From assembly GCA_035539175.1 (NCBI GenBank), contig DATLIY010000009.1:310001-374000 (forward strand): DNA of 64,000 bases, given 5' to 3'. Of this stretch, positions 1 to 64,000 are shown in pieces (position 1 is the first letter of the stretch; each line of letters opens with the position of its first letter). This DNA comes from Acidisarcina sp. Lineage in GTDB: Bacteria > Acidobacteriota > Terriglobia > Terriglobales > Acidobacteriaceae. A program made the translations under genes and the position numbers. The notes beneath the pieces are model-generated. The model did no database searches. It saw nothing but the letters and a program-made list of their open reading frames with translations, and was not told the DNA's origin.

Positions 1-411
1 CGCGAAAGCCGCGGCCAGCGTGGTCTTGCCGTTCTTACGCGCGACCTCGATGTAGGCTTCCGAGAAGCGCCGGAAGCCCTCCACGCGATCGACCCAGCCG
101 AAGATCGAGCAGCCGATGAAGATCTGCCACGGCTCGAGCTGGATCAGCTCGCCATGCGAAGCATTGCCGCGGAAATCGTCCTTGATATGCGGCAGCGCCT
201 CGACGAATCGGCAGAGGCGATTCGCTTTGGTCTCGTCGAAACGCCAGCGATAACTTTTCCGGCGGCTGCGCTTCAGGTCATCGAGATGACGTTTGCAGGC
301 CTGCCGCACCTCCGTGCAGGCCAGGATTTTTTTGCGCACGACATCGCGCGCATATCGCTCGGCGCGCTCCGCGTAGGTGAGGCTATTGGATGCTGGCCTC
401 CTCGGCGGCAA
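1..411 (-). CDS. terL: Phage terminase large subunit, N-terminal part (truncated by window edge)
   Basis: This is the ATPase/nuclease that packages phage DNA into proheads, in complex with the small terminase. The visible N-terminal piece has the Terminase_1 pattern: a LIQLEPWQIFIGCSIFGW segment, then the Walker A-like VARKNGKTT just before the window edge. The C-terminal remainder, including Walker B and the nuclease domain, lies left of base 1. The frame is open up to a TTG at 409-411 inside the end of the small terminase gene, and no ATG is available upstream of the conserved region. The real start may be this TTG or a GTG further in, so the 411 boundary is an upper limit. It overlaps the small terminase by about 30 bases if the TTG is used. 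Confidence 0.9.
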   Translation of the reverse strand, partial: MPPRRPASNSLTYAERAERYARDVVRKKILACTEVRQACKRHLDDLKRSRRKSYRWRFDETKANRLCRFVEALPHIKDDFRGNASHGELIQLEPWQIFIGCSIFGWVDRVEGFRRFSEAYIEVARKNGKTTLAAAFA

Positions 412-847
412 GCTCCTCGAATACGTTACTGTGGCCGCTGCGCTCACTGGTGCCTGCTGCGCCTGCACCTACAGCGCTGGGCGCGATGTTGACCTTGCTG
501 CGATCGGCCGGATTCATCCCCATTTTCCCCAGCAGCTCGGCCAGGCGGTTGAAGTCGCCGATTTTGGCATTCGGGTTGGTGCGAATGCGATAGTAGAGGC
601 GGCATGCGAGCTCCAGATGCGCGCGATCGGCCGAGGTCAGCACACCTGCGGGCGCCTGCGACACCAGCTCGTGCCAGATGGCCAGCAGCCTGGATCCGCT
701 ATAGCCGTCAGGATCAAAGCAAGCAGGCGGCGGCCCCAGCGGGCCATCGGGTTTGGGCTCATTCGCCCTGGCCGCACGACGCTCCGGATGTTTCTCGAAG
801 CTGCCAGAACGCTCATGCTCGGCGGTAGATTTTCGCGGACGGCCCAT
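383..847 (-). CDS. terS: Phage terminase small subunit (P27-like family)
   Basis: This 154-residue protein recognises phage DNA and loads the large terminase. It opens with MGRPRKSTAEHERSG, a GRPRKP-type start characteristic of P27-like small terminases. A PDGPLGPPP stretch, an LWHELV-like helix (IWHELVSQAPAGVLTSAD) and a terminal NPADRSKV motif follow, all typical of the family and in the usual order. It lies directly upstream of, and slightly overlaps, the large terminase, which is the standard packaging-gene order. Its function is inferred from the family and the neighbour. Confidence 0.88.
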   Translation of the reverse strand: MGRPRKSTAEHERSGSFEKHPERRAARANEPKPDGPLGPPPACFDPDGYSGSRLLAIWHELVSQAPAGVLTSADRAHLELACRLYYRIRTNPNAKIGDFNRLAELLGKMGMNPADRSKVNIAPSAVGAGAAGTSERSGHSNVFEELAAEEASIQ

Positions 848-1111
848 TGTGTTTTCCTGAGACGCATCGCGCCATGTTTTCCCGTCGGACGCCTGCTGCG
901 AGGCGGTCCTATGGGCATTTCTGCGTGACGAGTGACAAATCTATAGAGGTGATTGACTATGGCCTAACGGTGCTCGGTTTGACCCTAAAATCGTGATTTT
1001 GGAGACGCACGTTTGCTATGCCAATCGGTCTAAGCTGGCCGGCTTCCCAGAGATTTTGCCCCCCCCACCCTCGCCCCACACGCCGACCGTAACCCCTTGT
1101 TATCCATGCAT
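848..1111. other. Intergenic stretch between HNH gene and small terminase
   Basis: These 264 bases hold no convincing gene. They contain a 14-base palindrome AAAATCGTGATTTT (987-1000) that could be an operator, and a run of eight C near 1060. A promoter for the terminase genes could sit here, but no clear -35/-10 pair was recognised. Confidence 0.4.
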
Positions 1112-1465
1112 TTACCGACGATGGCCAAAGCCGCCGTCCTCCATCGCAGTCTTGCGTGAGTGGCACCGATGGCACAGCGGCTGCCAGTTGCTGCTATCCC
1201 AGAAGAGCCGCATATCCCCGCGATGCGGAATGATGTGATCCACGCAGCTGGCTGCCACCTCCACCTCCCCATGCTCCCCCACGCACAGCGGATGCGCCGC
1301 CAGATACGCCTTGCTGACCCGCTGCCAGCGCGCACCATAGCCACGCTGCGCCGCAGTGGGACGCTGATCCTCGCCCCGCCCCCGCGCCCGGCATGGCTCG
1401 CAGTAGCCATAGCTAACCAGACGCCCACACCCTCCAGGGCACGGCCGCTTGGCCGCAAACGGCAC
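1112..1465 (-). CDS. Phage HNH endonuclease
   Basis: This is a 117-residue nuclease of the HNH fold. The catalytic pattern is visible: D-H at residues 76-77 (CVDHIIPHRGD), N93 in SSNWQPLC, and H102 in CHRCHSRKT, with zinc-knuckle cysteines around the site (C74, C98, C101) and an N-terminal CxxxC / CxxC pair (residues 9-25). HNH genes beside terminase genes are common in tailed phages, where the nuclease assists DNA packaging. The start is a GTG that overlaps the stop of the upstream gene (TAGTG), so the two are translationally coupled. Confidence 0.9.
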   Translation of the reverse strand: MPFAAKRPCPGGCGRLVSYGYCEPCRARGRGEDQRPTAAQRGYGARWQRVSKAYLAAHPLCVGEHGEVEVAASCVDHIIPHRGDMRLFWDSSNWQPLCHRCHSRKTAMEDGGFGHRR

Positions 1466-1701
1466 TACTCCACCGCCGCAATTGCATCGTGGATCTGCGC
1501 CGCGAACGCGTCCAGCGAATGAAACACCGGAGCACTGCGCACCGTGATCGTCAGCGCCGGAGCCACATACGCATAATGCACGCGCGCGCCATAGCCGCAG
1601 ATGTCGCCCTCCGTGCCCTCCAGCCGAAATCCCCTGGCCGCCATCGCCTCGCGAATCCGCTCCAGCCGATCCGGCGTGACATCAAACGTCAATACCTGCA
1701 T
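1465..1701 (-). CDS. Small phage protein, function unknown (78 aa)
   Basis: No family was recognised. The protein starts MQVLTFDVTPDRLERIREAM, followed by a GFRLEGTEGDICGYGARVHY stretch that reads like a compact alpha/beta fold. It is in a coupled run: its ATG overlaps the stop of the preceding gene (TAATG), and its own stop overlaps the GTG of the HNH gene. The tight coupling and plausible amino-acid composition support a real gene. It may be co-expressed with the HNH nuclease, but nothing in the sequence gives a role. Confidence 0.65.
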   Translation of the reverse strand: MQVLTFDVTPDRLERIREAMAARGFRLEGTEGDICGYGARVHYAYVAPALTITVRSAPVFHSLDAFAAQIHDAIAAVE

Positions 1702-1919
1702 TACGCTCTCCCCTCATCCAGCGCTGGCAGAATGTCGTGGATGGCGGAGTTGATCTCGCGCGTCTCCCGTATCGACCGCTCCCACCACGCGCCCTTGATC
1801 GTCTGCACCTGGGCGTCCTGCATAGCGGGAAACCTCGTGCGGATCGCGCTGTCCATCCGCGCATCCATCCTCATGCTGTGCAGTATCCGCGTATCCATCC
1901 TGATCGGACTCATCCCCAT
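1701..1919 (-). CDS. Small phage protein, function unknown (72 aa)
   Basis: The protein begins MGMSPIRMDTRILHSMRMDA and continues with repeated RMDARMD-like segments, so it is methionine- and arginine-rich at the N-terminus and ends in a short amphipathic tail (INSAIHDILPALDEGRA). A 13-base imperfect repeat (about GTATCCATCCT) underlies the N-terminal region. It is coupled to the next gene by a TAATG overlap. No family is recognised. It could be a head-proximal or tail-chaperone-like peptide, but that is a guess. Confidence 0.55.
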   Translation of the reverse strand: MGMSPIRMDTRILHSMRMDARMDSAIRTRFPAMQDAQVQTIKGAWWERSIRETREINSAIHDILPALDEGRA

Positions 1920-1931
1920 ATCCCCGCCCCC

Positions 1932-2096
1932 TTATGGCCACATCTCATTGCGCGCAATCTCCAGCAGGATCAGCAGCACCTGCTCGATCTCGCGCGTGTC
2001 GTGCAGCGCCTCAATGACCCGCGGCGCATACCGCGCAAACAATTGCCGCTCCGCCGCGGCCTTCGGGCTGTAATCGCGTGTGGCAGCTCGCGCCAT
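1932..2096 (-). CDS. Small phage protein, function unknown (54 aa)
   Basis: A short open frame of 55 codons runs from ATG at 2094-2096 to TAA at 1932-1934. The product opens MARAATRDYSPKAAAERQLF and ends in a leucine-rich helix (EQVLLILLEIARNEMWP). Spacing to the following gene is only 12 bases, as expected inside a phage operon. It is the first gene after the terminator at 2.1 kb. No family is recognised. Confidence 0.55.
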   Translation of the reverse strand: MARAATRDYSPKAAAERQLFARYAPRVIEALHDTREIEQVLLILLEIARNEMWP

Positions 2097-2118
2097 ATCT
2101 GCCCTCGCAGGATCGCCG

Positions 2119-2150
2119 CAAAAAAACGGGAGCCGCTTTCGACGGCTCCC
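2119..2150 (-). terminator. Rho-independent terminator after the lipoprotein-like gene
   Basis: There is a perfect 8-bp stem (GGGAGCCG / CGGCTCCC) with a 7-base loop. On the minus strand it is followed by a run of seven T (A-run at 2120-2126). It lies 60 bases downstream of the gene ending at 2210 and separates the lysis module from the small genes leading to the terminases. Confidence 0.8.
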
Positions 2151-2209
2151 AACTCACCTTGACTACTCACTCCTCCGTGGTTGAGCCACGGGGACCCAAT
2201 AGAGCCGCG

Positions 2210-2839
2210 CTACATCCCCAGCGCGTGCTGCTCCGCAGCAAATGCCGCATAGGTTGTTCCCTGCGTCACCGCTGCCCGTTCCAGAATTCCATGATCGAGA
2301 TAGCGATCGATCTCGGCCAACTTCACCGCACGACTCGCGGCATTGGCCTGGATCACCCGCTTCGGCTCGACCTGCTGGATGAATCCGTCGATCACGACCA
2401 GCACCGCATTCAGGCTCCCCAGCATCGCCAGTGCCTGCTGCTGCGCCGCCTGAGCCTTAATGCCGAACGCCCGCAGCGCCTGCGTGTTCTGCGTCAGCAG
2501 ATTGTTGATCGCGCTCTCGATGCGAGCCAGCAGGCTGGCATTCGGATTCGCCAGATAGGCGCGAATATCCGACTGCAGCAACGGCAGCGCCGCATCCACC
2601 GCGGCCACTGCAATCCCCACGGGAATCGCGATCGCCGGATCGAGCGCCGCCACCACCGGCCCAACCGAATCCGCCAGCGCCACCGCCTGCGGGATCTCAT
2701 CCGCGATTTTCGTGAGCACGTCGTTTACCTGGGCGTTCGTGCAGCCCACGGATCCTACCGTGACAAACGTCGCACTCAACAACAGCGCGATCGCTGCCCA
2801 GCCCTGCAGCCTGCGTTGCAGATTCCAAATCATCGCCAT
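2210..2839 (-). CDS. Phage-encoded putative lipoprotein (209 aa)
   Basis: The N-terminus carries a signal-like hydrophobic segment followed by a cysteine (AALLLSATFV.. region, then VGSVGCTNAQ at about residue 33), resembling a lipobox with a weak consensus. The mature part is alanine-rich and helical, with a central hydrophobic stretch (GPVVAALDPAIAIPVGIAVA) and a Q/A-rich helix. It lies in the lysis neighbourhood, one gene from the holin-like protein. A lipoprotein here could be an outer-membrane spanin or a superinfection-exclusion factor. Neither is demonstrated by the sequence. Confidence 0.6.
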   Translation of the reverse strand: MAMIWNLQRRLQGWAAIALLLSATFVTVGSVGCTNAQVNDVLTKIADEIPQAVALADSVGPVVAALDPAIAIPVGIAVAAVDAALPLLQSDIRAYLANPNASLLARIESAINNLLTQNTQALRAFGIKAQAAQQQALAMLGSLNAVLVVIDGFIQQVEPKRVIQANAASRAVKLAEIDRYLDHGILERAAVTQGTTYAAFAAEQHALGM

Positions 2840-2878
2840 TCCTCTCGCCCTGCTCGATTTTTTACCGCGCGGCCCGTC

Positions 2879-3097
2879 CTACTTCGCATCCCGCTGCAGC
2901 ACTCCCAGCAGCACGCGGCCCAGCCCGGCGACCACCGCGCTCCACAGCGCCATTTTCTGCGGCACCACCGGCGACGATACTGTCGCCAGATACGTGCCTG
3001 CTACGGTTACAGTTGATAAAATCCCCGCCAGCGTCGTCAGCGGATTCGCCAGCAGATGCGACAGCGCATCGCTCAACGTCGTGCGTAAATTGCCCAT
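2879..3097 (-). CDS. Small membrane protein, candidate holin (72 aa)
   Basis: The start MGNLRTTLSDALSHLL at 3095-3097 is preferred because a GGGGG ribosome-binding sequence precedes it. The longer frame upstream reads through repeat DNA. Two hydrophobic stretches (about residues 18-40, LTTLAGILSTVTVAGTYLA, and 47-65) make a two-pass membrane protein. It sits downstream of an endolysin and a TM/coiled-coil protein, so a holin role is plausible. Holins lack a diagnostic motif and this remains inference. Confidence 0.6.
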   Translation of the reverse strand: MGNLRTTLSDALSHLLANPLTTLAGILSTVTVAGTYLATVSSPVVPQKMALWSAVVAGLGRVLLGVLQRDAK

Positions 3098-3116
3098 GCG
3101 TTCCCCCTTGTTTTTA

Positions 3117-3205
3117 GAGCGCCATTTCGCCCCTGCGAGCGCCATTTCGCTTGTCATCCTGAGCGCCATTTCGCTTGTCATCCTGAGCGAAGCGAAGGAC
3201 CTGCT
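3117..3205. repeat. GTCATCCTGAGCGAAG-type repeat, full copy plus partial units
   Basis: A 32-base sequence at 3174-3205 (beginning CTTGTCATCCTGAGCGAAGC) is identical to bases 5994-6025. A shortened unit begins exactly 24 bases earlier (3150), and GAGCGCCATTTCGC is repeated in front of it (from 3117). The array fills the gap between the endolysin and holin-like genes. A related inverted pair occurs in the chromosome at 34.83-34.91 kb, so this is a host-type dispersed repeat that has entered the prophage. Confidence 0.8.
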
Positions 3206-3691
3206 TTATGCCGGCATCGCCGTGGTGTCGTAATATCTGCGGCAATCAGCGATGTACCTGTCCGGAACCAGGCGGTCGCGCCAATCGCCGGAGTTATATG
3301 CATCGGCGATCGCCTCCACCGTGGGCGCGTGCTGCCCGCGCAGAATGCGCGTGTTGAGAAACGAGGCCGTCTCCATCGCGCAGCGCCCCAGGCGGACGAA
3401 ATCCTCCGGAGTGGTGAACGGCGAGCAATTCACGAGCAGGATCTGCCACGGCCCGAACGAGCAATGCGCATCGTGTCCAAACTCGCGCGTCAGCTCGACC
3501 ACGCGCGGATTCTGCGAGTAGCGCCCGGTGCAATACGCCTGCTCATGGCGCGGCGTGCAGTTGGCTCCGAAACTACTCTCGCAGCCGCTCAGCGCCCACA
3601 GCAGCCGGGGGCCATCGATTCCCATCGGCAGCCAGAGCTTTGCGCCCCAGACGCGGCAGACCTCCGCGACCTGCTCCGGTAGATAGCTCAT
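3206..3691 (-). CDS. Phage endolysin, lytic-transglycosylase fold
   Basis: This 161-residue cell-wall hydrolase probably cleaves peptidoglycan at the end of infection. A catalytic glutamate is visible in LSGCESSFGANC (E38), followed by the SLT-like SFGPWQILLVNC segment and a C-terminal EAIADAYNSGDWRD motif that matches the substrate-groove region of SLT/GH23 enzymes. No signal peptide is seen, consistent with holin-dependent release. Its ATG overlaps the stop of the upstream membrane/coiled-coil gene (ATGA), making a lysis pair. Confidence 0.82.
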   Translation of the reverse strand: MSYLPEQVAEVCRVWGAKLWLPMGIDGPRLLWALSGCESSFGANCTPRHEQAYCTGRYSQNPRVVELTREFGHDAHCSFGPWQILLVNCSPFTTPEDFVRLGRCAMETASFLNTRILRGQHAPTVEAIADAYNSGDWRDRLVPDRYIADCRRYYDTTAMPA

Positions 3692-3939
3692 CCCCGCACC
3701 CGCGTGTGCAGTTGCGACTCCATCACCGAGAGCCGCTCGCCGTGATGGTTCAGCACGTCGTCATGCCGTTCGAGTTTGAGCTGGATGCGATCGAAATGCG
3801 CATCGTGGCCCGTGATCCGGTTGTCGTGCTCGTCGACTTTGCCGACGAGCTTGCCATAGAGGTAGATGTGCCCCGAAACGGTAAACAGCAGTAACGCCAC
3901 TCCCACCAACGCCGAGATCATGGCCCAGTTCACGAGCAT
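3688..3939 (-). CDS. Membrane-anchored coiled-coil protein of the lysis module (83 aa)
   Basis: One N-terminal transmembrane helix (residues about 5-27, MISALVGVALLLFTVSGHI) is followed by a charged heptad-like segment with DEHDNRITGHDAHFDRIQLK, which fits a coiled coil. This architecture resembles inner-membrane spanins (Rz-like) or type-II holin/antiholin proteins placed next to endolysins. It overlaps the endolysin start by ATGA. No sequence family is recognised with confidence. Confidence 0.6.
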   Translation of the reverse strand: MLVNWAMISALVGVALLLFTVSGHIYLYGKLVGKVDEHDNRITGHDAHFDRIQLKLERHDDVLNHHGERLSVMESQLHTRVRG

Positions 3940-3987
3940 CGATCCTCCCGGACTGCAATGGCTGCCTACTGACTGGATTCCTGCGAT

Positions 3988-4182
3988 TCAGCGGCAATAA
4001 CGCCGCTGGCATGCGGGACACAACTTTTCGCCCGACCGGACATCCTCGGGCACGGGCCGATAAAAATAATTGGGGCAGCGCTCGCACATTTTGCGCTCCA
4101 CCCGCATGGCGTCGCGCGGAAACATCTGCGCCCGCCCGGAATAATCGATGTCGACGTGACCCCCGCCACCGTTGCCTAGCAT
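3988..4182 (-). CDS. Small zinc-ribbon phage protein (64 aa)
   Basis: The start at 4180-4182 (MLGNGGGGHVDIDYSGRAQM) is chosen because its ATG overlaps the stop of the upstream gene and an AAGGGGG sequence precedes it. Two CxxC pairs, CERC (after RVERKM) and CPACQRRYC, frame a YFYRPVPEDVRSGEKL loop, a probable single zinc ribbon. It is one of about ten short cysteine-motif proteins in this prophage. Its function is unknown. Binding nucleic acid or RNA polymerase is a possible role for such ribbons, but it is not shown. Confidence 0.6.
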   Translation of the reverse strand: MLGNGGGGHVDIDYSGRAQMFPRDAMRVERKMCERCPNYFYRPVPEDVRSGEKLCPACQRRYCR

Positions 4183-4643
4183 CCGCGTGCCCCCTTCGGA
4201 CTCACCCGCACTGCGCGGCGATCGCCGATCACCGGCCACAGCTCCACCTTGGCGCGCACCCGCTCGATGCTGTCCTCCATCGGCAGCGGATGGCCCATCA
4301 GGTCGCGCCGCATCGCGCGCAGCTTGCGGCGGTCTTCGCGCAGATGCGCGGTGCGCGAGGCGCCCGCCTCGCCGGCATTTTTGCGGCTCTCCCCTGCACT
4401 GATTGAGGTACTCGATGGTTGCGACGGCTGATCGTCGTCGAACTGTTTCGGCGGCGCCTGGATCGGCTGGTAGCCGACGAGCTCACCGCGCTCATCGACC
4501 ACGTGGCACAAACGCCCCTGCTCCACACCACGCTCCCCTTCGACCAGGCTGATGATGCGAGCCCGGCGCCAGCCTAGCGTAGTAATGGCGGAATAGAGAT
4601 AGAACGATGTGCTGCGTGTACGCTCGCTGCGCGATTTCGGCAT
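4176..4643 (-). CDS. Phage protein of unknown function (155 aa)
   Basis: The frame is open up to 4667. The ATG at 4641-4643 (MPKSRSERTRSTSFYLYSAI) gives the most natural N-terminus, although neither candidate has a clear ribosome-binding site. The protein has a basic N-terminus, a central VVDERGELVGYQPIQAPP segment and a charged linker before a helical C-terminus. No family is recognised. It is the first gene after the candidate late promoter at 4.86-4.89 kb, so it probably heads the late/lysis transcript. Confidence 0.6.
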   Translation of the reverse strand: MPKSRSERTRSTSFYLYSAITTLGWRRARIISLVEGERGVEQGRLCHVVDERGELVGYQPIQAPPKQFDDDQPSQPSSTSISAGESRKNAGEAGASRTAHLREDRRKLRAMRRDLMGHPLPMEDSIERVRAKVELWPVIGDRRAVRVSPKGARGC

Positions 4644-4849
4644 AGTGCACGATTCGCGAAGCGCCATCCGTGGGCGTTTCAGCCTGAACGCAACAACACC
4701 GGCGCGAGGCCGGTGGAGGAATGCTGCGTTAGCTGCTTTTCGTTACTGCGGGGCGAAACGATTGTATATGGAAACAGTGCCGCGACCTGGTACTACTGCA
4801 CCTATCGCGGGCCGAGCTCTTCGGGAGAGCAACGCTGCTTGCGCAGATC

Positions 4850-4864
4850 GATTCGTGACGAATC
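4850..4864. promoter_or_regulatory. Palindrome GATTCGTGACGAATC near the late promoter
   Basis: A perfect 7-bp inverted repeat with a one-base centre overlaps the candidate -10 and start region of the minus-strand promoter at 4862-4891. An operator is a reasonable reading. No binding protein can be named. Confidence 0.4.
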
Positions 4865-4891
4865 ATTTCAGGAGTCCAAGCATTTTGTCAA
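4862..4891 (-). promoter_or_regulatory. Candidate promoter for the late/lysis genes
   Basis: On the minus strand a perfect TTGACA (4886-4891) is followed after 18 bases by AATGAT (4862-4867), which matches four of six -10 positions. It lies at the end of the sigma-like regulator gene, just before the block running to the lysis and terminase genes, in a 224-base gap without another gene. Confidence 0.4.
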
Positions 4892-5188
4892 GCAAATGTT
4901 TGGAATTTTACACAGCCCCCTGTCTCCCGTGCGCGGCAACGCAACCAGCAACTCCAGCGGCAGCGCCTCGCGCAGCTCGCGCACCCGCCGCACCATGGTG
5001 CGCAGGCTCACCCCATGCATCCAGGCCAGCTCGCCCTGGGTGTAGCCCATCGCCATCTGGTAGAGCAGCTCGCGCTGGCCGGAGCTGAGCGACCGCCCCA
5101 GATAGCGCTCCAGGTCAATCGCAGCCAGCGCCCTGCCCGAATAGCGCGGATCCGCGCGATGCGTCAGGTACGCCTCCACCGTCAGCAC
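4868..5188 (-). CDS. Sigma-70 region-4-like / HTH regulator, candidate late-gene activator
   Basis: This 106-residue protein starts at a GTG (5186-5188) that overlaps the stop of the upstream gene. The core SGQRELLYQMAMGYTQGELA followed by WMHGVSLRTMVRRVREL is a classic region-4 helix-turn-helix: a Q-x-E-x-A type first helix and a recognition helix with S-x-R-T-M-x-R-R. No region 2 is present, so it is not a complete sigma factor. Phages often place such regulators at the early/late boundary, and a TTGACA-containing promoter and a palindrome lie immediately downstream. The role as late activator is inferred from position. Confidence 0.65.
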   Translation of the reverse strand: MLTVEAYLTHRADPRYSGRALAAIDLERYLGRSLSSGQRELLYQMAMGYTQGELAWMHGVSLRTMVRRVRELREALPLELLVALPRTGDRGLCKIPNICLTKCLDS

Positions 5189-5400
5189 TTCGCCCTCTCG
5201 CGCTCGAGAGCGGCGACCGCGGCTGCGATCACTGCCTCCAGCCGGCGCACATCCGGCGCGATCGCAGGATCGAGCGTTGACCGGATCGGATGGCGATCGG
5301 CATCCAGCAGGCAACTGCACTCCAATGTCGACTGCAGATCTGCGCGGAGAATCTCGATACAGACCGCCAGCACCCGCACCAACTCAGCTTGCTCTTTCAT
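5182..5400 (-). CDS. Small helical phage protein, function unknown (72 aa)
   Basis: The protein starts MKEQAELVRVLAVCIEILRA and is predicted to be helical throughout, ending VIAAAVAALERERAKC. A GGGAGGG sequence lies about 6 bases before the ATG. The stop codon overlaps the GTG of the sigma-like regulator, so the two are coupled. It is possibly a partner or modulator of that regulator, but nothing in the sequence proves it. Confidence 0.55.
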   Translation of the reverse strand: MKEQAELVRVLAVCIEILRADLQSTLECSCLLDADRHPIRSTLDPAIAPDVRRLEAVIAAAVAALERERAKC

Positions 5401-5415
5401 CGTGCCCTCCCTCTC

Positions 5416-5622
5416 TCATCCCGCGCGTTCCACGGCCGCAAACGATCTGCCGCCGCGCGGCTCCGTGCACATCATTCCCGAGCGATAGCCGCTGTTGCCG
5501 AATCGCTGCTCCATCTCGTAGGCCTGCTGCACCCGCTGGCTCTCCTCCGCGGGCAGCGCCTCGGGAACCGCCAGCACGCCCCGCCGCAACGTCGCCACCA
5601 CGCGCCAGTTCATCTCCAGCAC
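5416..5622 (-). CDS. Small phage protein, function unknown (65-68 aa)
   Basis: The frame begins at GTG (5620-5622) or at ATG (5611-5613). Both starts overlap the end of the replication gene. The product reads MNWRVVATLRRGVLAVPEAL, then a charged helix with EESQRVQQAYEMEQRFGN. It is kept as a real gene because it fills the space between two coupled genes without overlap on the other side. No family is recognised. Confidence 0.5.
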   Translation of the reverse strand: MLEMNWRVVATLRRGVLAVPEALPAEESQRVQQAYEMEQRFGNSGYRSGMMCTEPRGGRSFAAVERAG

Positions 5623-6680
5623 CCCACCCGCGCGCCCTGCTGGCGGCGCAGCTCCTCGAGATCGAGCGGCCAGCTCTCAGGCTGCAGCCAGTGTCCCTGG
5701 CGAAAAAATTTCACCGGGCCCCACACGTAGGCGCGCAGCGTGCCCAACTGCTGGTACTCGAGCCAGGCGGCAATCATGCGCTCCGCAATCTCTCCGGCCG
5801 CGCCGGCACCGGCCTCCATCTGCTGCACGAGCACCGCCAGCAGCACCCGCTCCATCCGGCGATCCCTGACCATGCCGCAACCCCGCATCGCCTGCTCCAC
5901 CGCCGCCCGCCTGTCATCCCGCTTGTCATCCTGAGCGCCACATGGCTTGTCATCCTGAGCTCCACATGACTTGTCATCCTGAGCTCCACATGGCTTGTCA
6001 TCCTGAGCGAAGCGAAGGACCTGCTCGTCTTCCACCGCGACCTCCGTCTGCTCTGCGAGATCCCCTTCCCGCGGGGAAGGGGTAGGGGTTGGGATTGTAG
6101 TTTTGTTGTTTTGTGTCTTGTTATCTAATGCGTGTCCTGCAGGAGCGACAGACGCGCCGCTCAGAGCGACAGATCTGTCGCTCCGTGCATCCGCCGCACT
6201 GTCGCTCTGAGCGACAGACGCCGTTTTGCTCCGCTTGCGTTGCGCACTGCGCAGCAGTGTGGCCACCTGCTCGCGCAGCCTCCCGCTGACATCCTCCGGA
6301 AGCGCATACGCCGCCCGCTGCCGCACAAACACTCCGCCTAGGTCGATGGTGAGCAGTTTCAGATCGGCCAGCAGATAGCGTCCGCAGGCCCGCGGCCCTC
6401 GCCCCCGCGTGCGCACCATGCCCAGGTGCAACAGCACCTGCAGCGCCCGCGAGACGCTGTCCTTGCTCATGCAAGCCAGCTCGGCCAGCTCGCGCAGCGA
6501 GGCGTCGACCTCGGCCCCATAGCTCACGCGGGTCATCGTGCTCCAGACCAGCGTCGCATCGCGCCCGATGATGGGCAGATACACGTCATAGAGTTCGTTC
6601 TCCTGCCAGGCGTGGCCGGGTTTGCGCACCGTCCGCGTCCCTGGCCCCTCGTTCTCTAGCCCCTCGTTCTCTAGCCCCAC
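5610..6680 (-). CDS. Phage replication-initiation-type protein with winged helix and repeat-derived linker
   Basis: This is a 356-residue protein. Residues about 27-110 form a winged helix-turn-helix (WQENELYDVYLPIIGRDATL, then LRELAELACMSKDSVSRALQ and a VRTRGRGPRACGRYLL wing), like the N-terminal domain of phage DnaD/RepA-type replication proteins. Residues about 150-258 are a hydrophilic linker encoded by two kinds of palindromic repeat (see repeats at 5922 and 6142). The C-terminal domain (VEQAMRGCGMVRDRRMERVL, ending in a KFFRQGHWLQPESWPLD motif) resembles the DnaD-like tail found in many phage primosome proteins. The start is a GTG overlapping the upstream frame. The first codons are also a 15-bp duplication (GLENE twice). 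Confidence 0.65.
   Translation of the reverse strand: MGLENEGLENEGPGTRTVRKPGHAWQENELYDVYLPIIGRDATLVWSTMTRVSYGAEVDASLRELAELACMSKDSVSRALQVLLHLGMVRTRGRGPRACGRYLLADLKLLTIDLGGVFVRQRAAYALPEDVSGRLREQVATLLRSAQRKRSKTASVAQSDSAADARSDRSVALSGASVAPAGHALDNKTQNNKTTIPTPTPSPREGDLAEQTEVAVEDEQVLRFAQDDKPCGAQDDKSCGAQDDKPCGAQDDKRDDRRAAVEQAMRGCGMVRDRRMERVLLAVLVQQMEAGAGAAGEIAERMIAAWLEYQQLGTLRAYVWGPVKFFRQGHWLQPESWPLDLEELRRQQGARVGCWR
5922..6025. repeat. Four 24-bp units of the GTCATCCTGAGC repeat inside a gene
   Basis: Units start at 5922, 5946, 5970 and 5994, exactly 24 bp apart. The last continues into a full copy identical over 32 bases to 3174-3205. Read on the minus strand they encode the eight-residue repeat CGAQDDKP/S in the linker of the replication protein. 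The period of 8 codons keeps the frame open. Confidence 0.9.
6142..6217. repeat. GAGCGACAG palindrome cluster inside the replication gene
   Basis: A perfect 20-bp palindrome GAGCGACAGATCTGTCGCTC (6164-6183) is followed by a second inverted repeat, CTGTCGCTC / GAGCGACAG with a one-base centre (6199-6217). A further half unit GGAGCGACAGACGC lies at 6142-6155. On the minus strand they encode the Ser/Asp/Ala-rich segment SVAQSDSAADARSDRSVALS of the linker. Confidence 0.85.
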
Positions 6681-6874
6681 TGCTCTGCCCTTTCCACCGC
6701 TACGCTATGCCCGGCCCTGAACCCTGTGCCCCGTCTACTCTCCGCGCTTCTCCGCCTCTGGCGCGACGCTACCGCATCGCGCGCAGATCTCGGCGCATAC
6801 CGGCTCGTAACTGCCATCAGGTCGTCATCGAACGGACTTGCAGGGATAGAACACCGTGCTCTATCTGGGTTCAT
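6671..6874 (-). CDS. Doubtful small phage ORF (67 aa)
   Basis: The frame starts MNPDRARCSIPASPFDDDLM and ends AVERAEQWG, with its stop inside the start of the replication gene. It is arginine-rich. The DNA from 6778 to 6801 resembles a 24-base part of the duplicated genes at 7.77 and 9.40 kb (GCGCGCAGATCTCGGCGCAT versus GCGCGTAGATCTCGGCGCAT) but is read here in a different frame. That suggests this ORF grew over a remnant of a third copy. It may not be expressed. Confidence 0.35.
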   Translation of the reverse strand: MNPDRARCSIPASPFDDDLMAVTSRYAPRSARDAVASRQRRRSAESRRGTGFRAGHSVAVERAEQWG

Positions 6875-6923
6875 CGTGCGTGACGTCTCTGCCCCGCATT
6901 TCCATCGTTATCGTCTTTTTCAT
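6861..6923 (-). CDS. Tiny ORF downstream of the hexapeptide-repeat gene (20 aa)
   Basis: The ATG at 6921-6923 overlaps the stop of the hexapeptide-repeat gene (ATGA) behind an AGGAAGGGGAGAG ribosome-binding region. The product is MKKTITMEMRGRDVTHDEPR. Its end overlaps the ATG of the next frame. Strong translation signals but minimal length make it a candidate microprotein only. Confidence 0.3.
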   Translation of the reverse strand: MKKTITMEMRGRDVTHDEPR

Positions 6924-7618
6924 CTCTCCCCTTCCTGCACCGCGGCGCCTGCTACGCCGACCGGTACGCCATTCTGCGCGACAAACATCAGGATTTTGCC
7001 GTATTCCTCGATCTGCTCTGGCGTGTAGCCGTTTTCCTCGCCGATCTCGCGGTAGTTCTCCAGCCAGTGCTCGACGGTGTGTATCAGGCAGCCGATTGCA
7101 ACCTTCCCGAGGCTGTGCTGATTAACGAGGTGCATCGTGCCCTGCACGGCGAGCGGCGATTGGTGGAATATGGCCCGTTCACCGATGATTGCCCTGCCGG
7201 CGATGCTCGTCTCGTTGCCGATGCGTGCATGGTTGCCGATGCGCGTCAGGGGCCCAATGCTCACGCCGTCGCCGAGGCTCGCCCCGTCGCCAATGCTCAC
7301 CCCCTCGCCAACCACGTTCAGCCCGCCAATGCGTACATGGTCGCCGATGCATACGCGGTTGCCGATGCGTGTCTCGTTGCCAATGCTCAGCCCGTCGCCG
7401 AGGCTCACCCCGTCGCCAATGTCTCCCCAGCCGCCAATGCTCGTTTCGTTACCGATTCTCACTTCGTCACCGAGGCTCACGGAGATTCCGAAATGCGCAC
7501 CATGGCCGATTTTCACCTCGTCACCGTCTGGTAATACCCGCCAGCCGTATTCATCGACGGGGAGAGCAAACAGCTCCTCGTTTGTCAGGATGTTTCCATT
7601 CCTCAGCAAAATGCTCAT
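6920..7618 (-). CDS. Phage hexapeptide-repeat (left-handed beta-helix) protein
   Basis: This is a 232-residue protein starting MSILLRNGNILTNEELFALP at 7616-7618. The ATG overlaps the stop of the upstream small gene. Residues about 34-150 are some 19 nearly perfect hexapeptides of the [V/I/L]-x-[I/L]-G-x-x type (for example VSLGDEVRIGNETSIG), which fold into a triangular beta-helix as in LpxA/CysE-type transferases and polymer-forming proteins. No acyl-CoA-binding or catalytic histidine motif was recognised. The C-terminal part (KVAIGCLIHTVEHWLENYRE, then EENGYTPEQIEEYGKILMFV) looks like a compact helical cap. It may be a structural or decoration protein, or a bacteriophage-borne transferase relative. 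The role is unknown. Confidence 0.75.
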   Translation of the reverse strand: MSILLRNGNILTNEELFALPVDEYGWRVLPDGDEVKIGHGAHFGISVSLGDEVRIGNETSIGGWGDIGDGVSLGDGLSIGNETRIGNRVCIGDHVRIGGLNVVGEGVSIGDGASLGDGVSIGPLTRIGNHARIGNETSIAGRAIIGERAIFHQSPLAVQGTMHLVNQHSLGKVAIGCLIHTVEHWLENYREIGEENGYTPEQIEEYGKILMFVAQNGVPVGVAGAAVQEGER

Positions 7619-7809
7619 CTCTCCCGTCCCTCTGCGCGCTGCCTCGCGCGCAATTGTGACTGCCGTTGATACATATTCGCGTAGAGCTGGCGCACGTCGT
7701 CGGGCAGCGCGAGAAACTTGGCCGCGCCGCCGAACGAATGCAGGAACCTCTGCGTCACTCCGTAGCGCGCGTAGATCTCGGCGCATACCGATCGCCTGGG
7801 CCGCCGCAT
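7615..7809 (-). CDS. Duplicated small phage protein, copy A (64 aa)
   Basis: The protein starts MRRPRRSVCAEIYARYGVTQ and continues FLHSFGGAAKFLALPDDVRQ. It is nearly identical over its first 48 residues to the product at 9247-9435. The ATG follows directly on the stop of the ASCH-like gene (TAGATG) and the stop overlaps the hexapeptide gene start (ATGA). The fold looks like a small helical protein. No family is recognised. Conservation of the reading frame between the copies supports coding. Confidence 0.6.
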   Translation of the reverse strand: MRRPRRSVCAEIYARYGVTQRFLHSFGGAAKFLALPDDVRQLYANMYQRQSQLRARQRAEGRER

Positions 7810-7860
7810 CTATCCCCGCCTCCAGCTGCACAGCATGCAGCGCTGCCCGTCGTCGCCGAT
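7620..7860. repeat. Segmental duplication, left copy
   Basis: About 240 bases match 9250-9486 at high identity, including a block of more than 80 identical bases around 7772-7860. The copy contains the small gene 7615-7809 and the 3' end of the gene upstream of it. Similarity stops abruptly at 7861, inside the ASCH-like gene. Confidence 0.85.
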
Positions 7861-7995
7861 CTCGTCGATCTTCCAAAACTTGCTGGCGTGCAGGAAGATC
7901 CGCCCGCGCACCGGGGTATACCAGTCGCGGTTCTCCACCGGCTTGCCATGCAGGATCGCCCACCACCATGGAGCGCGCACGCTCAACGCCTTCAT
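7810..7995 (-). pseudogene. Truncated ASCH-domain protein fused to a foreign C-terminus (61 aa)
   Basis: The start MKALSVRAPWWWAILHGKPV followed by ENRDWYTPVRGRIFLHASKFW is the N-terminal half of an ASCH domain, a PUA-like RNA/nucleotide-binding fold normally 100 or more residues long. After KIDE the sequence becomes IGDDGQRCMLCSWRRG, which is identical to the C-terminus of the zinc-ribbon protein at 9436-9606. The junction coincides with the edge of the segmental duplication, so the ASCH gene lost its second half by recombination. The ATG overlaps the stop of the upstream gene (ATGA). The stub might still be made, but it lacks half the fold. Confidence 0.7.
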
Positions 7996-8705
7996 CGCTC
8001 GCCCTCCGCGATGCAACCAGGGGATGCCTTCCGCTTCACAGGATTCCAGCCAGCAATGACTGCCCACCAGTAGTGGGTTTCGCACAGGGGAAATCCGTCA
8101 CCGGAGCGACTATCGGCAACAGCGGCGCGCCCACAATTAAAGCATTTATCTCTGTCCTTCTCTTTGTTCCGATCGTCTACCATTTCATCCTTCTCCGCGG
8201 GGGTTCTGGCGCTGGATGGGGAGCAGTGTGTTGCCCGCTGGACGAACTCGGCCACTTTGAAGCCCATCTTGTTCCAGCGATAGGCAAAGCGAATACGCGC
8301 CATTTCCACCATCTGCTCGAATGTAAAATCGCCCTCCGCAAAGTAGTTACTGTTGCAAGCTCCGCGAGAGTCTACGCTTCGATCCCAGAAGCTCAGTGCG
8401 GTCCATCCACCCCTGTGATGAACTAACGCGACGCCTTGCGGAGCCTCTTCCTTTCTGCGGTAGCCACCTTCATGTTTGCTCCCGAATGTGCCATCGCTCC
8501 ACGGCTGGAGGCTGCCGTCTATATCGCCCTCACTCCAAGGGAAGTTGCCGCGCCGAGCTCCATAAACACCGTCCCCGCGCTCGCCAACAAGATAATGCCC
8601 CGCCCTATCCCACGGTCCGAAATAAAGCATTCTTGGTTCTGCCATTTCCGCTCCTTTCGCTCCCCAGCCAGTTATCGTGGGGCTTCCCGCATTTGCATCG
8701 CTCAC
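7992..8705 (-). CDS. Phage protein with C-terminal zinc motif, function unknown (237 aa)
   Basis: The start is a GTG (8703-8705) overlapping the upstream stop (GTGA). An internal ATG at 8643-8645 (MAEPRMLYFGPWDRAGHYLV) would give a tidier N-terminus and may be the real start. The body has tryptophan-rich segments (GNFPWSEGDIDGSLQPW) and an RFAYRWNKMGFKVAEF motif. The C-terminus carries CFNCG, then CETHYWW, a likely zinc-binding pair of knuckles. No family is recognised. It is part of the coupled gene run and its stop overlaps the ASCH start. Confidence 0.6.
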   Translation of the reverse strand: MSDANAGSPTITGWGAKGAEMAEPRMLYFGPWDRAGHYLVGERGDGVYGARRGNFPWSEGDIDGSLQPWSDGTFGSKHEGGYRRKEEAPQGVALVHHRGGWTALSFWDRSVDSRGACNSNYFAEGDFTFEQMVEMARIRFAYRWNKMGFKVAEFVQRATHCSPSSARTPAEKDEMVDDRNKEKDRDKCFNCGRAAVADSRSGDGFPLCETHYWWAVIAGWNPVKRKASPGCIAEGER

Positions 8706-9250
8706 TCACTTCGCCCTCCGGTTCCGCGCTGCTTGGCGCGGGCTTCTGCCTTGGCTCTCTGCAAGCGGTCGATATCAGCCGCGATCAGTGCGGCAGCTTT
8801 GACGCGGTTGCGCACCGGATCGGTTGAGGGCTTCCACCACTTCGCATCCCACGGCCAGCACGCTGGGATGCACGATAAATCAACGTCCGCATACCTCTCC
8901 TGTAATACGGCAATTCCCGCGTATGCCTGTGCAGCGTTGGTCAGGCTGGGAGACCAATGCTCTTCGTCGTCGTGCTCGGAGGTAAATCCCTCAACCTCTA
9001 TCTGGCGTCGGCGCTCTGCTGCTATTAGCCCTATCGCGGATGCGCTTGAGTTCGCGGCACGGGCGGCGAGGAGTTCTCGGGCCATCTCCTCGATGTCGTG
9101 CAGTTCCGATAGGCCTGTTGGCGGCTCCATCACATATGCGCAGAAATACGCATACAAGCCGCGTGGCAATGGGATATTCGCTCTGTCCAGAAACGAGATT
9201 GCCGTTTGGCTCAGCCTCGTGTACTCTTCCAGCTTCTTGTTATCGATCAT
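8702..9250 (-). CDS. Conserved-looking phage protein with EHDDEEH / WPW-WKP motifs (182 aa)
   Basis: The start MIDNKKLEEYTRLSQTAISF at 9248-9250 overlaps the upstream stop (ATGA). The C-terminal half shows ERRRQIEVEGFTSEHDDEEH, then NAAQAYAGIAVLQ, CWPWDAKWWKPSTDPVRN and KAAALIAADIDRLQRAK. This order of motifs recurs in many phage and prophage hypothetical proteins (recalled, not searched). The acidic EHDDE cluster with a downstream WPW could be a metal or nucleotide site, but no activity is known to me. Confidence 0.65.
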   Translation of the reverse strand: MIDNKKLEEYTRLSQTAISFLDRANIPLPRGLYAYFCAYVMEPPTGLSELHDIEEMARELLAARAANSSASAIGLIAAERRRQIEVEGFTSEHDDEEHWSPSLTNAAQAYAGIAVLQERYADVDLSCIPACWPWDAKWWKPSTDPVRNRVKAAALIAADIDRLQRAKAEARAKQRGTGGRSE

Positions 9251-9435
9251 TTCCCCCGCTCCCCTACGCGCTGCTGCTTGGCGCGCAATTGTTGGTACAT
9301 CCCTGCGTAGAGCTGGCGCACGTCCTCGGGCAGCGCGAGAAACCGGGCCGCGCCGCCGAAGGCATGCAAGAACCGCTGCGTCACGCCATAGCGCGCATAG
9401 ATCTCGGCGCATACCGATCGCCTGGGCCGCCGCAT
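9247..9435 (-). CDS. Duplicated small phage protein, copy B (62 aa)
   Basis: The protein starts MRRPRRSVCAEIYARYGVTQ and continues FLHAFGGAARFLALPEDVRQ. It is the partner of the product at 7615-7809, with differences mostly conservative and concentrated near the C-terminus. Its ATG directly follows the stop of the zinc-ribbon gene at 9436 and its stop overlaps the next gene by ATGA. Because the upstream neighbour is intact here, this is probably the ancestral copy. Confidence 0.6.
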   Translation of the reverse strand: MRRPRRSVCAEIYARYGVTQRFLHAFGGAARFLALPEDVRQLYAGMYQQLRAKQQRVGERGK

Positions 9436-9486
9436 CTATCCCCGCCTCCAGCTGCACAGCATGCAGCGCTGCCCGTCGTCGCCGAT
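9250..9486. repeat. Segmental duplication, right copy (probable source)
   Basis: This is the counterpart of 7620-7860. It includes the gene at 9247-9435 and the last 17 codons of the intact zinc-ribbon gene 9436-9606. The intact context marks it as the likely donor copy. Confidence 0.8.
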
Positions 9487-9606
9487 GCCCCGATCCCCAC
9501 AGAGCGCGCAGGGCTGGCGATGCCGGTCCTCATAGACGCCGAGGCCGCCCATCACCGCCAGCAGCAGCGCCAGCAGCGATAAAAAGAACCACACCGTATG
9601 CGTCAT
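9436..9606 (-). CDS. Membrane-anchored zinc-ribbon microprotein (56 aa)
   Basis: A 57-codon frame runs from ATG at 9604-9606, overlapping the upstream stop (ATGA), to TAG at 9436-9438. The N-terminus is a transmembrane helix (VWFFLSLLALLLAVMGGLGV). It is followed by a cytoplasmic zinc ribbon with CALC and CMLC pairs separated by GDRGIGDDGQR. A single-pass anchor plus one zinc ribbon is an unusual, compact architecture. The tail of this gene was copied into the ASCH gene at 7.8 kb. Its role is unknown. Confidence 0.65.
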   Translation of the reverse strand: MTHTVWFFLSLLALLLAVMGGLGVYEDRHRQPCALCGDRGIGDDGQRCMLCSWRRG

Positions 9607-10037
9607 GATTCATCCCCCAGATCGTCGTCGTACTCGTCATCGCTATCTGGCTCGAAGCTGGCATCATCCCCGGATGCAATCTGTTTGCCTTGGGGAAACG
9701 ATATGATGGCAATCTCGCGCGGCGCATTCTCCTCGAGCGCTTCACGGGCTACTGCCTCCGTACAGGGATTGAGCGCATAGATCGCGCTTGGTCCAACCAG
9801 GCGAGTGCGCCCAGGGACTGCCGACTTCGTCACGATCGCTCCGGCTGGCACTAGGACATCTCCCGCCCAGCTCGCCCGCTTCATCACAACTTCCCGCTCG
9901 GGGAGTTCGGGCACATCGATCTGCAAGAGGGCTGCACCTCCGAAATATTGCGTGGTGACGAATCCGACTTCCTTCTGATGGCCGAATAATTCGACTACGG
10001 CCCATCCTTCGAACTTCGCACTTTGCGTATCACTCAT
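9603..10037 (-). CDS. Phage protein with FEGWAVVELFGHQ motif, function unknown (144 aa)
   Basis: It begins MSDTQSAKFEGWAVVELFGH and contains VGFVTTQYFGGAALLQIDVP and VVMKRASWAGDVLVPAGAIV, a beta-rich arrangement. The C-terminal 20 residues are strongly acidic (Asp/Glu-rich). I recall similar WAVVELFGHxREVGF proteins among phage and acidobacterial hypotheticals, without a known function. The acidic tail could mimic DNA, but this is speculation. Confidence 0.6.
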   Translation of the reverse strand: MSDTQSAKFEGWAVVELFGHQKEVGFVTTQYFGGAALLQIDVPELPEREVVMKRASWAGDVLVPAGAIVTKSAVPGRTRLVGPSAIYALNPCTEAVAREALEENAPREIAIISFPQGKQIASGDDASFEPDSDDEYDDDLGDES

Positions 10038-10062
10038 TTCCGTTCTCCTCGATTGATTGGGA

Positions 10063-11883
10063 TCACCCCTTGCCGCCTTTCCCGGTCGACTTCCGGGCGG
10101 CCCAGCGCTTCTTCTGCACCGCGGCGATCCGTTTCTTCGCGGCAGCCGTCAGCCCCTTCTTTTGCTGTGGCGCCTTTGCCTTTGCCTTCGCCTTCGCGGG
10201 TTCCGCGGGCTCCGGCTGCACCTTGCCGGCGGATTCCGCGCGGATCCGCTTTACATCGAGGCTCAAACATCCGGCGAGCTTCTCCAGGTCCTCCGGCTTG
10301 GAGTGCAGAGCATATTCATTCACCGCCAGCTCCCCGGCGTGGGCGGCCAGAAGAGCCACGCGCAGCCGCTCCGTCGGCGCCAGCCCGGCCATGCCCTCAC
10401 GCAGCTGCCTCGTTCCGCCCCAGCCGAAGATGTCCGCCGGCCAGCCCAGCGCCTCGGCGACCTTTACCCCATACTGGCCAGGCCCGCGGCCGATCGCATA
10501 CAGGCAGACCTCGAGATTCAGATCCGACGCGTAGAGCGCAACCAGCGGCGCCTGGGCCACGGCGGCAAACAGAGCCATGCGATATTTTTTCTCTGCATTC
10601 ACCTTTTCGAGCAGCTTCTTGCGCTCGGCCTTCGCCTTCTCCGGATCTTTCGCCGGTCCTGTATAGTGACTCTGCCCCTTGTGCTTCTTGCATTTTTCGT
10701 CGCGGCAGATCTGCACAGCATGCCCGGCCCGGCGACCACTGATCCAGATCGCCTCCTCCTGCGACGAGCAGGGAAGATTCTGTTTTTCGATGAGCACCAC
10801 GGAATAGTCCGGGATCGCGCCGGTCGCCGAACTGTAGCCATCGCTGAGCTGCAGCAGGGGCCGTTTCTCCAGCTCGGCATTGTCGAGCTCGTGACGGATC
10901 CAGGCACGCACTTTGCCGCTGAAACAATCGCCATCGGTGCACGTGTCCTGGGCGACGTCCTCGAACAGCAGCGCCGCATTCGTGCTGCGCCGCGGGCATA
11001 CCGTGCAGGCCATCGGCGCCCAATCCAGCCCGAGCGGGAAAGGGGCATCGCTCAACACGCGCAGCGTCCTCTCGGCGATTCGCGAGCGGAGCTCCGAGAG
11101 CGACCAGCGCGTCGGCCGCCAGGCCGTCACACCGCGATCTGCATTCCACTGCTCCACGCATCCCGGACGGTTGCAGACCGTCCGCTCCGCATTTGCCCAG
11201 GAACATGGCGCGCCATCCACCTCGCATGCCCCGCACGCATTTTCCTCCGTGCAATCGCAATATCTGCAGACGCCGGCCTCCGCAAATTCCTCAGCCTCAT
11301 CGTCCTCGTCGTCATCATCCGTATCGCGAGGGTTGAATCCCACGTCCAGCCAATCGAGCATGCGCTGCTGCTGCTCCGGGCTCAGGCGCGCCAGCTCCAG
11401 CGCGTGGCCCACGTCGATTGCGCCCGCCGCGAGCGCCTCGCGCACCGGCGCGATCGCATCCAACAACTTCAGCCGGCGGCCGACGAAGCTCGCCGACTCG
11501 AGCGGCGGCAGATCCTCGCGCTGCAGGTTGCTGACAATGCCCAGCTCGCGCGCCTCCGCGTCCGCCATCTCGCGCACGATGCACGGGCAGCTCGCTTTGC
11601 CCGCGAGCCGCGATGCGGCATGCCTCCGTTGACCCGCCACGATCTCGTAGGCGTCGACGCCGATCGGGCGTACCAACAGCGGCTCCTGCACACCATGCGC
11701 CGCGATCGATGCAGCCAGATCCCTGAGCGCAGCCTGGTCGATCGTTCGCCGCGCCTCCTGTGCAGAAACCGATAACTGCTCGAGCGGGATCTCGCGCACC
11801 ACCGTGCTCCCGTCCGGGTTGTTTTTGGCGGTCGTTGCCGCCGTGCGATTTTTTCCGTTCCGTATCCGCGCAACCTGCTCCAT
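10063..11883 (-). CDS. ParB-like DNA-binding protein with zinc insertion and Lys-rich tail
   Basis: This is a 606-residue protein. Residues about 28-125 form a ParB/Spo0J N-terminal domain: IPLEQLSVS, then GVQEPLLVRPIGVDAYEIVA and the GERR-like AGQRRHAA (83-90), followed by SNLQREDLPPLE. Residues 130-180 look like the following helical domain. An acidic run (187-199) leads to a cysteine cluster at 206-242 (CRYCDC.., CGAC, PCSW.., CNRPGC), a probable zinc-binding module not found in ordinary ParB. A second CTVC / CTDGDC region and a lysine/alanine-rich basic tail (about 553-606) follow. The start is ATG at 11881-11883, with GAGGA six bases upstream. The role may be phage DNA segregation or regulation. 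A ParB-like nuclease activity is also possible. Confidence 0.8.
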   Translation of the reverse strand: MEQVARIRNGKNRTAATTAKNNPDGSTVVREIPLEQLSVSAQEARRTIDQAALRDLAASIAAHGVQEPLLVRPIGVDAYEIVAGQRRHAASRLAGKASCPCIVREMADAEARELGIVSNLQREDLPPLESASFVGRRLKLLDAIAPVREALAAGAIDVGHALELARLSPEQQQRMLDWLDVGFNPRDTDDDDEDDEAEEFAEAGVCRYCDCTEENACGACEVDGAPCSWANAERTVCNRPGCVEQWNADRGVTAWRPTRWSLSELRSRIAERTLRVLSDAPFPLGLDWAPMACTVCPRRSTNAALLFEDVAQDTCTDGDCFSGKVRAWIRHELDNAELEKRPLLQLSDGYSSATGAIPDYSVVLIEKQNLPCSSQEEAIWISGRRAGHAVQICRDEKCKKHKGQSHYTGPAKDPEKAKAERKKLLEKVNAEKKYRMALFAAVAQAPLVALYASDLNLEVCLYAIGRGPGQYGVKVAEALGWPADIFGWGGTRQLREGMAGLAPTERLRVALLAAHAGELAVNEYALHSKPEDLEKLAGCLSLDVKRIRAESAGKVQPEPAEPAKAKAKAKAPQQKKGLTAAAKKRIAAVQKKRWAARKSTGKGGKG

Positions 11884-11928
11884 CACGATTCCTCGATTCT
11901 GTGAAATTTCCTGCTGAGCCCAACCTCT

Positions 11929-12786
11929 CTACACTGCCGATCTCCGTGGATCATCGCGAGCGCAGGCAGCACGCAGCGCCCGCGCTTTTTGCAATAGCGG
12001 CAACGCTCTCCACACGAAATCCGCCATCGCCTCATCCATCTCGATCGAGACCGTCTCCGGCAATGGATCGGCCGCGACGCCCGGCTTCTCAGGAGCCATG
12101 CCGACGAGCTGCGGCGGCAGCTCGAATATCTCGCAGATCTCGGACTGGCTGAGTTTGCATGCGTCGCATAGCTGGGCCTCGCTCTGGCTGAGTTTGATTG
12201 GATCGCATAGCTGAGCCTCTGACCGGCCGCTGGCGGGCGCCTTGATGGCGACCGGCGCGACCTTCGCCGCCCTCTTCGCTGGCGTCCGGGGCCGGGCGGT
12301 TGCGGCCTGGATGCCGGCCGCTCTGCGGATGGTGCCGACCGAGACCGCGCTGATGTTGAACTTGCGGCCGAGGTCCGCATGGGAGATTGCGCTCGATTCG
12401 GCGAGGATCGCGTCTTTCACAATTTCCGGGATCCGGCCGCTCGGCTTTCTGTCTGCCTTCATTGCTGGGAGCTCCTTTCGTTTTTGCTGCACAACTTCCG
12501 GGGACGGCGCCGGCATGGGCTCCGGCTCGAAACTGCCTGCGAGATCCGCGGGTGTCCGCGAGATGACGGGAGCAGGAGCAGAGATGGGTCTGCCAAATAC
12601 ATCCACGTCCTCGACCGCCACGCGCCGGCGCACGCGATCGTACGAGCAGGGCTCCCCATCCGCGCAATCCAGGCAGAGCGGCTCCTCGTCGACAAAAATC
12701 TGTGCCGGGCAGAGATGCCCGCGGCGGCTGCATTCGATGCATGCGGTATTGCGATCCGGACGGCTCAATCGTTTCCCCTTCAGCAT
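11929..12786 (-). CDS. Phage zinc-finger plus homeodomain-like HTH protein
   Basis: This is a 285-residue protein. Residues 16-50 carry CIECSRRGHLC and CLDCADGEPC, two paired cysteine motifs likely to bind zinc. A proline-rich linker precedes a helix-turn-helix in the middle (EIVKDAILAESSAISHADLG, then RKFNISAVSVGTIRRAAG), of the resolvase/homeodomain type. Near residue 200 the segment SEAQLCDPIKLSQ is directly repeated as SEAQLCDACKLSQ (a 39-bp tandem duplication). It lies immediately before the ParB-like gene and may act with it or regulate early transcription. Confidence 0.65.
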   Translation of the reverse strand: MLKGKRLSRPDRNTACIECSRRGHLCPAQIFVDEEPLCLDCADGEPCSYDRVRRRVAVEDVDVFGRPISAPAPVISRTPADLAGSFEPEPMPAPSPEVVQQKRKELPAMKADRKPSGRIPEIVKDAILAESSAISHADLGRKFNISAVSVGTIRRAAGIQAATARPRTPAKRAAKVAPVAIKAPASGRSEAQLCDPIKLSQSEAQLCDACKLSQSEICEIFELPPQLVGMAPEKPGVAADPLPETVSIEMDEAMADFVWRALPLLQKARALRAACARDDPRRSAV

Positions 12787-12795
12787 GTAGAGATC

Positions 12796-12870
12796 TCATC
12801 TGTACTGCTGAGCGCGCGGTGTTTCATGCGGGGTATCCCAGCCCTGACCGGAGATCTCCTCCGGCACCAT
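12796..12870 (-). CDS. Candidate microprotein ORF (24 aa)
   Basis: In the 114-base gap between two phage genes an ATG at 12868-12870 opens a 25-codon frame whose product starts MVPEEISGQGWDTPHETPRA. The composition is protein-like and the frame ends just before the next start, but there is no independent support. Confidence 0.35.
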   Translation of the reverse strand: MVPEEISGQGWDTPHETPRAQQYR

Positions 12871-12900
12871 GCCGCGCGCCCAACCCTCAGGCAACCGCCA

Positions 12901-13656
12901 TCACGCGATAACCGGAACCTCTGGCAAATTCTGTTCGAAATACTTTTTGATCGCGTGCTTCGTTTCGAGCGGCCACTTGGCATCGATCTCGAAGAGCGCA
13001 ATCTGCGGCAGCGAGTCCTTCACGCCTTTCATGCGCAGCAAGAATTTCGATTCGACTGGATGTGCATCGCGGAAGGTTCTCCAGGGAATCAGCGGCACTC
13101 CGTCGGCCGGAAGCGCGATCGAGGCGCGGGTGACCGTTCCTGACTTGATCTGCACCTCCTGCGAGATCCCGTCATCCAAAACCAGCACCGCATCTCCGCT
13201 GCCTACGCTGGAGCAGAGCTGCTGCACCTTCACCGCCTCGTCGTTAAAGAGGAAGCTGGCGCGGAACTTAATCAGGAAATCTTCCGGCTGCTCATACTTG
13301 CCGAACACGAAGGGCGTCTCCTGACGATGCGACGCACGAGCCCACAGATGGCGGCGGCCAAAATCATCCGCCTCCAGCGAGAGCAGATCGACAGTCAGAG
13401 GATCGACGATGTGCAATGCGGTGCGGTGAGTTTTAATCGAGTCCAGATCGCCATGCACAATATCGACCAGCGCGCCCAGGGTGCTGACCTGCAGGCTGGG
13501 CTTGGTGAATTGCGGCGCCAGTTGCAGCACGGGCTTGTCCAACGTGCCATCGGCCTTGAGCGCGTAGGGCTGCCCGTCGACAACCTGCACCGCCGATTTC
13601 TGTTTCGTCATGCGATCGAGCATGCCGTTGATAAACCTGTCCATTTCTTCCCACAT
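12901..13656 (-). CDS. Conserved phage protein, function unknown (251 aa)
   Basis: The start MWEEMDRFINGMLDRMTKQK is preceded by GGAGAG at good spacing. The body has LQVSTLGALVDIVHGDLDSI, a central EDFLIKFRASFLF segment, and a C-terminal WRTFRDAHPVESKFLLRM and IALFEIDAKWPLETKHAIKK pattern. I recall similar YRTFREI...FLFRM...ALFE.DG.W proteins in phage early regions (DUF2303-like). The assignment was not searched. It is followed at 13694 by another conserved early protein. Confidence 0.6.
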   Translation of the reverse strand: MWEEMDRFINGMLDRMTKQKSAVQVVDGQPYALKADGTLDKPVLQLAPQFTKPSLQVSTLGALVDIVHGDLDSIKTHRTALHIVDPLTVDLLSLEADDFGRRHLWARASHRQETPFVFGKYEQPEDFLIKFRASFLFNDEAVKVQQLCSSVGSGDAVLVLDDGISQEVQIKSGTVTRASIALPADGVPLIPWRTFRDAHPVESKFLLRMKGVKDSLPQIALFEIDAKWPLETKHAIKKYFEQNLPEVPVIA

Positions 13657-13693
13657 CGCGTTTCTCTCCTCGAATGAAATTGCGTGATTGGTT

Positions 13694-14098
13694 TTAGCGC
13701 TGCACTCCGGCGCCGTCGAAGTTGATTATGGCCGGAACCTCCTTGGGCTTCGGCGCGCTCCAGAGCGGCATCTGGCGCGGGTCCGCAGTGAACGCGAGCA
13801 TGCCCCCGTCCTCCCCCTTCCCCATAAAGCACTTCGCTTTATGCGTCTCGATCGGCGCCAGCTTGGAGCTGACCTTGAATGGCGCCAGCTTGGAGCTGAC
13901 CTTGAATTCGGTTTCGATGGTGACGCGATCGGAATGCGGTTTGAGCACCAGCTGCAGCGTTACCGCCCGCGTCGCCGTGGCCGGGGTATTGAGATCTGCG
14001 ATGTTCTCGAGCGCCTTGCGGAACTCGATATCGAAACCCTCGATCATCGCGCCGTCATTGATATTCCCGATGTTGATCGGGATCATCTCGTCTGCCAC
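13694..14098 (-). CDS. Conserved phage protein with 9-residue tandem duplication (134 aa)
   Basis: The protein starts MADEMIPINIGNINDGAMIE and appears to be a beta-rich protein of phage early regions (VTLQLVLKPHSDRVTIETEF). The segment FKVSSKLAP occurs twice in succession because of an exact 27-bp tandem repeat (13854-13880 and 13881-13907). The GGAGGAGAGAAG ribosome-binding region precedes the ATG. Function is unknown. It is probably co-expressed with the next gene. Confidence 0.6.
   Translation of the reverse strand: MADEMIPINIGNINDGAMIEGFDIEFRKALENIADLNTPATATRAVTLQLVLKPHSDRVTIETEFKVSSKLAPFKVSSKLAPIETHKAKCFMGKGEDGGMLAFTADPRQMPLWSAPKPKEVPAIINFDGAGVQR
13854..13907. repeat. Exact 27-bp tandem repeat in frame
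   Basis: There are two identical 27-base units (GGCGCCAGCTTGGAGCTGAC plus 7 bases) head to tail. Nine codons long, it duplicates FKVSSKLAP without a frame change. The lack of any divergence suggests a recent event. Confidence 0.95.
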
Positions 14099-14110
14099 TT
14101 CTCTCCTCCT

Positions 14111-14302
14111 TCACACCTGAGCAGGCAACATTTGCGCGGCGGAGCTGGCCCGCCTGGGGAGCCTGGTATCAGCCGATGTTTTAGCCCACCCGCAGCCCGC
14201 CGCACAGTTCCCGCACGTCTCGCAGTCGTGCAGGAAACTCAAACTATCCCTCGGAGAACTGCGGCATCCGAGGGCACACAGCCCGCCGCATCGGGATGTC
14301 AA
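14111..14302 (-). CDS. Uncertain cysteine-rich small phage ORF (63 aa)
   Basis: The frame begins at a TTG overlapping the upstream stop. The C-terminal half reads HDCETCGNCAAGCGWAKTSA and then DTRLPRRASSAAQMLPAQV. The CETCGNC / CGGLC cysteines would fit yet another zinc knuckle, in keeping with the neighbours. The start codon is weak and no ribosome-binding site is evident, so it may begin later or not exist. Confidence 0.35.
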   Translation of the reverse strand: MTSRCGGLCALGCRSSPRDSLSFLHDCETCGNCAAGCGWAKTSADTRLPRRASSAAQMLPAQV

Positions 14303-14634
14303 AACGAGTGCGGGAACCAGCGGTGCAGGCCCCAGGACAGCAGCATCCAGGCGCCCGCGATGCAGAGCGTGCCGATCGCCGCGCAGATCATGGCCGCGGG
14401 CAGCATCCTGCCGTCCATGCCGCTGTCGTCCTCATCGGCGGCGATGCGGGGCAGCGAGCCCAGCAGGCTATCGGTGCGCTCGGCAATGCGCTTCCTCTCC
14501 GCGTAGCGCGCCTCCATCTCCGCCTGCAGCTGGCAGCAGCTCGCGCAGTAATCGGTCGCGTCCCAGGTCGCCATCTCGCAGCCAGGACAGATATGCAATG
14601 TGCTATCGGGAAAATGCAGGATCGGTTCGCTCAT
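14299..14634 (-). CDS. Zinc-knuckle protein with C-terminal membrane anchor (111 aa)
   Basis: The start MSEPILHFPDSTLHICPGCE at 14632-14634 follows the upstream stop by two bases. A CPGC and a CASCC pair (residues about 16-35) form a likely zinc ribbon. A charged helix follows (EMEARYAERKRIAERTDSLL), and then a C-terminal hydrophobic segment (AAMICAAIGTLCIAGAWMLL), giving a tail-anchored topology. This is the mirror image of the anchor-first zinc protein at 9436. Its function is unknown. Confidence 0.6.
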   Translation of the reverse strand: MSEPILHFPDSTLHICPGCEMATWDATDYCASCCQLQAEMEARYAERKRIAERTDSLLGSLPRIAADEDDSGMDGRMLPAAMICAAIGTLCIAGAWMLLSWGLHRWFPHSF

Positions 14635-14636
14635 CT

Positions 14637-14723
14637 CTAATTCCCCCTCCCCGCATCGATTGCGAGAGACATCGCCGGCAAAGCGACCATCACGACAAAC
14701 AGAAACGTCCAGAGTCCGCCCAT
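14637..14723 (-). CDS. Single-pass membrane microprotein (28 aa)
   Basis: An ATG at 14721-14723 sits directly on the stop of the upstream gene (TAAATG). The product MGGLWTFLFVVMVALPAMSL plus eight residues is almost entirely one hydrophobic helix. Its TAG is two bases before the next ATG, and a GGGAGGGGGAAT sequence within it serves the next gene. The position filling an exact gap between two genes supports it. Confidence 0.45.
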   Translation of the reverse strand: MGGLWTFLFVVMVALPAMSLAIDAGRGN

Positions 14724-15002
14724 TTACGCCACCCGGCCTTTCCGGCTCCGCTTCCGCTTGCCCTGGATGAGCGCATGCACCTCCGCCGGCGTCCGCCTGC
14801 GCTTGATGTCGCGCGCCGCCTGGTTCCGCGCGGCCAGCTCGCGCTCGCGGGCACGGATGCAGCCCGGCGCGGTGCAGCAGTTGCGCTGCGTGTTGACCCA
14901 ATAGGGGCCCTCCTGGCGGTGCCAGCTGCAGGGCGACTCCTCGGAGCAGGAGCAGAACCGGCAGGTGCCGGGCTCCGCCAACAATTCGCCAAAATATTTC
15001 AT
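14724..15002 (-). CDS. Zinc-motif phage protein sharing the ParB insertion motif (92 aa)
   Basis: It starts MKYFGELLAEPGTCRFCSCS. The cysteine pattern CRFCSCSEESPC, followed at a distance by CCTAPGC, matches the insertion in the ParB-like protein at 10063-11883 (CRYCDCTEENAC ... CNRPGC). The C-terminal half is basic (RDIKRRRTPAEVHALIQGKR), compatible with nucleic-acid binding. The ATG overlaps the stop of the upstream gene by ATGA. It may be the free-standing form of the same zinc module. Confidence 0.65.
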   Translation of the reverse strand: MKYFGELLAEPGTCRFCSCSEESPCSWHRQEGPYWVNTQRNCCTAPGCIRARERELAARNQAARDIKRRRTPAEVHALIQGKRKRSRKGRVA

Positions 15003-15256
15003 CCCCTACCTCCTTTGGGTTCGAGCGACCTGGCGTACTCCTCCAGTGCCTCCGTCGCGACGCCGGCGCAGGCATTCACGCAGGCGACGATCCGCCGCAT
15101 ATAGCGCGCCTCCTCGGAGAACTCCTCCAGCGTCGAGCCGTACGGATCGACCACTACTACGCCGCGGCCGTCCAGAATCTGGCCGGTGGTGTCCGATGCG
15201 AGATCCATATCCATTCGCCAGGGCTCGTGGCAGTGCAGTGTCGTGGTCGCGGTCAT
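14999..15256 (-). CDS. Small phage protein, function unknown (85 aa)
   Basis: The start MTATTTLHCHEPWRMDMDLA at 15254-15256 overlaps the upstream stop (ATGA), which decides it over the longer frame. The C-terminal half, RRIVACVNACAGVATEALEE, is a segment I recall from many small phage early proteins. It probably belongs to the early transcript with its neighbours. Confidence 0.6.
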   Translation of the reverse strand: MTATTTLHCHEPWRMDMDLASDTTGQILDGRGVVVVDPYGSTLEEFSEEARYMRRIVACVNACAGVATEALEEYARSLEPKGGRG

Positions 15257-15948
15257 TGCGCTCCCCCAAACTGGAACCACGCGCGGATTGTCTCGGCAGA
15301 AAGCGAGGGCCGCGGCTCCTCAACCGCGGCCTCACTGGATGGCGCTTTCGCGGATTCTCCTTTCGTCGGGGTTATTGGGGTAGATATTGGGGCAGAAACA
15401 GACGGGGTTTGCAGGTGCTCGAGCGAGCGCAGCACGCGCCCCACGCGGCAGACCCGCGCGTGAGCCAGGGGCAGATGCGGATTCGCAGCGCGACACTCGG
15501 AGCAGAGGCGCATGCCATAGCGGTCGCGGGTAAAGCTCGCCTCCGCCAGGTCTCGGGCGGCAAAGAGGAGCGTTCCCAGCTCCCCCTGCAGCTCCGACCA
15601 GCTCGGGGCCGTCTGGACGGATTCGCGACGGGGAACCCGATGCGCCCTAAACTCGTCGTCGGGTCGCTCGCGCTGAACGCGATGAAGAACAGCCCATGCA
15701 TCTGCACGGGTCATTATGCCTTCGGGTGTAGGGACGTCTTCGTATTGGAGTTCGCTACCAACCCATTGCTGAGTACAGCGCTGGATGACCCACTCTGGCG
15801 CACGGTTGGCACACGCGCGGCAGAGCCCGTGGTCGATATCGGATCCGCCGCAGATTCGGCAGGTCAATGTATGCGATGTTTGCCCGGAATTGGGCGTGGC
15901 TGGCTGGGACTGAGACTGGGACGACTGGATGCTGCGAGATCCATCCAT
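15253..15948 (-). CDS. First early phage gene: multi-zinc-knuckle protein (231 aa)
   Basis: ATG at 15946-15948 (MDGSRSIQSSQSQSQPATPN) is preferred because GGAGAG lies seven bases before it. An ATG at 15963 and a TTG at 16044 are also in frame. After a Ser/Gln-rich N-terminus, CRICGGSD and CRACAN form a zinc ribbon, with a second pair around CSECRAANPHLPLAHARVC. The C-terminus is a proline/serine-rich linker ending AETIRAWFQFGGAQ. It is the gene nearest the tRNA. No recombinase motif is present, so it is not the integrase. Confidence 0.55.
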   Translation of the reverse strand: MDGSRSIQSSQSQSQPATPNSGQTSHTLTCRICGGSDIDHGLCRACANRAPEWVIQRCTQQWVGSELQYEDVPTPEGIMTRADAWAVLHRVQRERPDDEFRAHRVPRRESVQTAPSWSELQGELGTLLFAARDLAEASFTRDRYGMRLCSECRAANPHLPLAHARVCRVGRVLRSLEHLQTPSVSAPISTPITPTKGESAKAPSSEAAVEEPRPSLSAETIRAWFQFGGAQ

Positions 15949-15994
15949 GACGGCGCTCTCCATTTTGGCTGGGCGGAGAGCGGCCGCGGGCGGG

Positions 15995-16039
15995 GTCGAC
16001 CTACGGAATCGCCGTTGACCTACGGGACGGTGCCCGTAG
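15995..16039. repeat. GACCTACGG repeats echoing the adjacent tRNA
   Basis: GTCGACCTACGG at 15995-16006 is identical to 16139-16150 inside the tRNA gene, and GACCTACGGG recurs at 16017-16026. CTACGGG / CCCGTAG (16020-16026 and 16033-16039) forms an inverted repeat. Their position about 110 bases from the tRNA fits integrase arm or secondary core sites, though chance cannot be excluded. Confidence 0.45.
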
Positions 16040-16113
16040 TTCAAGGCTCGATGGCCCCCACATATCGGGGGTCACGCCGTGAGATCTACAACCTGTTGGG
16101 TTTCAATTCGGTG

Positions 16114-16190
16114 TGGTGGCGGTGGACAGAATCGAACTGTCGACCTACGGGTTATGAGTCCGTCGCTCTAACCATCTGAGCTACACCGCC
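16114..16190 (-). tRNA. tRNA-Met (CAU anticodon), probable prophage attachment site
   Basis: The minus strand folds as a standard tRNA: acceptor GGCGGTG/CACCGCC, D arm with GCTC AGATGGTTA GAGC, anticodon loop CTCATAA (anticodon at 16154-16156), T arm GACAG TTCGATT CTGTC, discriminator A and an encoded CCA. The CTCATAA loop identifies elongator-type Met (or a lysidine-type Ile, which cannot be excluded by sequence alone). The anticodon stem ACGGA/CCCGT has an A-C mismatch at 31:39. The 3' end points into the prophage. Confidence 0.92.
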
Positions 16191-16387
16191 AACTCTGGAG
16201 GGAACACAGCCGCGATGCGGCCAAGCCCAATGATACCAGCCCTTCCACCTGACTCCAAGCTCTCTGGCCCTCGCACCGCATAAGTTTCCGGCAAACCATA
16301 CAGAAAATCGCATCCGTCTGTTGAAATCCAGCGGCTGAAGAGCGCTCGCCTTCCCCTCCGCACGGCTACGCCCTAAACTATTTTGCA

Positions 16388-17128
16388 ATGCCCAACAGCA
16401 CAAAGATCCTCGCCGTCATTCCCGCGCGACTCGCTTCCACCCGCCTTCCCCGCAAAGTCCTGCGGACCATCGCCGGAGCTCCCATGATCCAGTGGGTCTA
16501 CAACGCCGCCCGTGCCTGCAGCCAGCTCGACGACGTGGTAATCGCCACCGACTCCGAGGAGGTGCTGGCGCTTGCCCGGCAGCGCGGATGGTCGGCGACG
16601 CTCACCTCCCCGGCCTGTGCAAGCGGCAGCGATCGCGTCTACGAAGTCTCCCGCAGGATCCCCGCTGCGATCTACGTCAATATCCAGGGTGACGAGCCCC
16701 TGCTCCGCCCCGAGCATCTCGATGCCCTGCTGCGTCCCCTCGCCCGCGCCGAAGTTCAGGTTTCCACCCTGTCCACTCCCTGCAAGCCGGAAGAGGTCCA
16801 CAACCCCAACGCCGTCAAAGTCGTTACGTCACCCGATGGCCGCGCGCTTTACTTCTCCCGGGCTACCATCCCTTATGACCGGGACGGCGCCGGCAACGCT
16901 CCGTATCAAAAACACCTTGGCCTCTACGCCTATCGCAGCGACGCGCTCCAGCGCTTTGCCCAGTTGCCCCCCAGCCAATTGGAAACAATCGAGCGGCTGG
17001 AGCAGCTTCGTTTTCTCGAAAACGGCATAGACGTCTTCGTAGAGAGCACTCCCTACGACACGATCGGAGTCGATACCGAAGACGATCTTCTCGCCGTTGA
17101 AGCGCTGCTAAGCTCGGCGCGCTCCTGA
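16388..17128 (+). CDS. kdsB: 3-deoxy-manno-octulosonate cytidylyltransferase
   Basis: This enzyme activates Kdo with CTP to CMP-Kdo, the donor for the inner core of lipopolysaccharide, in the cytoplasm. At 246 residues it has the family length. The nucleotide-binding start ILAVIPARLASTRLPRKVL, the SGSDRVYEV motif, and NIQGDEPLLRPEHLDAL are all in place, as are HLGLYAYR and the C-terminal IGVDTEDDL. It is the first chromosomal gene after the tRNA. Its presence indicates a Gram-negative envelope with Kdo-containing lipopolysaccharide. Confidence 0.95.
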   Translation: MPNSTKILAVIPARLASTRLPRKVLRTIAGAPMIQWVYNAARACSQLDDVVIATDSEEVLALARQRGWSATLTSPACASGSDRVYEVSRRIPAAIYVNIQGDEPLLRPEHLDALLRPLARAEVQVSTLSTPCKPEEVHNPNAVKVVTSPDGRALYFSRATIPYDRDGAGNAPYQKHLGLYAYRSDALQRFAQLPPSQLETIERLEQLRFLENGIDVFVESTPYDTIGVDTEDDLLAVEALLSSARS

Positions 17129-17256
17129 GCCGGACCGGAAATCGCAATTTCTGCATCATTTCTCGCCGTCCTGCCATCTATTCGTTATAACAACTATCGT
17201 CGATCCATCCGATTTCGGCGAGGTTGCAAATCGCGGCTATTACCGCAGGAGATCTC

Positions 17257-17868
17257 ATGGCCAAACTTCTTGTCATCGAATCCAGCCCACGCAGTGAATC
17301 CGTCTCCAGTCAGTTGACGACGACTTATGTCCAGCAATGGCGGGAAAAGAATTCCGGCGGCACCGTCAAGCGCCACAACGTCGCGCTCCAGCCCCCTCCT
17401 CCTGTAACCGAAGCATGGATCAACGCCGCCTACACCCCGCCCGACGCGCGGACCGCGGATCAGCAGGAATTGCTGGCACCTTCGGACGGCTACGTGCAGG
17501 ATCTGATCGATGCCGACACCATCATCCTCGGAGCGCCGATGTGGAACTTCAGCATCTCCGCTCCTCTCAAGGCTTGGATTGACCAGGTAGTTCGCGTGGG
17601 AAGGACCTTCAACTACACGTCCGAAGGCCCCAAGGGACTGCTCGATTCCTCGAAGAAGGTCATAGTGGTCGCAGCCCGCGGCGGCGCCTACAGCGGCGAC
17701 TCGGCGTATGCCTCCCTTGACTTCCAGGAGCCCTATCTTCGCATGATCCTCGGCTTCATCGGCCTGACCAATGTGAAGTTCGTCTATGCCGAGAACCTCA
17801 GCCGCGGTGGAGAAGCTGCCGCGCTCGGCATCAAGTCCGGCGAAGAAGCTCTCCTGCAGTTGGTTTAA
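17257..17868 (+). CDS. azoR: FMN-dependent NADH-azoreductase (AzoR family)
   Basis: This is a 203-residue flavodoxin-fold quinone/azo reductase that transfers two electrons from NADH to quinones or azo dyes. The start MAKLLVIESSPRSESVSSQL contains the ESSPR FMN-phosphate loop and follows AGGAG by six bases. APMWNFSISAPLKAWIDQVV and the downstream RGGAYSGDSAYASLDFQEPY match the AzoR active-site region. It is probably a single-gene unit, with a hairpin terminator just after it. Confidence 0.92.
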   Translation: MAKLLVIESSPRSESVSSQLTTTYVQQWREKNSGGTVKRHNVALQPPPPVTEAWINAAYTPPDARTADQQELLAPSDGYVQDLIDADTIILGAPMWNFSISAPLKAWIDQVVRVGRTFNYTSEGPKGLLDSSKKVIVVAARGGAYSGDSAYASLDFQEPYLRMILGFIGLTNVKFVYAENLSRGGEAAALGIKSGEEALLQLV

Positions 17869-17894
17869 CCCTCAGCGTGTCAAGAGGTTGTACC

Positions 17895-17929
17895 GCGGGC
17901 TCTCTCCTTGGGAGAGCCCGCAAATTTTA
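17895..17929 (+). terminator. Hairpin terminator after azoR
   Basis: A perfect 10-bp stem GCGGGCTCTC / GAGAGCCCGC with a 7-base loop is followed by AAATTTT. It lies between the convergent azoR and HAD genes and could serve both strands. Confidence 0.75.
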
Positions 17930-17931
17930 CG

Positions 17932-18597
17932 CTACGGCCGCACTAGCGGTTCAAACTCCAGTTCCAGCCCCTCATCCCCAGGCAAAATCGTTATCCGAAG
18001 ATCTTCGAGCGACCGGATGATCCAATCTGCCGCTGCCAGGCTCTCCATGGAGTGAGAGAAGGTTGTCGCCAGCACCTTGCAACCGGCGGCATGGCCAGCG
18101 TTGGTACCGGAGGGCGCATCCTCGATCACCACACACTCTTCCGGCTTCAGCCCCAGCAACTCCGCACCCCTCAGATACGGCTCAGGGTTCGGCTTCCCCT
18201 GCTTCACCATATCCGCTGTGACCAGCTTTCTCGGCACCGGAATCCCTGCATGCCCCATGCGGACACGCGCCAGTCTCTCTGTCGCCGAGGTAACCACCGT
18301 CCAATACTTCTCCGGCAAGCCCTTGAGAATACGAACGACTCCCGGCAGGATGGAGATCCCCTCGTTGTCTGCGACTTCGATGTCCTCGATCACTTTCAGT
18401 TCTGCCTGATCGTCAAGATCGGGACGCAGCCTGCGGATGGTCTCAATCGCGCGACAGCCGTGCGCCGTGCGGATAGCAAGGTCCCTGTCCACACCGTGCA
18501 TTGCGGCCCACTTGGTCCAGCTCCGCTCTACCGATCCGAGCGAACTCACCAGCACGCCATCCATGTCAAAGAGAAGTCCGCGAGTCTTCCACCTCAT
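17932..18597 (-). CDS. HAD-superfamily sugar phosphatase / beta-phosphoglucomutase-like
   Basis: A 221-residue protein starts MRWKTRGLLFDMDGVLVSSL at 18595-18597, overlapping the stop of the phosphohexomutase gene (ATGA). HAD motif I is DMDGVL with the nucleophilic Asp, motif II is the VVTSAT serine/threonine, motif III is the lysine in VKQGKPNPEP, and motif IV is VIEDAPSGTNAG. The GKPNPEPYL and EDAPSG signatures place it near phosphoglycolate, 2-deoxyglucose-6-phosphate or hexitol phosphatases (GPP/YfbT-like). Coupling to the mutase suggests sugar-phosphate metabolism. Confidence 0.85.
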   Translation of the reverse strand: MRWKTRGLLFDMDGVLVSSLGSVERSWTKWAAMHGVDRDLAIRTAHGCRAIETIRRLRPDLDDQAELKVIEDIEVADNEGISILPGVVRILKGLPEKYWTVVTSATERLARVRMGHAGIPVPRKLVTADMVKQGKPNPEPYLRGAELLGLKPEECVVIEDAPSGTNAGHAAGCKVLATTFSHSMESLAAADWIIRSLEDLRITILPGDEGLELEFEPLVRP

Positions 18598-20051
18598 CGG
18601 GCCGTCCCGGCAGCCGCCGGATCGCTGGTCAACGCAAATTCGCGAGCAGCCTCCAGCAGCGTCTTCACCGACTCCTTCGAGCAGGATTCCGAATAGATCC
18701 GCAGCAGCGGCTCGGTTCCCGAGGCACGCAGCAGCAGCCACGTCTCGGCAGCATTCTTTTTCGTTTTGGCTTCAGGATTGTCGAGGAAGAACTTGATCCC
18801 GTCCATCGTCTCCACTCGCAGCACCGGCATTCCGGCAAACTCCTTGACGCCGGCGTTGGCGCGGGCAATGGCCGCCTGCTTCAGATCCTCGCGGATATGC
18901 AGATCGATGCGTCCATACTGATGTTCGCCATACTCCTCCTGCAGGCTTGCCACCAGTTCTCCCAGCGTCTTTCCCTCTTCCGCCATCACGTTGGCAAGCA
19001 GCAGCGAATTCAACAGGCCATCGCGTTCCGGCAGGTGACGCTTGATGCCGATGCCGCCGGACTCCTCGCCGCCTATCAGAATGTCCTTTTCGAGCATCAG
19101 GTCGCAGATGTACTTGAAGCCGATACCGTGCTCGTGCAGCGTCCGCCCATATTTCCGGCAGATACGATCGATCATGCTCGTGGTATTAAAGGCGCGCGTC
19201 ACGTCTCCCGGCCACTTGCGGCGTTCGATCATCCAGCGCAGCAACACACAATAAATCTTGTGCGGATCGACAAAGTTGCCATGCTCATCCACTGCGCCGA
19301 TGCGGTCCGCATCGCCATCCGTCGCCATTCCCGCCTGGCACTTCTGCTCCACCACCAGGTCCTGCAGCGCGCGGATGTGCGGCTCGATAGGCTCCGGGTT
19401 AATGCCGGGAAACAGTGGATTCACCTCGGCGCGAATCTCTACGAAATCCACCCCAATCGAGCGGAAGATATCCGCCAGCACTCCGCGCCCCGTTCCATAC
19501 ATGCAATCGATGCCGAACTTCAGGCCGGATTTCGCGATGCAGTCGAGATCGGCAAATTTGCGGATCGCGGCAACGTAGGGCGTCTGCAGATCCACTTCAC
19601 GAATCGCCGCCGGCTGCTCCGCCTTCGGCAGCGGCTCCCCCAGAAAGGATTCGATCTCCGCAATAATCGAGGGTCTCCCCGATCCGCCATAGGATGCCTT
19701 GTACTTCACGCCATTCCACTGGAAAGGGTTGTGACTGGAGGTGATCATCACGCCGCCGGCGCAGCCCCGCTCCTTCACGGCAAAGGAGAGAGCAGGTGTA
19801 GGCGTGTAGCGGTCGGCCAGAATCACTGGAATCCCCGCCGACGCCAGCACCTCGGCCAACGCCATCGCAAACTGCCTGGAGCAGAAGCGCGTGTCATACC
19901 CGACCGCTACGCCCTTCTGCGGATCTTCCTTGCGAAGGATATAATTTGCGATGGCCTCAGCCACCACCCGCACATTGGCGTAGGTAAAATCATCGGCGAT
20001 GATTGCCCGCCAACCATCCGTACCAAAGTGAATCGAAGTTGTATTTGTCAT
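18594..20051 (-). CDS. Phosphoglucomutase / phosphomannomutase
   Basis: This is a 485-residue alpha-D-phosphohexomutase that interconverts hexose 1- and 6-phosphates for nucleotide-sugar synthesis. IHFGTDGWRAIIADDFTYAN begins the protein. The phosphoserine loop is TSSHNP (in GVMITSSHNPFQWNGVKY), the metal loop is MATDGDADRIG, the sugar loop GGEESGGIGI and the phosphate loop LLRASGTEPLLRIYSE are present and in order. It lies next to a mannose-1-phosphate guanylyltransferase, which favours phosphomannomutase activity, though both substrates are plausible. Confidence 0.9.
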   Translation of the reverse strand: MTNTTSIHFGTDGWRAIIADDFTYANVRVVAEAIANYILRKEDPQKGVAVGYDTRFCSRQFAMALAEVLASAGIPVILADRYTPTPALSFAVKERGCAGGVMITSSHNPFQWNGVKYKASYGGSGRPSIIAEIESFLGEPLPKAEQPAAIREVDLQTPYVAAIRKFADLDCIAKSGLKFGIDCMYGTGRGVLADIFRSIGVDFVEIRAEVNPLFPGINPEPIEPHIRALQDLVVEQKCQAGMATDGDADRIGAVDEHGNFVDPHKIYCVLLRWMIERRKWPGDVTRAFNTTSMIDRICRKYGRTLHEHGIGFKYICDLMLEKDILIGGEESGGIGIKRHLPERDGLLNSLLLANVMAEEGKTLGELVASLQEEYGEHQYGRIDLHIREDLKQAAIARANAGVKEFAGMPVLRVETMDGIKFFLDNPEAKTKKNAAETWLLLRASGTEPLLRIYSESCSKESVKTLLEAAREFALTSDPAAAGTAR

Positions 20052-20158
20052 TCTTTCGTCCGGTTGGGGTTACAAGACTGTGTTTCCGGCCACAAGCATC
20101 GCTCGTTCCGGTGGATCCGCCGCAACCGAGTCCGCATAAGGACTCAGCAGAGTGGAGT

Positions 20159-21274
20159 CTATATCAGTTCCTTGCGGCCGGAGGCTTCCAGCTCCTTGAC
20201 GACCTTGCCTACCTCTTGCGAGTGGTCGCGGTCGGAGATGAGCAGAGCGTCCTCCGTCTCCACCACCACCAGATCCTGAACGCCGACCAGCGCAACAAAC
20301 TTCTTGGGACTGTAGACGTAGTTGCCCTTTGCCTCAAGGCTTACGTGATCCAGGCACTCGGCAACGTTGCTGTGCTCGTCGCCCCGGCTGCGGACGTTGA
20401 GCTGGTACTCGTAGAGAGAGGCCCAGGAACCAAGATCGCTCCAGCCGAACTCGGCGGGCAGGCAATACAGGTTGGACTTGTGCTCCCCTTTGGCAGAGCG
20501 GGGCTCGAGGATCGCATAGTCCACGCTGATGTTTTCGCAATGAGGATAGAGTTCCTTGAAGACCTGCTTGAACTCCGGAGTGCCAAACGACGCCGCGATC
20601 TCCTCCAGCATCGGAGCGGACTCCGACAGGTGCTCCCGCACGGCATTGGCCAGCGTTGCCGCGCTCCACAGGAACATTCCGCTGTTCCAGTGATAGTTTC
20701 CGGCGGCGACAAACTCCTCCGCCCGGGCATGGTTCGGCTTCTCCGTAAAGCGCCGTACCCTGAACACGCCATCGCTCAGTGGGCTGCCGGTTTCGATGTA
20801 GCCATATCCGGTCTCGGGGCGCGTGGGCGAAATGCCGATCACCACCATGTTTTCGCCCGCCGCTGCCAGCGCGATTCCCTTCTCCAGCGTCTTCAGAAAT
20901 CGTGGCTCATCGGCAATGACATGATCCGACGGAAAGATCCCGATGATCGCATTCGGATTCTCCCGCTCGATCAGGAACGCCGCCAAACCCGCTGCCGGTG
21001 CGGTATTCCGTGGCGCTGGCTCACAAATCACCTGCTGCGGCGGAACGCCTGCCAGTTGCTCGGCGATAGTCTCCGCCATCAGATCATTGGTGAATACCCA
21101 GACGTCAGAGCACTCCGCCAACGGTCGCAGCCTCTCCACCGTCTGCTGGATCATGGTTCGATCGCCATCGAGCGCCAGCACCTGCTTGGCATGCGCCTTT
21201 CGGCTGCGGGGCCAGAAGCGGGTGCCGCTGCCGCCAGCCAGAATAATCGGTCGAAAATCCATTTCCTCAGGCAT
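20159..21274 (-). CDS. manC: Mannose-1-phosphate guanylyltransferase
   Basis: This enzyme makes GDP-mannose from mannose-1-phosphate and GTP. The start MPEEMDFRPIILAGGSGTRF at 21272-21274 follows AGGAG by six bases, and the pyrophosphorylase loop LAGGSGTRFWPRSRK is complete. IGIFPSDHVIAD, FTEKPNHARAEEFVAAGNYH and NSGMFLW are diagnostic of the family, with GWSDLGSW near the C-terminus. At 371 residues it lacks the fused phosphomannose-isomerase domain of long ManC enzymes. With the mutase downstream it forms a GDP-sugar pathway for exopolysaccharide or O-antigen. Confidence 0.93.
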   Translation of the reverse strand: MPEEMDFRPIILAGGSGTRFWPRSRKAHAKQVLALDGDRTMIQQTVERLRPLAECSDVWVFTNDLMAETIAEQLAGVPPQQVICEPAPRNTAPAAGLAAFLIERENPNAIIGIFPSDHVIADEPRFLKTLEKGIALAAAGENMVVIGISPTRPETGYGYIETGSPLSDGVFRVRRFTEKPNHARAEEFVAAGNYHWNSGMFLWSAATLANAVREHLSESAPMLEEIAASFGTPEFKQVFKELYPHCENISVDYAILEPRSAKGEHKSNLYCLPAEFGWSDLGSWASLYEYQLNVRSRGDEHSNVAECLDHVSLEAKGNYVYSPKKFVALVGVQDLVVVETEDALLISDRDHSQEVGKVVKELEASGRKELI

Positions 21275-21425
21275 TCCCACTCCTATCCGCTGGAACAATT
21301 CCGCTCTTGCGAAAATTGCTCCAGCGGATTCTAAACGATCCTCTGTGCAGATAGATTGACCGCCAGGCAGTGAACAGCGGACACGAAGGAATTCCGGCGC
21401 TGCGCGGAAAAGCACTCACCCGCAC

Positions 21426-22622
21426 TCAGCCCAGTTTGGAGAAAAACTCCTTCATACGCTTCAGGCCTTCGTCCACATCCTCGTGAGACGCCGCATAGGA
21501 CAGGCGAATGTGCTCGCGAGTGCCGAATGCCTCTCCCGGCACGGTCACCACATGCGCCTCATTCAGCAGCCGTGTCGCCAGCTCCGTTGCGGTCGCAGCG
21601 CCTGGCTTGCCCAGGAATGCAGAGATATTCGGGTAAACATAGAACGCGCCTTCCGGCACCGTGCAGGTTACGCCGGGAATCTCCGCAAGCCGCGCCAGAA
21701 CCTGGTCGCGCAGCTTGATGTATTCCGCACGCATCTCGGCAACACACTGCTGCGACCCATTCAGCGCCGCAATCGAGGCCTTCTGCACAATCGAAGTGGC
21801 CGACGACGTGGACTGACTCTGCAGCTTGCTCATCGCCGCGATGATTGGCTTGGGGCCCAGTGCGAAACCGGCGCGCCAGCCCGTCATGGCGTAGGTCTTG
21901 GAGAGAGAGCCCAGCACAATCACGTGCTCCTTCGCCGCGAGATACGAGCCGCCGCTCACCGGCGCACCCTTGAAGTTCAGATAGACATAGCACTCATCGA
22001 GCAGCAGATAGATTCCCCGCTCATGCGCCATATGCACAATCCGCTCAAGATCCTCCGCGGATACAACCGACCCTGCGGGATTCGATGGCGAATTGAGGAT
22101 GATCGCCTTGGTGCGCGGCGTGATCGCCTTCTCAATGGCATCTGCCGTAATACGGAAGTTCTCCCTCTCCTCCGTCTTCAGGTAGACAACCTTCCCGCCT
22201 GCATACTGGATGATGTCCTTGAACGACACCCAGTAGGGGACCGGGAGAATGACCTCGTCCCCGTGATCGATCAGCACCTGAATCACGTTGAAGAGGGCCA
22301 GCTTGCCGCCCGTCGTGAAGACGGCCTCGTCAATCGCGTAGTCGGAACCGAAGTCCGTGGCGTGGCGCTGCACGATAGCCTTGCGAAGGTCGGGAATGCC
22401 CGGGACCGCGGTGTAACGCGTGAAGTTGGCTTCAATCGCGGCTATCGCGGCGTCTTTAATGTGGCGGGGTGTGGCGAAGTGCGGCTCACCGGCTCCAAAA
22501 TCCACCAGGTTAATACCCTGGGAGCGAAGCTTAGCGGCTTCCGCGGTTACGGCCATTGTTGCAGAGACTTCAATACGGCCGATACGGTCGGCAAAGAGCT
22601 TGGAGGCTGTCGGTACTGTCAT
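21426..22622 (-). CDS. Class I aspartate / prephenate-type aminotransferase
   Basis: This is a 398-residue PLP enzyme of the AspC / AAT-1b type that moves an amino group between aspartate (or prephenate) and 2-oxoglutarate. The motifs LVDFGAGEPHFATPRHIKDA, NSPSNPAGSV, and the PLP lysine in LGSLSKTYAMTGWRAGFALG are present. PVPYWVSF and IRLSYAASHEDVDEGLKRM complete the family pattern. It is monocistronic in appearance, with 150 and 235-base gaps on either side. Confidence 0.92.
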   Translation of the reverse strand: MTVPTASKLFADRIGRIEVSATMAVTAEAAKLRSQGINLVDFGAGEPHFATPRHIKDAAIAAIEANFTRYTAVPGIPDLRKAIVQRHATDFGSDYAIDEAVFTTGGKLALFNVIQVLIDHGDEVILPVPYWVSFKDIIQYAGGKVVYLKTEERENFRITADAIEKAITPRTKAIILNSPSNPAGSVVSAEDLERIVHMAHERGIYLLLDECYVYLNFKGAPVSGGSYLAAKEHVIVLGSLSKTYAMTGWRAGFALGPKPIIAAMSKLQSQSTSSATSIVQKASIAALNGSQQCVAEMRAEYIKLRDQVLARLAEIPGVTCTVPEGAFYVYPNISAFLGKPGAATATELATRLLNEAHVVTVPGEAFGTREHIRLSYAASHEDVDEGLKRMKEFFSKLG

Positions 22623-22857
22623 GCTTACTATCTTGTCAGAGTTATGGCCTTTCAGGAAACAGCAGTACCCATAGTTTTGCCGGAATATTTCGAACGGGAG
22701 TGTCCCAGATCACACACCCCCTGCCTGCTAACCGTATTTCGCCGCAATGTTTTCCCTTATTGGCGTAAAGGTAAAGGATGAGGGATGATGCCGTTCCATC
22801 GAAGTTACTGCTAAACGATTCGCGGAAAAGAATGGCTCCCGCTGCACACCCCAGGGG

Positions 22858-23367
22858 CTAGCCCTTGGTAGGCTTGACCTTCATCAGCGCGAGCCGCCGG
22901 TTCATACGGGCGATTACCGAGTCTGGAACCAGTCCCTCCACGGAACCGCCCAGGCGAAAGACCCCCTTCACCAGCCGCGAGCTGACATAGGAGAATTCGC
23001 CGGAGGTCATCAGGAACACGGTCTCCAGCTCGGGAGCGAGCCGACGGTTCATCAACGCCATCTGAAATTCATACTCGTAATCGCTGATAGCCCGGATGCC
23101 CCGGACGACCACCGCAGCTCCCAATTGACGGGCAAAATCCACCATCAGGCCGTCGTAGGTCGTCACCGTCACGTTTCCAAAGTGAGCAACGCCCTCGGTC
23201 AGCATCTCCACCCGCTCGGGCACGGTAAAGAGCGGCTGCTTTTCATCGTTTTTCAGGATGGCGACCACGAGATGGTCAAACATCTTGGCCGCACGCGCGA
23301 TCAGGTCCAGATGGCCGTTGGTCATCGGGTCGAAGGTACCGGGGTAGATGGCTTTCACGTGGCTCAA
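22858..23367 (-). CDS. coaD: Phosphopantetheine adenylyltransferase
   Basis: This is the 169-residue enzyme of coenzyme A synthesis that joins 4'-phosphopantetheine with ATP to give dephospho-CoA. AIYPGTFDPMTNGHLDLIAR carries the nucleotidyltransferase HxGH-type NGH motif. VVVRGIRAISDYEYEFQMAL and the SYVSSRLVKGVFRLGGSVEG tail match the family, at its usual length. It is surrounded by unrelated housekeeping genes. Confidence 0.96.
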   Translation of the reverse strand: MSHVKAIYPGTFDPMTNGHLDLIARAAKMFDHLVVAILKNDEKQPLFTVPERVEMLTEGVAHFGNVTVTTYDGLMVDFARQLGAAVVVRGIRAISDYEYEFQMALMNRRLAPELETVFLMTSGEFSYVSSRLVKGVFRLGGSVEGLVPDSVIARMNRRLALMKVKPTKG

Positions 23368-23456
23368 GACAAGAAAGAGTTTATACGATAGGCGTGCGCC
23401 AGCCGAAACCTGGATAAAAATCCGGGGAATTCTGCTCGCGAAAGATGACAGGGAAC

Positions 23457-23485
23457 GAGGCGCAGCTTCTTCGCCGCGCCTCTTT
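23457..23485. terminator. Hairpin between coaD and recA
   Basis: A 7-bp stem GAGGCGC / GCGCCTC with a 12-base loop lies downstream of recA. The T-rich side (TCTTTC) is on the plus strand, so as a recA terminator it is weak. Confidence 0.35.
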
Positions 23486-23496
23486 CATTGCATACT

Positions 23497-24570
23497 CTAC
23501 CGCTTGCTGCTCTTCACGACCTCGGTTGCCGCCGCGGCCGCGTTCGCCGGAACGGGCGGCACCTCGGCACCAGGCAGATTGGCAATGCCAAGTTTCTGCC
23601 GCAGCGCCGTCTCGATGCGGTTAAAGGTGTCGCGATTCTCCTTGAGGTACTGCCGCACATTTTCGCGTCCCTGGCCGATCCGCTCCCCGGAGAAGCTGAA
23701 CCACGCACCCGACTTCTCCACAATGTTGTTCAGCACTGCCTGGTCCAGCACATCCCCTTCCCGCGAGATGCCCTCGCCGTAAAGGATGTCGAACTCGGCC
23801 TCGCGGAAAGGCGCGGCCACCTTGTTCTTGACAATCTTTACCCGGGTGCGCGAGCCGGAGACCACGTCCCCCTCCTTGACGGCCGCAATACGGCGGATAT
23901 CGATGCGCACCGAAGCATAAAACTTCAGCGCGCGGCCACCGGTGGTCGTCTCGGGATTGCCGAACATAACACCAATCTTCTCGCGAATCTGGTTAATAAA
24001 AATCAGGCTGGTGCGCGACTTCGACACCGTGCCGGTCAGCTTGCGAAGCGCCTGCGACATCAGCCGCGCCTGCAGGCCCATGTGGGAGTCGCCCATCTCG
24101 CCGTCCAGTTCCGCCTTCGGCACCAGGGCAGCCACCGAATCCACCACCAGCACATCGATAGCGCCCGAGCGCACCAGCGCCTCGGTAATCTCCAGAGCCT
24201 GCTCGCCGTAGTCCGGCTGCGAGATCAGCAGGTTGTCGATATCCACTCCCAGCTTGCGCGCATATGCCGGATCGAGCGCGTGCTCGGCGTCCACAAATGC
24301 AGCCAGGCCGCCGGCCTTCTGAGCCTCGGCGATAATCTGCAGCGTAATCGTGGTCTTGCCCGAAGATTCCGGTCCGAAGATCTCAATCACGCGGCCGCGC
24401 GGCACGCCGCCAACGCCAAGCGCGGCGTCAAACGAGATCGAACCGGTAGGGATGACCGAAATCGGCACAATCGCCTCTTTGCTGCCGAGGCGCATGATGG
24501 AGCCTTTGCCAAACTGCTTTTCAATCTGCGAGAGGGCGAGTTCTACCGCGCGGGAACGATCGTCTGCCAA
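23497..24570 (-). CDS. recA: Recombinase A
   Basis: This protein catalyses strand exchange in homologous recombination and triggers the SOS response. The frame is open to 24621, but the TTG at 24568-24570 gives the normal N-terminus ([20 protein letters not shown]) and has GGAG six bases upstream. It is 357 residues. The Walker [10 protein letters not shown], the [20 protein letters not shown] loop L2 region and the [16 protein letters not shown] tail are present. The C-terminus ends in an alanine/proline-rich tail rather than the usual acidic tail. No obvious LexA box was seen upstream. Confidence 0.97.
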
Positions 24571-24765
24571 TTCTGTCTCCAATTCAAAGACCGCCTGCCA
24601 TCTTTGCGAGCGGACGCACACCGCCCGCCTACATGCTATACAAGCCCGAGGTGAAGGCCAGTCGAATGGGCGGCGCGATTTTCAGAGATTCTAACACTGC
24701 CGCAGCAATGGCGAACAAAAATCGAAAATAAAAGCGATTCGCTCTCGATTCCTGCCGCATCCCGC

Positions 24766-26577
24766 CTAAAACCCGCCCGGACGCGCCTCGGCCACCCCAA
24801 AGCTCCGCTCCAGAGCCAGCCCGGCACGCCCCAGCGTCCCTTCTTCAAACAGCCTCCCGATCAGCGTGATCCCATGCGGCACCCGCCGCGGCGGCGAAAA
24901 CTTTGGTAACGACTTCCCCGCCTCCGGAGCCCAATCGCTGCGCGCCTCCGACACCTCCACAAAACCGGCGGGCAGCGTCAGCGACGGGTGGCCGGTGAAA
25001 TTGGTGATCGTCAGCATCTCATCGCGCAGAGACGGAACCAGCAGCAGATCCACCTGCGAGAAAACCCGCGCCATCTCCTCGGCTACCTTGCGCCGCAGCC
25101 GGTCGGCCTGCACAAAATCCACGGCAGAGAGAAAACGCGACTGCCGGAAGGTATTGGGCCACGCGTCTGGTAACTGAACCCGCAACTCATTCACCGCGTG
25201 ACTCAGCGTCAGGTCCTCAAATGCCGCCGCTGATTCGGCGAAAAGAATGATTTCCAGCGAACCATAGGGCCAGTTCGGAATCGTCATCTCCACCGGAACC
25301 ATGCCCAGCTTCTTCACCGTCTCCAGCGCTGCGCGGTCCACCTCTGTCGCCGGGCTCTCCTTCATCCAGCCGGGGAAATATCCCACGCGCAATCCCCGGA
25401 CCCCGGCGCCGGCATCGTAGTCCAACCTGCTCGGCACGGAGTTCGCATCTCCCGCATCCACGCCGGAGATGGCCTGGAGCACCAACATTGCGTCTTCCAC
25501 GCTGCGCGTCATCGGACCCAGCTTGTCCAGCGACCAGCACAGCGTCATTGCGCCGGTTCGCGGCACCCTGCCGTAGGTGGGCCGCAGCCCGGTAACGCCA
25601 CAGCGCATGCTGGGACTCACAATACTGCCCAGTGTCTCGCTGCCGATGGAAAATCCCACCAGTCCCGCTGCCGTTGCTGCACCCGGACCCGCGCTCGATC
25701 CGGACGATCCCTCTTCCCGCAGCCACGGATTCATCGTCTGCCCGCCGAACCACACATCGTTCAGCGCCAACGCGCCCATGCTCAACTTGGCCACGAGCAC
25801 CGCGCCTGCCGCATTCAGGCGCTCGACCACCGCCGCATCCTTCGTGGGCACCCGGTCGCGGAAGGGCTCGGCGCCATACGTCGTTCGGATGCCCGCCGTA
25901 TCCAGCAGGTCTTTTCCGCCCCATGGAATGCCGTGCAGTGCCCCGCGATATCGGCCCGCTGCAATCTCCTCATCGGCCTTCTTCGCCTGCGCCAACGCCA
26001 GCTCGCGCGTCAGCGTGATCACGCAGCGCAACTCGGGATCGAACTTCTCCAGCCGCTCCAGGTAGATCTGCGTCAGTCGTGTCGAGGTGATCCGGCGTTG
26101 CTCCACCCAGCGTGAAAGGCGGGTGACGGGTGCGTAGGCAATGTCCGCGTCCTTTGCCGGGAGCGGTCCCGGATCGGTCCGGCTGCGGAGAAACACCGCT
26201 TTCGGCAAATCTTTGGCTGCGTCTTCCGCCGGAAGCGGCATCTTCCCCGGCAATACAGGATCCCAGCGCGACCCGGGAGCCACGGATGATTCCAATGCCA
26301 CTCTGCGAGGCCCCGTGCGGCGCTCGTAGATGGGTGCCATGGCGCTACGCCAGTTCTGGGCTGCTGTGATCCGTTCCGATGCGCTAAGCTCCACCTCGAC
26401 CAATTTCTCGGCCTCAGCGAAGGTAGCGGGAGATACCTCCGGCCCGGCCTCAGGCGCAGTGCCGGAGGCCGGTGCGGGCGAGGCATCCGGCTGTTGCGCA
26501 TGGCCGCGGGATGCGACCGCCGCTCCCAGAAGACCAACCGAGGTTTGCGCGAGGAATTGCCGCCGGGACTTTGCCAT
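24766..26577 (-). CDS. Exported amidase-signature hydrolase
   Basis: This is a 603-residue amidase. The N-terminus MAKSRRQFLAQTSVGLLGAA is a Tat signal with RR and an AxA-type end (RGHAQ). The Ser-cisSer-Lys triad is visible: lysine in IPWGGKDLLDTAGI, the serine-rich loop EEGSSGSSAGPGAATAAGLV and the nucleophile region IGSETLGSIVSPSMRCG. A 150-residue N-terminal extension (linker with PASGTAPEAG) precedes the catalytic domain. The substrate is unknown. Family members hydrolyse aryl amides, peptide amides or, in GatA, glutamine. The export signal and absence of gatB/C rule against GatA. Confidence 0.88.
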   Translation of the reverse strand: MAKSRRQFLAQTSVGLLGAAVASRGHAQQPDASPAPASGTAPEAGPEVSPATFAEAEKLVEVELSASERITAAQNWRSAMAPIYERRTGPRRVALESSVAPGSRWDPVLPGKMPLPAEDAAKDLPKAVFLRSRTDPGPLPAKDADIAYAPVTRLSRWVEQRRITSTRLTQIYLERLEKFDPELRCVITLTRELALAQAKKADEEIAAGRYRGALHGIPWGGKDLLDTAGIRTTYGAEPFRDRVPTKDAAVVERLNAAGAVLVAKLSMGALALNDVWFGGQTMNPWLREEGSSGSSAGPGAATAAGLVGFSIGSETLGSIVSPSMRCGVTGLRPTYGRVPRTGAMTLCWSLDKLGPMTRSVEDAMLVLQAISGVDAGDANSVPSRLDYDAGAGVRGLRVGYFPGWMKESPATEVDRAALETVKKLGMVPVEMTIPNWPYGSLEIILFAESAAAFEDLTLSHAVNELRVQLPDAWPNTFRQSRFLSAVDFVQADRLRRKVAEEMARVFSQVDLLLVPSLRDEMLTITNFTGHPSLTLPAGFVEVSEARSDWAPEAGKSLPKFSPPRRVPHGITLIGRLFEEGTLGRAGLALERSFGVAEARPGGF

Positions 26578-26609
26578 GCTCCCCCTGATGAAGACTGGAT
26601 TGACTCCCT

Positions 26610-28202
26610 TTAGCGCTTCAGCAAATCAACCGGGGCGTGGATGTCCTCAATCCGAAAGTACTTCGCCAGCGTGGGGTGCTGTTGCGCGACCGCCTGATAC
26701 ATCTCCCAGGCCACCCGCCGATAGGAAAAATGCCCTTGTGGCGTCGACCTTAACTCCGCGATATACACCGCCTCGGCGAAGTCCATCTTGAAGAGCGCGC
26801 GGTTGCGCGTGCCCAGGGGCAATACATACGTCGCCGCCTGTGCCGCCTCGGGAGCCTCGGAATGGGCAATCTTCGCGTAGGCCGCATGGGCGCCGGACAT
26901 CGCCGCTTCAAAGGGTCGGCGCAACCCCGCCTCCGTCACGCTATCCGGCGTTTCAAATCCGTGCGCGCTGGTAAACGGCTGCAGGATCTGCGTGCACTTG
27001 CGATGCCGGTGCATGTCCCGGAAGCCGCCGATATCCATCAGGATGTCGAAGCGCAGGGACTGGCCGGAGGAAAATTCGCGCAGCAGCTCGTCATGCCTGC
27101 CGCGGCGCCGCAATCCCATATCGACAATCTCTTCCTGTTGGGCGGCGGTCAACGCCGCAACGCGCTCGCGCACCTGGCGGTAGGGATAATGGCAAACCCC
27201 ATAGAGCAGAGTCGTGGCCAGCTCCACCTCCAGCGACTCCGTCGGCTCCACCAGATCCACCACCGGAGCCACCGCGATCGGCTCCTTCTTCATCAGGGCG
27301 GCCGCCGCCTCGGCAAGGTCGCGCCGGGTATCGATGGCGTAGTTGTTCGGCGCGGCATACTTCACCAGGGTCGGCGAAGTCTTCATCTCCCGCAGCAACA
27401 GGTCTGCCGTCTTTGCTCCCAGGGCGGGATCGAGCCGGGCGATCTCCGCCTGCAGCGCGGCGCACGGCTCATGCTGCACATTCCAGGCAGCTCCGGCGGC
27501 AGCCTCTTTCAGCTTCGCGCCCAACTCGCGAATCTCCGCCGCGGGATGCGACAGCAGCCGGGAAATCTGGCCCTCCAGCGTGCGGGCATTCACAATCTGC
27601 CCCAGAGACGTATTGGTTGCCAGCGGCAACAGGTAGCGCGCCACGTCAAAGGCCCGGGCCCGCAGCGTACGCTCAAATGCGTCCTGCTTCATCTCCTCCG
27701 GCCGGGGTGTCTTCTCCCGCAGAAAGACGAACATGGACTCCGCCGTCGCATGGTACTCGCGGAAGAGCGCGCCTATCGTCTCCTTGTAAAGCTGCCGCGA
27801 CTGGTCAGCATCGCCAAACTCCGGCAGATACCACCCGCTCTTCGAGAAGTTCTGATAGCGCGTCGAGCGCTCCTGCCCGTCCCAGCGCTGCTCATCCACC
27901 AGAACAATGGCGGCGGCCAGCGATAGCCTCTCAATGGCAAAAGCCACGTGGGCCAGGTCCGCAATCGAGCGATGGCCATACTGGAAGTAGAACGTGTTCA
28001 GAAACTGCTCCGCACGCTGGCTGCTGATCTCGCGCAGCGAGTCCTTCATGGAGAGCGCCGAGCGCGAATACTTCGCCATGGCATACGCCAGCACCTCGGG
28101 ATCTGCGCCCAATACGGCGAATACTTCAGTCTGATTCCGAGCCTCGGCTGCCGGGTCTGCAGCGGGGAGAGGGGCGTGAGTAGTGGTTTCTGTTTCTGCC
28201 AT
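26610..28202 (-). CDS. Double-length ThyX-like (flavin-dependent thymidylate synthase family) protein
   Basis: This is a 530-residue protein, about twice a normal ThyX. The N-terminal half has FQYGHRSIADLAHVAFAIER and DGQERSTRYQNF, the second resembling the substrate end of the ThyX signature. The C-terminal half has LLYGVCHYPYRQVRERVAAL and FRDMHRHRKCTQILQPF, where the RHRxxSxxxxSxR signature of active ThyX is only partly preserved. It may be an internally duplicated ThyX that makes dTMP from dUMP using FAD, or a paralogue with another role. Both readings fit. No other thymidylate synthase is in the window. Confidence 0.7.
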   Translation of the reverse strand: MAETETTTHAPLPAADPAAEARNQTEVFAVLGADPEVLAYAMAKYSRSALSMKDSLREISSQRAEQFLNTFYFQYGHRSIADLAHVAFAIERLSLAAAIVLVDEQRWDGQERSTRYQNFSKSGWYLPEFGDADQSRQLYKETIGALFREYHATAESMFVFLREKTPRPEEMKQDAFERTLRARAFDVARYLLPLATNTSLGQIVNARTLEGQISRLLSHPAAEIRELGAKLKEAAAGAAWNVQHEPCAALQAEIARLDPALGAKTADLLLREMKTSPTLVKYAAPNNYAIDTRRDLAEAAAALMKKEPIAVAPVVDLVEPTESLEVELATTLLYGVCHYPYRQVRERVAALTAAQQEEIVDMGLRRRGRHDELLREFSSGQSLRFDILMDIGGFRDMHRHRKCTQILQPFTSAHGFETPDSVTEAGLRRPFEAAMSGAHAAYAKIAHSEAPEAAQAATYVLPLGTRNRALFKMDFAEAVYIAELRSTPQGHFSYRRVAWEMYQAVAQQHPTLAKYFRIEDIHAPVDLLKR

Positions 28203-28286
28203 GATCGCAATCAGAATACGGCATACCGCCCAGGATTTCTCCTTGCATCCCTGTGGAAGATCGGCGGCGGACGCGGTAAGCTACAT

Positions 28287-28341
28287 AGGGCCTGTTGACC
28301 CCCATCCAGACAGCGACGCCCTGCGACAGGGTTCAACCGGC
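28287..28341. repeat. Imperfect palindromic element in the thyX / DUF2071 gap
   Basis: GGCCTGTTGACCCCCATCCA is followed by the small hairpin CCCTG-CGA-CAGGG and by GGGTTCAACCGGC, which partly complements the beginning. A related element with the same CCTGTT(G/A)ACCCC(C)ATCCA core lies at 59.66 kb. The remainder of this 250-base divergent gap shows no gene. Confidence 0.45.
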
Positions 28342-28454
28342 TTCAGAGACCCTTCCCAGGAATCCGCTGCTTTGGATCGCAACCCTGCCGGCTTGGCTGT
28401 TCGTCTCTCTTGTTCGTCTCTATTCGGTAAACGTGGCGTTGTAAACCTGGCGTT

Positions 28455-29282
28455 ATGAGCAGCCCAAACAGACACGACCCAGCGGATATCCTCACAAAGA
28501 CCAGCCATCGAACCTGGCCGCCCCCATCTGGGCCATGGACGATGAGCCAGCGCTGGAACGATCTGCTGTTTGCTCACTGGCCAGTGCCCCCCGAGCAGCT
28601 TGCTCCCCTCATTCCGCCGCAGTTGGTGGTGGACACCTACGACGGAGAGGCATGGGTGGGCGTAGTCCCCTTCTGGATCGACCGCATCGAGCTTCGCGGA
28701 ATGCCGCAGGTCCCCGGAATCGACCACTTTCCGGAGCTGAACCTGAGAACCTATGTGCGCGAGCGCGACACGAATTCCTATGGAGTCTTCTTCTTCTCGC
28801 TCGACGCCGCAAACGCCCTCGCTGTCGCCATGGCACGCGCTCTCTTTCACCTGCCCTATTACTGGGCGCGCATCAAGATCGAGCCGCAGGAAGACCGCAG
28901 CTTCCTCTACAAGAGCGAGCGATTGCTCTCTCCCCATCCGGTGCGATTCCAGGCCAGATATCGAGGACTGGGGCCCACCCTGCCACAAAGCTGCCCCGGC
29001 ACCATCGAGTATTTCCTCACCGAGCGATACTGTCTCTACACAACAAATCGCCACGGCGAACTGCTGCGCGGCAACATTCACCACAGCACATGGCTTCTTG
29101 AAAAAGCCGAGGCGGAGATCCGAATCAACGATCTGCCTGCCGCTCACGGCATCCGCCTGCCCGATACCGCTCCTCTCCTCCACTACTCGCGCGAAATGGC
29201 GGTCTACATCTGGACGCTGGAGCTGGCCTATGCCATGGCGGCCGGCGCCCGCGCTCCGCTCTCGGCAGCCGAACCTCTATAA
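28455..29282 (+). CDS. DUF2071 (YqjF-like) protein
   Basis: This is a 275-residue protein of the YqjF/DUF2071 family: WNDLLFAHWPVPPEQLAPLI and LVVDTYDGEAWVGVVPFWID at the N-terminus, FPELNLRTYVRERDTNSYGV in the middle, and a FLTERYCLYTTNRHGELLRG then IHHSTWLLEKAEAEI segment. The fold is related to acetoacetate decarboxylase, but the biochemical role of the family is unknown. The next gene, fabG, starts 26 bases downstream and is likely co-transcribed. Confidence 0.88.
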   Translation: MSSPNRHDPADILTKTSHRTWPPPSGPWTMSQRWNDLLFAHWPVPPEQLAPLIPPQLVVDTYDGEAWVGVVPFWIDRIELRGMPQVPGIDHFPELNLRTYVRERDTNSYGVFFFSLDAANALAVAMARALFHLPYYWARIKIEPQEDRSFLYKSERLLSPHPVRFQARYRGLGPTLPQSCPGTIEYFLTERYCLYTTNRHGELLRGNIHHSTWLLEKAEAEIRINDLPAAHGIRLPDTAPLLHYSREMAVYIWTLELAYAMAAGARAPLSAAEPL

Positions 29283-29308
29283 TTCCTCCTCAGGAGAACT
29301 GGCAGAAC

Positions 29309-30055
29309 ATGGCATCACTGGAAGGGAAAACCGCCCTCATCACCGGAGCGTCCCAGGGCATCGGCCGCGCCTGTGCGCTGCAATTGGCAAAGACAGGAGC
29401 CCGCATCGCTCTGGCGGCGCGCAACCAGGCAAAGCTCGAAGAGGTCGCCGCGGAGATCGCCGCCGCGGGCGGCACCGCCGGGATCTTTCCCCTGGACATC
29501 GCCAGCGAAGAGTCCATTAAATCCACCGCCAAAGCGGTGATCGCGCAGTTTGGAGCGGTGGAGATTCTGGTGAACAACGCCGGCATCACCCGCGATGGCC
29601 TGATGATGCGCATGAAGCGCAGCGATTGGGACGACGTCCTCAACACGAACCTCACCGGAACCTTCCTGCTCACCCAGGCCGTCATGAGCTCGATGCTCAA
29701 GGCCCGCTGGGGAAGGATCATTAACATTTCCAGTGTGGTGGCGCGCAGCGGACAGGCAGGACAGACGAACTACGCCGCCAGCAAAGCCGGATTGATCGGT
29801 CTTACCCGGTCGATCGCCCGCGAACTGGCCTCACGCAGCATTACCGTCAACGCCGTTGCCCCGGGATACATTGAAACCGCCATGACCGCTGTGCTCGACG
29901 ACAAGCAGCGCGAAGCCATGATGTCCCAGATTCCCCTGGGACGCGCCGGCACCGACGCCGATATCGCCCACGCCGTCGCCTTCCTTGCCTCACCGGAAGC
30001 GGGATATATCACCGGCCACGTCCTCGACGTGAACGGCGGCATGTACATGGCCTAG
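29309..30055 (+). CDS. fabG: 3-oxoacyl-ACP reductase
   Basis: This is a 248-residue short-chain dehydrogenase that reduces beta-ketoacyl-ACP with NADPH in fatty-acid elongation. The cofactor loop TGASQGIG, NNAGITRDGLMMRMKRSDWD (a FabG-specific stretch), the catalytic Ser in INISSVVARSGQAGQ and YAASK are present. AGYITGHVLDVNGGMYMA is the usual C-terminus. It follows AGGAGAACTGGCAGA in the 26-base gap. Other SDR substrates cannot be excluded, but the match to FabG is close. Confidence 0.9.
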   Translation: MASLEGKTALITGASQGIGRACALQLAKTGARIALAARNQAKLEEVAAEIAAAGGTAGIFPLDIASEESIKSTAKAVIAQFGAVEILVNNAGITRDGLMMRMKRSDWDDVLNTNLTGTFLLTQAVMSSMLKARWGRIINISSVVARSGQAGQTNYAASKAGLIGLTRSIARELASRSITVNAVAPGYIETAMTAVLDDKQREAMMSQIPLGRAGTDADIAHAVAFLASPEAGYITGHVLDVNGGMYMA

Positions 30056-30149
30056 GCGCTTCGGATAAAGCAGATAATCCGGTTGAAATGAAGGCATCGA
30101 AAACACTTCAAGGTCCATCTAGTAGGTATAGTGTTTGACGCCAAACTCC

Positions 30150-30592
30150 TATGCAGCCATAGGAGGCCGTGAAGAGCTGGCTCAGAAGATATCGTGAAAT
30201 CTTTTAGACCATACTTTGACGCGATGGGATCCAATATCTTCTTCTATGGCGAGAACCCAGGAAACAGTCAGGTAGCGAAGTTAGTCAACAATATGATTCT
30301 GGGTATCCCCGTGAACGCTGTGGCTGAAGGGTTGAAATTATCGAATTACTACAAGTTACCTCAAGAAGAGCTATTCAACCTCTTAAAAGTGAGTACAGGT
30401 GATAGCTGGGTAGTTAGAAATTGGAAAGATGTTTCAGAATGGACAGCAGAAACTGCCTTGTCTGTTTTACTGAAAGACCTAAAAGCGACTTACAACGAAG
30501 GGCTTCAACACAATGTAGCTTTACCCTTCAATGCCCTATCCTCCACACAGTTATTTAATTCCATGGGAAAAGAAAAACCCGAAGCTAAATAA
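30150..30592 (+). pseudogene. AT-rich C-terminal fragment of a 3-hydroxyisobutyrate dehydrogenase-like gene
   Basis: The main frame (from 30194) encodes FRPYFDAMGSNIFFYGENPG, then GNSQVAKLVNNMILGIPVNA, the C-terminal NAD-binding-11 domain with the conserved lysine in KLVNN. Upstream, AAIGGREELAQKI (about 30150-30185) is the end of the Rossmann domain in another frame, so there is at least one frameshift and the first half of the gene is missing. Codons are strikingly A/T-rich (AAA, TTA, AAT) compared with all neighbours, which indicates acquisition from a low-GC donor. Confidence 0.8.
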
Positions 30593-30901
30593 CTGGATAA
30601 GTCAGTGTTTTGTCCCACTGTAATAGTGTTTCGATATCCACCATTAGGCGCTGGATATTGCATTTGAAGGTCTTCGAAATATCCCCCAGGATTTGCCACG
30701 CGGCGTGGTCCCGAAACCATTTGTGGTTGGCCGGGATGGTAATCCACGGGCTTCTTTCGTGCTGCACCGGGAAAGCATAGCGTCGAACCCTCCCATATAC
30801 TCGTCCCAAAGTTCAGGGTCTGCGTAATCGCTCCCACTGATTTTTCCAATGCTTCGCCGGATCATCCGCGACCAAAAATTCTGAAACAAAACTTCCTCAT
30901 G
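30585..30901 (-). pseudogene. Frameshifted C-terminal fragment of a PPK2 polyphosphate kinase
   Basis: Successive minus-strand frames give HEEVLFQNF, then DDPAKHWK, then SGSDYADPELWDEYMGGFDA with MLSRCSTKEA, and finally PWITIPANHKWFRDHAAWQI. Together they are the end of a PPK2 enzyme (DDPxKxWK, WDxYM, IPANHKWFR motifs). The order is correct, but at least two frame changes separate the pieces. One is a missing base in GAAGCCCGTGG. The N-terminal kinase core is absent. Its stop codon overlaps the stop of the dehydrogenase fragment on the other strand. Confidence 0.8.
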
Positions 30902-30942
30902 TTTCCTTCCTGCATGCCGATGTAAGGAGGAAAGGTCCCCGC

Positions 30943-32220
30943 ATGCTACAGATCGCCCCCGCAAGAGACGATTCCACCATCAGTGTCTCCGAACTGCCAC
31001 AGCACCGCTTTTTTGCGCGTCAACCGATTCTCGACCGGAACAGGAAGATCTTTGGCTACGAGTTTCTCTTTCGGTCCAGCATGCAGAACAAGTTTCCCTA
31101 TGCATCTCCTACTGAGTCGGACTATGCAACACGCCTCATGGTGGATAATTCCATCCTCTATAACTTTGAGTCCCTCGCGGGTCGAGGCAAAGCCTTTCTC
31201 AATTGCACCCGGGAGGCTCTGACCCAGGGATTCGTGACCCTGCTGCCTCCCCAATCCACCGTCCTGGAGGTTCTCGAGGGTGTCGAACCCGACAACGAGG
31301 TCGTGGATGCCTGCCGCTCTTTGCGCAGCCAGGGGTATCAAATCTCGCTGGATGACTTTATCCCGCGTCCGGGCATGGAACGTCTCCTGCCCTACGCCGA
31401 CTACATCAAATTTGATTTTCGGCTGTGCAATGCTGCGCAGCGCGCCGAAATCCGCCAGTTTGTGAAGGGCTCCAAATCTCTTCTCGTCGCTGAGAAAGTC
31501 GAGGACGAGGAGGCGTTTCGACTGGCTCTTGAAGAGGGCTTCGACCTCTTTCAAGGCTACTTTTTTTGTCAGCCCTCTGTTTTTTCTCGCAAAAAAGTCA
31601 GCTCGCAGCGCCTCCGGCACCTCAAGTTATTGACAGCGGTCAGCCGGTCGCCTTTTAACTGGCACGAGATCGAGTCCATCGTGCGCAAGGACGCCTCTCT
31701 CTGCTATCGCCTGCTGCGCCTGGTCAACGCTGGCCACTACATGGTGCGCAGTGAGATTTCCTCGATCCAGACAGCGCTGGTCACGGTTGGAGAAGATCGC
31801 TTCCGCAAGCTGCTCACCCTCGCCGTTACCTCCCAACTCGATAACGATCCGTCCTCGGAACTCACGCGGCTGGCCCTGCAACGGGCACGCTTTTGCGAGA
31901 TGGCCGCTCCCTACCTGCAACAGGACCCGAACGAACAATATCTCTTCGGATTGCTCTCGCTGTTTCCTGCATTCATGGGGATCTCTATGCAGCAGGCGAT
32001 CACTCAGCTCCCGCTGCGCCCGCCCGTCAAGGCAGCTCTGTTGGGCGAGCCCAACGAAATCAGCTTTGCGCTCCGCTGCCTGCATCGCTACGAATCCGGC
32101 GAGTGGAATATTTTGCCGGAAGACACTGCTAACCTCGCCCTCAACATGGATACATTAGACATTCTTTACCAGCACTCCCTGTGCTGGGCCGAGAACAGCA
32201 CCTCCTCGGCCGCTCAATAG
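30943..32220 (+). CDS. EAL-HDOD signalling protein (YuxH type)
   Basis: This is a 425-residue protein. Residues about 20-215 form an EAL domain with a degenerate active site: YEFLFRSS replaces the EAL triplet region, LDDFIPRPGMERLLPYADYI corresponds to the DDFG region, followed by VAEKVEDEEAF and LFQGYFFCQP. The HDOD domain (about 215-400, HEIESIVRKDASLCYRLLRL and VNAGHYMVRSEISSIQTALV) follows. Proteins of this layout regulate motility or type IV pili rather than hydrolyse c-di-GMP. An AGGAGGAAAGG ribosome-binding region precedes the ATG. Confidence 0.88.
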   Translation: MLQIAPARDDSTISVSELPQHRFFARQPILDRNRKIFGYEFLFRSSMQNKFPYASPTESDYATRLMVDNSILYNFESLAGRGKAFLNCTREALTQGFVTLLPPQSTVLEVLEGVEPDNEVVDACRSLRSQGYQISLDDFIPRPGMERLLPYADYIKFDFRLCNAAQRAEIRQFVKGSKSLLVAEKVEDEEAFRLALEEGFDLFQGYFFCQPSVFSRKKVSSQRLRHLKLLTAVSRSPFNWHEIESIVRKDASLCYRLLRLVNAGHYMVRSEISSIQTALVTVGEDRFRKLLTLAVTSQLDNDPSSELTRLALQRARFCEMAAPYLQQDPNEQYLFGLLSLFPAFMGISMQQAITQLPLRPPVKAALLGEPNEISFALRCLHRYESGEWNILPEDTANLALNMDTLDILYQHSLCWAENSTSSAAQ

Positions 32221-32408
32221 CTGCTATGGCCATATAGCCATATTGAGGAGCTGCTGCGAGTTAGAGATAACCCGCCCCGGTGACCCCGCGTCCGGGAACT
32301 GCGCAGCCCGTTAACCCTGCATCTAATTTCTCTATCGGCATCAGGGCGCAGGGTAAGGCATACTGTGCTTCGTAATTTCCGCGATTTCTCCTGGACGAAA
32401 GGACTACC

Positions 32409-33155
32409 GTGAGACGAATCCTGACTTTGCTGATCCTGTTATCCGCTGCGTTCGCCTCGGCTGCAAATCCCGAGCCGCAGCGCGTCTCCTTCCCCAGCGG
32501 CAACGACACAGCACAGGGCCTGCTGTATTTGCCCACGGGCGCCGGACCGCATCCCGCATTGGTCGTCATTCATGAGTGGTGGGGCCTCAATGACTGGGTC
32601 AAGGAGCAGGCAGCGCAGTTTGCCGCCCTGGGCTACGTGGCCTTGGCGGTGGATCTCTATCGCGGTCAGGTCGCCACGGATCCGGATGCCGCCCACCAGT
32701 TAAGCCGCGGCCTGCCCCAGGACCGTGGCGTACGCGACCTGGTCTCCGCCGTTCACTTTCTGGAGCAAAGAAAGGATGTGGAAGCCAGGCGTATTGGCGC
32801 AATTGGCTGGTGCATGGGAGGCGGTTACGCCATCCAGCTTGCAGTTGCCGAGCCCACATTGCGCTCCGTGGTCGTCAACTATGGATCGCTTCCGACGGAT
32901 CGTGCATCGCTGGCCAGGATTCATGCCTCCATCCTGGGGAACTTCGGCGGCAAGGACATGGGTATCCCACCCGCAGCGGTGGATGACTTTGCGGCGGAGA
33001 TGAAACAACTAGGCAATCCACCCGACGTAAAAATCTATCCCGAAGCCGGTCATGCGTTTGAAAATCCCAACAACAAAGTGGGATTCCGGAGTCAAGATGC
33101 GGAGGATGCGCATCGAAGGATTGTTACGTTTTTGTCACGTACACTGCAAAAATGA
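32409..33155 (+). CDS. Secreted dienelactone hydrolase family protein
   Basis: This 248-residue protein starts at a GTG with AAAGGA six bases upstream. The N-terminus RRILTLLILLSAAFASAANP is a signal peptide. The alpha/beta-hydrolase core has the DLH nucleophile elbow GAIGWCMGGGYAIQLA (cysteine nucleophile), an aspartate in GNFGGKDMGIP, and the histidine in YPEAGHAFENP. The VVIHEWWGLNDWVKEQAAQF stretch is typical. It acts presumably in the periplasm on lactones or related esters. The substrate is not predictable. Confidence 0.87.
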   Translation: MRRILTLLILLSAAFASAANPEPQRVSFPSGNDTAQGLLYLPTGAGPHPALVVIHEWWGLNDWVKEQAAQFAALGYVALAVDLYRGQVATDPDAAHQLSRGLPQDRGVRDLVSAVHFLEQRKDVEARRIGAIGWCMGGGYAIQLAVAEPTLRSVVVNYGSLPTDRASLARIHASILGNFGGKDMGIPPAAVDDFAAEMKQLGNPPDVKIYPEAGHAFENPNNKVGFRSQDAEDAHRRIVTFLSRTLQK

Positions 33156-33347
33156 CATCTTTTGTGGGGTTGTCTATAGCCCACAAGTCGCAGGTACCAA
33201 TAGAGGTTCGGGAATGGCCGGAAAGATTTACCTCCAAATATTGCAAAAAATGCTTGATTGAGGTCCAATGGTCGTGTTAACTATGAAGCCAACACTACAA
33301 ATATTTTGACCTTCCTAAGGGGAAAGTGCCGTTCAGGGTATTCCATT

Positions 33348-33695
33348 ATGCAGATTGGGACGACGATTCGAGGCTATCGGTTACAAAAAGGGCTATCGCA
33401 GGGAGATATTGAAAAACGCACGGGATTGCTGCGCTGTTACTTGTCCCGCGTGGAGAACGGACACACTGTTCCGTCGCTGGACACGCTCGCCAAGATTGCA
33501 GGAGCTCTCGACCTGCCATTAGCGCAGTTTTTTGCTGAAGACTCTCTTGGCCGAGAGATGAACACCCAGAAGCTTACCGACGATGAACTCCGCTTCCTCA
33601 CGCAGATTCGTCGTTATTCCTCCAACCTGAATGACAGCGACCGGAAGCTGCTCCTGGCCATGGTCAAGAAGTTCGCTGCCACAGCCGTTCGTTAG
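33348..33695 (+). CDS. XRE-family transcriptional regulator
   Basis: This is a 115-residue protein. The start MQIGTTIRGYRLQKGLSQGD at 33348 is preferred, since the longer frame upstream has no family similarity. The Cro/C1-type helix-turn-helix spans about residues 5-62 (LSQGDIEKRTGLLRCYLSRV, ENGHTVPSLDTLAKIAGALD). The short C-terminus is helical. Regulatory targets are unknown. The preceding 190 bases contain AT-rich DNA and may hold its promoter. Confidence 0.85.
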   Translation: MQIGTTIRGYRLQKGLSQGDIEKRTGLLRCYLSRVENGHTVPSLDTLAKIAGALDLPLAQFFAEDSLGREMNTQKLTDDELRFLTQIRRYSSNLNDSDRKLLLAMVKKFAATAVR

Positions 33696-33806
33696 AGCAT
33701 CCTGGTTGTACCGATAGGGACGCACAGCTTTTCGATTCAGCAAAGCTGCTGCATCCTGAGGGCCGGACGAAGAATTGCTACCGTCTCACCCCCGGAGACG
33801 ATGGTC

Positions 33807-33848
33807 AAAAAAATAGCCCCGTTGCTGCCTCTGCAGCCGGGGCTTTTT
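33807..33848. terminator. Bidirectional terminator between XRE regulator and rhomboid gene
   Basis: The stem AGCCCCG / CGGGGCT (33815-33821 and 33838-33844) is flanked by seven A on the left and five T on the right, so it works in both directions between two convergent genes. Confidence 0.85.
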
Positions 33849-33860
33849 CTGCTCCTGCTC

Positions 33861-34733
33861 TCAGGCGGAAAGCCAGAAGGAAAAGATTCCGAATCCCAGC
33901 ACCATCAGCAGGATCGCCATGCCGTAATAGGCGAGCCGCTGCCGCTTACGAAATTGCTGCCGGGGCGCTCCAATTCTCGGAACCAGCGGGACACCGAGGG
34001 CCAATCCGCAGAGGAATCCGCCAAGATGGGCCATGTTGTCGATCTGCAAAGACGCATGGAAAAACCACGTCGAGCCGCCAATAACGAAGTTCAGAATGGC
34101 AAAATTGATGACGCTCTGCCGCAGCCGCTTCACTTCGAGCGGCGGTACCGGCAGCAGGGGCGACTTCAACAGCATGATGAGCACACCGCAAAGGCCGAAT
34201 ACGGCTCCGGAGGCGCCGGCCCCGATCACCCCGGGATGTCCCGGAATTCCTGGGTGGACTGCGTCGCTCAACAGGTTCCCGGAGATGCCGCTCAGGACAT
34301 AGACAGCGGTCAACCCGATGGGGCCTAGCAGCGGTTCCCCCAGCAGTCCAAGGTTCCACAGGCACCACATGTTGGTCGCCAGATGGATGAGGCCGACGTG
34401 CACGAATGCCGCCGACAACAGGCGCCACCACTCGCCATGCAGCATCACCAGCGAGCCGTTATTTGCGCCCCAGGTGAGTAATTGCGTTGTAGTTGGCAGT
34501 TGTGGCGAGACGCCGTTCAACACCATGACGAGGAAGACCAGGCAGTTGATGGCGACCAGGACGTAGGTTGCCGGCGCATAGGCCCAGCGCGACTTTCCCC
34601 GCTGGCTGGTGTGCTCTACCGGTTCGTCGCGCATGGGCTCGCGAAACCTTGCGTCCGGCTCATAGCCGGGCGGCAGGATTTCGGGCTGCACTTCGATCGG
34701 GCGCGAGAAGCCGTTGGGCCTTTGCGAATCCAT
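33861..34733 (-). CDS. Rhomboid-family intramembrane serine protease
   Basis: This is a 290-residue protein starting MDSQRPNGFSRPIEVQPEIL at 34731-34733. The frame extends further upstream but lacks similarity there. After a cytoplasmic N-terminus, six hydrophobic segments follow. The catalytic serine is in GVIGAGASGAVFGLCGVL, the histidine in IDNMAHLGGFLCGLALGV, and HGEWWRLLSAAFVHVGLIHL holds the conserved WR motif. It cleaves membrane-spanning substrates. The target is unknown. Confidence 0.9.
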   Translation of the reverse strand: MDSQRPNGFSRPIEVQPEILPPGYEPDARFREPMRDEPVEHTSQRGKSRWAYAPATYVLVAINCLVFLVMVLNGVSPQLPTTTQLLTWGANNGSLVMLHGEWWRLLSAAFVHVGLIHLATNMWCLWNLGLLGEPLLGPIGLTAVYVLSGISGNLLSDAVHPGIPGHPGVIGAGASGAVFGLCGVLIMLLKSPLLPVPPLEVKRLRQSVINFAILNFVIGGSTWFFHASLQIDNMAHLGGFLCGLALGVPLVPRIGAPRQQFRKRQRLAYYGMAILLMVLGFGIFSFWLSA

Positions 34734-34830
34734 ATCTTCTAAGCTATCGTGGACCCTCGCTCGTGACAAATTGCGGCGCTTGCGACCTTGCGCTGGCGGG
34801 CGATGGGATGACACAGGTGGTGTTTGAGAA

Positions 34831-34906
34831 GCAGGTCCTTCGCGCCGCGCAGGATGACAAGTGGGAGCTTCGCCCAGGTTGTCATCCTGAGCGAAGCAAA
34901 GGACCT
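34831..34906. repeat. Inverted pair of the GTCATCCTGAGCGAAG repeat
   Basis: One copy reads forward at 34879-34906 (TTGTCATCCTGAGCGAAGCA and 8 more bases) and a diverged copy reads in reverse at 34831-34860, separated by 18 bases. The pair can form a long hairpin in the gap between the rhomboid gene and nuoI. It is related to the copies inside the prophage at 3.17 and 5.99 kb. Confidence 0.8.
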
Positions 34907-34917
34907 AAACTATCGTG

Positions 34918-35412
34918 CTATTGGGCTTCAGCGGAGAGTTCAGCGATTGGGGCGTGAACTCCACCGATCTGCACCAGCATGTCTTCTTTACGCATCACCA
35001 TTGTCGTGGCATTCAGCGAAGCCAATTCAAACTCGCGTCCATGGGTAATGGCGTCGGTGGGACAGGCCTCCACGCAATACCCGCAGAAGATGCACCGGTT
35101 GTAATCGATGTTGTAAACCTTGGCGTAGCGCTCGGCGCTCGAAATCCGCATCTCGGCAGTATTCTCCGCCGCTTCGATGTAGATGCAGTTGGAGGGGCAT
35201 GCGGCGGCGCAGAGGAAGCAGGCAACACACTTCTCCAGCCCGTTCTCATCGCGCTGCAACACGTGCCGTCCGCGGAAGCGCTCGCCGATATTGGCGCCGC
35301 GCAGCGGTCCGGGGCCGTCCGGATAGTTCTCCACCGTGGTGGGTTGAAAGATCTCCCCGAGCGTGATGCTCATGCCCTTCGCAATTCCGGCGATGTTGCG
35401 TACGATCGACAT
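34918..35412 (-). CDS. nuoI: NADH-quinone oxidoreductase subunit I
   Basis: This is the 164-residue ferredoxin-like subunit of respiratory complex I that carries iron-sulfur clusters N6a and N6b in the peripheral arm. The start MSIVRNIAGIAKGMSITLGE at 35410-35412 gives the family's normal N-terminus. The two cluster motifs, CVACFLCAAACP and CIFCGYCVEACP, are complete, with RFRGRHVLQRDENGLEKCVA before the first. No other nuo gene is beside it, so the complex is encoded in more than one place or this is an isolated paralogue. Confidence 0.93.
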   Translation of the reverse strand: MSIVRNIAGIAKGMSITLGEIFQPTTVENYPDGPGPLRGANIGERFRGRHVLQRDENGLEKCVACFLCAAACPSNCIYIEAAENTAEMRISSAERYAKVYNIDYNRCIFCGYCVEACPTDAITHGREFELASLNATTMVMRKEDMLVQIGGVHAPIAELSAEAQ

Positions 35413-35461
35413 GACGTTAGTATACGATGCTCTGCCGGATTGCGACGTATTTACGCGCCAC

Positions 35462-36379
35462 CTAGCGGGGCCTCGATTCTCCCACCAGCGGCCTGGTAAA
35501 GACCCTGCGGCGACGCGCGGAATGCCTCGGTGCACGCCGCGCCGCAGCCCGCACGATCTGCGCGCAACTGGCGGTGTCCTGCCCGGCAGCAATCTCCAGC
35601 ACTTCGCCCTCTGCCCGGCACAACCGGGTCTTCAGCGGCCCGGCCTCGGTGCCCACCACGGGGCGCGAGCGCTCCAGCCCGGTGGCTGGGTCCACATCGT
35701 ACTCGAAGAGGTAATCCTCGCCCTTTACACCCCGCTTCTGCTGAAAGTGGGACCACGTAGCCAGCACCGCCCGCCCGTCTTCGCCCACCATCAGGGCATA
35801 GGCCTGGTCGGTCTCCCCCGAGTTGCCGGGAGTGGAGGAGAAGAACGGCGCTCCGGCAACCTCGCGCGGCCAGCGCGCCCGCCATTTCTTCGTCTTTGGA
35901 TCCAGGTAGAAGGAGGTCAGAAACGTGGTTGTGCGGCAGTCGCTGCAGTCGTCATAGGTTGCGACCAGTTCCGTGTTGCCATCGCGAACAAAACGCAGCC
36001 AGTCACGAAATCTCAGATTCATTCCCGTCATCAGTTGGACTGGCTTGCCGCTGTCATCCTTCAGCCCGACGCTATATGCGGTGTAGCGATCCTGATCCGG
36101 CCTTGCCGCAGGATTTGGCCGCGTTGCCGTGATCACCAGGGCCTCGTCGCCCACCACCGCAATCTCGCGCAGCGCCGTGTACTTTTCCCCATCGAGCGCC
36201 TTGGTCACAGCCGCAACACGATCCGTCTCCTCATGCAGATTGGTCCACGCGAAACCCTCGATCGCCTGTGCACCCGCTCTCTTGCTGCCACCGAGAATCG
36301 CCAGCATCCCCAGGCCCAGAACCGCCATGCAGCGCAGGCCCGCTAAAGTACGCCTGCTCCTCCCCATCCCACCCCTCAT
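35462..36379 (-). CDS. Secreted protein of unknown function (about 305 aa)
   Basis: The ATG at 36377-36379 lies directly behind the ubiD stop. Another at 36365-36367 (MGRSRRTLAGLRCMAVLGLG) is equally possible. A signal peptide is evident up to RAGAQA. The mature part is beta-rich (YTALREIAVVGDEALVITAT, DRYTAYSVGLKDDSGKPVQL) with a CSDC pair and a second cysteine pair near the C-terminus, and it ends in a basic tail. No family is recognised. It probably shares a transcript with ubiD. Confidence 0.7.
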   Translation of the reverse strand: MRGGMGRSRRTLAGLRCMAVLGLGMLAILGGSKRAGAQAIEGFAWTNLHEETDRVAAVTKALDGEKYTALREIAVVGDEALVITATRPNPAARPDQDRYTAYSVGLKDDSGKPVQLMTGMNLRFRDWLRFVRDGNTELVATYDDCSDCRTTTFLTSFYLDPKTKKWRARWPREVAGAPFFSSTPGNSGETDQAYALMVGEDGRAVLATWSHFQQKRGVKGEDYLFEYDVDPATGLERSRPVVGTEAGPLKTRLCRAEGEVLEIAAGQDTASCAQIVRAAARRAPRHSARRRRVFTRPLVGESRPR

Positions 36380-38011
36380 CTACTCAATCCCCAGCTTCTT
36401 CCAAATTTCGTCGACCCGCGTGCGCGTCCGGCCATCCATCTCGATCATCGGTGGCCAGGGCCGGGTAAAGCCCTCTGCCGCCCACTTGCGGGTGGCATCG
36501 ATCCCCATCTTGCTGCCGTAGTTCGGCATGCGCGATGCGTGGTCCAGAGTGTCCACCGGCCCCAGCGTGAACTGAATATCCCGCTCCGGGTCGATATTGT
36601 TCGCTACCCGCAGCGTAACCTCGCCCAGGTTCTGGACGTCGCAATCCTCGTCCACCACAATCACGCACTTGGTAAACATGGCCTGCCCCAGAGACCAGAT
36701 GCCGCTCATCACCTTGCGCGCCTGCCCCGCATAACTCTTGCGAATCGACACGATCATCAGATTATGAAAGACGCCTTCGACGGGAAGATTAATATCCACG
36801 ATCTCAGGAATCGTCAGCCGCATCATCGGTAAAAAGATACGCTCGACGGCCTTGCCCATCCATGCATCTTCCATGGGAGGCTTGCCGACGATAGTGGCGG
36901 CATAGATTGGATCCTTGCGGTGCGTGATGCAGGTGATGTGGAAGACAGGATACTCGTCCTCCATGGTGTAGAAGCCGGTGTGATCCCCAAACGGACCCTC
37001 TGTCCGCAGCTCGTCGAGGCTTACATAGCCCTCAAGAATAATCTCGGCGCGCGCCGGTACCTCCAGGTCGACCGTCTCGCACTTCACCAGTTCGACCGGA
37101 GATTGTCGCAGGAAGCCGGCGATGACAAACTCCTCCACCTCGGGAGGGGCGGGAACAATGGCGGAAAAGGTAGTCGCCGGATCGGTACCGATCGCGACCG
37201 CCACCTCCAGCCGCCCATCCTTCCATTTCCCCAGCGCTATCTGGGGCATCCCGCCTGCCGGCCCTGCTGCGCGGGTGGATCCGCCGCCGGTCTCGGCCAT
37301 TACGCCAACCCGGGCTGCCGCAGCATCGCCCGTCGCGCTCTGCTCGGCGGCTGCGCGCAGATGGTTCCGGAAGTGCTCGGCGGCTACCTTCTGCCGCTGC
37401 CAGTGCATGCCCGTAGTCTGCCCGTCATACACCTGCATGCGATACATGCCGACGTTGCGCTTGCCCGACCTGGGATCGCGCGTAATCACGCAGGGCAGGG
37501 TGATGAATCTGCCTCCATCCAAAGGCCAGCATTGGAGCACTGGAAAATCCAGCAGATTGATGTCGTTCCGGTGAATGACTTCCTTACACGGGGCGTCATC
37601 CGCGGAGATTGTCCGGGGGAAGTACCTGCCCACCTCCGCCAGCATCGGCAGCATCTTCAGCTTGTCAAAGAAGCTCTCCGGCGACTTGACCTGCATCATC
37701 CCCTGGATACGGGCGGCTACCTCGTCGAGGGAATCCACGCCCAGCGCCATCTGCATGCGCCGCTCGCTGCCAAACTGGTTCATCAGTACGCGGTGGCCGG
37801 GATGCCCCTTGATGTTCTCGAACAGCAGGGCCGGGCCGCCCGGTGGATAGGCATTTTTGGCGTGCTTGCCGGGCGGAGTTCGCCCCATCTTGGAAACGCG
37901 GTCTGTGATCTCAGCGATCTCCAGAATCGGGTCCACCTGCTCCCGCACACGCTTGAGTTCGCCAGCCTTTTCCAGCGCTCGAATCCAGTCTCTCAGATCA
38001 TCCAGAGCCAA
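36380..38011 (-). CDS. ubiD: UbiD-family decarboxylase
   Basis: This is a 543-residue prenylated-FMN-dependent decarboxylase. In quinone synthesis it converts 3-polyprenyl-4-hydroxybenzoate (or the menaquinone-pathway equivalent). The N-terminal LRDWIRALEKAGELKRV, the metal/prFMN region NVGMYRMQVYDGQTTGMHWQ, and GPFGDHTGFYTMEDEYPVFH are all present, with the C-terminal QAMFTKCVIVVDEDCDV. An Ala/Gly-rich insertion of about 35 residues (around SATGDAAAARVGV) is unusual. A ubiX partner is not in the window. The substrate could differ from ubiquinone precursors. Confidence 0.9.
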   Translation of the reverse strand: MALDDLRDWIRALEKAGELKRVREQVDPILEIAEITDRVSKMGRTPPGKHAKNAYPPGGPALLFENIKGHPGHRVLMNQFGSERRMQMALGVDSLDEVAARIQGMMQVKSPESFFDKLKMLPMLAEVGRYFPRTISADDAPCKEVIHRNDINLLDFPVLQCWPLDGGRFITLPCVITRDPRSGKRNVGMYRMQVYDGQTTGMHWQRQKVAAEHFRNHLRAAAEQSATGDAAAARVGVMAETGGGSTRAAGPAGGMPQIALGKWKDGRLEVAVAIGTDPATTFSAIVPAPPEVEEFVIAGFLRQSPVELVKCETVDLEVPARAEIILEGYVSLDELRTEGPFGDHTGFYTMEDEYPVFHITCITHRKDPIYAATIVGKPPMEDAWMGKAVERIFLPMMRLTIPEIVDINLPVEGVFHNLMIVSIRKSYAGQARKVMSGIWSLGQAMFTKCVIVVDEDCDVQNLGEVTLRVANNIDPERDIQFTLGPVDTLDHASRMPNYGSKMGIDATRKWAAEGFTRPWPPMIEMDGRTRTRVDEIWKKLGIE

Positions 38012-38158
38012 GTTGCTTTCCCCCGCGCCGCGCTGTAGCTTCGGTCCACCTGATTTTCGCAGCGGCAGCTACCATACTATCGGCAGCCATGACCCCCAGT
38101 CACGACAGCCAGTCACGACGCTGTGCAGCTCCGGATCTTCCCGGCCGTGGACACAGAC

Positions 38159-38401
38159 TCACGAAATGTGGTGTGACATGAACCGATCCATCTGGGTCTG
38201 GGCGCAGCGCGCTCCGCAAAGATGCTTCACTCCGGGCCCATGCGCGAGGAGAACATTCCAAGGGGTGAGCTTGAGCACGGGCTGGGCCGGCATGTTCTCC
38301 GCGGGAGTCATCTCCTCGGTCCACGCCAGCCACCAATCATCTTCCCGCTGCTTTTTAGGCTTGTTACACACGTCGCAATGATAGGTCTCGGTCCATGCCA
38401 T
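38159..38401 (-). CDS. Small conserved-looking zinc-motif protein (80 aa)
   Basis: The protein starts MAWTETYHCDVCNKPKKQRE with a CDVC pair. A second pair appears in KHLCGARCAQTQMDRFM near the C-terminus, and WWLAWTEEMTP lies between them. It looks like a single zinc-ribbon domain. I have the impression that similar proteins occur across Acidobacteria, but this was not searched. Function is unknown. Confidence 0.65.
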   Translation of the reverse strand: MAWTETYHCDVCNKPKKQREDDWWLAWTEEMTPAENMPAQPVLKLTPWNVLLAHGPGVKHLCGARCAQTQMDRFMSHHIS

Positions 38402-38496
38402 TAGGGTCCCCTTGCCTGCCGGGAGACAGGCAATTTTCTCCGTCCCTGCGAAGTTAGCACACGTATCGGTCTTAGTTTTGCGAGTTATGCGGGAAT

Positions 38497-39465
38497 CTAG
38501 GAAGCTACTTCTTTCGATCCTGCCGTTTCTTCAGCCGCGTCCACGAGCGGGAACCCAAGATTCTTCCACCCGTCGAAGCCGCCACGCAGCGGACGCACCC
38601 TCTGGATTCCCAGCTTACGGATGCTCATCGCCGTCTTGGCCGCGGTCGCCTCGCTGGGGCAGGTGCAGTAGAGCACAATGTCGCGGTCCCGGGGGATGTC
38701 TCCGCTGTTCTCCAGCAGGCTTGCCGAGGTGTAGCGAACCGCTCCCGGAAGGACGCGGGGATCGGGAAGATAGTCCAGCGGATGGCGCAGATCCACGATG
38801 TAGACCGGTTCCCCTTCGTCGATCAGGCGCTTCAGCTCTTCCGGCTCAAGCCGCGAGTTGCGTAGCTCCCGCAGGAATGCCTGTTGCCGCATGATCCTGT
38901 AGAGGACCAGGGCAAGAACAGCCAGCAAAACCATGGCGGCAAAGGAATTTCTCACCCACGACATCGCTGCCGGGTTGTGCTTCACCACATCTCCGAAAAA
39001 TCTTCCGGAGAGCGTCAGTGCTAGAGTCCAGATCAGTGATCCCATAAAGTCAAATAACAAAAAGGACCGATAGGGCATCTTCGATTGCCCGGCAATCGGG
39101 GCTGCCAGGGTCGTCAGCCCGGGAATAAACTTCGCCACCAGCAGCGACTTCAGGCCGTGCTTGCCAAAGTAATCTTCGGTGCGCCGTACACACGTGGATG
39201 CCTCCAGCGACAAGCGGCAAACCAACCGCACCATTGCACCGCCATAACGCTTGCCGAGAAGGTACCAGGTCGTATCCGCGACCAGGCATCCTGCGGTCAC
39301 AGCCAGCACTACCAGGACAAGGCTCAGGCGATGCGTCGCGGTCAAAGTACCCGCGGCCAGCAGCAGCGGCGTGCTCGGAATAGGCATCCCGAGCATCTCC
39401 ACCAGCACCCAGACAAACAGGATCAGGTACCCGTATTGAATAACGAAATCGAGCCCTGCCGGCAT
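38497..39465 (-). CDS. DedA-family membrane protein fused to a rhodanese domain
   Basis: This is a 322-residue protein starting MPAGLDFVIQYGYLILFVWV at 39463-39465, with GAGG just before the ATG. Residues about 1-205 are a DedA/SNARE-associated membrane domain with EMLGMPIPSTPLLLAAG and the KFIPGLTTLAAPIAGQSKMP loop. Residues about 220-315 are a rhodanese domain (EPVYIVDLRHPLDYLPDPRV, then VLYCTCPSEATAAKTAM). The catalytic cysteine loop departs from the canonical CRxGxR. DedA proteins act in lipid scrambling. The rhodanese part may sense or relay sulfur or redox signals. Confidence 0.88.
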   Translation of the reverse strand: MPAGLDFVIQYGYLILFVWVLVEMLGMPIPSTPLLLAAGTLTATHRLSLVLVVLAVTAGCLVADTTWYLLGKRYGGAMVRLVCRLSLEASTCVRRTEDYFGKHGLKSLLVAKFIPGLTTLAAPIAGQSKMPYRSFLLFDFMGSLIWTLALTLSGRFFGDVVKHNPAAMSWVRNSFAAMVLLAVLALVLYRIMRQQAFLRELRNSRLEPEELKRLIDEGEPVYIVDLRHPLDYLPDPRVLPGAVRYTSASLLENSGDIPRDRDIVLYCTCPSEATAAKTAMSIRKLGIQRVRPLRGGFDGWKNLGFPLVDAAEETAGSKEVAS

Positions 39466-39564
39466 ACCCTCAGTCCATCTCCTTCGGTTGTCTATAAGAT
39501 GACACGAATTTGAAAACGTTGCGTCGGGTTTTCTTCGCACGATTTGGCAATGGCCGCCACGCAT

Positions 39565-39607
39565 AAAAAAGAAGAGGCGGCCTCCCGCATATCCGGAGGC
39601 CGCCTCT
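39565..39607 (-). terminator. Terminator after the efflux genes
   Basis: A perfect 13-bp stem (39573-39585 with 39595-39607) is followed on the minus strand by a run of T (A-run 39565-39570). It closes the tolC-emrA transcription unit. Confidence 0.88.
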
Positions 39608-39623
39608 GTGTTTGAAGATCTCG

Positions 39624-40862
39624 TTACTGCTTGACGCGAACGCTGGGAACGACCGAAAGTCCCGGTCTTAACAGGTGATCTTTGTTGTCGTTAGGGTTTT
39701 TCAGATCAATGCGAACCGGGACGCGCTGCACCACTTTGACGTAGTTTCCTGTCGCGTTTTCGGGCGGAAACAGGCTCATCACGGACCCGGTTGCGCCGCC
39801 AATCTGCGTAACAACCCCGTCATATTTGCGCCCATACGCATCGACCTTGATCTCGACGGGCTGTCCCTGCTTCATATGGCGAAGTTGAGTCTCCTTGAAG
39901 TTCGCCGTAATCCACACGTCGTCCAGCGATACCAGCGTCATCAGGTTCTGGCCGGAGCTGACGTTCTGGCCCAGCTCGACGCTCTTGCGCGTGATGATGC
40001 CGGAGATCGGCGCCACGATCCTGGTATAGCTCAGGTTCAGCTTCGCCTGCTCCAGAGCCGCACTCGCCCGTTGTGCCTCGGCAGACGCCTGATTGGCGCG
40101 GGCCCTCTGAATCGCTACCTGCTGCGGTCCAGTCTGGGCGGTCTTGAGCTGGGCCTGGGACTGGTCCAAACGCTGCCGGGCCATTCGCACGCCCTGGTCC
40201 GCCGCCAGTTCGGTCGCAAGGGCATCGGCTACAGCCGCCTTGGCTGAAGCTGCTGCGGCCACCGCCGCATCGAACTGCTGGCGCGAGATTACATCCTTCT
40301 CCACCAGCGGCGCATACCGCTTCAGATCGAGCTGCGCCTTCTCATTGTTGGCTCGCGCCTGCTCCACCCGCGCATGGGCCGCTTCCAATTGCCTCTGGGC
40401 CTGTATTACGCCCGCCGACGTACTGCGCACATCCGCGCCGGCTGAAGTCAGCGTACTGCCAGTATTGACGCCGATGATGGGCACATTGACCTGCGCAGCC
40501 TGCGAGCTCGCCTCCGCTGCCTGAAGATTGGCGTCGTTCTGCTTGACGGCTACCTCAAAATCGCGGGGATCGATCTCCGCGACCACAGTGCCTGCCTCGA
40601 CGTACTGGTTCTCCTCAACATTCACCTTGACGATCTGTCCGGAAATACGGGAGCTGATCTGCACCAGGTGGCCGCTCACCTGCGCGTCATCGGTATCCTC
40701 ATAAAAAGTGGAATGCCACCAGAAGAGAAGTGCTCCGACGACGAGGGCCACGACAACGCCAAAAATAATAAAGTGGTGGCGGGGCCGCGGTTCCGGCGCC
40801 TCTGGAATCTCATCCATCTCCGCGTTGGTCTTTTCCCCTAACTCCAGATTCTGCTCAGCCAC
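39624..40862 (-). CDS. HlyD/EmrA-type membrane-fusion protein
   Basis: This is a 412-residue periplasmic adaptor linking an inner-membrane pump to a TolC channel. One N-terminal transmembrane helix (FIIFGVVVALVVGALLFWW) is followed by the lipoyl half EDTDDAQVSGHLVQISSRIS, then a long alpha-hairpin rich in Ala/Gln (residues about 95-230), and the second lipoyl half LSYTRIVAPISGIITRKSVE. ANFKETQLRHMKQGQPVEIK is the EmrA/FarA signature. The gene lies 2 bases from the TolC gene. No inner-membrane pump gene is adjacent. An EmrB-type gene exists at 58.1 kb. Confidence 0.92.
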   Translation of the reverse strand: MAEQNLELGEKTNAEMDEIPEAPEPRPRHHFIIFGVVVALVVGALLFWWHSTFYEDTDDAQVSGHLVQISSRISGQIVKVNVEENQYVEAGTVVAEIDPRDFEVAVKQNDANLQAAEASSQAAQVNVPIIGVNTGSTLTSAGADVRSTSAGVIQAQRQLEAAHARVEQARANNEKAQLDLKRYAPLVEKDVISRQQFDAAVAAAASAKAAVADALATELAADQGVRMARQRLDQSQAQLKTAQTGPQQVAIQRARANQASAEAQRASAALEQAKLNLSYTRIVAPISGIITRKSVELGQNVSSGQNLMTLVSLDDVWITANFKETQLRHMKQGQPVEIKVDAYGRKYDGVVTQIGGATGSVMSLFPPENATGNYVKVVQRVPVRIDLKNPNDNKDHLLRPGLSVVPSVRVKQ

Positions 40863-40864
40863 TG

Positions 40865-42337
40865 TTACTTTCCTCCGACGTAGTCCTTGTAGTTCGTATG
40901 GGCCACTCCCAGGGCACGCGCCAGTGCGAGTTTTGCCACGTTGTGCTGGTAGAGACTGCTGACATACTGATCGTTCGCCTGGGCTACGGACTGCTGTGCC
41001 TGGGTTACCGCGAGATTATCCGATACTCCCGCCGCATAGCGCTGTTGCGCTTCGCTCAGGGCCTCGGTAGCAAGCAGAACATTGCTGTGCGCCACTTCCA
41101 CCTGCTTGACTGCGGCCTGTATGTCCAGAATGCTGTCGCGCACATCGGCGTTGATCTGCCCGCGCATATCGTTTAACTGCGCCCGCCGCTGATTCAGTTG
41201 GGACTGGGCCAGTTGCGCATCTCCCCGCAGCTTAGGCTCGGCAAAGATGGGGAAGCTCAGCGTTCCCACCGCATCGCCGGTGCCATGAGATTTCGCCAGA
41301 TTCACTCCGATATCCCCATAGTCGCCCTGAAAGCCCAGTGTGGGATACCTCTCCGCGGTAGCGGCCGAGCGCTGCTTCTCGGCGCTCTTTACCTGCTCCT
41401 CCAGCGCCTGCAGATCTTTGCGGCCGATCAGCGCCTGCTTCACGGCGGAGTCCACGTCCAGAGTATCCAGCGCCGCGTAGGGAGCCTGATCGGTCAATTC
41501 GAATTTCTGATCGAGCGGCAGGCCAATCACACGCGCCAGCGCAATCTTGTCCTTGGCAAACTGATTCTGCGAGGTGATCAGCGACTGTTGCAGCGTCTGG
41601 TAGTCCACGCGCGCGCGCAGTTCATCCAGCAACGGGGCCGTGCCTGCCTGGTGGTTGGCGACTGCCTGATCGAGTGAAACCCTGGCGGTATCCACCTGCG
41701 CCTGAACGCTGCGAATTCGCGCCGCATCCGAGATCACCAGCAGATACGCATTGCCCACCGTCAGCGTTACCATGTCGCGCGCGTCCTGCGCGGAGAGCCG
41801 CGTGCCAGCAAAATTGTGCTTCGCCGCCAAGTAGTTCTGCAACGAGGCAACGTTGACCAGCGACCAGGAGAGAGCGCCGCGCAGATCGGTATAGCCAAAG
41901 GGGCCAACGATCGCGGGAAAACCCGGGATGCGCAATCCCTGCGCCTGCAGATCGGTCTGCATCACCGCTTCCTTCAGCGACCCGTTCACCGTAGGGAGTA
42001 GCGCCTGCAGCTCCTGCAGCCTCTGCCCGGCAGCCGCCTGCTGGGACGTCCCGCTCAGGATAATTCCAAGATTCTGCCTCAGGCCTCGCTGGATGGCTTC
42101 GTCCAGGCTCAACGACAGCACGCCGGCAGTCGCCTGCCCCTCCACCACGCTGCCCTGAAACGGCGAAGTGCTGCCCTGCGAGGGCACAGCCGTCGATTGC
42201 GCGGCCACGCCATAGGGTGAGGCGCTGCTTCCAGCACCTGAAGCCACTGTCTGCGCCAGTACAGGGATAGAGTTGCAGGCCAGAAGCGCAAGGGCCATAT
42301 TCCTTCTCCAGCCCTTCTGCGCCCCAGCCAAAAACAT
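40865..42337 (-). CDS. TolC-family outer-membrane efflux channel
   Basis: This is a 490-residue protein. The ATG at 42335-42337 (MFLAGAQKGWRRNMALALLA) gives a full signal peptide ending PVLAQ. Two OEP repeats are visible: LSLDEAIQRGLRQNLGIILS starts the first, and an Ala/Gln-rich helical barrel includes VNAYLLVISD-like and DARDMVTLTVGNAYLLVISD segments. The second repeat has ELTDQAPYAALDTLDVDSAV and RDSILDIQAAVKQVEVAHSN. It is the first gene of the unit, followed 2 bases later by the adaptor. Together they would export hydrophobic compounds. Confidence 0.92.
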   Translation of the reverse strand: MFLAGAQKGWRRNMALALLACNSIPVLAQTVASGAGSSASPYGVAAQSTAVPSQGSTSPFQGSVVEGQATAGVLSLSLDEAIQRGLRQNLGIILSGTSQQAAAGQRLQELQALLPTVNGSLKEAVMQTDLQAQGLRIPGFPAIVGPFGYTDLRGALSWSLVNVASLQNYLAAKHNFAGTRLSAQDARDMVTLTVGNAYLLVISDAARIRSVQAQVDTARVSLDQAVANHQAGTAPLLDELRARVDYQTLQQSLITSQNQFAKDKIALARVIGLPLDQKFELTDQAPYAALDTLDVDSAVKQALIGRKDLQALEEQVKSAEKQRSAATAERYPTLGFQGDYGDIGVNLAKSHGTGDAVGTLSFPIFAEPKLRGDAQLAQSQLNQRRAQLNDMRGQINADVRDSILDIQAAVKQVEVAHSNVLLATEALSEAQQRYAAGVSDNLAVTQAQQSVAQANDQYVSSLYQHNVAKLALARALGVAHTNYKDYVGGK

Positions 42338-42445
42338 GATGTCCACGACGGTCAAGCCCTCAAAGATATGTGCTCTTGGATGCACCTCACCCAAAAGAAA
42401 GTGCAAAAAGTCACGGAGAAAGCCAGACTACTATCTTACTTTGCT

Positions 42446-43063
42446 TCAGCTCTTTGCGGGCAATTGGCGGGAGATCGCAGCGTGGCTGCAATGCAGCAGC
42501 GAGGTAGCCAGGGAGCACAGCGCCTGGCGGTACACCTGGCTCACAGTACTGGGCGTCCAGGCCGAAGCTCCCCGCGAACCGCTGGCCTGCAGAGCCTCTG
42601 CCGATATCGCGCTTCCCCGCCCCAACACGGCTCGCAGCACAAACACGGCACGCATCGCAGGAGAAAGGCGGTCCAGCCATTCGCGAAGACGTGCCCGGCC
42701 GGGCCCTTCCATCAGCGACTCCAACTGAGCCACCGTCACCCCGGCAGCCTCCAGATCCTCGCTCTCAATGCAGCTACGCTGGGTCGTCCCTCCCGCCGCC
42801 AGCTCTGCATCCAGTCCGCCTGCGGGATACTTCGCCAGCCGCTTCAGCGAGGCCGCAATCACTCGCTCTCGCGCTGCCTGATGGGCCGTACGTGGATCCC
42901 CGCAGGGGTCGCCCTCCGTCTCTGCCACCACTTCCTCTATCACGCTCACTGCCTCCTGCTCCTTACCCAGCAGCATGGCCGCGGTCTGGAACAATTCAGA
43001 GGCAGAATCCTGCACGTTTTGCACTTCGCGTATAGCCCTGTTCTCGGGATCCCAATAAGTCAT
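42446..43063 (-). CDS. Sigma-factor-like protein (weak ECF similarity)
   Basis: The start MTYWDPENRAIREVQNVQDS at 43061-43063 has AAGGA in front. The C-terminal half (EWLDRLSPAMRAVFVLRAVL, then STVSQVYRQALCSLATSLL) resembles sigma region 4, with the LSPAMRAVFVLR helix as in ECF factors. The N-terminal half (ELFQTAAMLLGKEQEAVSVI) could be a divergent region 2. The recognition helix is interrupted by a Gly/Ser-rich stretch (ASGSRGASAWTP). It may be a regulator without classical sigma function. It is divergent from ppk1. Confidence 0.6.
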   Translation of the reverse strand: MTYWDPENRAIREVQNVQDSASELFQTAAMLLGKEQEAVSVIEEVVAETEGDPCGDPRTAHQAARERVIAASLKRLAKYPAGGLDAELAAGGTTQRSCIESEDLEAAGVTVAQLESLMEGPGRARLREWLDRLSPAMRAVFVLRAVLGRGSAISAEALQASGSRGASAWTPSTVSQVYRQALCSLATSLLHCSHAAISRQLPAKS

Positions 43064-43214
43064 AAAGATATCCTTCTGCCAGCCAGACGTGGGTTCTGAT
43101 CGTGCAAGGGGCAAAGATAGCCCTATCCTGCATGAACTCGCTACAACGGAAATACCCTGGCTGCGCGTATGGCGCTCCTCCACCATCCTCCTCGACTGCA
43201 AACCAGTGCGTCAA

Positions 43215-43230
43215 ATCCTGTGTACAGGAT
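43215..43230. promoter_or_regulatory. Palindrome in the sigma-like / ppk1 divergent gap
   Basis: ATCCTGT-GT-ACAGGAT is an inverted repeat with 7-bp arms and a 2-base centre, 102 bases before the ppk1 start. It is a candidate operator. The rest of the 268-base gap shows no gene. Confidence 0.45.
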
Positions 43231-43331
43231 ATGAAAATGTCCTCCGCAAACCCGTATGATCTGAGATAAGCTTCTGTGGTTCCCATGCTTGTGTAAACTG
43301 CGTCCAGAGGTCAGTCTGGAAGCAGTACCTT

Positions 43332-45479
43332 ATGACTACAGTACAGATCCGACGCAAAAAACTCTTTATCAGCCGGGACACCTCGTGGCTCAGCTTTAAT
43401 CGGCGCGTGCTTGAGGAAGCCGAGGATGCAAGCAATCCCCTGCTGGAGCGGGTCAAGTTTCTCGCTATCACGGCCAGCAACCTGGACGAATTCGTTGAGA
43501 TCCGCCTCGCAGGCATCTTCCAGAGAATCGAGGATGGCTATAAGGACCCGGGGTTCGACGGACTGACGCCGCAGGAGACCCTCGATTCTGTCGCCGGAGA
43601 TGTCCAGGCCTTCGTGGCAGAACAGTACCGCTGCTGGAACCAGCAGCTCCTTCCGGAACTCAGCGCGAGTGGGGTTCGGGTTCTTCGCTGGCAGGATCTC
43701 ACGGAAGAAGGCCGGTCCTACGCCACTGCCTTCTACCAGCGCGAGGTCGATCCGCTGCTGACCCCGATTACGATCGATCCGGCGCATCCCTTCCCCCGCG
43801 TGCTGAACAAGGCTCTCTGCGTTGCCCTGCTGCTGCGGCGCAAGCGTAAGGGAACAGCAGGACCGGTACTGGGAGTCGTCACCATTCCACGGGCCTTACC
43901 CCGACTGATACCAATTCCCTCGGAGGCAGGATCCTTCGACTTTCTCTTCCTGCACGACCTCATCGAGCGCAATGCCGCCGGAATGTATCGCGGGTATGAG
44001 ATCCTCTCCGCCGCAGCCTTCCGCGTCACGCGAAACAGCAACCTCTACCTCCAGGAGGAAGAGGCCCGCAGCCTGCTCGAAAGCGTCCGTACCGAATTGC
44101 ACAACCGGCGCAAGGGCGATGTTGTGCGGCTGGAGATCGAGCAGTCCGCCGATCCCGAAATTATCGACCGCCTGCGCGTCAACTTCGAGCTCGACGAATT
44201 CCAGATCTTCCGCACAGACGGGCCGGTGAACCTTTCCCGTCTGATGAATCTCTACAGCGACACACTGCGGCCCGACCTCAAGTTCCACTCCTTTACGCCG
44301 CGTGCGATCCACCTGTCGAGGAATGCCACGGACCTCTTTGACGATCTGCGGCACCGCGACATCCTGCTGCATCACCCCTTCGACTCCTACGACCCGGTGG
44401 TGGGCTTCATCGAGGCGGGCGCACAGGATCCCAACGTCGTCACCATCAAGCAGACGCTCTACCGCACCAGTTCCGACTCGCCCATGTTCCAGGCGCTCAC
44501 GCGGGCCGCGCAGACCAAGGAGGTGACGGTCGTCGTGGAGTTGATGGCGCGCTTCGACGAGGCCTCCAATATCCGCTGGGCACGCGATCTGGAGGATGCG
44601 GGAGTGCAGGTCTTCTATGGCATTGTCGGCCTGAAGACGCACTGCAAGCTCGCCATGCTGGTGCGCCACGATCCCGATGGAGTGACCCGGCGCTATTGCC
44701 ACCTGGGCACGGGGAATTACAACCCCGACACCGCCCGTTTTTATACCGACATCAGCCTGCTCACGACAGACCCTGAGATTACGGCGAGCGTCCACAGCGT
44801 CTTCAACTATCTCACCGCTCACTCGGAGTCGGACGACTACTGCCCGCTGCTCGTCGCGCCGCTTACCCTCGCCGAAAGCTTGACCCGCATGATCCATCGC
44901 GAGGCCGAAAACGCCGCCGCAGGCAAACCCGCCTTCATCATCGCCAAGATGAACTCCCTCTTGGAGCACGGCATCATCGAGGCGCTCTATGAAGCATCCC
45001 AGGCAGGGGTACAAATCGACCTCATTGTCCGCGGCATCTGCTCTCTGCGCCCGGGGATGAAGCGGATCAGCGAAAATATCCGCGTCCGCTCCATCGTGGG
45101 CCGCTTCCTCGAGCACAGCCGCATCTTTTACTTCTACAACGACGGAAAAGAGGACATCTACTGCGGCTCCGCCGACTGGATGCCCCGCAATTTCTTCGAA
45201 CGCTGCGAGGTGGTCTTCCCCGTCAAGGATCCCTTGCTCAAAGCGCGTCTACGCCACGAAATCCTCGCCGCTTATCTCGCCGATACCGAGAAATCGCGGC
45301 TGATGCAGCCGGATGGCTCCTACATTCGCGCTCGCGATGGCGCTGCCCACCCCTTCAACGTCCAGGAATTTCTCATGCGCCTTGCCGAGGGCAAGGAGAG
45401 CATCGAGAGCATCCCCAAGGTCACCCCGCCTGCACCCCATAAAACACGGCAGAAGACCCCAAAGACAGTCAACGTTTAG
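43332..45479 (+). CDS. ppk1: Polyphosphate kinase 1
   Basis: This is a 715-residue enzyme that polymerises the gamma-phosphate of ATP into inorganic polyphosphate. The N-terminal FISRDTSWLSFNRRVLEEAE motif is diagnostic. GLKTHCKLAMLVRHDPDGVT and the phosphohistidine region RYCHLGTGNYNPDTARFYTD are in the expected places, as is EHSRIFYFYNDGKEDIYCGS near the C-terminus. It is oriented into the sixA gene 190 bases downstream. Ppx and a CHAD protein follow on the opposite strand, so the locus groups polyphosphate synthesis, breakdown and binding. Confidence 0.97.
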   Translation: MTTVQIRRKKLFISRDTSWLSFNRRVLEEAEDASNPLLERVKFLAITASNLDEFVEIRLAGIFQRIEDGYKDPGFDGLTPQETLDSVAGDVQAFVAEQYRCWNQQLLPELSASGVRVLRWQDLTEEGRSYATAFYQREVDPLLTPITIDPAHPFPRVLNKALCVALLLRRKRKGTAGPVLGVVTIPRALPRLIPIPSEAGSFDFLFLHDLIERNAAGMYRGYEILSAAAFRVTRNSNLYLQEEEARSLLESVRTELHNRRKGDVVRLEIEQSADPEIIDRLRVNFELDEFQIFRTDGPVNLSRLMNLYSDTLRPDLKFHSFTPRAIHLSRNATDLFDDLRHRDILLHHPFDSYDPVVGFIEAGAQDPNVVTIKQTLYRTSSDSPMFQALTRAAQTKEVTVVVELMARFDEASNIRWARDLEDAGVQVFYGIVGLKTHCKLAMLVRHDPDGVTRRYCHLGTGNYNPDTARFYTDISLLTTDPEITASVHSVFNYLTAHSESDDYCPLLVAPLTLAESLTRMIHREAENAAAGKPAFIIAKMNSLLEHGIIEALYEASQAGVQIDLIVRGICSLRPGMKRISENIRVRSIVGRFLEHSRIFYFYNDGKEDIYCGSADWMPRNFFERCEVVFPVKDPLLKARLRHEILAAYLADTEKSRLMQPDGSYIRARDGAAHPFNVQEFLMRLAEGKESIESIPKVTPPAPHKTRQKTPKTVNV

Positions 45480-45580
45480 GCTGCATCCCTGCTGAATCGC
45501 AATCGGCCGGGAGGGGGAGGAGTGGGGAGGGCTCTGGCCGGGGCTTCTCTGCAAGCGCGGCACTCTGTATTCCCTGCCCG

Positions 45581-45597
45581 ACAATTGTTACAATTGT
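45581..45597. promoter_or_regulatory. Paired ACAATTGT palindromes upstream of sixA
   Basis: Two copies of the 8-base palindrome ACAATTGT are separated by one T. The arrangement lies 75 bases before the sixA start in an otherwise GC-rich gap, and could be an operator or an AT-rich promoter element. Confidence 0.4.
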
Positions 45598-45671
45598 GTG
45601 AATATGGCTCCCCGTTTTCTGCGAGGGAGTCCTCCCGGACGATTCCCTTCCCGTGAGAGAAGTTGAGGACC

Positions 45672-46199
45672 ATGAACCTGTACGTGCTTCGCCATGCAAG
45701 CGCCGGCACACGACGCATCAATCCCAAGCTGGACGTCAAACGCCCCCTGGACAGAGACGGGAAACAGCAGTGCATGATGCTCGGGCGCTATCTGAATGCG
45801 CTCAATCTGCAGTTTGACGTAATTGCCTCCAGCCCTCTCAAGCGCTCGTTACAGACCGCTTCGATGGTGGGCACCGAGACCGGCTACGAGGCGAAGGTTA
45901 TGGTAGCGGAGGCGCTCAGTCCTTCGGCCACCTTCGCGTCTTTCAAGCAGCTGCTCGATGAGCTCTCGCACTACGAAAATGTGCTGGTGGTGGGCCACAA
46001 CCCGAATTTGCAGAACTTTCTCAGCGCGCTCGTCGGCCTGAACGGACGCACCTGCTTCAGACTGCGCAAGGCTGGCATGGCGCGGCTCGACTGCACCCGC
46101 CGGCCGGCGACAATGTTCTGGATGGTCGAGCCTCGCCTTCTGCGCTCGATCTACACCAGCGTTACAAAGAGTTCGCGCCGGAAGACCTCGCGGAAATAA
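45672..46199 (+). CDS. sixA: SixA-like phosphohistidine phosphatase
   Basis: This is a 175-residue histidine-phosphatase (phosphoglycerate-mutase fold). ATG at 45672 is preferred because GAGG precedes it. The catalytic RHA motif is in MNLYVLRHASAGTRR (His8), the second arginine in DVIASSPLKRSLQTASMV, and the second histidine in LVVGHNPNLQNFL. SixA removes phosphate from the histidine of phosphotransfer proteins. Its C-terminal 49 bases overlap the convergent ppx gene. Confidence 0.88.
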   Translation: MNLYVLRHASAGTRRINPKLDVKRPLDRDGKQQCMMLGRYLNALNLQFDVIASSPLKRSLQTASMVGTETGYEAKVMVAEALSPSATFASFKQLLDELSHYENVLVVGHNPNLQNFLSALVGLNGRTCFRLRKAGMARLDCTRRPATMFWMVEPRLLRSIYTSVTKSSRRKTSRK

Positions 46200-47734
46200 T
46201 CTGCCTCCTTGCGCAGCGACCACAGTTCCAGCTCCGCGCCGGTGCGCCCCGGGCTTAACTCCAGCAAAACCCGCTTGGGATACACCCGAGTCGTCACCTT
46301 CAACACATCGCTGGCCCGGTCCTGATTGAGCGCCATCGCCAGCCGTAACAGCACGACGGCGCGCTTCACCCTTTCATGCTCCTCAATCGGAATGGGCCGC
46401 ATCGCCCGGTCCGCCGGGGTCGGCCTCGATTTGCCCAGGTACCGCGCAATCGCAGAGATGATGGTCCGCTGCGCGACGTTGAAGCCATAGATCTCCGAAT
46501 GGGCCACGATGTACTGCGCGTGACGATGGTGCCCCTGGTAGTTGAGGAACTTGCCCACGTCCCGCAACATGGCCGCCGCCTCCAGCCAATGCCGGTATTC
46601 GGGAGGCATCTCATGCACCCGCTCCAGATCGCGAAAGAGCTGGACAGCGTGCTGGCGGACCGGCTCTGCCTGCTTCGGATCTACTCCATAGGATCGGCAG
46701 GTAGCCAGAACACTCTCCCACCGCTCCCGCTCGAACTCCTGATGCACGACCGTTCGCGAGTCCTGCTCGGCCACCATCTGCGCCAGAATGCCGTCCCGGA
46801 GCCCGAGAGGCGAGTAAGAAAATCCTCGCAGACCGAAGTGCTCCAGAATGTCGGCGTAGACATGCGCTCCTGCGATGATGATCTCCGAACGGCGTGGCCC
46901 AATGCCCGGAACCATGGCTCGCTGCTGGTTGGACATGCGCGAGAGGCGCGTAGCGAGACGGCGCACCGCGCTTGTCGCCGTCACCTCCTCCGTTTTGCCC
47001 ACGCTGGACTTTGCCGCAGCGCCGTTCTTGCTCCCCTTCTTGATCCCGTTTTTACTCAGGGATCGGCTTGCGTCGGCCAGCGCTGCCGCGGTCCCGGAGG
47101 TCGCAATGACCCGCGCTACACGAGTCGCATCAATTCGGCGTGTCGCGCGGCGCAGCTCCCGCTCGATGTACTGCCGCATGCGGGCAATATCCTCGGGAGC
47201 GGGCAGGTCTGCCGGCAGAAACTCCTGGGTCAAGCGCACCGCACCCAGCGGCAGGCTCATCGTCTCCTTGATGCGGTTGTGCTCGGAGAGGGAAATTTCA
47301 CAGCTCCCGCCGCCCAGGTCCAGCAGAAGGGTGCGTCCCCTGGTCAGCGGATCGCCGCTCATCACTCCGCGGTGGATCAGGCGGCCCTCTTCCAGCCCGG
47401 AGATGACCTCAAGCTCCCAGCCCGTCTCCGACTTGACCCATGCGCGAAACGCCTGTGCGTTACGGGCATCGCGCAGAGCCGCGGTGCCAACCGCACGCAC
47501 CCAATCCGCCCCGAAGGACTGCACCGACCGCTGAAAGCGCTTGAGGGCGCGAAGCGTTTGCGCCATGGCGTCTGGGGAGATTAAGCCGGTGCTGAAGACG
47601 CTGCCCCCCAGCCGCGTCACCTCACGATCCTCGTGCAGAACCTTCAGGCGGTGTTGCACCACCCGCGCAATCTTCAGCCTGCAGGAGTTGGAACCTATAT
47701 CGATGGCAGCAAAGATCTGCATCCGCTCAGTCAT
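46151..47734 (-). CDS. ppx: Exopolyphosphatase / GppA family
   Basis: This is a 527-residue enzyme of the ASKHA fold that releases phosphate from polyphosphate or pppGpp. IDIGSNSCRLKIARVVQHRL is the phosphate-1 loop, TLLLDLGGGSCEISL the second, and the adenosine-type loop is in VARVIATSGTAAALADAS. The C-terminus carries an HD-type domain (HWLEAAAMLRDVGKFLNYQG). Residues 222-257 are a low-complexity insertion (KNGIKKGSKNGAAAKSSVGK) not normal for Ppx. It converges with sixA and its 3' end overlaps it by 49 bases. Confidence 0.92.
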   Translation of the reverse strand: MTERMQIFAAIDIGSNSCRLKIARVVQHRLKVLHEDREVTRLGGSVFSTGLISPDAMAQTLRALKRFQRSVQSFGADWVRAVGTAALRDARNAQAFRAWVKSETGWELEVISGLEEGRLIHRGVMSGDPLTRGRTLLLDLGGGSCEISLSEHNRIKETMSLPLGAVRLTQEFLPADLPAPEDIARMRQYIERELRRATRRIDATRVARVIATSGTAAALADASRSLSKNGIKKGSKNGAAAKSSVGKTEEVTATSAVRRLATRLSRMSNQQRAMVPGIGPRRSEIIIAGAHVYADILEHFGLRGFSYSPLGLRDGILAQMVAEQDSRTVVHQEFERERWESVLATCRSYGVDPKQAEPVRQHAVQLFRDLERVHEMPPEYRHWLEAAAMLRDVGKFLNYQGHHRHAQYIVAHSEIYGFNVAQRTIISAIARYLGKSRPTPADRAMRPIPIEEHERVKRAVVLLRLAMALNQDRASDVLKVTTRVYPKRVLLELSPGRTGAELELWSLRKEADYFREVFRRELFVTLV

Positions 47735-47818
47735 GCCTCAGAAGAAAAATTATTCTCTGGAAAGCACCATACACCCTCCGCCGCAAACAAAGCTCGGCGA
47801 AGGTTGCACTGCCCGAAA

Positions 47819-47891
47819 ACAAGGATTAGAGACAAGGATTGGAAACAAGGATTGAGAACAAGGATCGGAGATCGGAGACAAGGATCGCGAG
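47819..47891. repeat. 13-bp tandem repeat (ACAAGGATT) between ppx and the CHAD gene
   Basis: ACAAGGAT(T/C) begins at 47819, 47832, 47845 and 47858 (exactly 13 bp apart) and once more at 47878, with variable G/A-rich spacers. The remaining part of this 193-base gap shows no gene. The array is not CRISPR-like. Confidence 0.8.
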
Positions 47892-47927
47892 GAGCGTAAA
47901 GACACAGCGCATGAGCGCTTCTAAGGC

Positions 47928-48956
47928 TCATACACGGTGCAGGGCGCGCCACTCGCCCACCAGTCTGCCCCGCATTCGCTCCGTCACGCGCTTCGCTTCC
48001 TGAAAGCTGCGGCTCACCTCTACTGCCAGCATCGCGGTAAGCTCCTGCCCCGCGTCGCCCAGAGCAATGTGCACCTCCTCTGCAAGGCATAGCCAGTCGT
48101 GCCAGTCCCCGATGGCGTCCTGAATCCGCTTGATGGCTCGACCCACCGCCTTGGCATGGGCATCGTCGCCGCCCGCCTCGGTTATATAGCGAGCCTTCTT
48201 CGCTCCTTTGCGGAAGTCGTGCAGGTTGGCAGCGTCCAGCAGGGGCATCTTGTCGGAGAGCTCGACAAAAGCATCCAGCGCCGCCTGCGCCACTCTTCGA
48301 ACCGCTATCCCGCGGCCATGCCGCGTCTGCCACGAGGTGGCGAAACCGGCTGCCAGGCCGTCCAGCTTTTCCAGCCGCCGTGCAATCTGCCGGGTCAGAT
48401 CCCGGGCACGCTCCTCGCGAGCGCACTCCAGCCAGGCATCCAGCTTTTTCGCCTGGACCTGGAGTGCCTGCTCAGCCTCGGGAGTGGCCGCCTGCCGCTC
48501 GACCTCACTCTGCTCCATACGGGAATGCTCTTTTTCTCCGGCTTTCCCGACTCCGGCAAATTTTTCAATCAGCTCGCGATGCACGTCCAGATCGCGCACC
48601 GGGCCGGCAGCCCGGCGAATCTTCTTCAACTGCCGCCGCCACCTGTCCGCAGCGTCCGTCAGCTCAGGATTTCCTTCAGGAACCTCGCGCAGGAGCACGT
48701 CGACCATGGCCTCCACGCGGCGGGTGCCGGTGCGAACCCGATGCACCGTCTCAACTTCAGAGTCTTCAAGGCACTTCTCCAGGTCCTTCTTCCACTCCGA
48801 GGCGAGCCGGGAAAGGTGCGTCAGCCGCGGATCCGGTGCTCTTCGCCGAACGGGCTTGGCAACACGGTGCAGCCCCGGCGGAACCTTTTGCGACTCCCCG
48901 GGCGATTGCCTTTTGGCTGTGCTTCCTGGACTGGCGTTCATCGGATTCTCAGACAT
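47928..48956 (-). CDS. CHAD-domain protein
   Basis: This is a 342-residue protein with a CHAD domain (about residues 45-335), a helical fold with conserved histidines and basic residues that binds polyphosphate. VHRVRTGTRRVEAMVDVLLR, GPVRDLDVHRELI and NLHDFRKGAKKARYITEAGG are characteristic. The N-terminal 40 residues are basic and proline-rich. It is beside ppx and ppk1, and CHAD proteins are known to localise to polyphosphate granules. No CYTH domain is attached. The protein starts MSENPMNASPG at 48954-48956. Confidence 0.92.
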   Translation of the reverse strand: MSENPMNASPGSTAKRQSPGESQKVPPGLHRVAKPVRRRAPDPRLTHLSRLASEWKKDLEKCLEDSEVETVHRVRTGTRRVEAMVDVLLREVPEGNPELTDAADRWRRQLKKIRRAAGPVRDLDVHRELIEKFAGVGKAGEKEHSRMEQSEVERQAATPEAEQALQVQAKKLDAWLECAREERARDLTRQIARRLEKLDGLAAGFATSWQTRHGRGIAVRRVAQAALDAFVELSDKMPLLDAANLHDFRKGAKKARYITEAGGDDAHAKAVGRAIKRIQDAIGDWHDWLCLAEEVHIALGDAGQELTAMLAVEVSRSFQEAKRVTERMRGRLVGEWRALHRV

Positions 48957-48997
48957 CACTGATATTCTGCTACTTGAGCACCAAAACGACCGAATTC

Positions 48998-50983
48998 ATG
49001 TCAAAACATTCTTCTTCTGCCGAATACACCGAGCTATCGAAGCCGTTGGCCAGGCTTTCACCGCTGCAATCCTGGGCGATCCTGCTGCTGTTCTACTTCG
49101 CAATTCACGTTGCGGCCCTCTTCTCGCCGTCGCTGCTGGACGATGCGGACGCCACCCACGCCAATGCGGCGCAGGCTATGGCGCAGAGCGGCGACTGGGT
49201 AACGCTGAAAGTCAACGGGCTCCGCTACCTGGAGAAGCCGCCGCTGCCCTACTGGGTTGTCGCGGCCAATTATCATCTCTTTGGCCAGAATGTCTTCTCC
49301 ACGCATCTCCCACTGAGCCTCGCCGTGCTGGGTTGCGCCATTCTGGCATGGGTATGGGCGCGAAGAGCCTACTCGGACCGCGCCGGATTTTACGCCGCTC
49401 TCGGCGTTCTCACTTCGCTCGGAGTCTTTCTCTTCACCCGCATCTTTATCCCCGAGGTCCTGCTGACCTTCTTCCTGGGGCTGGCTCTGTACTTCTTCCT
49501 CACCGGGATGGAAGACCGTAAGCCCTCTCGGATCTATGGCATGTGGGCCGTTCTGGGACTGGCCATCCTGACCAAGGGACTGATAGCTCCGGTCTTCTTT
49601 TTCGCGGCGATCGTGCCCTACCTGGTGCTGACCGGCCAGTGGCGGCGCTGGCGCGAACTTCGTCTCGTCACCGGCGGCCTGCTCTTCCTGGCCATCGCCG
49701 CCCCTTGGCACGTCCTGGCCGGACTCCGTAATCCCGACCATGGGAATCCGATTGGAAATATACCCACTCCAGGCAATGTCCACGGCTTCTTCTACTTCTA
49801 CTTCTATAACGAGCACGTCCTGCGCTTCCTGGGCAAGCGCTATCCGCATGACTACAACAAGCTGCCGACGTTTCTCTTCTGGGCGTTGCACCTGGTCTGG
49901 CTCTTTCCCTGGAGCCTCTACGCCCCGGTAGCCTTGCGCCGCGCATGGCGCACTCGTCACAGCTGGCTGGAGCTGCTTCGCCCCGCCCCCGCGCAGACCG
50001 TCGATTTTTATCTGGGCGCGGCCCTCACCTTTGATCCGGCAGCAATCAGCGCCGAACGAAAGTTTCGCGCTCGCACCAACTGGCTGCTCTGTATCTATGC
50101 CGCCGTCATTCTGATCTTCTTCTCGCTTTCGACCAACCAGGAGTACTACACCTTCCCCGCCTACCTGCCCCTGCTCATCATGACCGCAGGCGTGCTTGCC
50201 GGTGTGGAACTGCGGTCCTCAAGCGATCAGGCGCCGGACTTCTACGACGCGGGAGCCCTCCGCTGGCTGGACGCCGCTCAGGCTGTCTTTGCCGTTCTCG
50301 GCATCGCGGCGGCGGCTGCGCTCGGCTATGGATTATGGGAGTCGCGGAATCTCCCCTTCGTCTCCGATATCGGCACGCTTCTGGCGCATCGGGGAGTGGG
50401 CAACTATTCGCTGTCCATGTCCCACTTCTTTGACCTCACGGGGCCTTCGTTCGCGGCGCTGCGGCTGCCGGCGATCCTGGCTGCCCTGGCGTTTCTCTTC
50501 GGCCCGGTCATTGCCTTGATTTATCGACGGCGGCGCAAGCACCTCGCGGCTACGCTGTCGGTCGCGATCACGTCGGCTGTCTTTTTGATTGCGGCCCACA
50601 TCGCCCTGCATCGATTTGAACCGATGCTCTCCTCGCGCGCCATCGCCGATACGATGAACCGGCTCTCTGCCCCGCAAGATCAGTTCCTGATCTACGCGGA
50701 TCAGTCCGATGCTTCCTCGGTCATCTTCTATACCCATCGGCAGGCCCTCCTCGTCGAAGGACGGACGACCTCTATGTTGTGGGGTTCCTGTTATCCCGAT
50801 GCGCCAAAGATCTTCCTGAAAGACGCGGATCTGGTGCGCGATTGGGGCCAGGGCGAGCGGAAATGGCTCTTTGTGCCGGGCCACAGTCACCAGCATGTGC
50901 GCGATCTGCTCGGTAACCGCCTGATCCTGGTTCAGGAGCTTTCCGATAAGACTCTCTACACCGACCGACCGCTAACGAAGTAA
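48998..50983 (+). CDS. ArnT/PMT-type lipid-linked-sugar glycosyltransferase
   Basis: This is a 661-residue polytopic GT-C glycosyltransferase. The ATG at 48998 is chosen because the longer frame runs through the CHAD gene on the opposite strand. The first loop carries the catalytic-type acidic motif LLDDADATHANAAQAMAQSG followed by LKVNGLRYLEKPPLPYWV, as in ArnT and related transferases. About 11-12 hydrophobic helices follow, with a soluble C-terminal domain. The donor is probably a polyprenyl-phosphate sugar and the acceptor lipid A or a glycan. The CHAD gene diverges from it with only 41 bases between them. Confidence 0.88.
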   Translation: MSKHSSSAEYTELSKPLARLSPLQSWAILLLFYFAIHVAALFSPSLLDDADATHANAAQAMAQSGDWVTLKVNGLRYLEKPPLPYWVVAANYHLFGQNVFSTHLPLSLAVLGCAILAWVWARRAYSDRAGFYAALGVLTSLGVFLFTRIFIPEVLLTFFLGLALYFFLTGMEDRKPSRIYGMWAVLGLAILTKGLIAPVFFFAAIVPYLVLTGQWRRWRELRLVTGGLLFLAIAAPWHVLAGLRNPDHGNPIGNIPTPGNVHGFFYFYFYNEHVLRFLGKRYPHDYNKLPTFLFWALHLVWLFPWSLYAPVALRRAWRTRHSWLELLRPAPAQTVDFYLGAALTFDPAAISAERKFRARTNWLLCIYAAVILIFFSLSTNQEYYTFPAYLPLLIMTAGVLAGVELRSSSDQAPDFYDAGALRWLDAAQAVFAVLGIAAAAALGYGLWESRNLPFVSDIGTLLAHRGVGNYSLSMSHFFDLTGPSFAALRLPAILAALAFLFGPVIALIYRRRRKHLAATLSVAITSAVFLIAAHIALHRFEPMLSSRAIADTMNRLSAPQDQFLIYADQSDASSVIFYTHRQALLVEGRTTSMLWGSCYPDAPKIFLKDADLVRDWGQGERKWLFVPGHSHQHVRDLLGNRLILVQELSDKTLYTDRPLTK

Positions 50984-51000
50984 CCGCGGGACTACTAACA

Positions 51001-51037
51001 GCAAAGGGCTGCTTCCCCGAAGGAAGCAGCCCTTTGC
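51001..51037 (+). terminator. Strong hairpin after the glycosyltransferase gene
   Basis: A perfect 16-bp stem (51001-51016 with 51022-51037, GCAAAGGGCTGCTTCC / complement) with a 5-base loop. No clear T-run follows, so it is a strong hairpin rather than a textbook terminator. It lies between convergent genes. Confidence 0.65.
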
Positions 51038-51125
51038 TGTTGCGTGAGTATGATGGCGAGCCTAGAAGTGGAGAGGTCTGAAGATACCGCGCAACGCCGC
51101 GACCGCTCTCATTCGCCGGACGCGC

Positions 51126-52352
51126 TTAGCTGCTAAGCTTTCCCGGCGTAGTAAGTGCAGGCTCCGGTTTCTTTGGAGCTTTCGTGGAGGTGCTGCGCAT
51201 TCGTCCGCCCTCGATCAGCCGGTAGATCTCTCCCCGCCACACGATCTTGTCGTTCAGATAACTGGCTGACCAGTAGCAGAAGCCGAGGAGATCGCGCAGT
51301 GGATAGAGCAGCGCAAGCCGCAGCAGATGGCTTTCGCCGACCACGGCAGAGCCCACCAGAACCGCCAGCGCCGACCGGCTCAAGACACTCCAGGCGAACA
51401 GGCCAAGCCCCAGCCACGGCATCCCCAACGCCAGTGCCGATGCCCCGCTCAGCAGCCCGAAAGGCACGCTGAAGGTCAACACCGTTCCAAGATGACCCAG
51501 CGGCCGTGAAAACCGGGTGCTCTTCATCCAGCGAATCTGGTGCTTTACAGAAGACACGAATCGCGCGTTGATCACGATATGGTCGATGATGTGCTCGCTG
51601 AGCACCACCGTGTGGCCCTTCTCGGAGACGAGGTTTCCCAGCACGAAATCATCCGCGCAATAATCCCCCAGGACACCAAAGCCGCCAATCTCCTGGACGC
51701 ATTCGCGGCGGACGACCATCGTCGGTCCCAGGGCAAAGCGCATGCCTTCCGTCAGGTCCGCTACCAGAACGCCGGAGGTCATCTCGACCGACATGCCTGC
51801 GGCCTCCAGCCGCGACCAGATTCCGTTGTCGGCCGCAACCCCGCGATAGAGGCAGGTCAGCAGGCCAACCCCGGGGTCGGCAAACGGTGCAACAATGCGG
51901 CGCAGATAGTCCGGCCGCACGCGCACATCGCTGTCGCTGATCACCAGCAGCGAGTGGCTCGCGACCGCCTCCATCCGCTCCAGCGACGCCACCTTCGCAT
52001 TGATGTACTGCGGCTCTCCGGTGGTTACAAACTTCACCGGAATATGAGGAAAGCGAGCGGCCACGCGCATCGCCGTCTGCAGGCCCAGGTCTTCACTCTG
52101 CCGGGCGCAGAACAGGATCTCGAAAACGGGATAGTCCTGCTGAAAGAAACTGGTGAGGTGTTCTTCGAGGTTGGGCTCGGATCCGTGCAGGGGCTTGAGC
52201 AAGGTCACCGGCGGAAGATCGGCTGGTGCGGCCGCCAGGCTGCGCTGCCTGCGCATACGGACAAATCTCCACACGCCGATGGCAACCATCGCAGTGAAGA
52301 CGGTGGAGGTGAACAGGCCCAAAGCACCCAGGCCGAAGAGAAGCTTTATCAT
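51126..52352 (-). CDS. hpnI: Hopanoid glycosyltransferase HpnI (ceramide-glucosyltransferase-like)
   Basis: This is a 408-residue GT2 glycosyltransferase. ATG at 52350-52352 (MIKLLFGLGALGLFTSTVFT) is preferred over a TTG nine bases earlier. The domain has VTLLKPLHGSEPNLEEHLTS, the D1 and D2 motifs in LLVISDSDVRVRPDYLRRIV, the D3 region in VLGDYCADDFVLGNL and the KHQIRWMKSTR motif that corresponds to QxxRW. Hydrophobic helices lie at both ends. HpnI adds N-acetylglucosamine to bacteriohopanetetrol. Ceramide glucosylation is an alternative reading for the same fold. Confidence 0.85.
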   Translation of the reverse strand: MIKLLFGLGALGLFTSTVFTAMVAIGVWRFVRMRRQRSLAAAPADLPPVTLLKPLHGSEPNLEEHLTSFFQQDYPVFEILFCARQSEDLGLQTAMRVAARFPHIPVKFVTTGEPQYINAKVASLERMEAVASHSLLVISDSDVRVRPDYLRRIVAPFADPGVGLLTCLYRGVAADNGIWSRLEAAGMSVEMTSGVLVADLTEGMRFALGPTMVVRRECVQEIGGFGVLGDYCADDFVLGNLVSEKGHTVVLSEHIIDHIVINARFVSSVKHQIRWMKSTRFSRPLGHLGTVLTFSVPFGLLSGASALALGMPWLGLGLFAWSVLSRSALAVLVGSAVVGESHLLRLALLYPLRDLLGFCYWSASYLNDKIVWRGEIYRLIEGGRMRSTSTKAPKKPEPALTTPGKLSS

Positions 52353-52438
52353 GCGGTCCAACTAAGCTGCAAAGTCCTTGAGATTGAGACGGAGGTGACC
52401 GCGAAAAAGTCGAAGCCTGCCGCCAATCCCGGCGTGAC

Positions 52439-52852
52439 TTAACGCTTCCTCTCCCCCGAACCAGACCGGTGCGGCGGCACGATCACGGGCCTCCTTGAGG
52501 GTACCATTGCCGCGGCCTGCCCCGCGAAGCCCTCCTGCATCCGCGTCAGCATCTCCGTGCGTACGTAATCCACAAAACTCTGCATCTGACGATTCATCTC
52601 CTCCATGCGTTCGCGCATCTGCAGGATGATCGCGATTCCCGCGATATTAACCCCCAGATCACGCGCCAGATTCAGGATGAACTCCAGCCGCTCCAGATCC
52701 TCATCTGTATAGAGGCGTGTGTTGCCCTCGGTGCGGGAGGGCTTCAGTAGCCCCTCACGCTCATACATCCGCAAGGTCTGAGGATGAATCTCGTACATCT
52801 CGGCAACCGCCGAGATCATGTAAGCACCTTTCGACTTCCGCTTTGTGACCAT
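52439..52852 (-). CDS. hspR: MerR-family heat-shock repressor HspR
   Basis: This is a 137-residue regulator. The MerR-type wing-HTH is YMISAVAEMYEIHPQTLRMY followed by EREGLLKPSRTEGNTRLYTD, the canonical HspR sequence. A dimerisation helix (VNIAGIAIILQMRERMEEMN) follows. The C-terminus is basic. HspR represses dnaK-type operons by binding HAIR sites. A HAIR-like inverted repeat lies upstream of dnaK at 57.9 kb. It sits at the end of the heat-shock cluster, after a GNAT and a secreted-protein gene. Confidence 0.93.
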   Translation of the reverse strand: MVTKRKSKGAYMISAVAEMYEIHPQTLRMYEREGLLKPSRTEGNTRLYTDEDLERLEFILNLARDLGVNIAGIAIILQMRERMEEMNRQMQSFVDYVRTEMLTRMQEGFAGQAAAMVPSRRPVIVPPHRSGSGERKR

Positions 52853-52879
52853 ATCTTGCCTGGTTTCCCGCCTTACTCC

Positions 52880-53458
52880 CTAGCCTGACTTCCCATCCCG
52901 ATCTTCCCATCTGCGCCCAGCCGGGAAGGTTTGCGCTGGCAGAGGATGCGCATCCTCACGCTTCAACTGGTAGATGCAGTGGTCGTATCCCCTCCAGAAA
53001 ACCACCTTCTCGACGGCGAGTCCATTCTTTTCTGCGACTCTGCGCGAGGCCAGGTTCTCCGGGCGAATCAGGGAGATCACCCGGCGGGGACGCAGTTCGC
53101 GAAAGGTGTAGTCGATACAGGCCTTTGCCGCCTCAGTCGCGATTCCAAGATTCCATAAATCGCGATGGACATGGTAGCCGACCTCGATCTCGTGGTGGTC
53201 GTCTACCTCCTGCTCTACTGTCCCGCAATCGCCAATCAATTGCCCTGAAGACTTCAGGCACACGGCGAGAAGCCCGACTCCCCTGTCGAAAAAGGACTGC
53301 CGGAATCGTTCCACCCACTGCACGACCTCCAGCCTGGTTCGCGGACGCGGATAGTAGCGCATTGTCTCCGCATCCCCCAGCACAGAAAACAGCGCCAGGT
53401 CGTCCCCAAAAGCAAAAGGGCGCAGGTAGAGCCGTTCCGTTTCCAGAACGAAGCTCAT
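52880..53458 (-). CDS. GNAT-family N-acetyltransferase (RimJ/RimL-like)
   Basis: This is a 192-residue acetyl-CoA-dependent acyltransferase. FVLETERLYLRPFAFGDDLA is the usual N-terminus. The acetyl-CoA-binding region is in VGYHVHRDLWNLGIATEAAK (motif A, lacking a perfect QxxGxG), and VISLIRPENLASRRVAEKNG is motif B. Similar proteins acetylate ribosomal proteins or small molecules. The substrate is unknown. It is co-oriented with hspR, 27 bases away. Confidence 0.88.
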   Translation of the reverse strand: MSFVLETERLYLRPFAFGDDLALFSVLGDAETMRYYPRPRTRLEVVQWVERFRQSFFDRGVGLLAVCLKSSGQLIGDCGTVEQEVDDHHEIEVGYHVHRDLWNLGIATEAAKACIDYTFRELRPRRVISLIRPENLASRRVAEKNGLAVEKVVFWRGYDHCIYQLKREDAHPLPAQTFPAGRRWEDRDGKSG

Positions 53459-53490
53459 GTCTGCGCCTCCTTCAAACCGTTGCCGCGCGT

Positions 53491-54060
53491 CTAGTTAAGT
53501 ACTGCGATGGGGGTCTCCCACAGCATGTGCTTGACGGCTTCCACACCCGGCGACGGTTTCAGATTTTCCATCAAATCGTTACGCACCTGCATGCCGCAGG
53601 TCAACTGCCAACGAGCATCCTGGGCGGTCGGACCAGCCCCGCCAAAGCAGGCATCCTGGCAATCCTGAATCCATGCTTCCCGCAGCCTGCGATCTCTCTG
53701 CAGCCCATCGGGCAGCTCACGAGTCAACCCGATCAGAGCCAGCATTGCCAGCCCCATCGATGGTCGAATCTCCATGTTCGATACTTCGGAAAAGCGCTCC
53801 GCCCGGTAGGCCTCGACAAAAGTGTCGACAGCCTGCGCACGAACCGCACTATCGGCTGGCTCTGCTCCACACCATGCTTCGTACACGGCCTGAGAACTGC
53901 GGAGGTATTGCTGGAGAACGCTGTCGGTCGTGACGCTACCGATATTTGCGTTCGTCCAACCCTCATTATTTTTACGAAAGATATCGCAGCTGGGTGTCAA
54001 AGCATGAAGCGAAAGCGAGCCCATTATTAGAAACACTGTTAGTACAAGTAGCTTTCTCAT
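53491..54060 (-). CDS. Secreted protein of unknown function (189 aa)
   Basis: The N-terminus MRKLLVLTVFLIMGSLSLHA is a signal peptide. The mature part contains several cysteines (PSCDIFRKN, EAWCGAEPA, DCQDACFGG, LTCGMQVRND), probably disulfide-linked, and is otherwise helical. No family is recognised. The upstream 100 bases (54061-54160) are relatively A/T-rich. It separates dnaJ from the GNAT and hspR genes, and is presumably an insertion into a formerly compact heat-shock unit. Confidence 0.7.
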   Translation of the reverse strand: MRKLLVLTVFLIMGSLSLHALTPSCDIFRKNNEGWTNANIGSVTTDSVLQQYLRSSQAVYEAWCGAEPADSAVRAQAVDTFVEAYRAERFSEVSNMEIRPSMGLAMLALIGLTRELPDGLQRDRRLREAWIQDCQDACFGGAGPTAQDARWQLTCGMQVRNDLMENLKPSPGVEAVKHMLWETPIAVLN

Positions 54061-54160
54061 CGTCTTGGGCCTCTATATCCCCCAAGGGCATGAGTGCTAT
54101 CCCCCAGAGGTGTTACGACGCTACCACGGAGGGGGGTAATTCGCTTTAAAACTTTAGTAC

Positions 54161-55369
54161 TTAAATGTCTTTAAATAGGCCACTTCGAGGATCTTCAGGG
54201 TTCAATTGGGCCATTTGTCTCATGATTTCCTTCGATTTCTCGTCCTTCAAATGAGGAATGACAACGTGCACCGTGACGATCTCATCTCCGCGAACTCCGT
54301 CATGAGTAGCCGATGGCACACCCCGCTCCCGCATGCGAAGCTTCTGACCGCTCTGCGTGGCGGGAGGGATCTTCAACTGCGCCCGGCCATCAATTGTCGG
54401 CACCTCAATTTTTGCGCCCAGCGTCGCTTCTGTAACCGTGATCGGCACAGTTAAGTGAATGTCGTCGAGTACACGGGTGAAGACGGGATGCGAACCGATC
54501 TTGAGAATCAGATAGAGATCGCCGGCTGGGCCGCCATTGATGCCGGCATTGCCCTTTCCTGCGAGGCGAATCCTCTGCCCGTCGCGCGTTCCAGCCTTGA
54601 TGCGGAACTCGACGACCTCCGAACGAGTTACCGTGCCCTCTCCATGGCAAGTGCTGCACGCATTCTGTGCCTTGCCGGTGCCGCCACAGCGCGGGCACTG
54701 AATATCGAACTTCATGCGGCCGCCCATCTGCGTCACCTGGCCCGTGCCGTGACACTCCGGACACTGCACCTGGCCGCCGCTCGAAGCCTTCCCCTTGCAG
54801 GTGGGACACACCTCTCGCCGCTGGATATCCAGTCGGGCTGTGCCGCCGCGAATCGCCGTCCAGAAATCTACCTGGACCTGGTACTCCAGATCGGTGCCGG
54901 GTTCAGGACCACGCGCCTTCTGCTGCGCCGCCTGGGAAAACATTCCCGAGAAGATGTCCTTGAAGTTTCCCCACCCCGAAGACTGCTGCTGTCCGCGAGC
55001 GCCCGCCCCCTGGCCTCCCTGGAAGTCCGAAAAGTCGAAGCCGCCGAAGTCAAACTGCACGCCCTCGTCACGATGTCCCCCCGCCGTCCGGCCATAGCCG
55101 CCTCGCGCTGCAGCTTCCGCCGCCGCAGGATCGATCTGATCGGAGTAGAAGCCAAGCTGGTCATAAACCTTGCGCTTCTTCTCATCGCTCAGAATGTCGT
55201 GAGCCTCGGAGATCTCCTTAAACTTCTCTTCGGCCTTCTTGTCATTGGGATTGACATCGGGATGGTACTTCCGCGCCTGCTTCCGGAATGCCTTGCGAAT
55301 CTCATCCGGGGTGGCCGTCTTCTTGACCCCGAGTATGCCGTAATAGTCCTTCTGATTTGTCGTCGCCAT
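54161..55369 (-). CDS. dnaJ: Co-chaperone DnaJ
   Basis: This is a 402-residue type-I Hsp40. The J domain is at the N-terminus, with HPD at residues 36-38 ([20 protein letters not shown]). The G/F region follows ([20 protein letters not shown]). Four CxxCxGxG-type repeats span about residues 190-260 ([32 protein letters not shown]). The C-terminal substrate-binding domains complete it. It delivers clients to DnaK and stimulates its ATPase. The 235-base gap upstream (55370-55604) contains no recognisable gene. Confidence 0.96.
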
Positions 55370-55604
55370 TGTTTTCTGTGCAGGGTATATCCGCTTCTTC
55401 TATCGGAGTACCAGTACCTTACAAAATGAGCCTACAGCAATTCCGCCTCCGGCATAGCCAGAAGATGCAGTCGCAGTGCTGTTTTGTCTCTCGCCAGGCC
55501 ACCAGCAAAACCTCGCTGGCGGCCCGTAGCCAGGAGAGACATGCGCCCCATCTGCTCCTCTGGGATACGCGGAAAGCGGAACAGCCGAAAGCCGGTATGA
55601 CCCC

Positions 55605-55775
55605 TCAATTCCAGATCTGACGCACCTGAACAGGCTCGACATTCCAGAGCAGATCCGGCTCAACATGCCGCATCTTCGCCGCGAATGACTCCGCCTCTTC
55701 CTGCGTATTGAACAGAACTTTGTTATAGACCTTGCCTGCGCGCCATTGCTCGCATTTCCAAACGGTATCGGTCAT
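55605..55775 (-). CDS. Small conserved-looking protein between dnaK and dnaJ (56 aa)
   Basis: The start MTDTVWKCEQWRAGKVYNKV at 55773-55775 is preferred over the GTG/ATG four codons earlier, because GGAG lies six bases in front. The product continues FNTQEEAESFAAKMRHVEPD, a compact alpha/beta-looking protein with a WKCEQW motif. It lies between the dnaK terminators and dnaJ. No family is recognised. It could be a small stress protein, but that is only by position. Confidence 0.6.
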   Translation of the reverse strand: MTDTVWKCEQWRAGKVYNKVLFNTQEEAESFAAKMRHVEPDLLWNVEPVQVRQIWN

Positions 55776-55797
55776 CTTTTTCTCCACATCCTTCCTT

Positions 55798-55838
55798 ATT
55801 AAAAAAGACGGGGCGTTCCAGAATCTCTGGAAACACGC
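55798..55838 (-). terminator. Terminator after dnaK (first hairpin)
   Basis: ACGGGGCG...TTCCAGA pairs with TCTGGAAA...CGCCCCGT. On the minus strand the stem is followed by T-rich DNA (plus-strand A-run 55801-55806). It is a probable rho-independent terminator for dnaK. Confidence 0.8.
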
Positions 55839-55852
55839 CCCGTAGTCTTACC

Positions 55853-55891
55853 TACGGGGAATCGTAACCGTTACAGCTACGATTCCCCGTA
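55853..55891. repeat. Second perfect hairpin after dnaK
   Basis: A 14-bp perfect inverted repeat (TACGGGGAATCGTA, 55853-55866 with 55878-55891) with an 11-base loop lies between the dnaK stop and the terminator. It could protect the mRNA 3' end or be a second termination site. Confidence 0.75.
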
Positions 55892-55905
55892 GTGTTCGGT
55901 TCCTC

Positions 55906-57828
55906 TTACTTCTTCTCGTCGACGTCTACGTACTCGGCATCGATGACGCCTTCATCCTTCTTCTCGGCACTCTCTGCCGGCGCACCACCGTCTGCCGGCG
56001 GGGCGGCTCCGGCCGATGCCGCGGAAGTGGCCTTGTACATAGCTTCGGCCATCTTGTGCGAGGCCTCGGTCAGCTTGTCGCGCGAGGCGTTCATTTCTGC
56101 TGCGGTCGGCGTGCCTTCGAGCGTCTTCTTTGCCTCGGCAAGCGTGCTCTCAACCTCTGCCTTGTCGCTCGCGGAGACCTTGTCGCCGCTCTCCTTGAGC
56201 ATCTTCTCGATGTTATAGACGAGGTTATCGAGACCGTTGCGGGCTTCAATCTCCTCGCGCTTTGCCTTGTCTTCGGTGGAGTGAGCCTCAGCTTCCTTCG
56301 CCATCCGGTCCACTTCTTCCTTGCTTAAGCCGCTGGAGGACGTGATCTGGATCCGCTGATCCTTACCCGTCGCGGTATCCTTGGCCGTCACGTTCAGAAT
56401 GCCGTTCGCATCGATGTCAAAGGTCACCTCGATCTGCGGCACCCCACGCATGGCGGGAGGAATACCAGCGAGCTTGAACTTGCCCAGCGTGCGGTTCTGG
56501 CTCGCCATTGGGCGTTCGCCTTGCAGCACGTGCACTTCCACCTCAGTCTGGTTGTCGGCTGCCGTCGAGAAGGTTTCCGTCTTCTTGGTCGGGATCGTTG
56601 TGTTGCGCGGAATCATGGTCGTCGCCACGCCACCCAGCGTTTCGATGGAGAGCGTCAACGGCGTCACGTCCAGCAGCAGCAGATCCTTCACTTCGCCTGC
56701 CAGGACACCGGCCTGAACCGCCGCTCCGATGGCAACCACTTCATCGGGATTCACTCCCTTGTGAGGTTCCTTGCCAAAGAGCTTTGTGACCAATTCCTGG
56801 ATGGCCGGCATACGCGTCTGACCACCAACCAGCACGACTTCGTCGATCTTGCTGGCGTCGATCCCAGCGTCTGCCAGAGCCTTCTTGCAGGGCTCGATCG
56901 AGCGCTGCAGCAGATCGCCCACCAACTGCTCCAGCTTGGAGCGAGTCAGCTTCCGCACCAGGTGCTTCGGGCCGGTCGCATCTGCCGTGATAAAGGGCAG
57001 ATTGATCTCGGTTTCCATCGTGGTGGATAGCTCGATCTTGGCCTTCTCCGCAGCATCCTTCAGCCGCTGCAGGGCCATCTCGTTCCCCTTCGAACGCAGG
57101 TCGAGGCCTTCATCCTTCTTAAACTCCTCGGTCAGCCAATCCACAATGCGTTGATCCAGGTTGTCGCCGCCCAGATGCGTATCGCCATTGGTCGATTTCA
57201 CTTCGATGACGCCCTCGCCAACCTCCAAAACCGAGATGTCGAAAGTGCCGCCACCAAAGTCATAGACCGCAATGGTCTCGTCCTTCTTCTTGTCCAGGCC
57301 ATAAGCCAATGCGGCGGCTGTCGGCTCATTGACGATGCGCTTTACATCCAGACCCGCGATGCGGCCCGCATCCTTGGTGGCCTGGCGCTGCGCATCATTA
57401 AAATACGCAGGAACCGTGATTACGGCCTCGGTTACCGACTGGCCGAGATAATCCTCCGCAGCCTTCTTCAGCTTCTGCAGGATCATGGCCGAGATCTCAG
57501 GCGCCGTATAGTCCTTGCCCTGCGCCTCAATAACCACATGGTCGCCCGACTGCTTGACCTTGTAGGGCACCATCTTCATCTCATCGTTCACTTCGTTGAA
57601 GCGGCGGCCCATGAACCGCTTGATCGAATAAATCGTGTTCTCTGGATTCGTGATCGCCTGACGCTTTGCCACCTGGCCTACCAGGCGCTCCCCGCTCTTT
57701 GTGAAAGCCACAACCGAGGGCGTAGTCCGGCCACCCTCCTCATTGGCGATTACCTTCGGTTCGCCGCCTTCCATCACTGCCACGACCGAATTTGTCGTGC
57801 CGAGGTCGATTCCAATAATTTTTGCCAT
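55906..57828 (-). CDS. dnaK: Molecular chaperone DnaK (Hsp70)
   Basis: This is a 640-residue ATP-dependent chaperone. [20 protein letters not shown] is the phosphate-1 loop, [20 protein letters not shown] the second, and [15 protein letters not shown] the adenosine loop. The linker [20 protein letters not shown] and the C-terminal EEVDVDEKK-type end (EYVDVDEKK) are typical. It refolds proteins with DnaJ and GrpE. No grpE gene is in the window. A HAIR-like repeat lies about 65 bases upstream of the ATG and two hairpins follow the stop. Confidence 0.97.
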
Positions 57829-57893
57829 TTTGCTCTTCCCACCCTCGAATTTCCGCTGTAACTAATCTTGAACTTACATTTGCCAGCATCGCA

Positions 57894-57914
57894 CTTGAGT
57901 CAAATGCTGTCAAG
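57894..57914 (-). promoter_or_regulatory. HAIR-like HspR operator overlapping a -35 element of dnaK
   Basis: The plus strand reads CTTGAGT-N7-TGTCAAG. The HAIR consensus is CTTGAGT-N7-ACTCAAG, so the left arm is perfect and the right arm matches at five of seven positions. On the minus strand TTGACA (57908-57913) at the right arm is a good -35 box, so repressor binding would cover it. hspR lies in the same cluster. Confidence 0.65.
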
Positions 57915-58091
57915 GTATCTGATGTCGATTATCACTATCACGATTCGAAAAGTTATAACGTCCAGTTTATGAATCACTTGACCTTGTTTCTGCGTCAAAG
58001 CTTTATTCAGGAAAGTGCTCCTCCGCAAGCCGAGGACGCTCGAATTCCGCAATTCAGACCCATAAACTGTTCTATTGTTTAGGATTCTCCA

Positions 58092-59657
58092 ATGGCTGAA
58101 CCATCTGGACAGGCTGCCCCGGTCAGCAACCCTTGGCTTGTGGCTATCTCCGTCATGCTGGCGACCTTTATGGAGGTCCTCGACACGGCGATCGCTTCGG
58201 TTGCCCTGCCCTACATCGCGGGCAGCTTGTCCGCCAGTACTTCAGAGGCAACCTGGGTCCTGACCAGTTACCTGGTCGCCAACGCCGTCATTCTCCCCGC
58301 CAGCAACTGGTTTTCTCTTCGTTTTGGGAGGAAGCGCTTCCTCATCACCTGCGTCATCCTGTTCACCATTGCTTCCTTCTTCTGTGGTGCGGCACCAACT
58401 CTGCCGCTGCTGCTGGTGGCTCGCGTTCTCCAGGGGGCAGGAGGCGGCGCGCTTCAGCCTATCTCCCAGGCCGTTCTGCTGGAGAGCTTTCCTCCTGCCA
58501 AGAGGGGTGCGGCGATGGCCTTCTTTGCCTTCGGAATCGTCGTGGCGCCTGTTTTGGGACCGACGCTCGGCGGCTGGCTGACGGATACCTATAGCTGGCG
58601 ATACGCCTTTTACATCAATATCCCCATCGGCATCCTGGCGGTCTACATGATCAACCGCTTTGTGCACGATCCGTCATACATCAAGCACGCCAAGGTTCAT
58701 CCCTTCGACAACCTGAGCTTCGGTCTTCTCCTTGTCTGGGCCGGTTGTTTGCAGGTGGTGCTCGACAAGGGGCAGGAAGACGACTGGTTCGGCGCGATCT
58801 GGGTTCGCTGGGCGGTCTTTGCCATGGTCGTCTGCCTGATCTGGTTTATCGTTCGTTCCTGGAGAAACAGGAACGGGCTCGTGAACCTCCAGATTCTCAA
58901 GAACCGCAACTTTGCGGTTGGCTGCCTGCTCATCTCCCTGCTGGGCGTGGCCATCTACATCACCATCACGATGCTCCCGCTCTACTACCAGGAGGTGCTT
59001 GGATATACGGCATTCTCGGCGGGCCTGGTGGTAGGTCCACGCGGCATTGGATCGATTCTCGGCATGCCGATCATCGGCTGGATCTCCAATAAGGTGGACA
59101 ACCGCCTCCTGCTCACCTTTGGCTTTACCGGCTTTGCCATCTGCTCGATCATCTTTGGGAGGGTGGATCTGGACATCAGCCCCACGACGCTGCTGATTCC
59201 CATCGTGATCACCGGTTTTGTCCTCAGCTTCGTATTTGTGCCTATTTCTTCGCTGGCCACCTCCACGATCCGCAATGAAGACATGGGCAATGCCACCGGC
59301 ATCTTTAACCTGCTGCGAAATGTAGGGGGGTCCATCGGCATCGCAGGCGCGCAGACCATGCTCATCCGGCGCACGGACTTCCATCGGAGCAACCTGGTGG
59401 CGGCGGTTCCCCGTGCTGGGGCCGTCTACCAAAGCGTTACGCAGGAATACACAAGCTTTCTGGCGCGGCATCTCGGAAAAGCCGCAGGCGGTATGGCTGC
59501 CCAGGGTGAGTTGTACCGGCAGCTCAATCAACAGGCTCTGCTCTGGTCCTTTGTCGATATCTTCCGCTGGACGGCGCTGCTGGGTTTCCTCGCCGCAATC
59601 CTCTCCTGGCTCTTCCAGAACGTGAAGCACAGGTCCGGCGCTACGGCGATGCACTAG
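58092..59657 (+). CDS. EmrB/QacA-type (DHA2) MFS multidrug exporter
   Basis: This is a 521-residue transporter with 14 predicted transmembrane helices, driven by the proton gradient. MEVLDTAIASVALPYIAGSL is the helix-1 D motif of DHA2 pumps, WVLTSYLVANAVILPASNWF and LRFGRKRFLITCVILFTIAS carry motif A, and RVLQGAGGGALQPISQAVLL and PVLGPTLGGWLTDTYSWRYA (motif C) follow. It starts at ATG 58092 and diverges from dnaK. The emrA and tolC-like genes at 39.6-42.3 kb are its natural partners, though not adjacent. Confidence 0.93.
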   Translation: MAEPSGQAAPVSNPWLVAISVMLATFMEVLDTAIASVALPYIAGSLSASTSEATWVLTSYLVANAVILPASNWFSLRFGRKRFLITCVILFTIASFFCGAAPTLPLLLVARVLQGAGGGALQPISQAVLLESFPPAKRGAAMAFFAFGIVVAPVLGPTLGGWLTDTYSWRYAFYINIPIGILAVYMINRFVHDPSYIKHAKVHPFDNLSFGLLLVWAGCLQVVLDKGQEDDWFGAIWVRWAVFAMVVCLIWFIVRSWRNRNGLVNLQILKNRNFAVGCLLISLLGVAIYITITMLPLYYQEVLGYTAFSAGLVVGPRGIGSILGMPIIGWISNKVDNRLLLTFGFTGFAICSIIFGRVDLDISPTTLLIPIVITGFVLSFVFVPISSLATSTIRNEDMGNATGIFNLLRNVGGSIGIAGAQTMLIRRTDFHRSNLVAAVPRAGAVYQSVTQEYTSFLARHLGKAAGGMAAQGELYRQLNQQALLWSFVDIFRWTALLGFLAAILSWLFQNVKHRSGATAMH

Positions 59658-59697
59658 GCCTGTTAACCCCATCCACTCAGGCAGGGTTAGCAGGCCC
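59658..59697. repeat. Palindromic element after the MFS gene
   Basis: GGCCTGTTAACCC (59658-59670) pairs at 12 of 13 positions with GGGTTAGCAGGCC (59684-59696), separated by a 13-base loop. It may terminate transcription of the MFS gene. Its 5' half resembles the element at 28.3 kb. Confidence 0.6.
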
Positions 59698-59712
59698 TCA
59701 TTGCGTTCCCGG

Positions 59713-60339
59713 TCACCAGCCCAGCGGAACAAACTTCTTGAGCCCAGGGTCATAGAACTCAATGGTCCCGCTGAGGATGTCATAGAACCAGCCATGAACC
59801 TGGAGTCGGCCCTCCGCCAACGCGCCGGCAACCTCGGGATGAGACTTCAGGTTCTGCATTTGAGCGATCACGTTGGCGTGAATGAGAGCCACGACGCCTG
59901 GCTCGGTCTTCGTTCCCTGGCCTTCGCTCCCTACTTCATCGAGGAAGTTCCAGGCGCTTTCCACATAGTGCAGCCACTGGCTCGCCGCAGGCAGCGCCGC
60001 CACGGACTGCTTATCGAGCGCGGCTTTGATGGCACCGCAATCCGAATGGCCGCAGATGATGATGTGCCGGACCTTCAGAACCTGCACGGCATACTCAATG
60101 GTTGCGGAGACGCCTCCGGCCATCTCTCCATTGGGGGGCACTACGTTGCCGACGTTCCGGCAGATGAAGAGATCTCCCGGCTCGGTTTGGAGAATAAGGT
60201 CGGGCACGATCCGCGAATCGGCACAGGTAATAAAGAGCGTGTCGGGCGACTGCCCCTCCGAGAGAAGGTGAAAGTGCTCCCTTTTCTCAGGAAATGCATC
60301 GCGGCGGAATTGCCGGTAACCTTCGAGTAATCGCTTCAT
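59713..60339 (-). CDS. Beta-class carbonic anhydrase
   Basis: This is a 208-residue zinc enzyme that interconverts CO2 and bicarbonate. The zinc ligands and catalytic dyad are visible: C39 with D41 and R43 in LFITCADSRIVPDLI, and H98 with C101 in IIICGHSDCGAIKAAL. GDLFICRNVGNVVPP and EMAGGVSATIEYAVQVLKVR are typical of the Can/CynT group. The C-terminal VHGWFYDILSGTIEFYDPGL is complete. It probably supplies bicarbonate for carboxylases. Confidence 0.95.
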   Translation of the reverse strand: MKRLLEGYRQFRRDAFPEKREHFHLLSEGQSPDTLFITCADSRIVPDLILQTEPGDLFICRNVGNVVPPNGEMAGGVSATIEYAVQVLKVRHIIICGHSDCGAIKAALDKQSVAALPAASQWLHYVESAWNFLDEVGSEGQGTKTEPGVVALIHANVIAQMQNLKSHPEVAGALAEGRLQVHGWFYDILSGTIEFYDPGLKKFVPLGW

Positions 60340-60607
60340 ATCTCTCTATCCTCAGATGCTTGAGTCTCTATTCTCGAGCAGTTGCTCACCGCGGCTCAAC
60401 TTCGCCGGCAATCTTCTGTCGTCACCCACTCAGAAGGAAACGCTCAGAGGGTAACCATGGAATGCAGGAGCCTTTATAGAGATGCTCGCACTTCTCCGTT
60501 TGACGCGTACGGAGCATGGAATTTCCGAAAGCATAGCAGACCAGCGAGGCACACCCGTCAGGAGCTGACCTGCTAATCTGCAGGGAGAAATTTTTGGAGC
60601 TTAACGC

Positions 60608-62020
60608 ATGACTCTGCCACACGTCCGACACTCGATCGCTGTTCTTCTGCTGGCCGCGTTCTCCGGCTCTCTGCACGCACAAGCTGTAGACACACTCCCT
60701 GCGGATCTTCGCAGCAAGATCGACGCCGTTGCGGCAGAGGTACTGGAGGCGACAGGTGTGCCCTCTGCTTCGCTTGCCGTGGTGAAGGACGGCAAAGTCG
60801 CGTATACGCACGCGTACGGCCTGGCGCGTCTCTCACCCCCGCTGTCCGCCGAGCCTTCTATGCGTTACTCGATCGGTTCGATCAGCAAGCAGTTTACTGC
60901 GGCGGCGCTGCTGCTGCTGCAGCAGGATGGCAAGCTGAAGCTCGACGACCCGGTTGCGAAGTATCTGCCCGGGCTTACCCGGGCCAACGAAATCACGCTG
61001 CGCATGCTGCTCTCCCACACCTCCGGCTATCAGGATTACTGGCCGGAGGACTATGTAATGACGCCGATGCTCGAGCCTGTTACCAGCAAGGAAATCCTCG
61101 ACACGTGGGCGAAGAAGCCGCTCGACTTCGATCCCGGGACCAAATGGCAATACTCCAACACAAATTATGTGATCGCCGGGGTCATCATCGAGCAGGTGAG
61201 TGGAATGCCGGTCCTGCGTCTCCTTCAAACGCGCGTCTTTACTCCGCTTGAGATGAAGTCTGTCTACAATACCGACGAAGGACGCCTCCCTGCCGGGGAT
61301 GCAACCGGCTACTACCGCCATGCTCTCGGGCCGCTTCGCCCCTCTCCCAAGGAAGGCAAAGGCTGGATGTTTGCTGCCGGGGAGTTGGCCATGCCCGCCT
61401 ACGATCTGGCTTTGTGGGACATCAGCCTGATGAATCGATCCCTGCTGGCTGCCACGTCGTACCAGCAGATGTTCGATGAAGCAAAGCTGAAGGATGGCGG
61501 CGCTACCGGCTATGCCCTTGGCATCCAGGTCAGCCGGCTGGAGGGACATCTTCTACTGGAGCACTCGGGCGAAGTCTCCGGCTTTGTCTCGGACAACCTC
61601 ATCGACGTGGACAACAAAGCAGCCGTCGCCGTGCTGACGAACCAGGATGCGATCTCCGCCGCAAGCAGCATTGCGCGCAAGGTGAGGCAACTGCTGGTTG
61701 GCCAGCCCTCCGTTGCCGGGAGCAGCGAGGAGACCCGGGCGGCTGCCGTCTTTGCCGGACTGCAGGACGGCAAAATCGACAGGAGCCTTTTTACGAAGAA
61801 TTGCAATGACTACTTTGACGAAGTGGCTTTGCAGGATTTCGCGCAGAGCCTCAAGCCGCTGGGGACTCCGGAGAGCTTCCACCAGACGCACAGCGGACTT
61901 CGCGGCGGCATGACGTTTCGCGTCTTTCACGTGGTGTTTCCCCACCAGCAGTTGACCGTTACTACGTACGAGATGCCCGACAAAACTTTTGAGCAGTACC
62001 TCGTGATGCCCGCGCAGTAA
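60608..62020 (+). CDS. Beta-lactamase-fold serine hydrolase (class C / PBP-like)
   Basis: This is a 470-residue protein with a signal peptide (SIAVLLLAAFSGSLHAQAVD). The SxxK motif is in YSIGSISKQFTAAALLLLQQ (S91 and K94), the YxN motif in WQYSNTNYVIAGV, and a third motif is probably HSGEVSG. A C-terminal segment of about 100 residues (GLQDGKIDRSLFTKNCNDYF) follows the catalytic domain. Such enzymes include beta-lactamases, DD-peptidases and esterases. The substrate cannot be chosen from the sequence. Confidence 0.88.
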   Translation: MTLPHVRHSIAVLLLAAFSGSLHAQAVDTLPADLRSKIDAVAAEVLEATGVPSASLAVVKDGKVAYTHAYGLARLSPPLSAEPSMRYSIGSISKQFTAAALLLLQQDGKLKLDDPVAKYLPGLTRANEITLRMLLSHTSGYQDYWPEDYVMTPMLEPVTSKEILDTWAKKPLDFDPGTKWQYSNTNYVIAGVIIEQVSGMPVLRLLQTRVFTPLEMKSVYNTDEGRLPAGDATGYYRHALGPLRPSPKEGKGWMFAAGELAMPAYDLALWDISLMNRSLLAATSYQQMFDEAKLKDGGATGYALGIQVSRLEGHLLLEHSGEVSGFVSDNLIDVDNKAAVAVLTNQDAISAASSIARKVRQLLVGQPSVAGSSEETRAAAVFAGLQDGKIDRSLFTKNCNDYFDEVALQDFAQSLKPLGTPESFHQTHSGLRGGMTFRVFHVVFPHQQLTVTTYEMPDKTFEQYLVMPAQ

Positions 62021-62112
62021 TTCTCCTCTGGAATTGCCGGTTCGAACGCTATGTCGTTCGAGGTCGCGCCGCGAGGCGCTGAGCGGTGTAATCTGTTGCG
62101 GGAGATGAACCA

Positions 62113-63090
62113 ATGAACTATCGCGCCCTGGGTCGCACGGGATGGAAGGTTTCTGAAGTCAGCTTTGGTACCTGGGCCATCGGCGGCTCGTGGGGCACGG
62201 TGAATGACGAGGAATCTCTCGCCACGTTGCGCGAAGCCCTCGATTGCGGCGTCAACTTCCTCGATACAGCCGACGTCTATGGCGACGGACGCAGTGAGCG
62301 ATTGTGCGCGCAGATCAGGCGCGAGCACAAGCAGGATCTCATTATCGCCACCAAGGCAGGCCGCGGCCTGAATCCGCACACCGCTGAGGGCTACAGAAAT
62401 CTGACGCCCTTTGTCGAGCGCAGCTTGAAGAACCTCGAGACCGATTGCCTCGACCTTTTGCAACTGCATTGTCCACCGACCGATGCCTACTACATGCCGG
62501 AGATCTTCGATGGGCTCGATGAACTGGTGGAAGCCGGGAAGATTCGCTATTACGGAGTGAGCGTAGAGCGAGTGGAAGAGGCGCTGAAGGCGATCGAGTA
62601 CCCCAATGTTCAGACGGTCCAGATCATCTTCAACTGCTTCCGCCAGCGTCCCGCCGGGCTATTCTTTGAGCAGGCGAAGAAACACAACATCGGCGTGCTG
62701 GCGAGAGTGCCACTGGCAAGTGGGCTGCTTACCGGCAAGCTGCGGCGGGACTCACAGTTCGCTGCGGACGACCATCGCAACTTCAACCGTCGCGGCGAGG
62801 CCTTCGATGTTGGCGAAACCTTCGCCGGCATCGACTACGACAAGGCCCTGGACGCGGTGGAGGAGTTGCGCGATCTGCTGCCGCCCGAAGTAAGCATGGC
62901 GGAATTCGCCCTGCGCTGGATCCTGATGTTCGATGCCGTCTCCTGTGCCATTCCCGGGGGCAAACACGCCGCACAGGTCTTTGAGAATTGCCGCGCCTCC
63001 GACCTGCCGCCCCTCTCCCCGCAGACCATGGCGAAGGTGAAGGAGATCTACGACCGCCGCATCCGGCCCTTCGTCCACGACCGCTGGTAG
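62113..63090 (+). CDS. Aldo/keto reductase
   Basis: This is a 325-residue NADPH-dependent reductase of the AKR superfamily, AKR11/YhdN-like. MNYRALGRTGWKVSEVSFGT is the standard start. The catalytic residues are in FLDTADVYGDGRSERLC (Asp, Tyr), LIIATKAGRGLNPHTAEGYR (Lys) and LLQLHCPPTDAYY (His). IPGGKHAAQVFENCRAS matches the cofactor-binding tail. Its stop codon TAG is provided by the inserted element at 63083-63322. The original probably ended in TAA. Confidence 0.92.
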   Translation: MNYRALGRTGWKVSEVSFGTWAIGGSWGTVNDEESLATLREALDCGVNFLDTADVYGDGRSERLCAQIRREHKQDLIIATKAGRGLNPHTAEGYRNLTPFVERSLKNLETDCLDLLQLHCPPTDAYYMPEIFDGLDELVEAGKIRYYGVSVERVEEALKAIEYPNVQTVQIIFNCFRQRPAGLFFEQAKKHNIGVLARVPLASGLLTGKLRRDSQFAADDHRNFNRRGEAFDVGETFAGIDYDKALDAVEELRDLLPPEVSMAEFALRWILMFDAVSCAIPGGKHAAQVFENCRASDLPPLSPQTMAKVKEIYDRRIRPFVHDRW

Positions 63091-63322
63091 GTGCTGGCCG
63101 CACGGGCGGGCGCGGCTTTCGCCGCCAGTCAAGCTCGCGGCATGAAGTTTTCCCGCTAAATACGTCTGGATGCATACGATATTTCCGATTTATTTCCGGC
63201 CCGGGAATGGATTTTTGCCAGGAGACACCGCGTAGCGACCAACGGGAGCGCAAGAGCGAGCATCGTTTCCCATAAAATAGCGGCGAAAGCCGCGCCCGCC
63301 CGTGCGGCCAGCACCGCTGGTA
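63083..63322. mobile_element. MITE-like element with 36-bp perfect terminal inverted repeats
   Basis: Perfect 36-bp inverted repeats (63090-63125 and 63280-63315) enclose 154 bases without a gene, for a total of 226 bases. GCTGGTA flanks the element on both sides (63083-63089 and 63316-63322), a probable 7-bp target-site duplication (CCGCTGGTA if the 9-bp form is counted). The insertion lies at the stop codon of the aldo/keto reductase: TGG TA has been completed to TAG by the first base of the element, whereas the restored downstream copy reads TGG TAA. No transposase is present, so the element is non-autonomous. Confidence 0.88.
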
Positions 63323-63340
63323 AACTAAGGATGGCTAACT

Positions 63341-64000
63341 ATGTTTGAGAACCTTTCTGAAAAGCTGCAGCGGGCGTTTAAGAATCTTCGCGGTCAAGGT
63401 GTTATCACCGAGGAGAACATCGGAGAAGCGCTGCGCGAAATCCGCGTCGCGCTGCTGGAAGCCGACGTCAACCTGAATGTCGTCAAAGATCTGATTGAGC
63501 ACATCCGCGTCAAGGCCATCGGCCAGGAAGTGATGACGGCTCTTTCGCCTGGCGAACAGGTAATCAAGATCGTCCGCGATGAACTGATGACGCTGTTGGG
63601 CAAGGACACAGCGCGATTCCAGTTTGCCTCTCGGCCGCCGACCGTGATTTTGATGGCCGGTCTGCAGGGCTCGGGTAAAACGACCACCTCCGGCAAGCTT
63701 GCAGCCTGGCTGCAGAAGGGTGGACACCGGCCCATGTTGGTTTCGGTGGACGTCTATCGCCCGGCGGCACGGGAGCAGTTGAAGGTGGTAGCCGCCTCGA
63801 TCAAAGCCAGTCTGTACGAGGGAGATTTGAAGGGCGAGGCTCCCGGCTCCGCTCTGGTGGAACGCCTTGCGAAGGAGGCCCGGCGGGAGGCGGTCAACTC
63901 GGGTTGCGACACGCTGATCGTCGATACGGCCGGCCGCCTCCATGTGGATGAGCAGCTGATGGACGAGATGCAGCAGTTGAAGACGCTGCTGAATCCGCAG
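63341..64000 (+). CDS. ffh: Signal recognition particle protein Ffh, N-terminal part (cut by window edge)
   Basis: The first 220 residues of the SRP54 GTPase are visible. The N domain begins MFENLSEKLQRAFKNLRGQG, with EENIGEALREIRVALLEADV. The G domain has the P-loop GLQGSGKTTTSGKLA, the insertion-box region VSVDVYRPAAREQL, and DTAGRLHVDEQLMDEMQQL. The end of the G domain and the M domain continue beyond 64000. AAGGA precedes the ATG by about nine bases. The MITE-like element lies directly upstream and may affect its promoter. Confidence 0.96.
   Translation, partial: MFENLSEKLQRAFKNLRGQGVITEENIGEALREIRVALLEADVNLNVVKDLIEHIRVKAIGQEVMTALSPGEQVIKIVRDELMTLLGKDTARFQFASRPPTVILMAGLQGSGKTTTSGKLAAWLQKGGHRPMLVSVDVYRPAAREQLKVVAASIKASLYEGDLKGEAPGSALVERLAKEARREAVNSGCDTLIVDTAGRLHVDEQLMDEMQQLKTLLNPQ

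Follow-up and report, generated by a model that had tools for sequence, protein, structure and literature searches.

Where an aldo/keto reductase gene adjoins ffh, a short segment with perfectly inverted ends occupies the stop codon of the former, which raises the question of whether this segment has been inserted, what kind of element it represents and whether its location at a stop codon is particular to this site. The locus is part of the window, by which we denote the whole 64,000-nucleotide stretch of DNA analysed, all of it from one contig of a 3.9 Mb genome (13 contigs, 99.96% complete). An initial sequence-only reading had described the segment as a MITE-like element that rebuilds the stop codon into which it had inserted, a description whose parts have fared differently in our analysis.

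Insertion into the stop codon of the reductase gene

The element comprises 226 bp (63090-63315) between the two genes and, together with the target copies on either side, occupies the range 63083-63322 (Table 1). As described initially, it is bounded by perfect inverted repeats, which are 36 nt long, 100% complementary and separated by 154 nt. Directly repeated copies of GCTGGTA flank the element and, because the right arm ends with ACC, the match stretches to ACCGCTGGTA (63080-63089 and 63313-63322), so that the target duplication, previously given as 7 or 9 bp, has a possible length of 7 to 10 bp. The left arm, whose GTGC core starts at 63091, completes the stop codon of the reductase, with the first base of the element contributing the G of TAG, and the downstream target copy reads TAA, both in agreement with the earlier description. 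The same holds for the distance of 25 bases between the element and the ATG of ffh, a gene recognised by its SRP54 domains. No open reading frame of at least 60 amino acids is located wholly within the element, and frames of 95, 126 and 156 amino acids cross one of its ends.

The state of the junction without the element is found in G001, the sole other genome of the genus that was returned by our searches and the one empty genome on which the comparison relies. G001 contains the same gene pair, with a reductase ortholog that is 85% identical to the one in the window and ends with TGG-TAA, followed by ffh at a distance of 17 bases, and the element is absent. It carries one copy of ACCGCTGGTAAACTAAGG, its junction reads GACCGCTGGTAAACTAAGG, and TAAGG ahead of the ffh start is common to both genomes. 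If the flanks in the window are joined across the insertion, 174 of 210 positions match G001 without a gap. The net gain of the window amounts to 233 bp, consisting of the 226-bp element and 7 bp of target duplication, the 7-10 bp length of the latter being measured against this empty site. The old stop codon was TAA and the insertion point is located after its TA, where the G of the element has turned it into TAG. In the more distant relatives G036 and G010, the reductase adjoins other genes, as judged by reading of the loci. The empty site with TGGTAA that had been suggested as a check has in this way been found, and a 233-bp insertion inside the reductase stop codon, with the stop rebuilt, is confirmed as real.

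Table 1. Features of the reductase-ffh junction (positions in the window).
Feature	Positions	Strand	Basis and remarks
Aldo/keto reductase gene	62113-63090	+	ORF; PF00248, E 5.6e-65; stop TAG 63088-63090
Upstream target copy GCTGGTA	63083-63089		Sequence; single copy in G001; extendable to ACCGCTGGTA from 63080
Left arm, complete two-hairpin REP-like unit, sense	63090-63125	+	Inverted repeat; R1 match 63091-63125, 50.2 bits
Element interior, 154 bp	63126-63279		Only short matches in family genomes
Motif B (CGCTCCCGTTGGTCGC on minus strand)	63235-63250	-	1 mismatch to motif
Right arm, identical unit, inverted	63280-63315	-	Inverted repeat; R1 match 63314-63280, 50.2 bits
Downstream target copy GCTGGTA, runs on into old TAA	63316-63322		Sequence; comparison with G001
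ffh (SRP54 domains)	63341-64000	+	ORF and domains; leaves the window at its end

At the RNA level, the junction folds with much greater stability than shuffled sequences (z-score -7.6), for which the perfect arms alone would account. Two terminator-like sites were found, both on the minus strand. An intrinsic terminator, consisting of a stem followed by a T run, was not detected on the gene strand, nor was a Sigma-70-like promoter between 62900 and 63500. In mRNA or single-stranded DNA, the paired arms could form a 36-bp stem, the main effects of which would be expected at the 3' end of the reductase mRNA and on its coupling to ffh, whose start region the insertion would have left untouched.

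A dispersed two-hairpin repeat at both ends

The 226-bp element was not seen a second time, either in its own genome or, among the best two candidates per genome, in 300 genomes of the family, and over the same range we saw no insertion sequence with matching ends, for which the sequence-only reading had recommended a search. At the same depth, 49 of the 300 genomes contain matches, mostly to single arms, and G064 shows an 82-bp match at 73% to the right arm and motif B. A search of 60 relatives returned single arms only, in G001 and G035, and none of the matches listed pairs such ends around a gene, a result limited by contig breaks in the draft genomes and by the capped number of candidates scored. 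Phage and plasmid sequences contain no match to the element, and one exact match to the arm core in viral contigs, located inside a coding frame by reading, is taken as chance.

Allowing up to 3 mismatches, the window contains two occurrences of the arm core, one in each arm, versus 0.06 expected from shuffled sequences. In the family, it is found at up to 1 mismatch at 84 places in 31 of the 300 genomes, mostly singly, versus 12 places for a backwards control (a count taken from the result table), which bears out the expectation that copies of the arm should be present in relatives. From the core comparisons we dropped L015-L023, which are from the own genome and at 3 mismatches near the control level, and L080. 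The exact 24-letter pattern matches 17 stretches in a collection of 84,980 species, all of them acidobacterial by title and including Paracidobacterium acidisoli.

Many copies share a common layout, in which a 4-bp stem with the loop TNGCC is followed by an 8-base link containing GGC and by a second stem, mostly of 5 bp with a TTC loop. A stem of at least 5 bp follows the core in 25 of 45 rows, versus 8 and 9 in two control windows, and some of the core matches devoid of a hairpin may be chance. For a broader characterization we pooled 162 units, for which the motif and a paired first stem were required and orthologous copies such as L032/L033 and L052/L200 were kept unmerged. Pairing of the first stem is thus imposed by selection; 76 units have GTGC/GCAC at this place, 67 have GGAC/GTCC and 19 have other pairings, with GAAC/GTTC among the variants. 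In folding, single units did not stand out from shuffled sequences in the three stretches compared (z -0.80, 0.04 and -0.40), which include the left arm in the window, and no Rfam family was matched up to E 1 between 62900 and 63500 or at 7 other loci.

The model R1 detects both arms in the window, where everything else scores at most 14.2 bits. Its alignment was chosen partly by pairing, and its covariation is for this reason no independent proof of the structure; for alignment A2, we took the 24 of 49 candidate units that are equally long. Counted at E <= 0.1 among the best 150 candidates per genome, and thus as lower bounds, R1 copies number at least 23-91 in each of eight relatives (at least 91 in G164, 76 in G122, 60 in G156, 44 in G035, 40 in G090, 31 in G064, 29 in G071 and 23 in G152), at least 14 in G140, 11 in G120, 3 in the own genome and 1 in G001, and several family genomes show no R1 match. 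The 3 copies of the own genome are the two arms and a unit at C3:105060. From the top of the R1 matches listed in G071, G164, G035 and G090, we took 60 stretches. In a sample of the phylum, searched under stricter filters with the best 17 candidates per genome, R1 is found at E <= 0.01 in 17 of 396 genomes, 11 of which belong to the family, and all matches above 35 bits lie inside the family. The single matches of 28-34 bits in the 6 genomes outside of it are read as chance, and some matches within the family are no stronger. In the searches made, the repeat is thus strong in one bacterial family only, which is taken to be the Acidobacteriaceae since all exact-pattern matches are acidobacterial by title.

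Two observations concern the arrangement of individual copies. At L004 (G000:C3:105060) and L007 (G001:C114:3053), what is apparently the same gene contains the unit core in frame and close to its C-terminus, and this copy seems to predate the split of the two genomes of the genus. At L339, L328 and L309, units form short direct tandem arrays, close together or about 90 bp apart.

The pairing of two units in opposite orientation is found less often. In the loci examined, single units are far commoner than pairs, and the motif search returned 7 opposite-strand pairings within 700 bp at 6 loci, 2 of them with identical arms, namely the one in the window and one in G071, whose 39-bp arms reside between two divergently oriented genes, read as recG and a gene for an ABC transporter, and around which no direct target copies were seen by eye. 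R1 adds one further opposite-strand pair, L330, with arms unlike each other.

The interior of the element is distinct from its ends. Allowing up to 3 mismatches, 28 of the 162 units have motif B on their 3' side within 90 nt, and 1 of 162 has it upstream. The motif was derived chiefly from G122 copies, and without this genome the numbers are 16 versus 1 of 142. In the window it is placed equivalently, 3' of the unit of the right arm on the minus strand. For the interior as a whole, the best two candidates in each of the 300 family genomes include only matches of about 20-40 bp (E 0.0008-0.01), and no convincing relative of the part to the left of motif B was found among them. The element is thus a mosaic of a unit, about 100 bp devoid of known relatives, an inverted motif B and an inverted unit. 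At pdxS loci from another genus (L241-L244, L251, L253), a different repeat, CGACCARCGGGAGG, is located within about 20 bases past the stop codon and resembles motif B in opposite orientation.

Finally, we looked for transposases of the Y1_Tnp family (PF01797), of which the own genome (G000) contains none. In 27 relatives, 80 Y1 matches are listed, and 60 Y1 loci of relatives, many of them cut by contig ends, contain no R1 match of at least 20 bits; three partial or weak matches reach 16-17 bits. In G071:C1 near 729518 (L376:1786-2029), a Y1 transposase gene is accompanied by a palindrome near CCCACATCTCGGCGAGATGTGGG in four copies, a repeat distinct from that in the arms.

Position of the repeat at stop codons

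The exact fit of the element into a stop codon appeared in the sequence-only reading as a property of this insertion. Although the rebuilt stop codon has been verified, its position is no singular event. Among 90 copies selected by their core, 20 directly follow a stop codon and 6 complete a TAG with their first base (26/90 in total), with 0 to 5 cases at other offsets, in a count that applied no filter on reading frames. Among 68 copies selected by the model (68 of 73 R1 matches, with five below 23 bits left out) and counted with an upstream open frame of at least 60 codons, a rule that differs from gene calling, the respective numbers are 14 and 18 (32/68). The pooled 162 units show 31 stops directly before the unit and 27 completed by it (58/162), with 0-5 cases at other offsets and 0-3 per offset in an antisense control, and 104 of the 162 are not at a stop by the criterion used. 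By type, the 58 consist of 27 TAG completed by the unit, 13 TGA, 10 TAG before the unit and 8 TAA. Without the loci of leuB and pdxS, fetched as orthologs of genes with a unit at their stop codon, 56 of 157 units are at the stop of an upstream frame of at least 60 codons, and 25 of these supply the G of TAG; if G122 is left out as well, 52 of 142 remain, and other offsets average 0.7.

By reading of the protein ends, the genes with a unit at their stop codon include leuB, pdxS, dnaJ and dnaN. At leuB and pdxS this position recurs across genera, and other orthologs are without a unit. For leuB, 13 of 22 loci have a readable gene end, of which, by eye, six carry a unit at the stop codon (L204, L205, L209, L211, L213 and L214), five carry none (L206, L210, L212, L219 and L222), L207 has a variant unit and L208 is ambiguous. 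Clear units at pdxS are found in L234, L238, L245 and L261, and many other pdxS ends are without one. We also sought clean empty sites for single units at both genes, where the flanks have diverged too far to place insertion points. The remaining copies of the family are located in tandem behind another unit or within reading frames, in some cases near C-termini. At L135 (G064:C3:748231-748264), the unit apparently provides the last codons and the stop codon of the upstream gene and is followed by two B-like motifs.

The location at stop codons is thus a habit of the repeat family and its most common single position. As possible origins, insertion may favour sites 3' of TA or TRA, a hairpin at the stop may be under selection, or only those insertions may survive that keep termination intact. 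A machinery, or alternatively tolerance, that sets the start of the unit directly 3' of TA, TAA or TGA would cause stop codons to be kept or remade. We tentatively propose, as a doubtful possibility, that the family is a mobile repeat of the Acidobacteriaceae aimed at stop codons, which would enter sense-strand 3' of TA, TAA or TGA, restore termination by its own first G and employ a machinery that is not RAYT-like.

Origin of the inverted pair and relation to known systems

The insertion with its 7-10 bp duplication and rebuilt stop is directly established, as are the affiliation of both arms with a dispersed family of two-hairpin units and the frequent position of this family, in sense orientation, at stop codons. 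The element is probably an inverted pair, or dimer, of an Acidobacteriaceae REP-like repeat that entered the TAA of the reductase gene in a single piece. Such a pair would act as a non-autonomous mobile unit with the outward-facing unit starts as its ends, and it most likely entered as one non-autonomous piece. An inverted pair is not the usual form of the repeat, as most units are single and only two of the seven opposite-strand pairings have identical arms. A target duplication is not expected from HUH enzymes, the usual route of REPs, and a DDE enzyme or gap repair has therefore to be considered.

A true MITE, derived by deletion from a DDE-type insertion sequence with 36-bp ends and a 7-10 bp duplication, whose ends were either taken from the repeat or have seeded it, is in our view unlikely. 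Its perfect long terminal repeats, small size and empty site would fit, as would the target duplication, since many DDE transposases generate duplications of this length. Conversely, neither the own genome nor the best two candidates in each of the 300 family genomes contain an insertion sequence or another copy with such ends, the identity of the arms ends exactly at the end of the second hairpin of the repeat, and single repeats prevail over pairs in the loci examined. It is quite improbable that the element was built in place, by entry of a sense unit into the stop codon and later addition of the interior and the inverted arm through template switching or gap repair, with the target duplication as by-product of staggered breaks. 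The left arm alone indeed resembles a typical unit at a stop codon, and both arms share the loop TTTC, absent from the other rows of the 45, as in a copied arm; however, the right flank restarts with a direct target copy instead of an inverted left flank, and two events are required. The view of an old hairpin of the reductase-ffh junction, for which we found no support, is ruled out for practical purposes by the G001 junction with its single target copy and no hairpin, and would survive only if G001 had precisely lost the hairpin plus one target copy.

How does the preferred reading, of a REP-like pair inserted as one piece, relate to known systems? Bacterial MITEs are small and have inverted ends and a target duplication. 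The element is like them in its size, its inverted ends, its target duplication and its non-coding character, which upholds this part of the initial MITE-like assignment, whereas neither a parent insertion sequence nor several dispersed copies of the element were seen within the search depth given above. The repeat conforms to REPs as a dispersed short palindromic sequence with at least 91 copies in one relative and 3 in the own genome, and no RAYT (Y1_Tnp) is associated with it in the own genome or at the 60 Y1 loci.

REPINs are described as inverted doublets of REPs, and the element resembles them in its inverted palindromic copies, a less conserved spacer, the potential to form one long hairpin and a non-autonomous nature, as far as covered by the part of that study considered here (PMC3116915). 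Whereas inverted doublets are the main form of REPINs, the loci examined contain mostly single units and few pairs, with 2 identical-armed pairs among the loci of 162 units; the spacer spans 154 bp, no RAYT is linked and a target duplication is present. A parallel to the location at stop codons is found in GTAG and CGTC REPs, palindromic repeats of 20-40 bp located mostly 3' of genes and in some cases within them, of which the ends of GTAG REPs often provide a TAG stop codon and CGTC REPs also come without a dedicated transposase (PMC3733652). The portion of that report considered here mentions Acidobacteria only for transposases with other terminal repeats (PMC3733652). Unlike these REPs, the unit in the window forms two hairpins and lacks a constant tag, be it GTAG or CGTC: the base preceding TA varies in copies that complete a TAG, TGA and TAA stops are also used, and the model stems of 4 and 5 bp differ from the 8-9 bp stem of CGTC REPs. 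TnpA-REP is reported, in the excerpt considered, to cleave CT or CA sites (PMC8266576). For E. coli, earlier work cited in the part considered of a further study reports lowered translation where a REP is located at most 15 nt from a stop codon; the table of the citing study includes the acidobacterium Granulicella aggregans, and its predictions may contain units of the family analysed here (PMC12306157). Our repeat shares with the E. coli REPs the placement of a palindrome directly after a stop codon, and differs from them in sequence and phylum and in being known from its sequence alone.

In the text of the literature covered, we recognised no description of this acidobacterial repeat, and we do not claim that it is unpublished. 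The confirmed insertion is that of an inverted REP-like pair, and REPs that supply TAG stops have been reported before. It provides a REP-like dimer for which filled and empty sites form a clean pair, and it shows a target duplication unexpected for the usual HUH route. The more interesting part is the family-wide location at stop codons, where about a third of the examined units are positioned to the base and which, whether it reflects targeting or selection, bears on the roles of REPs at gene ends.
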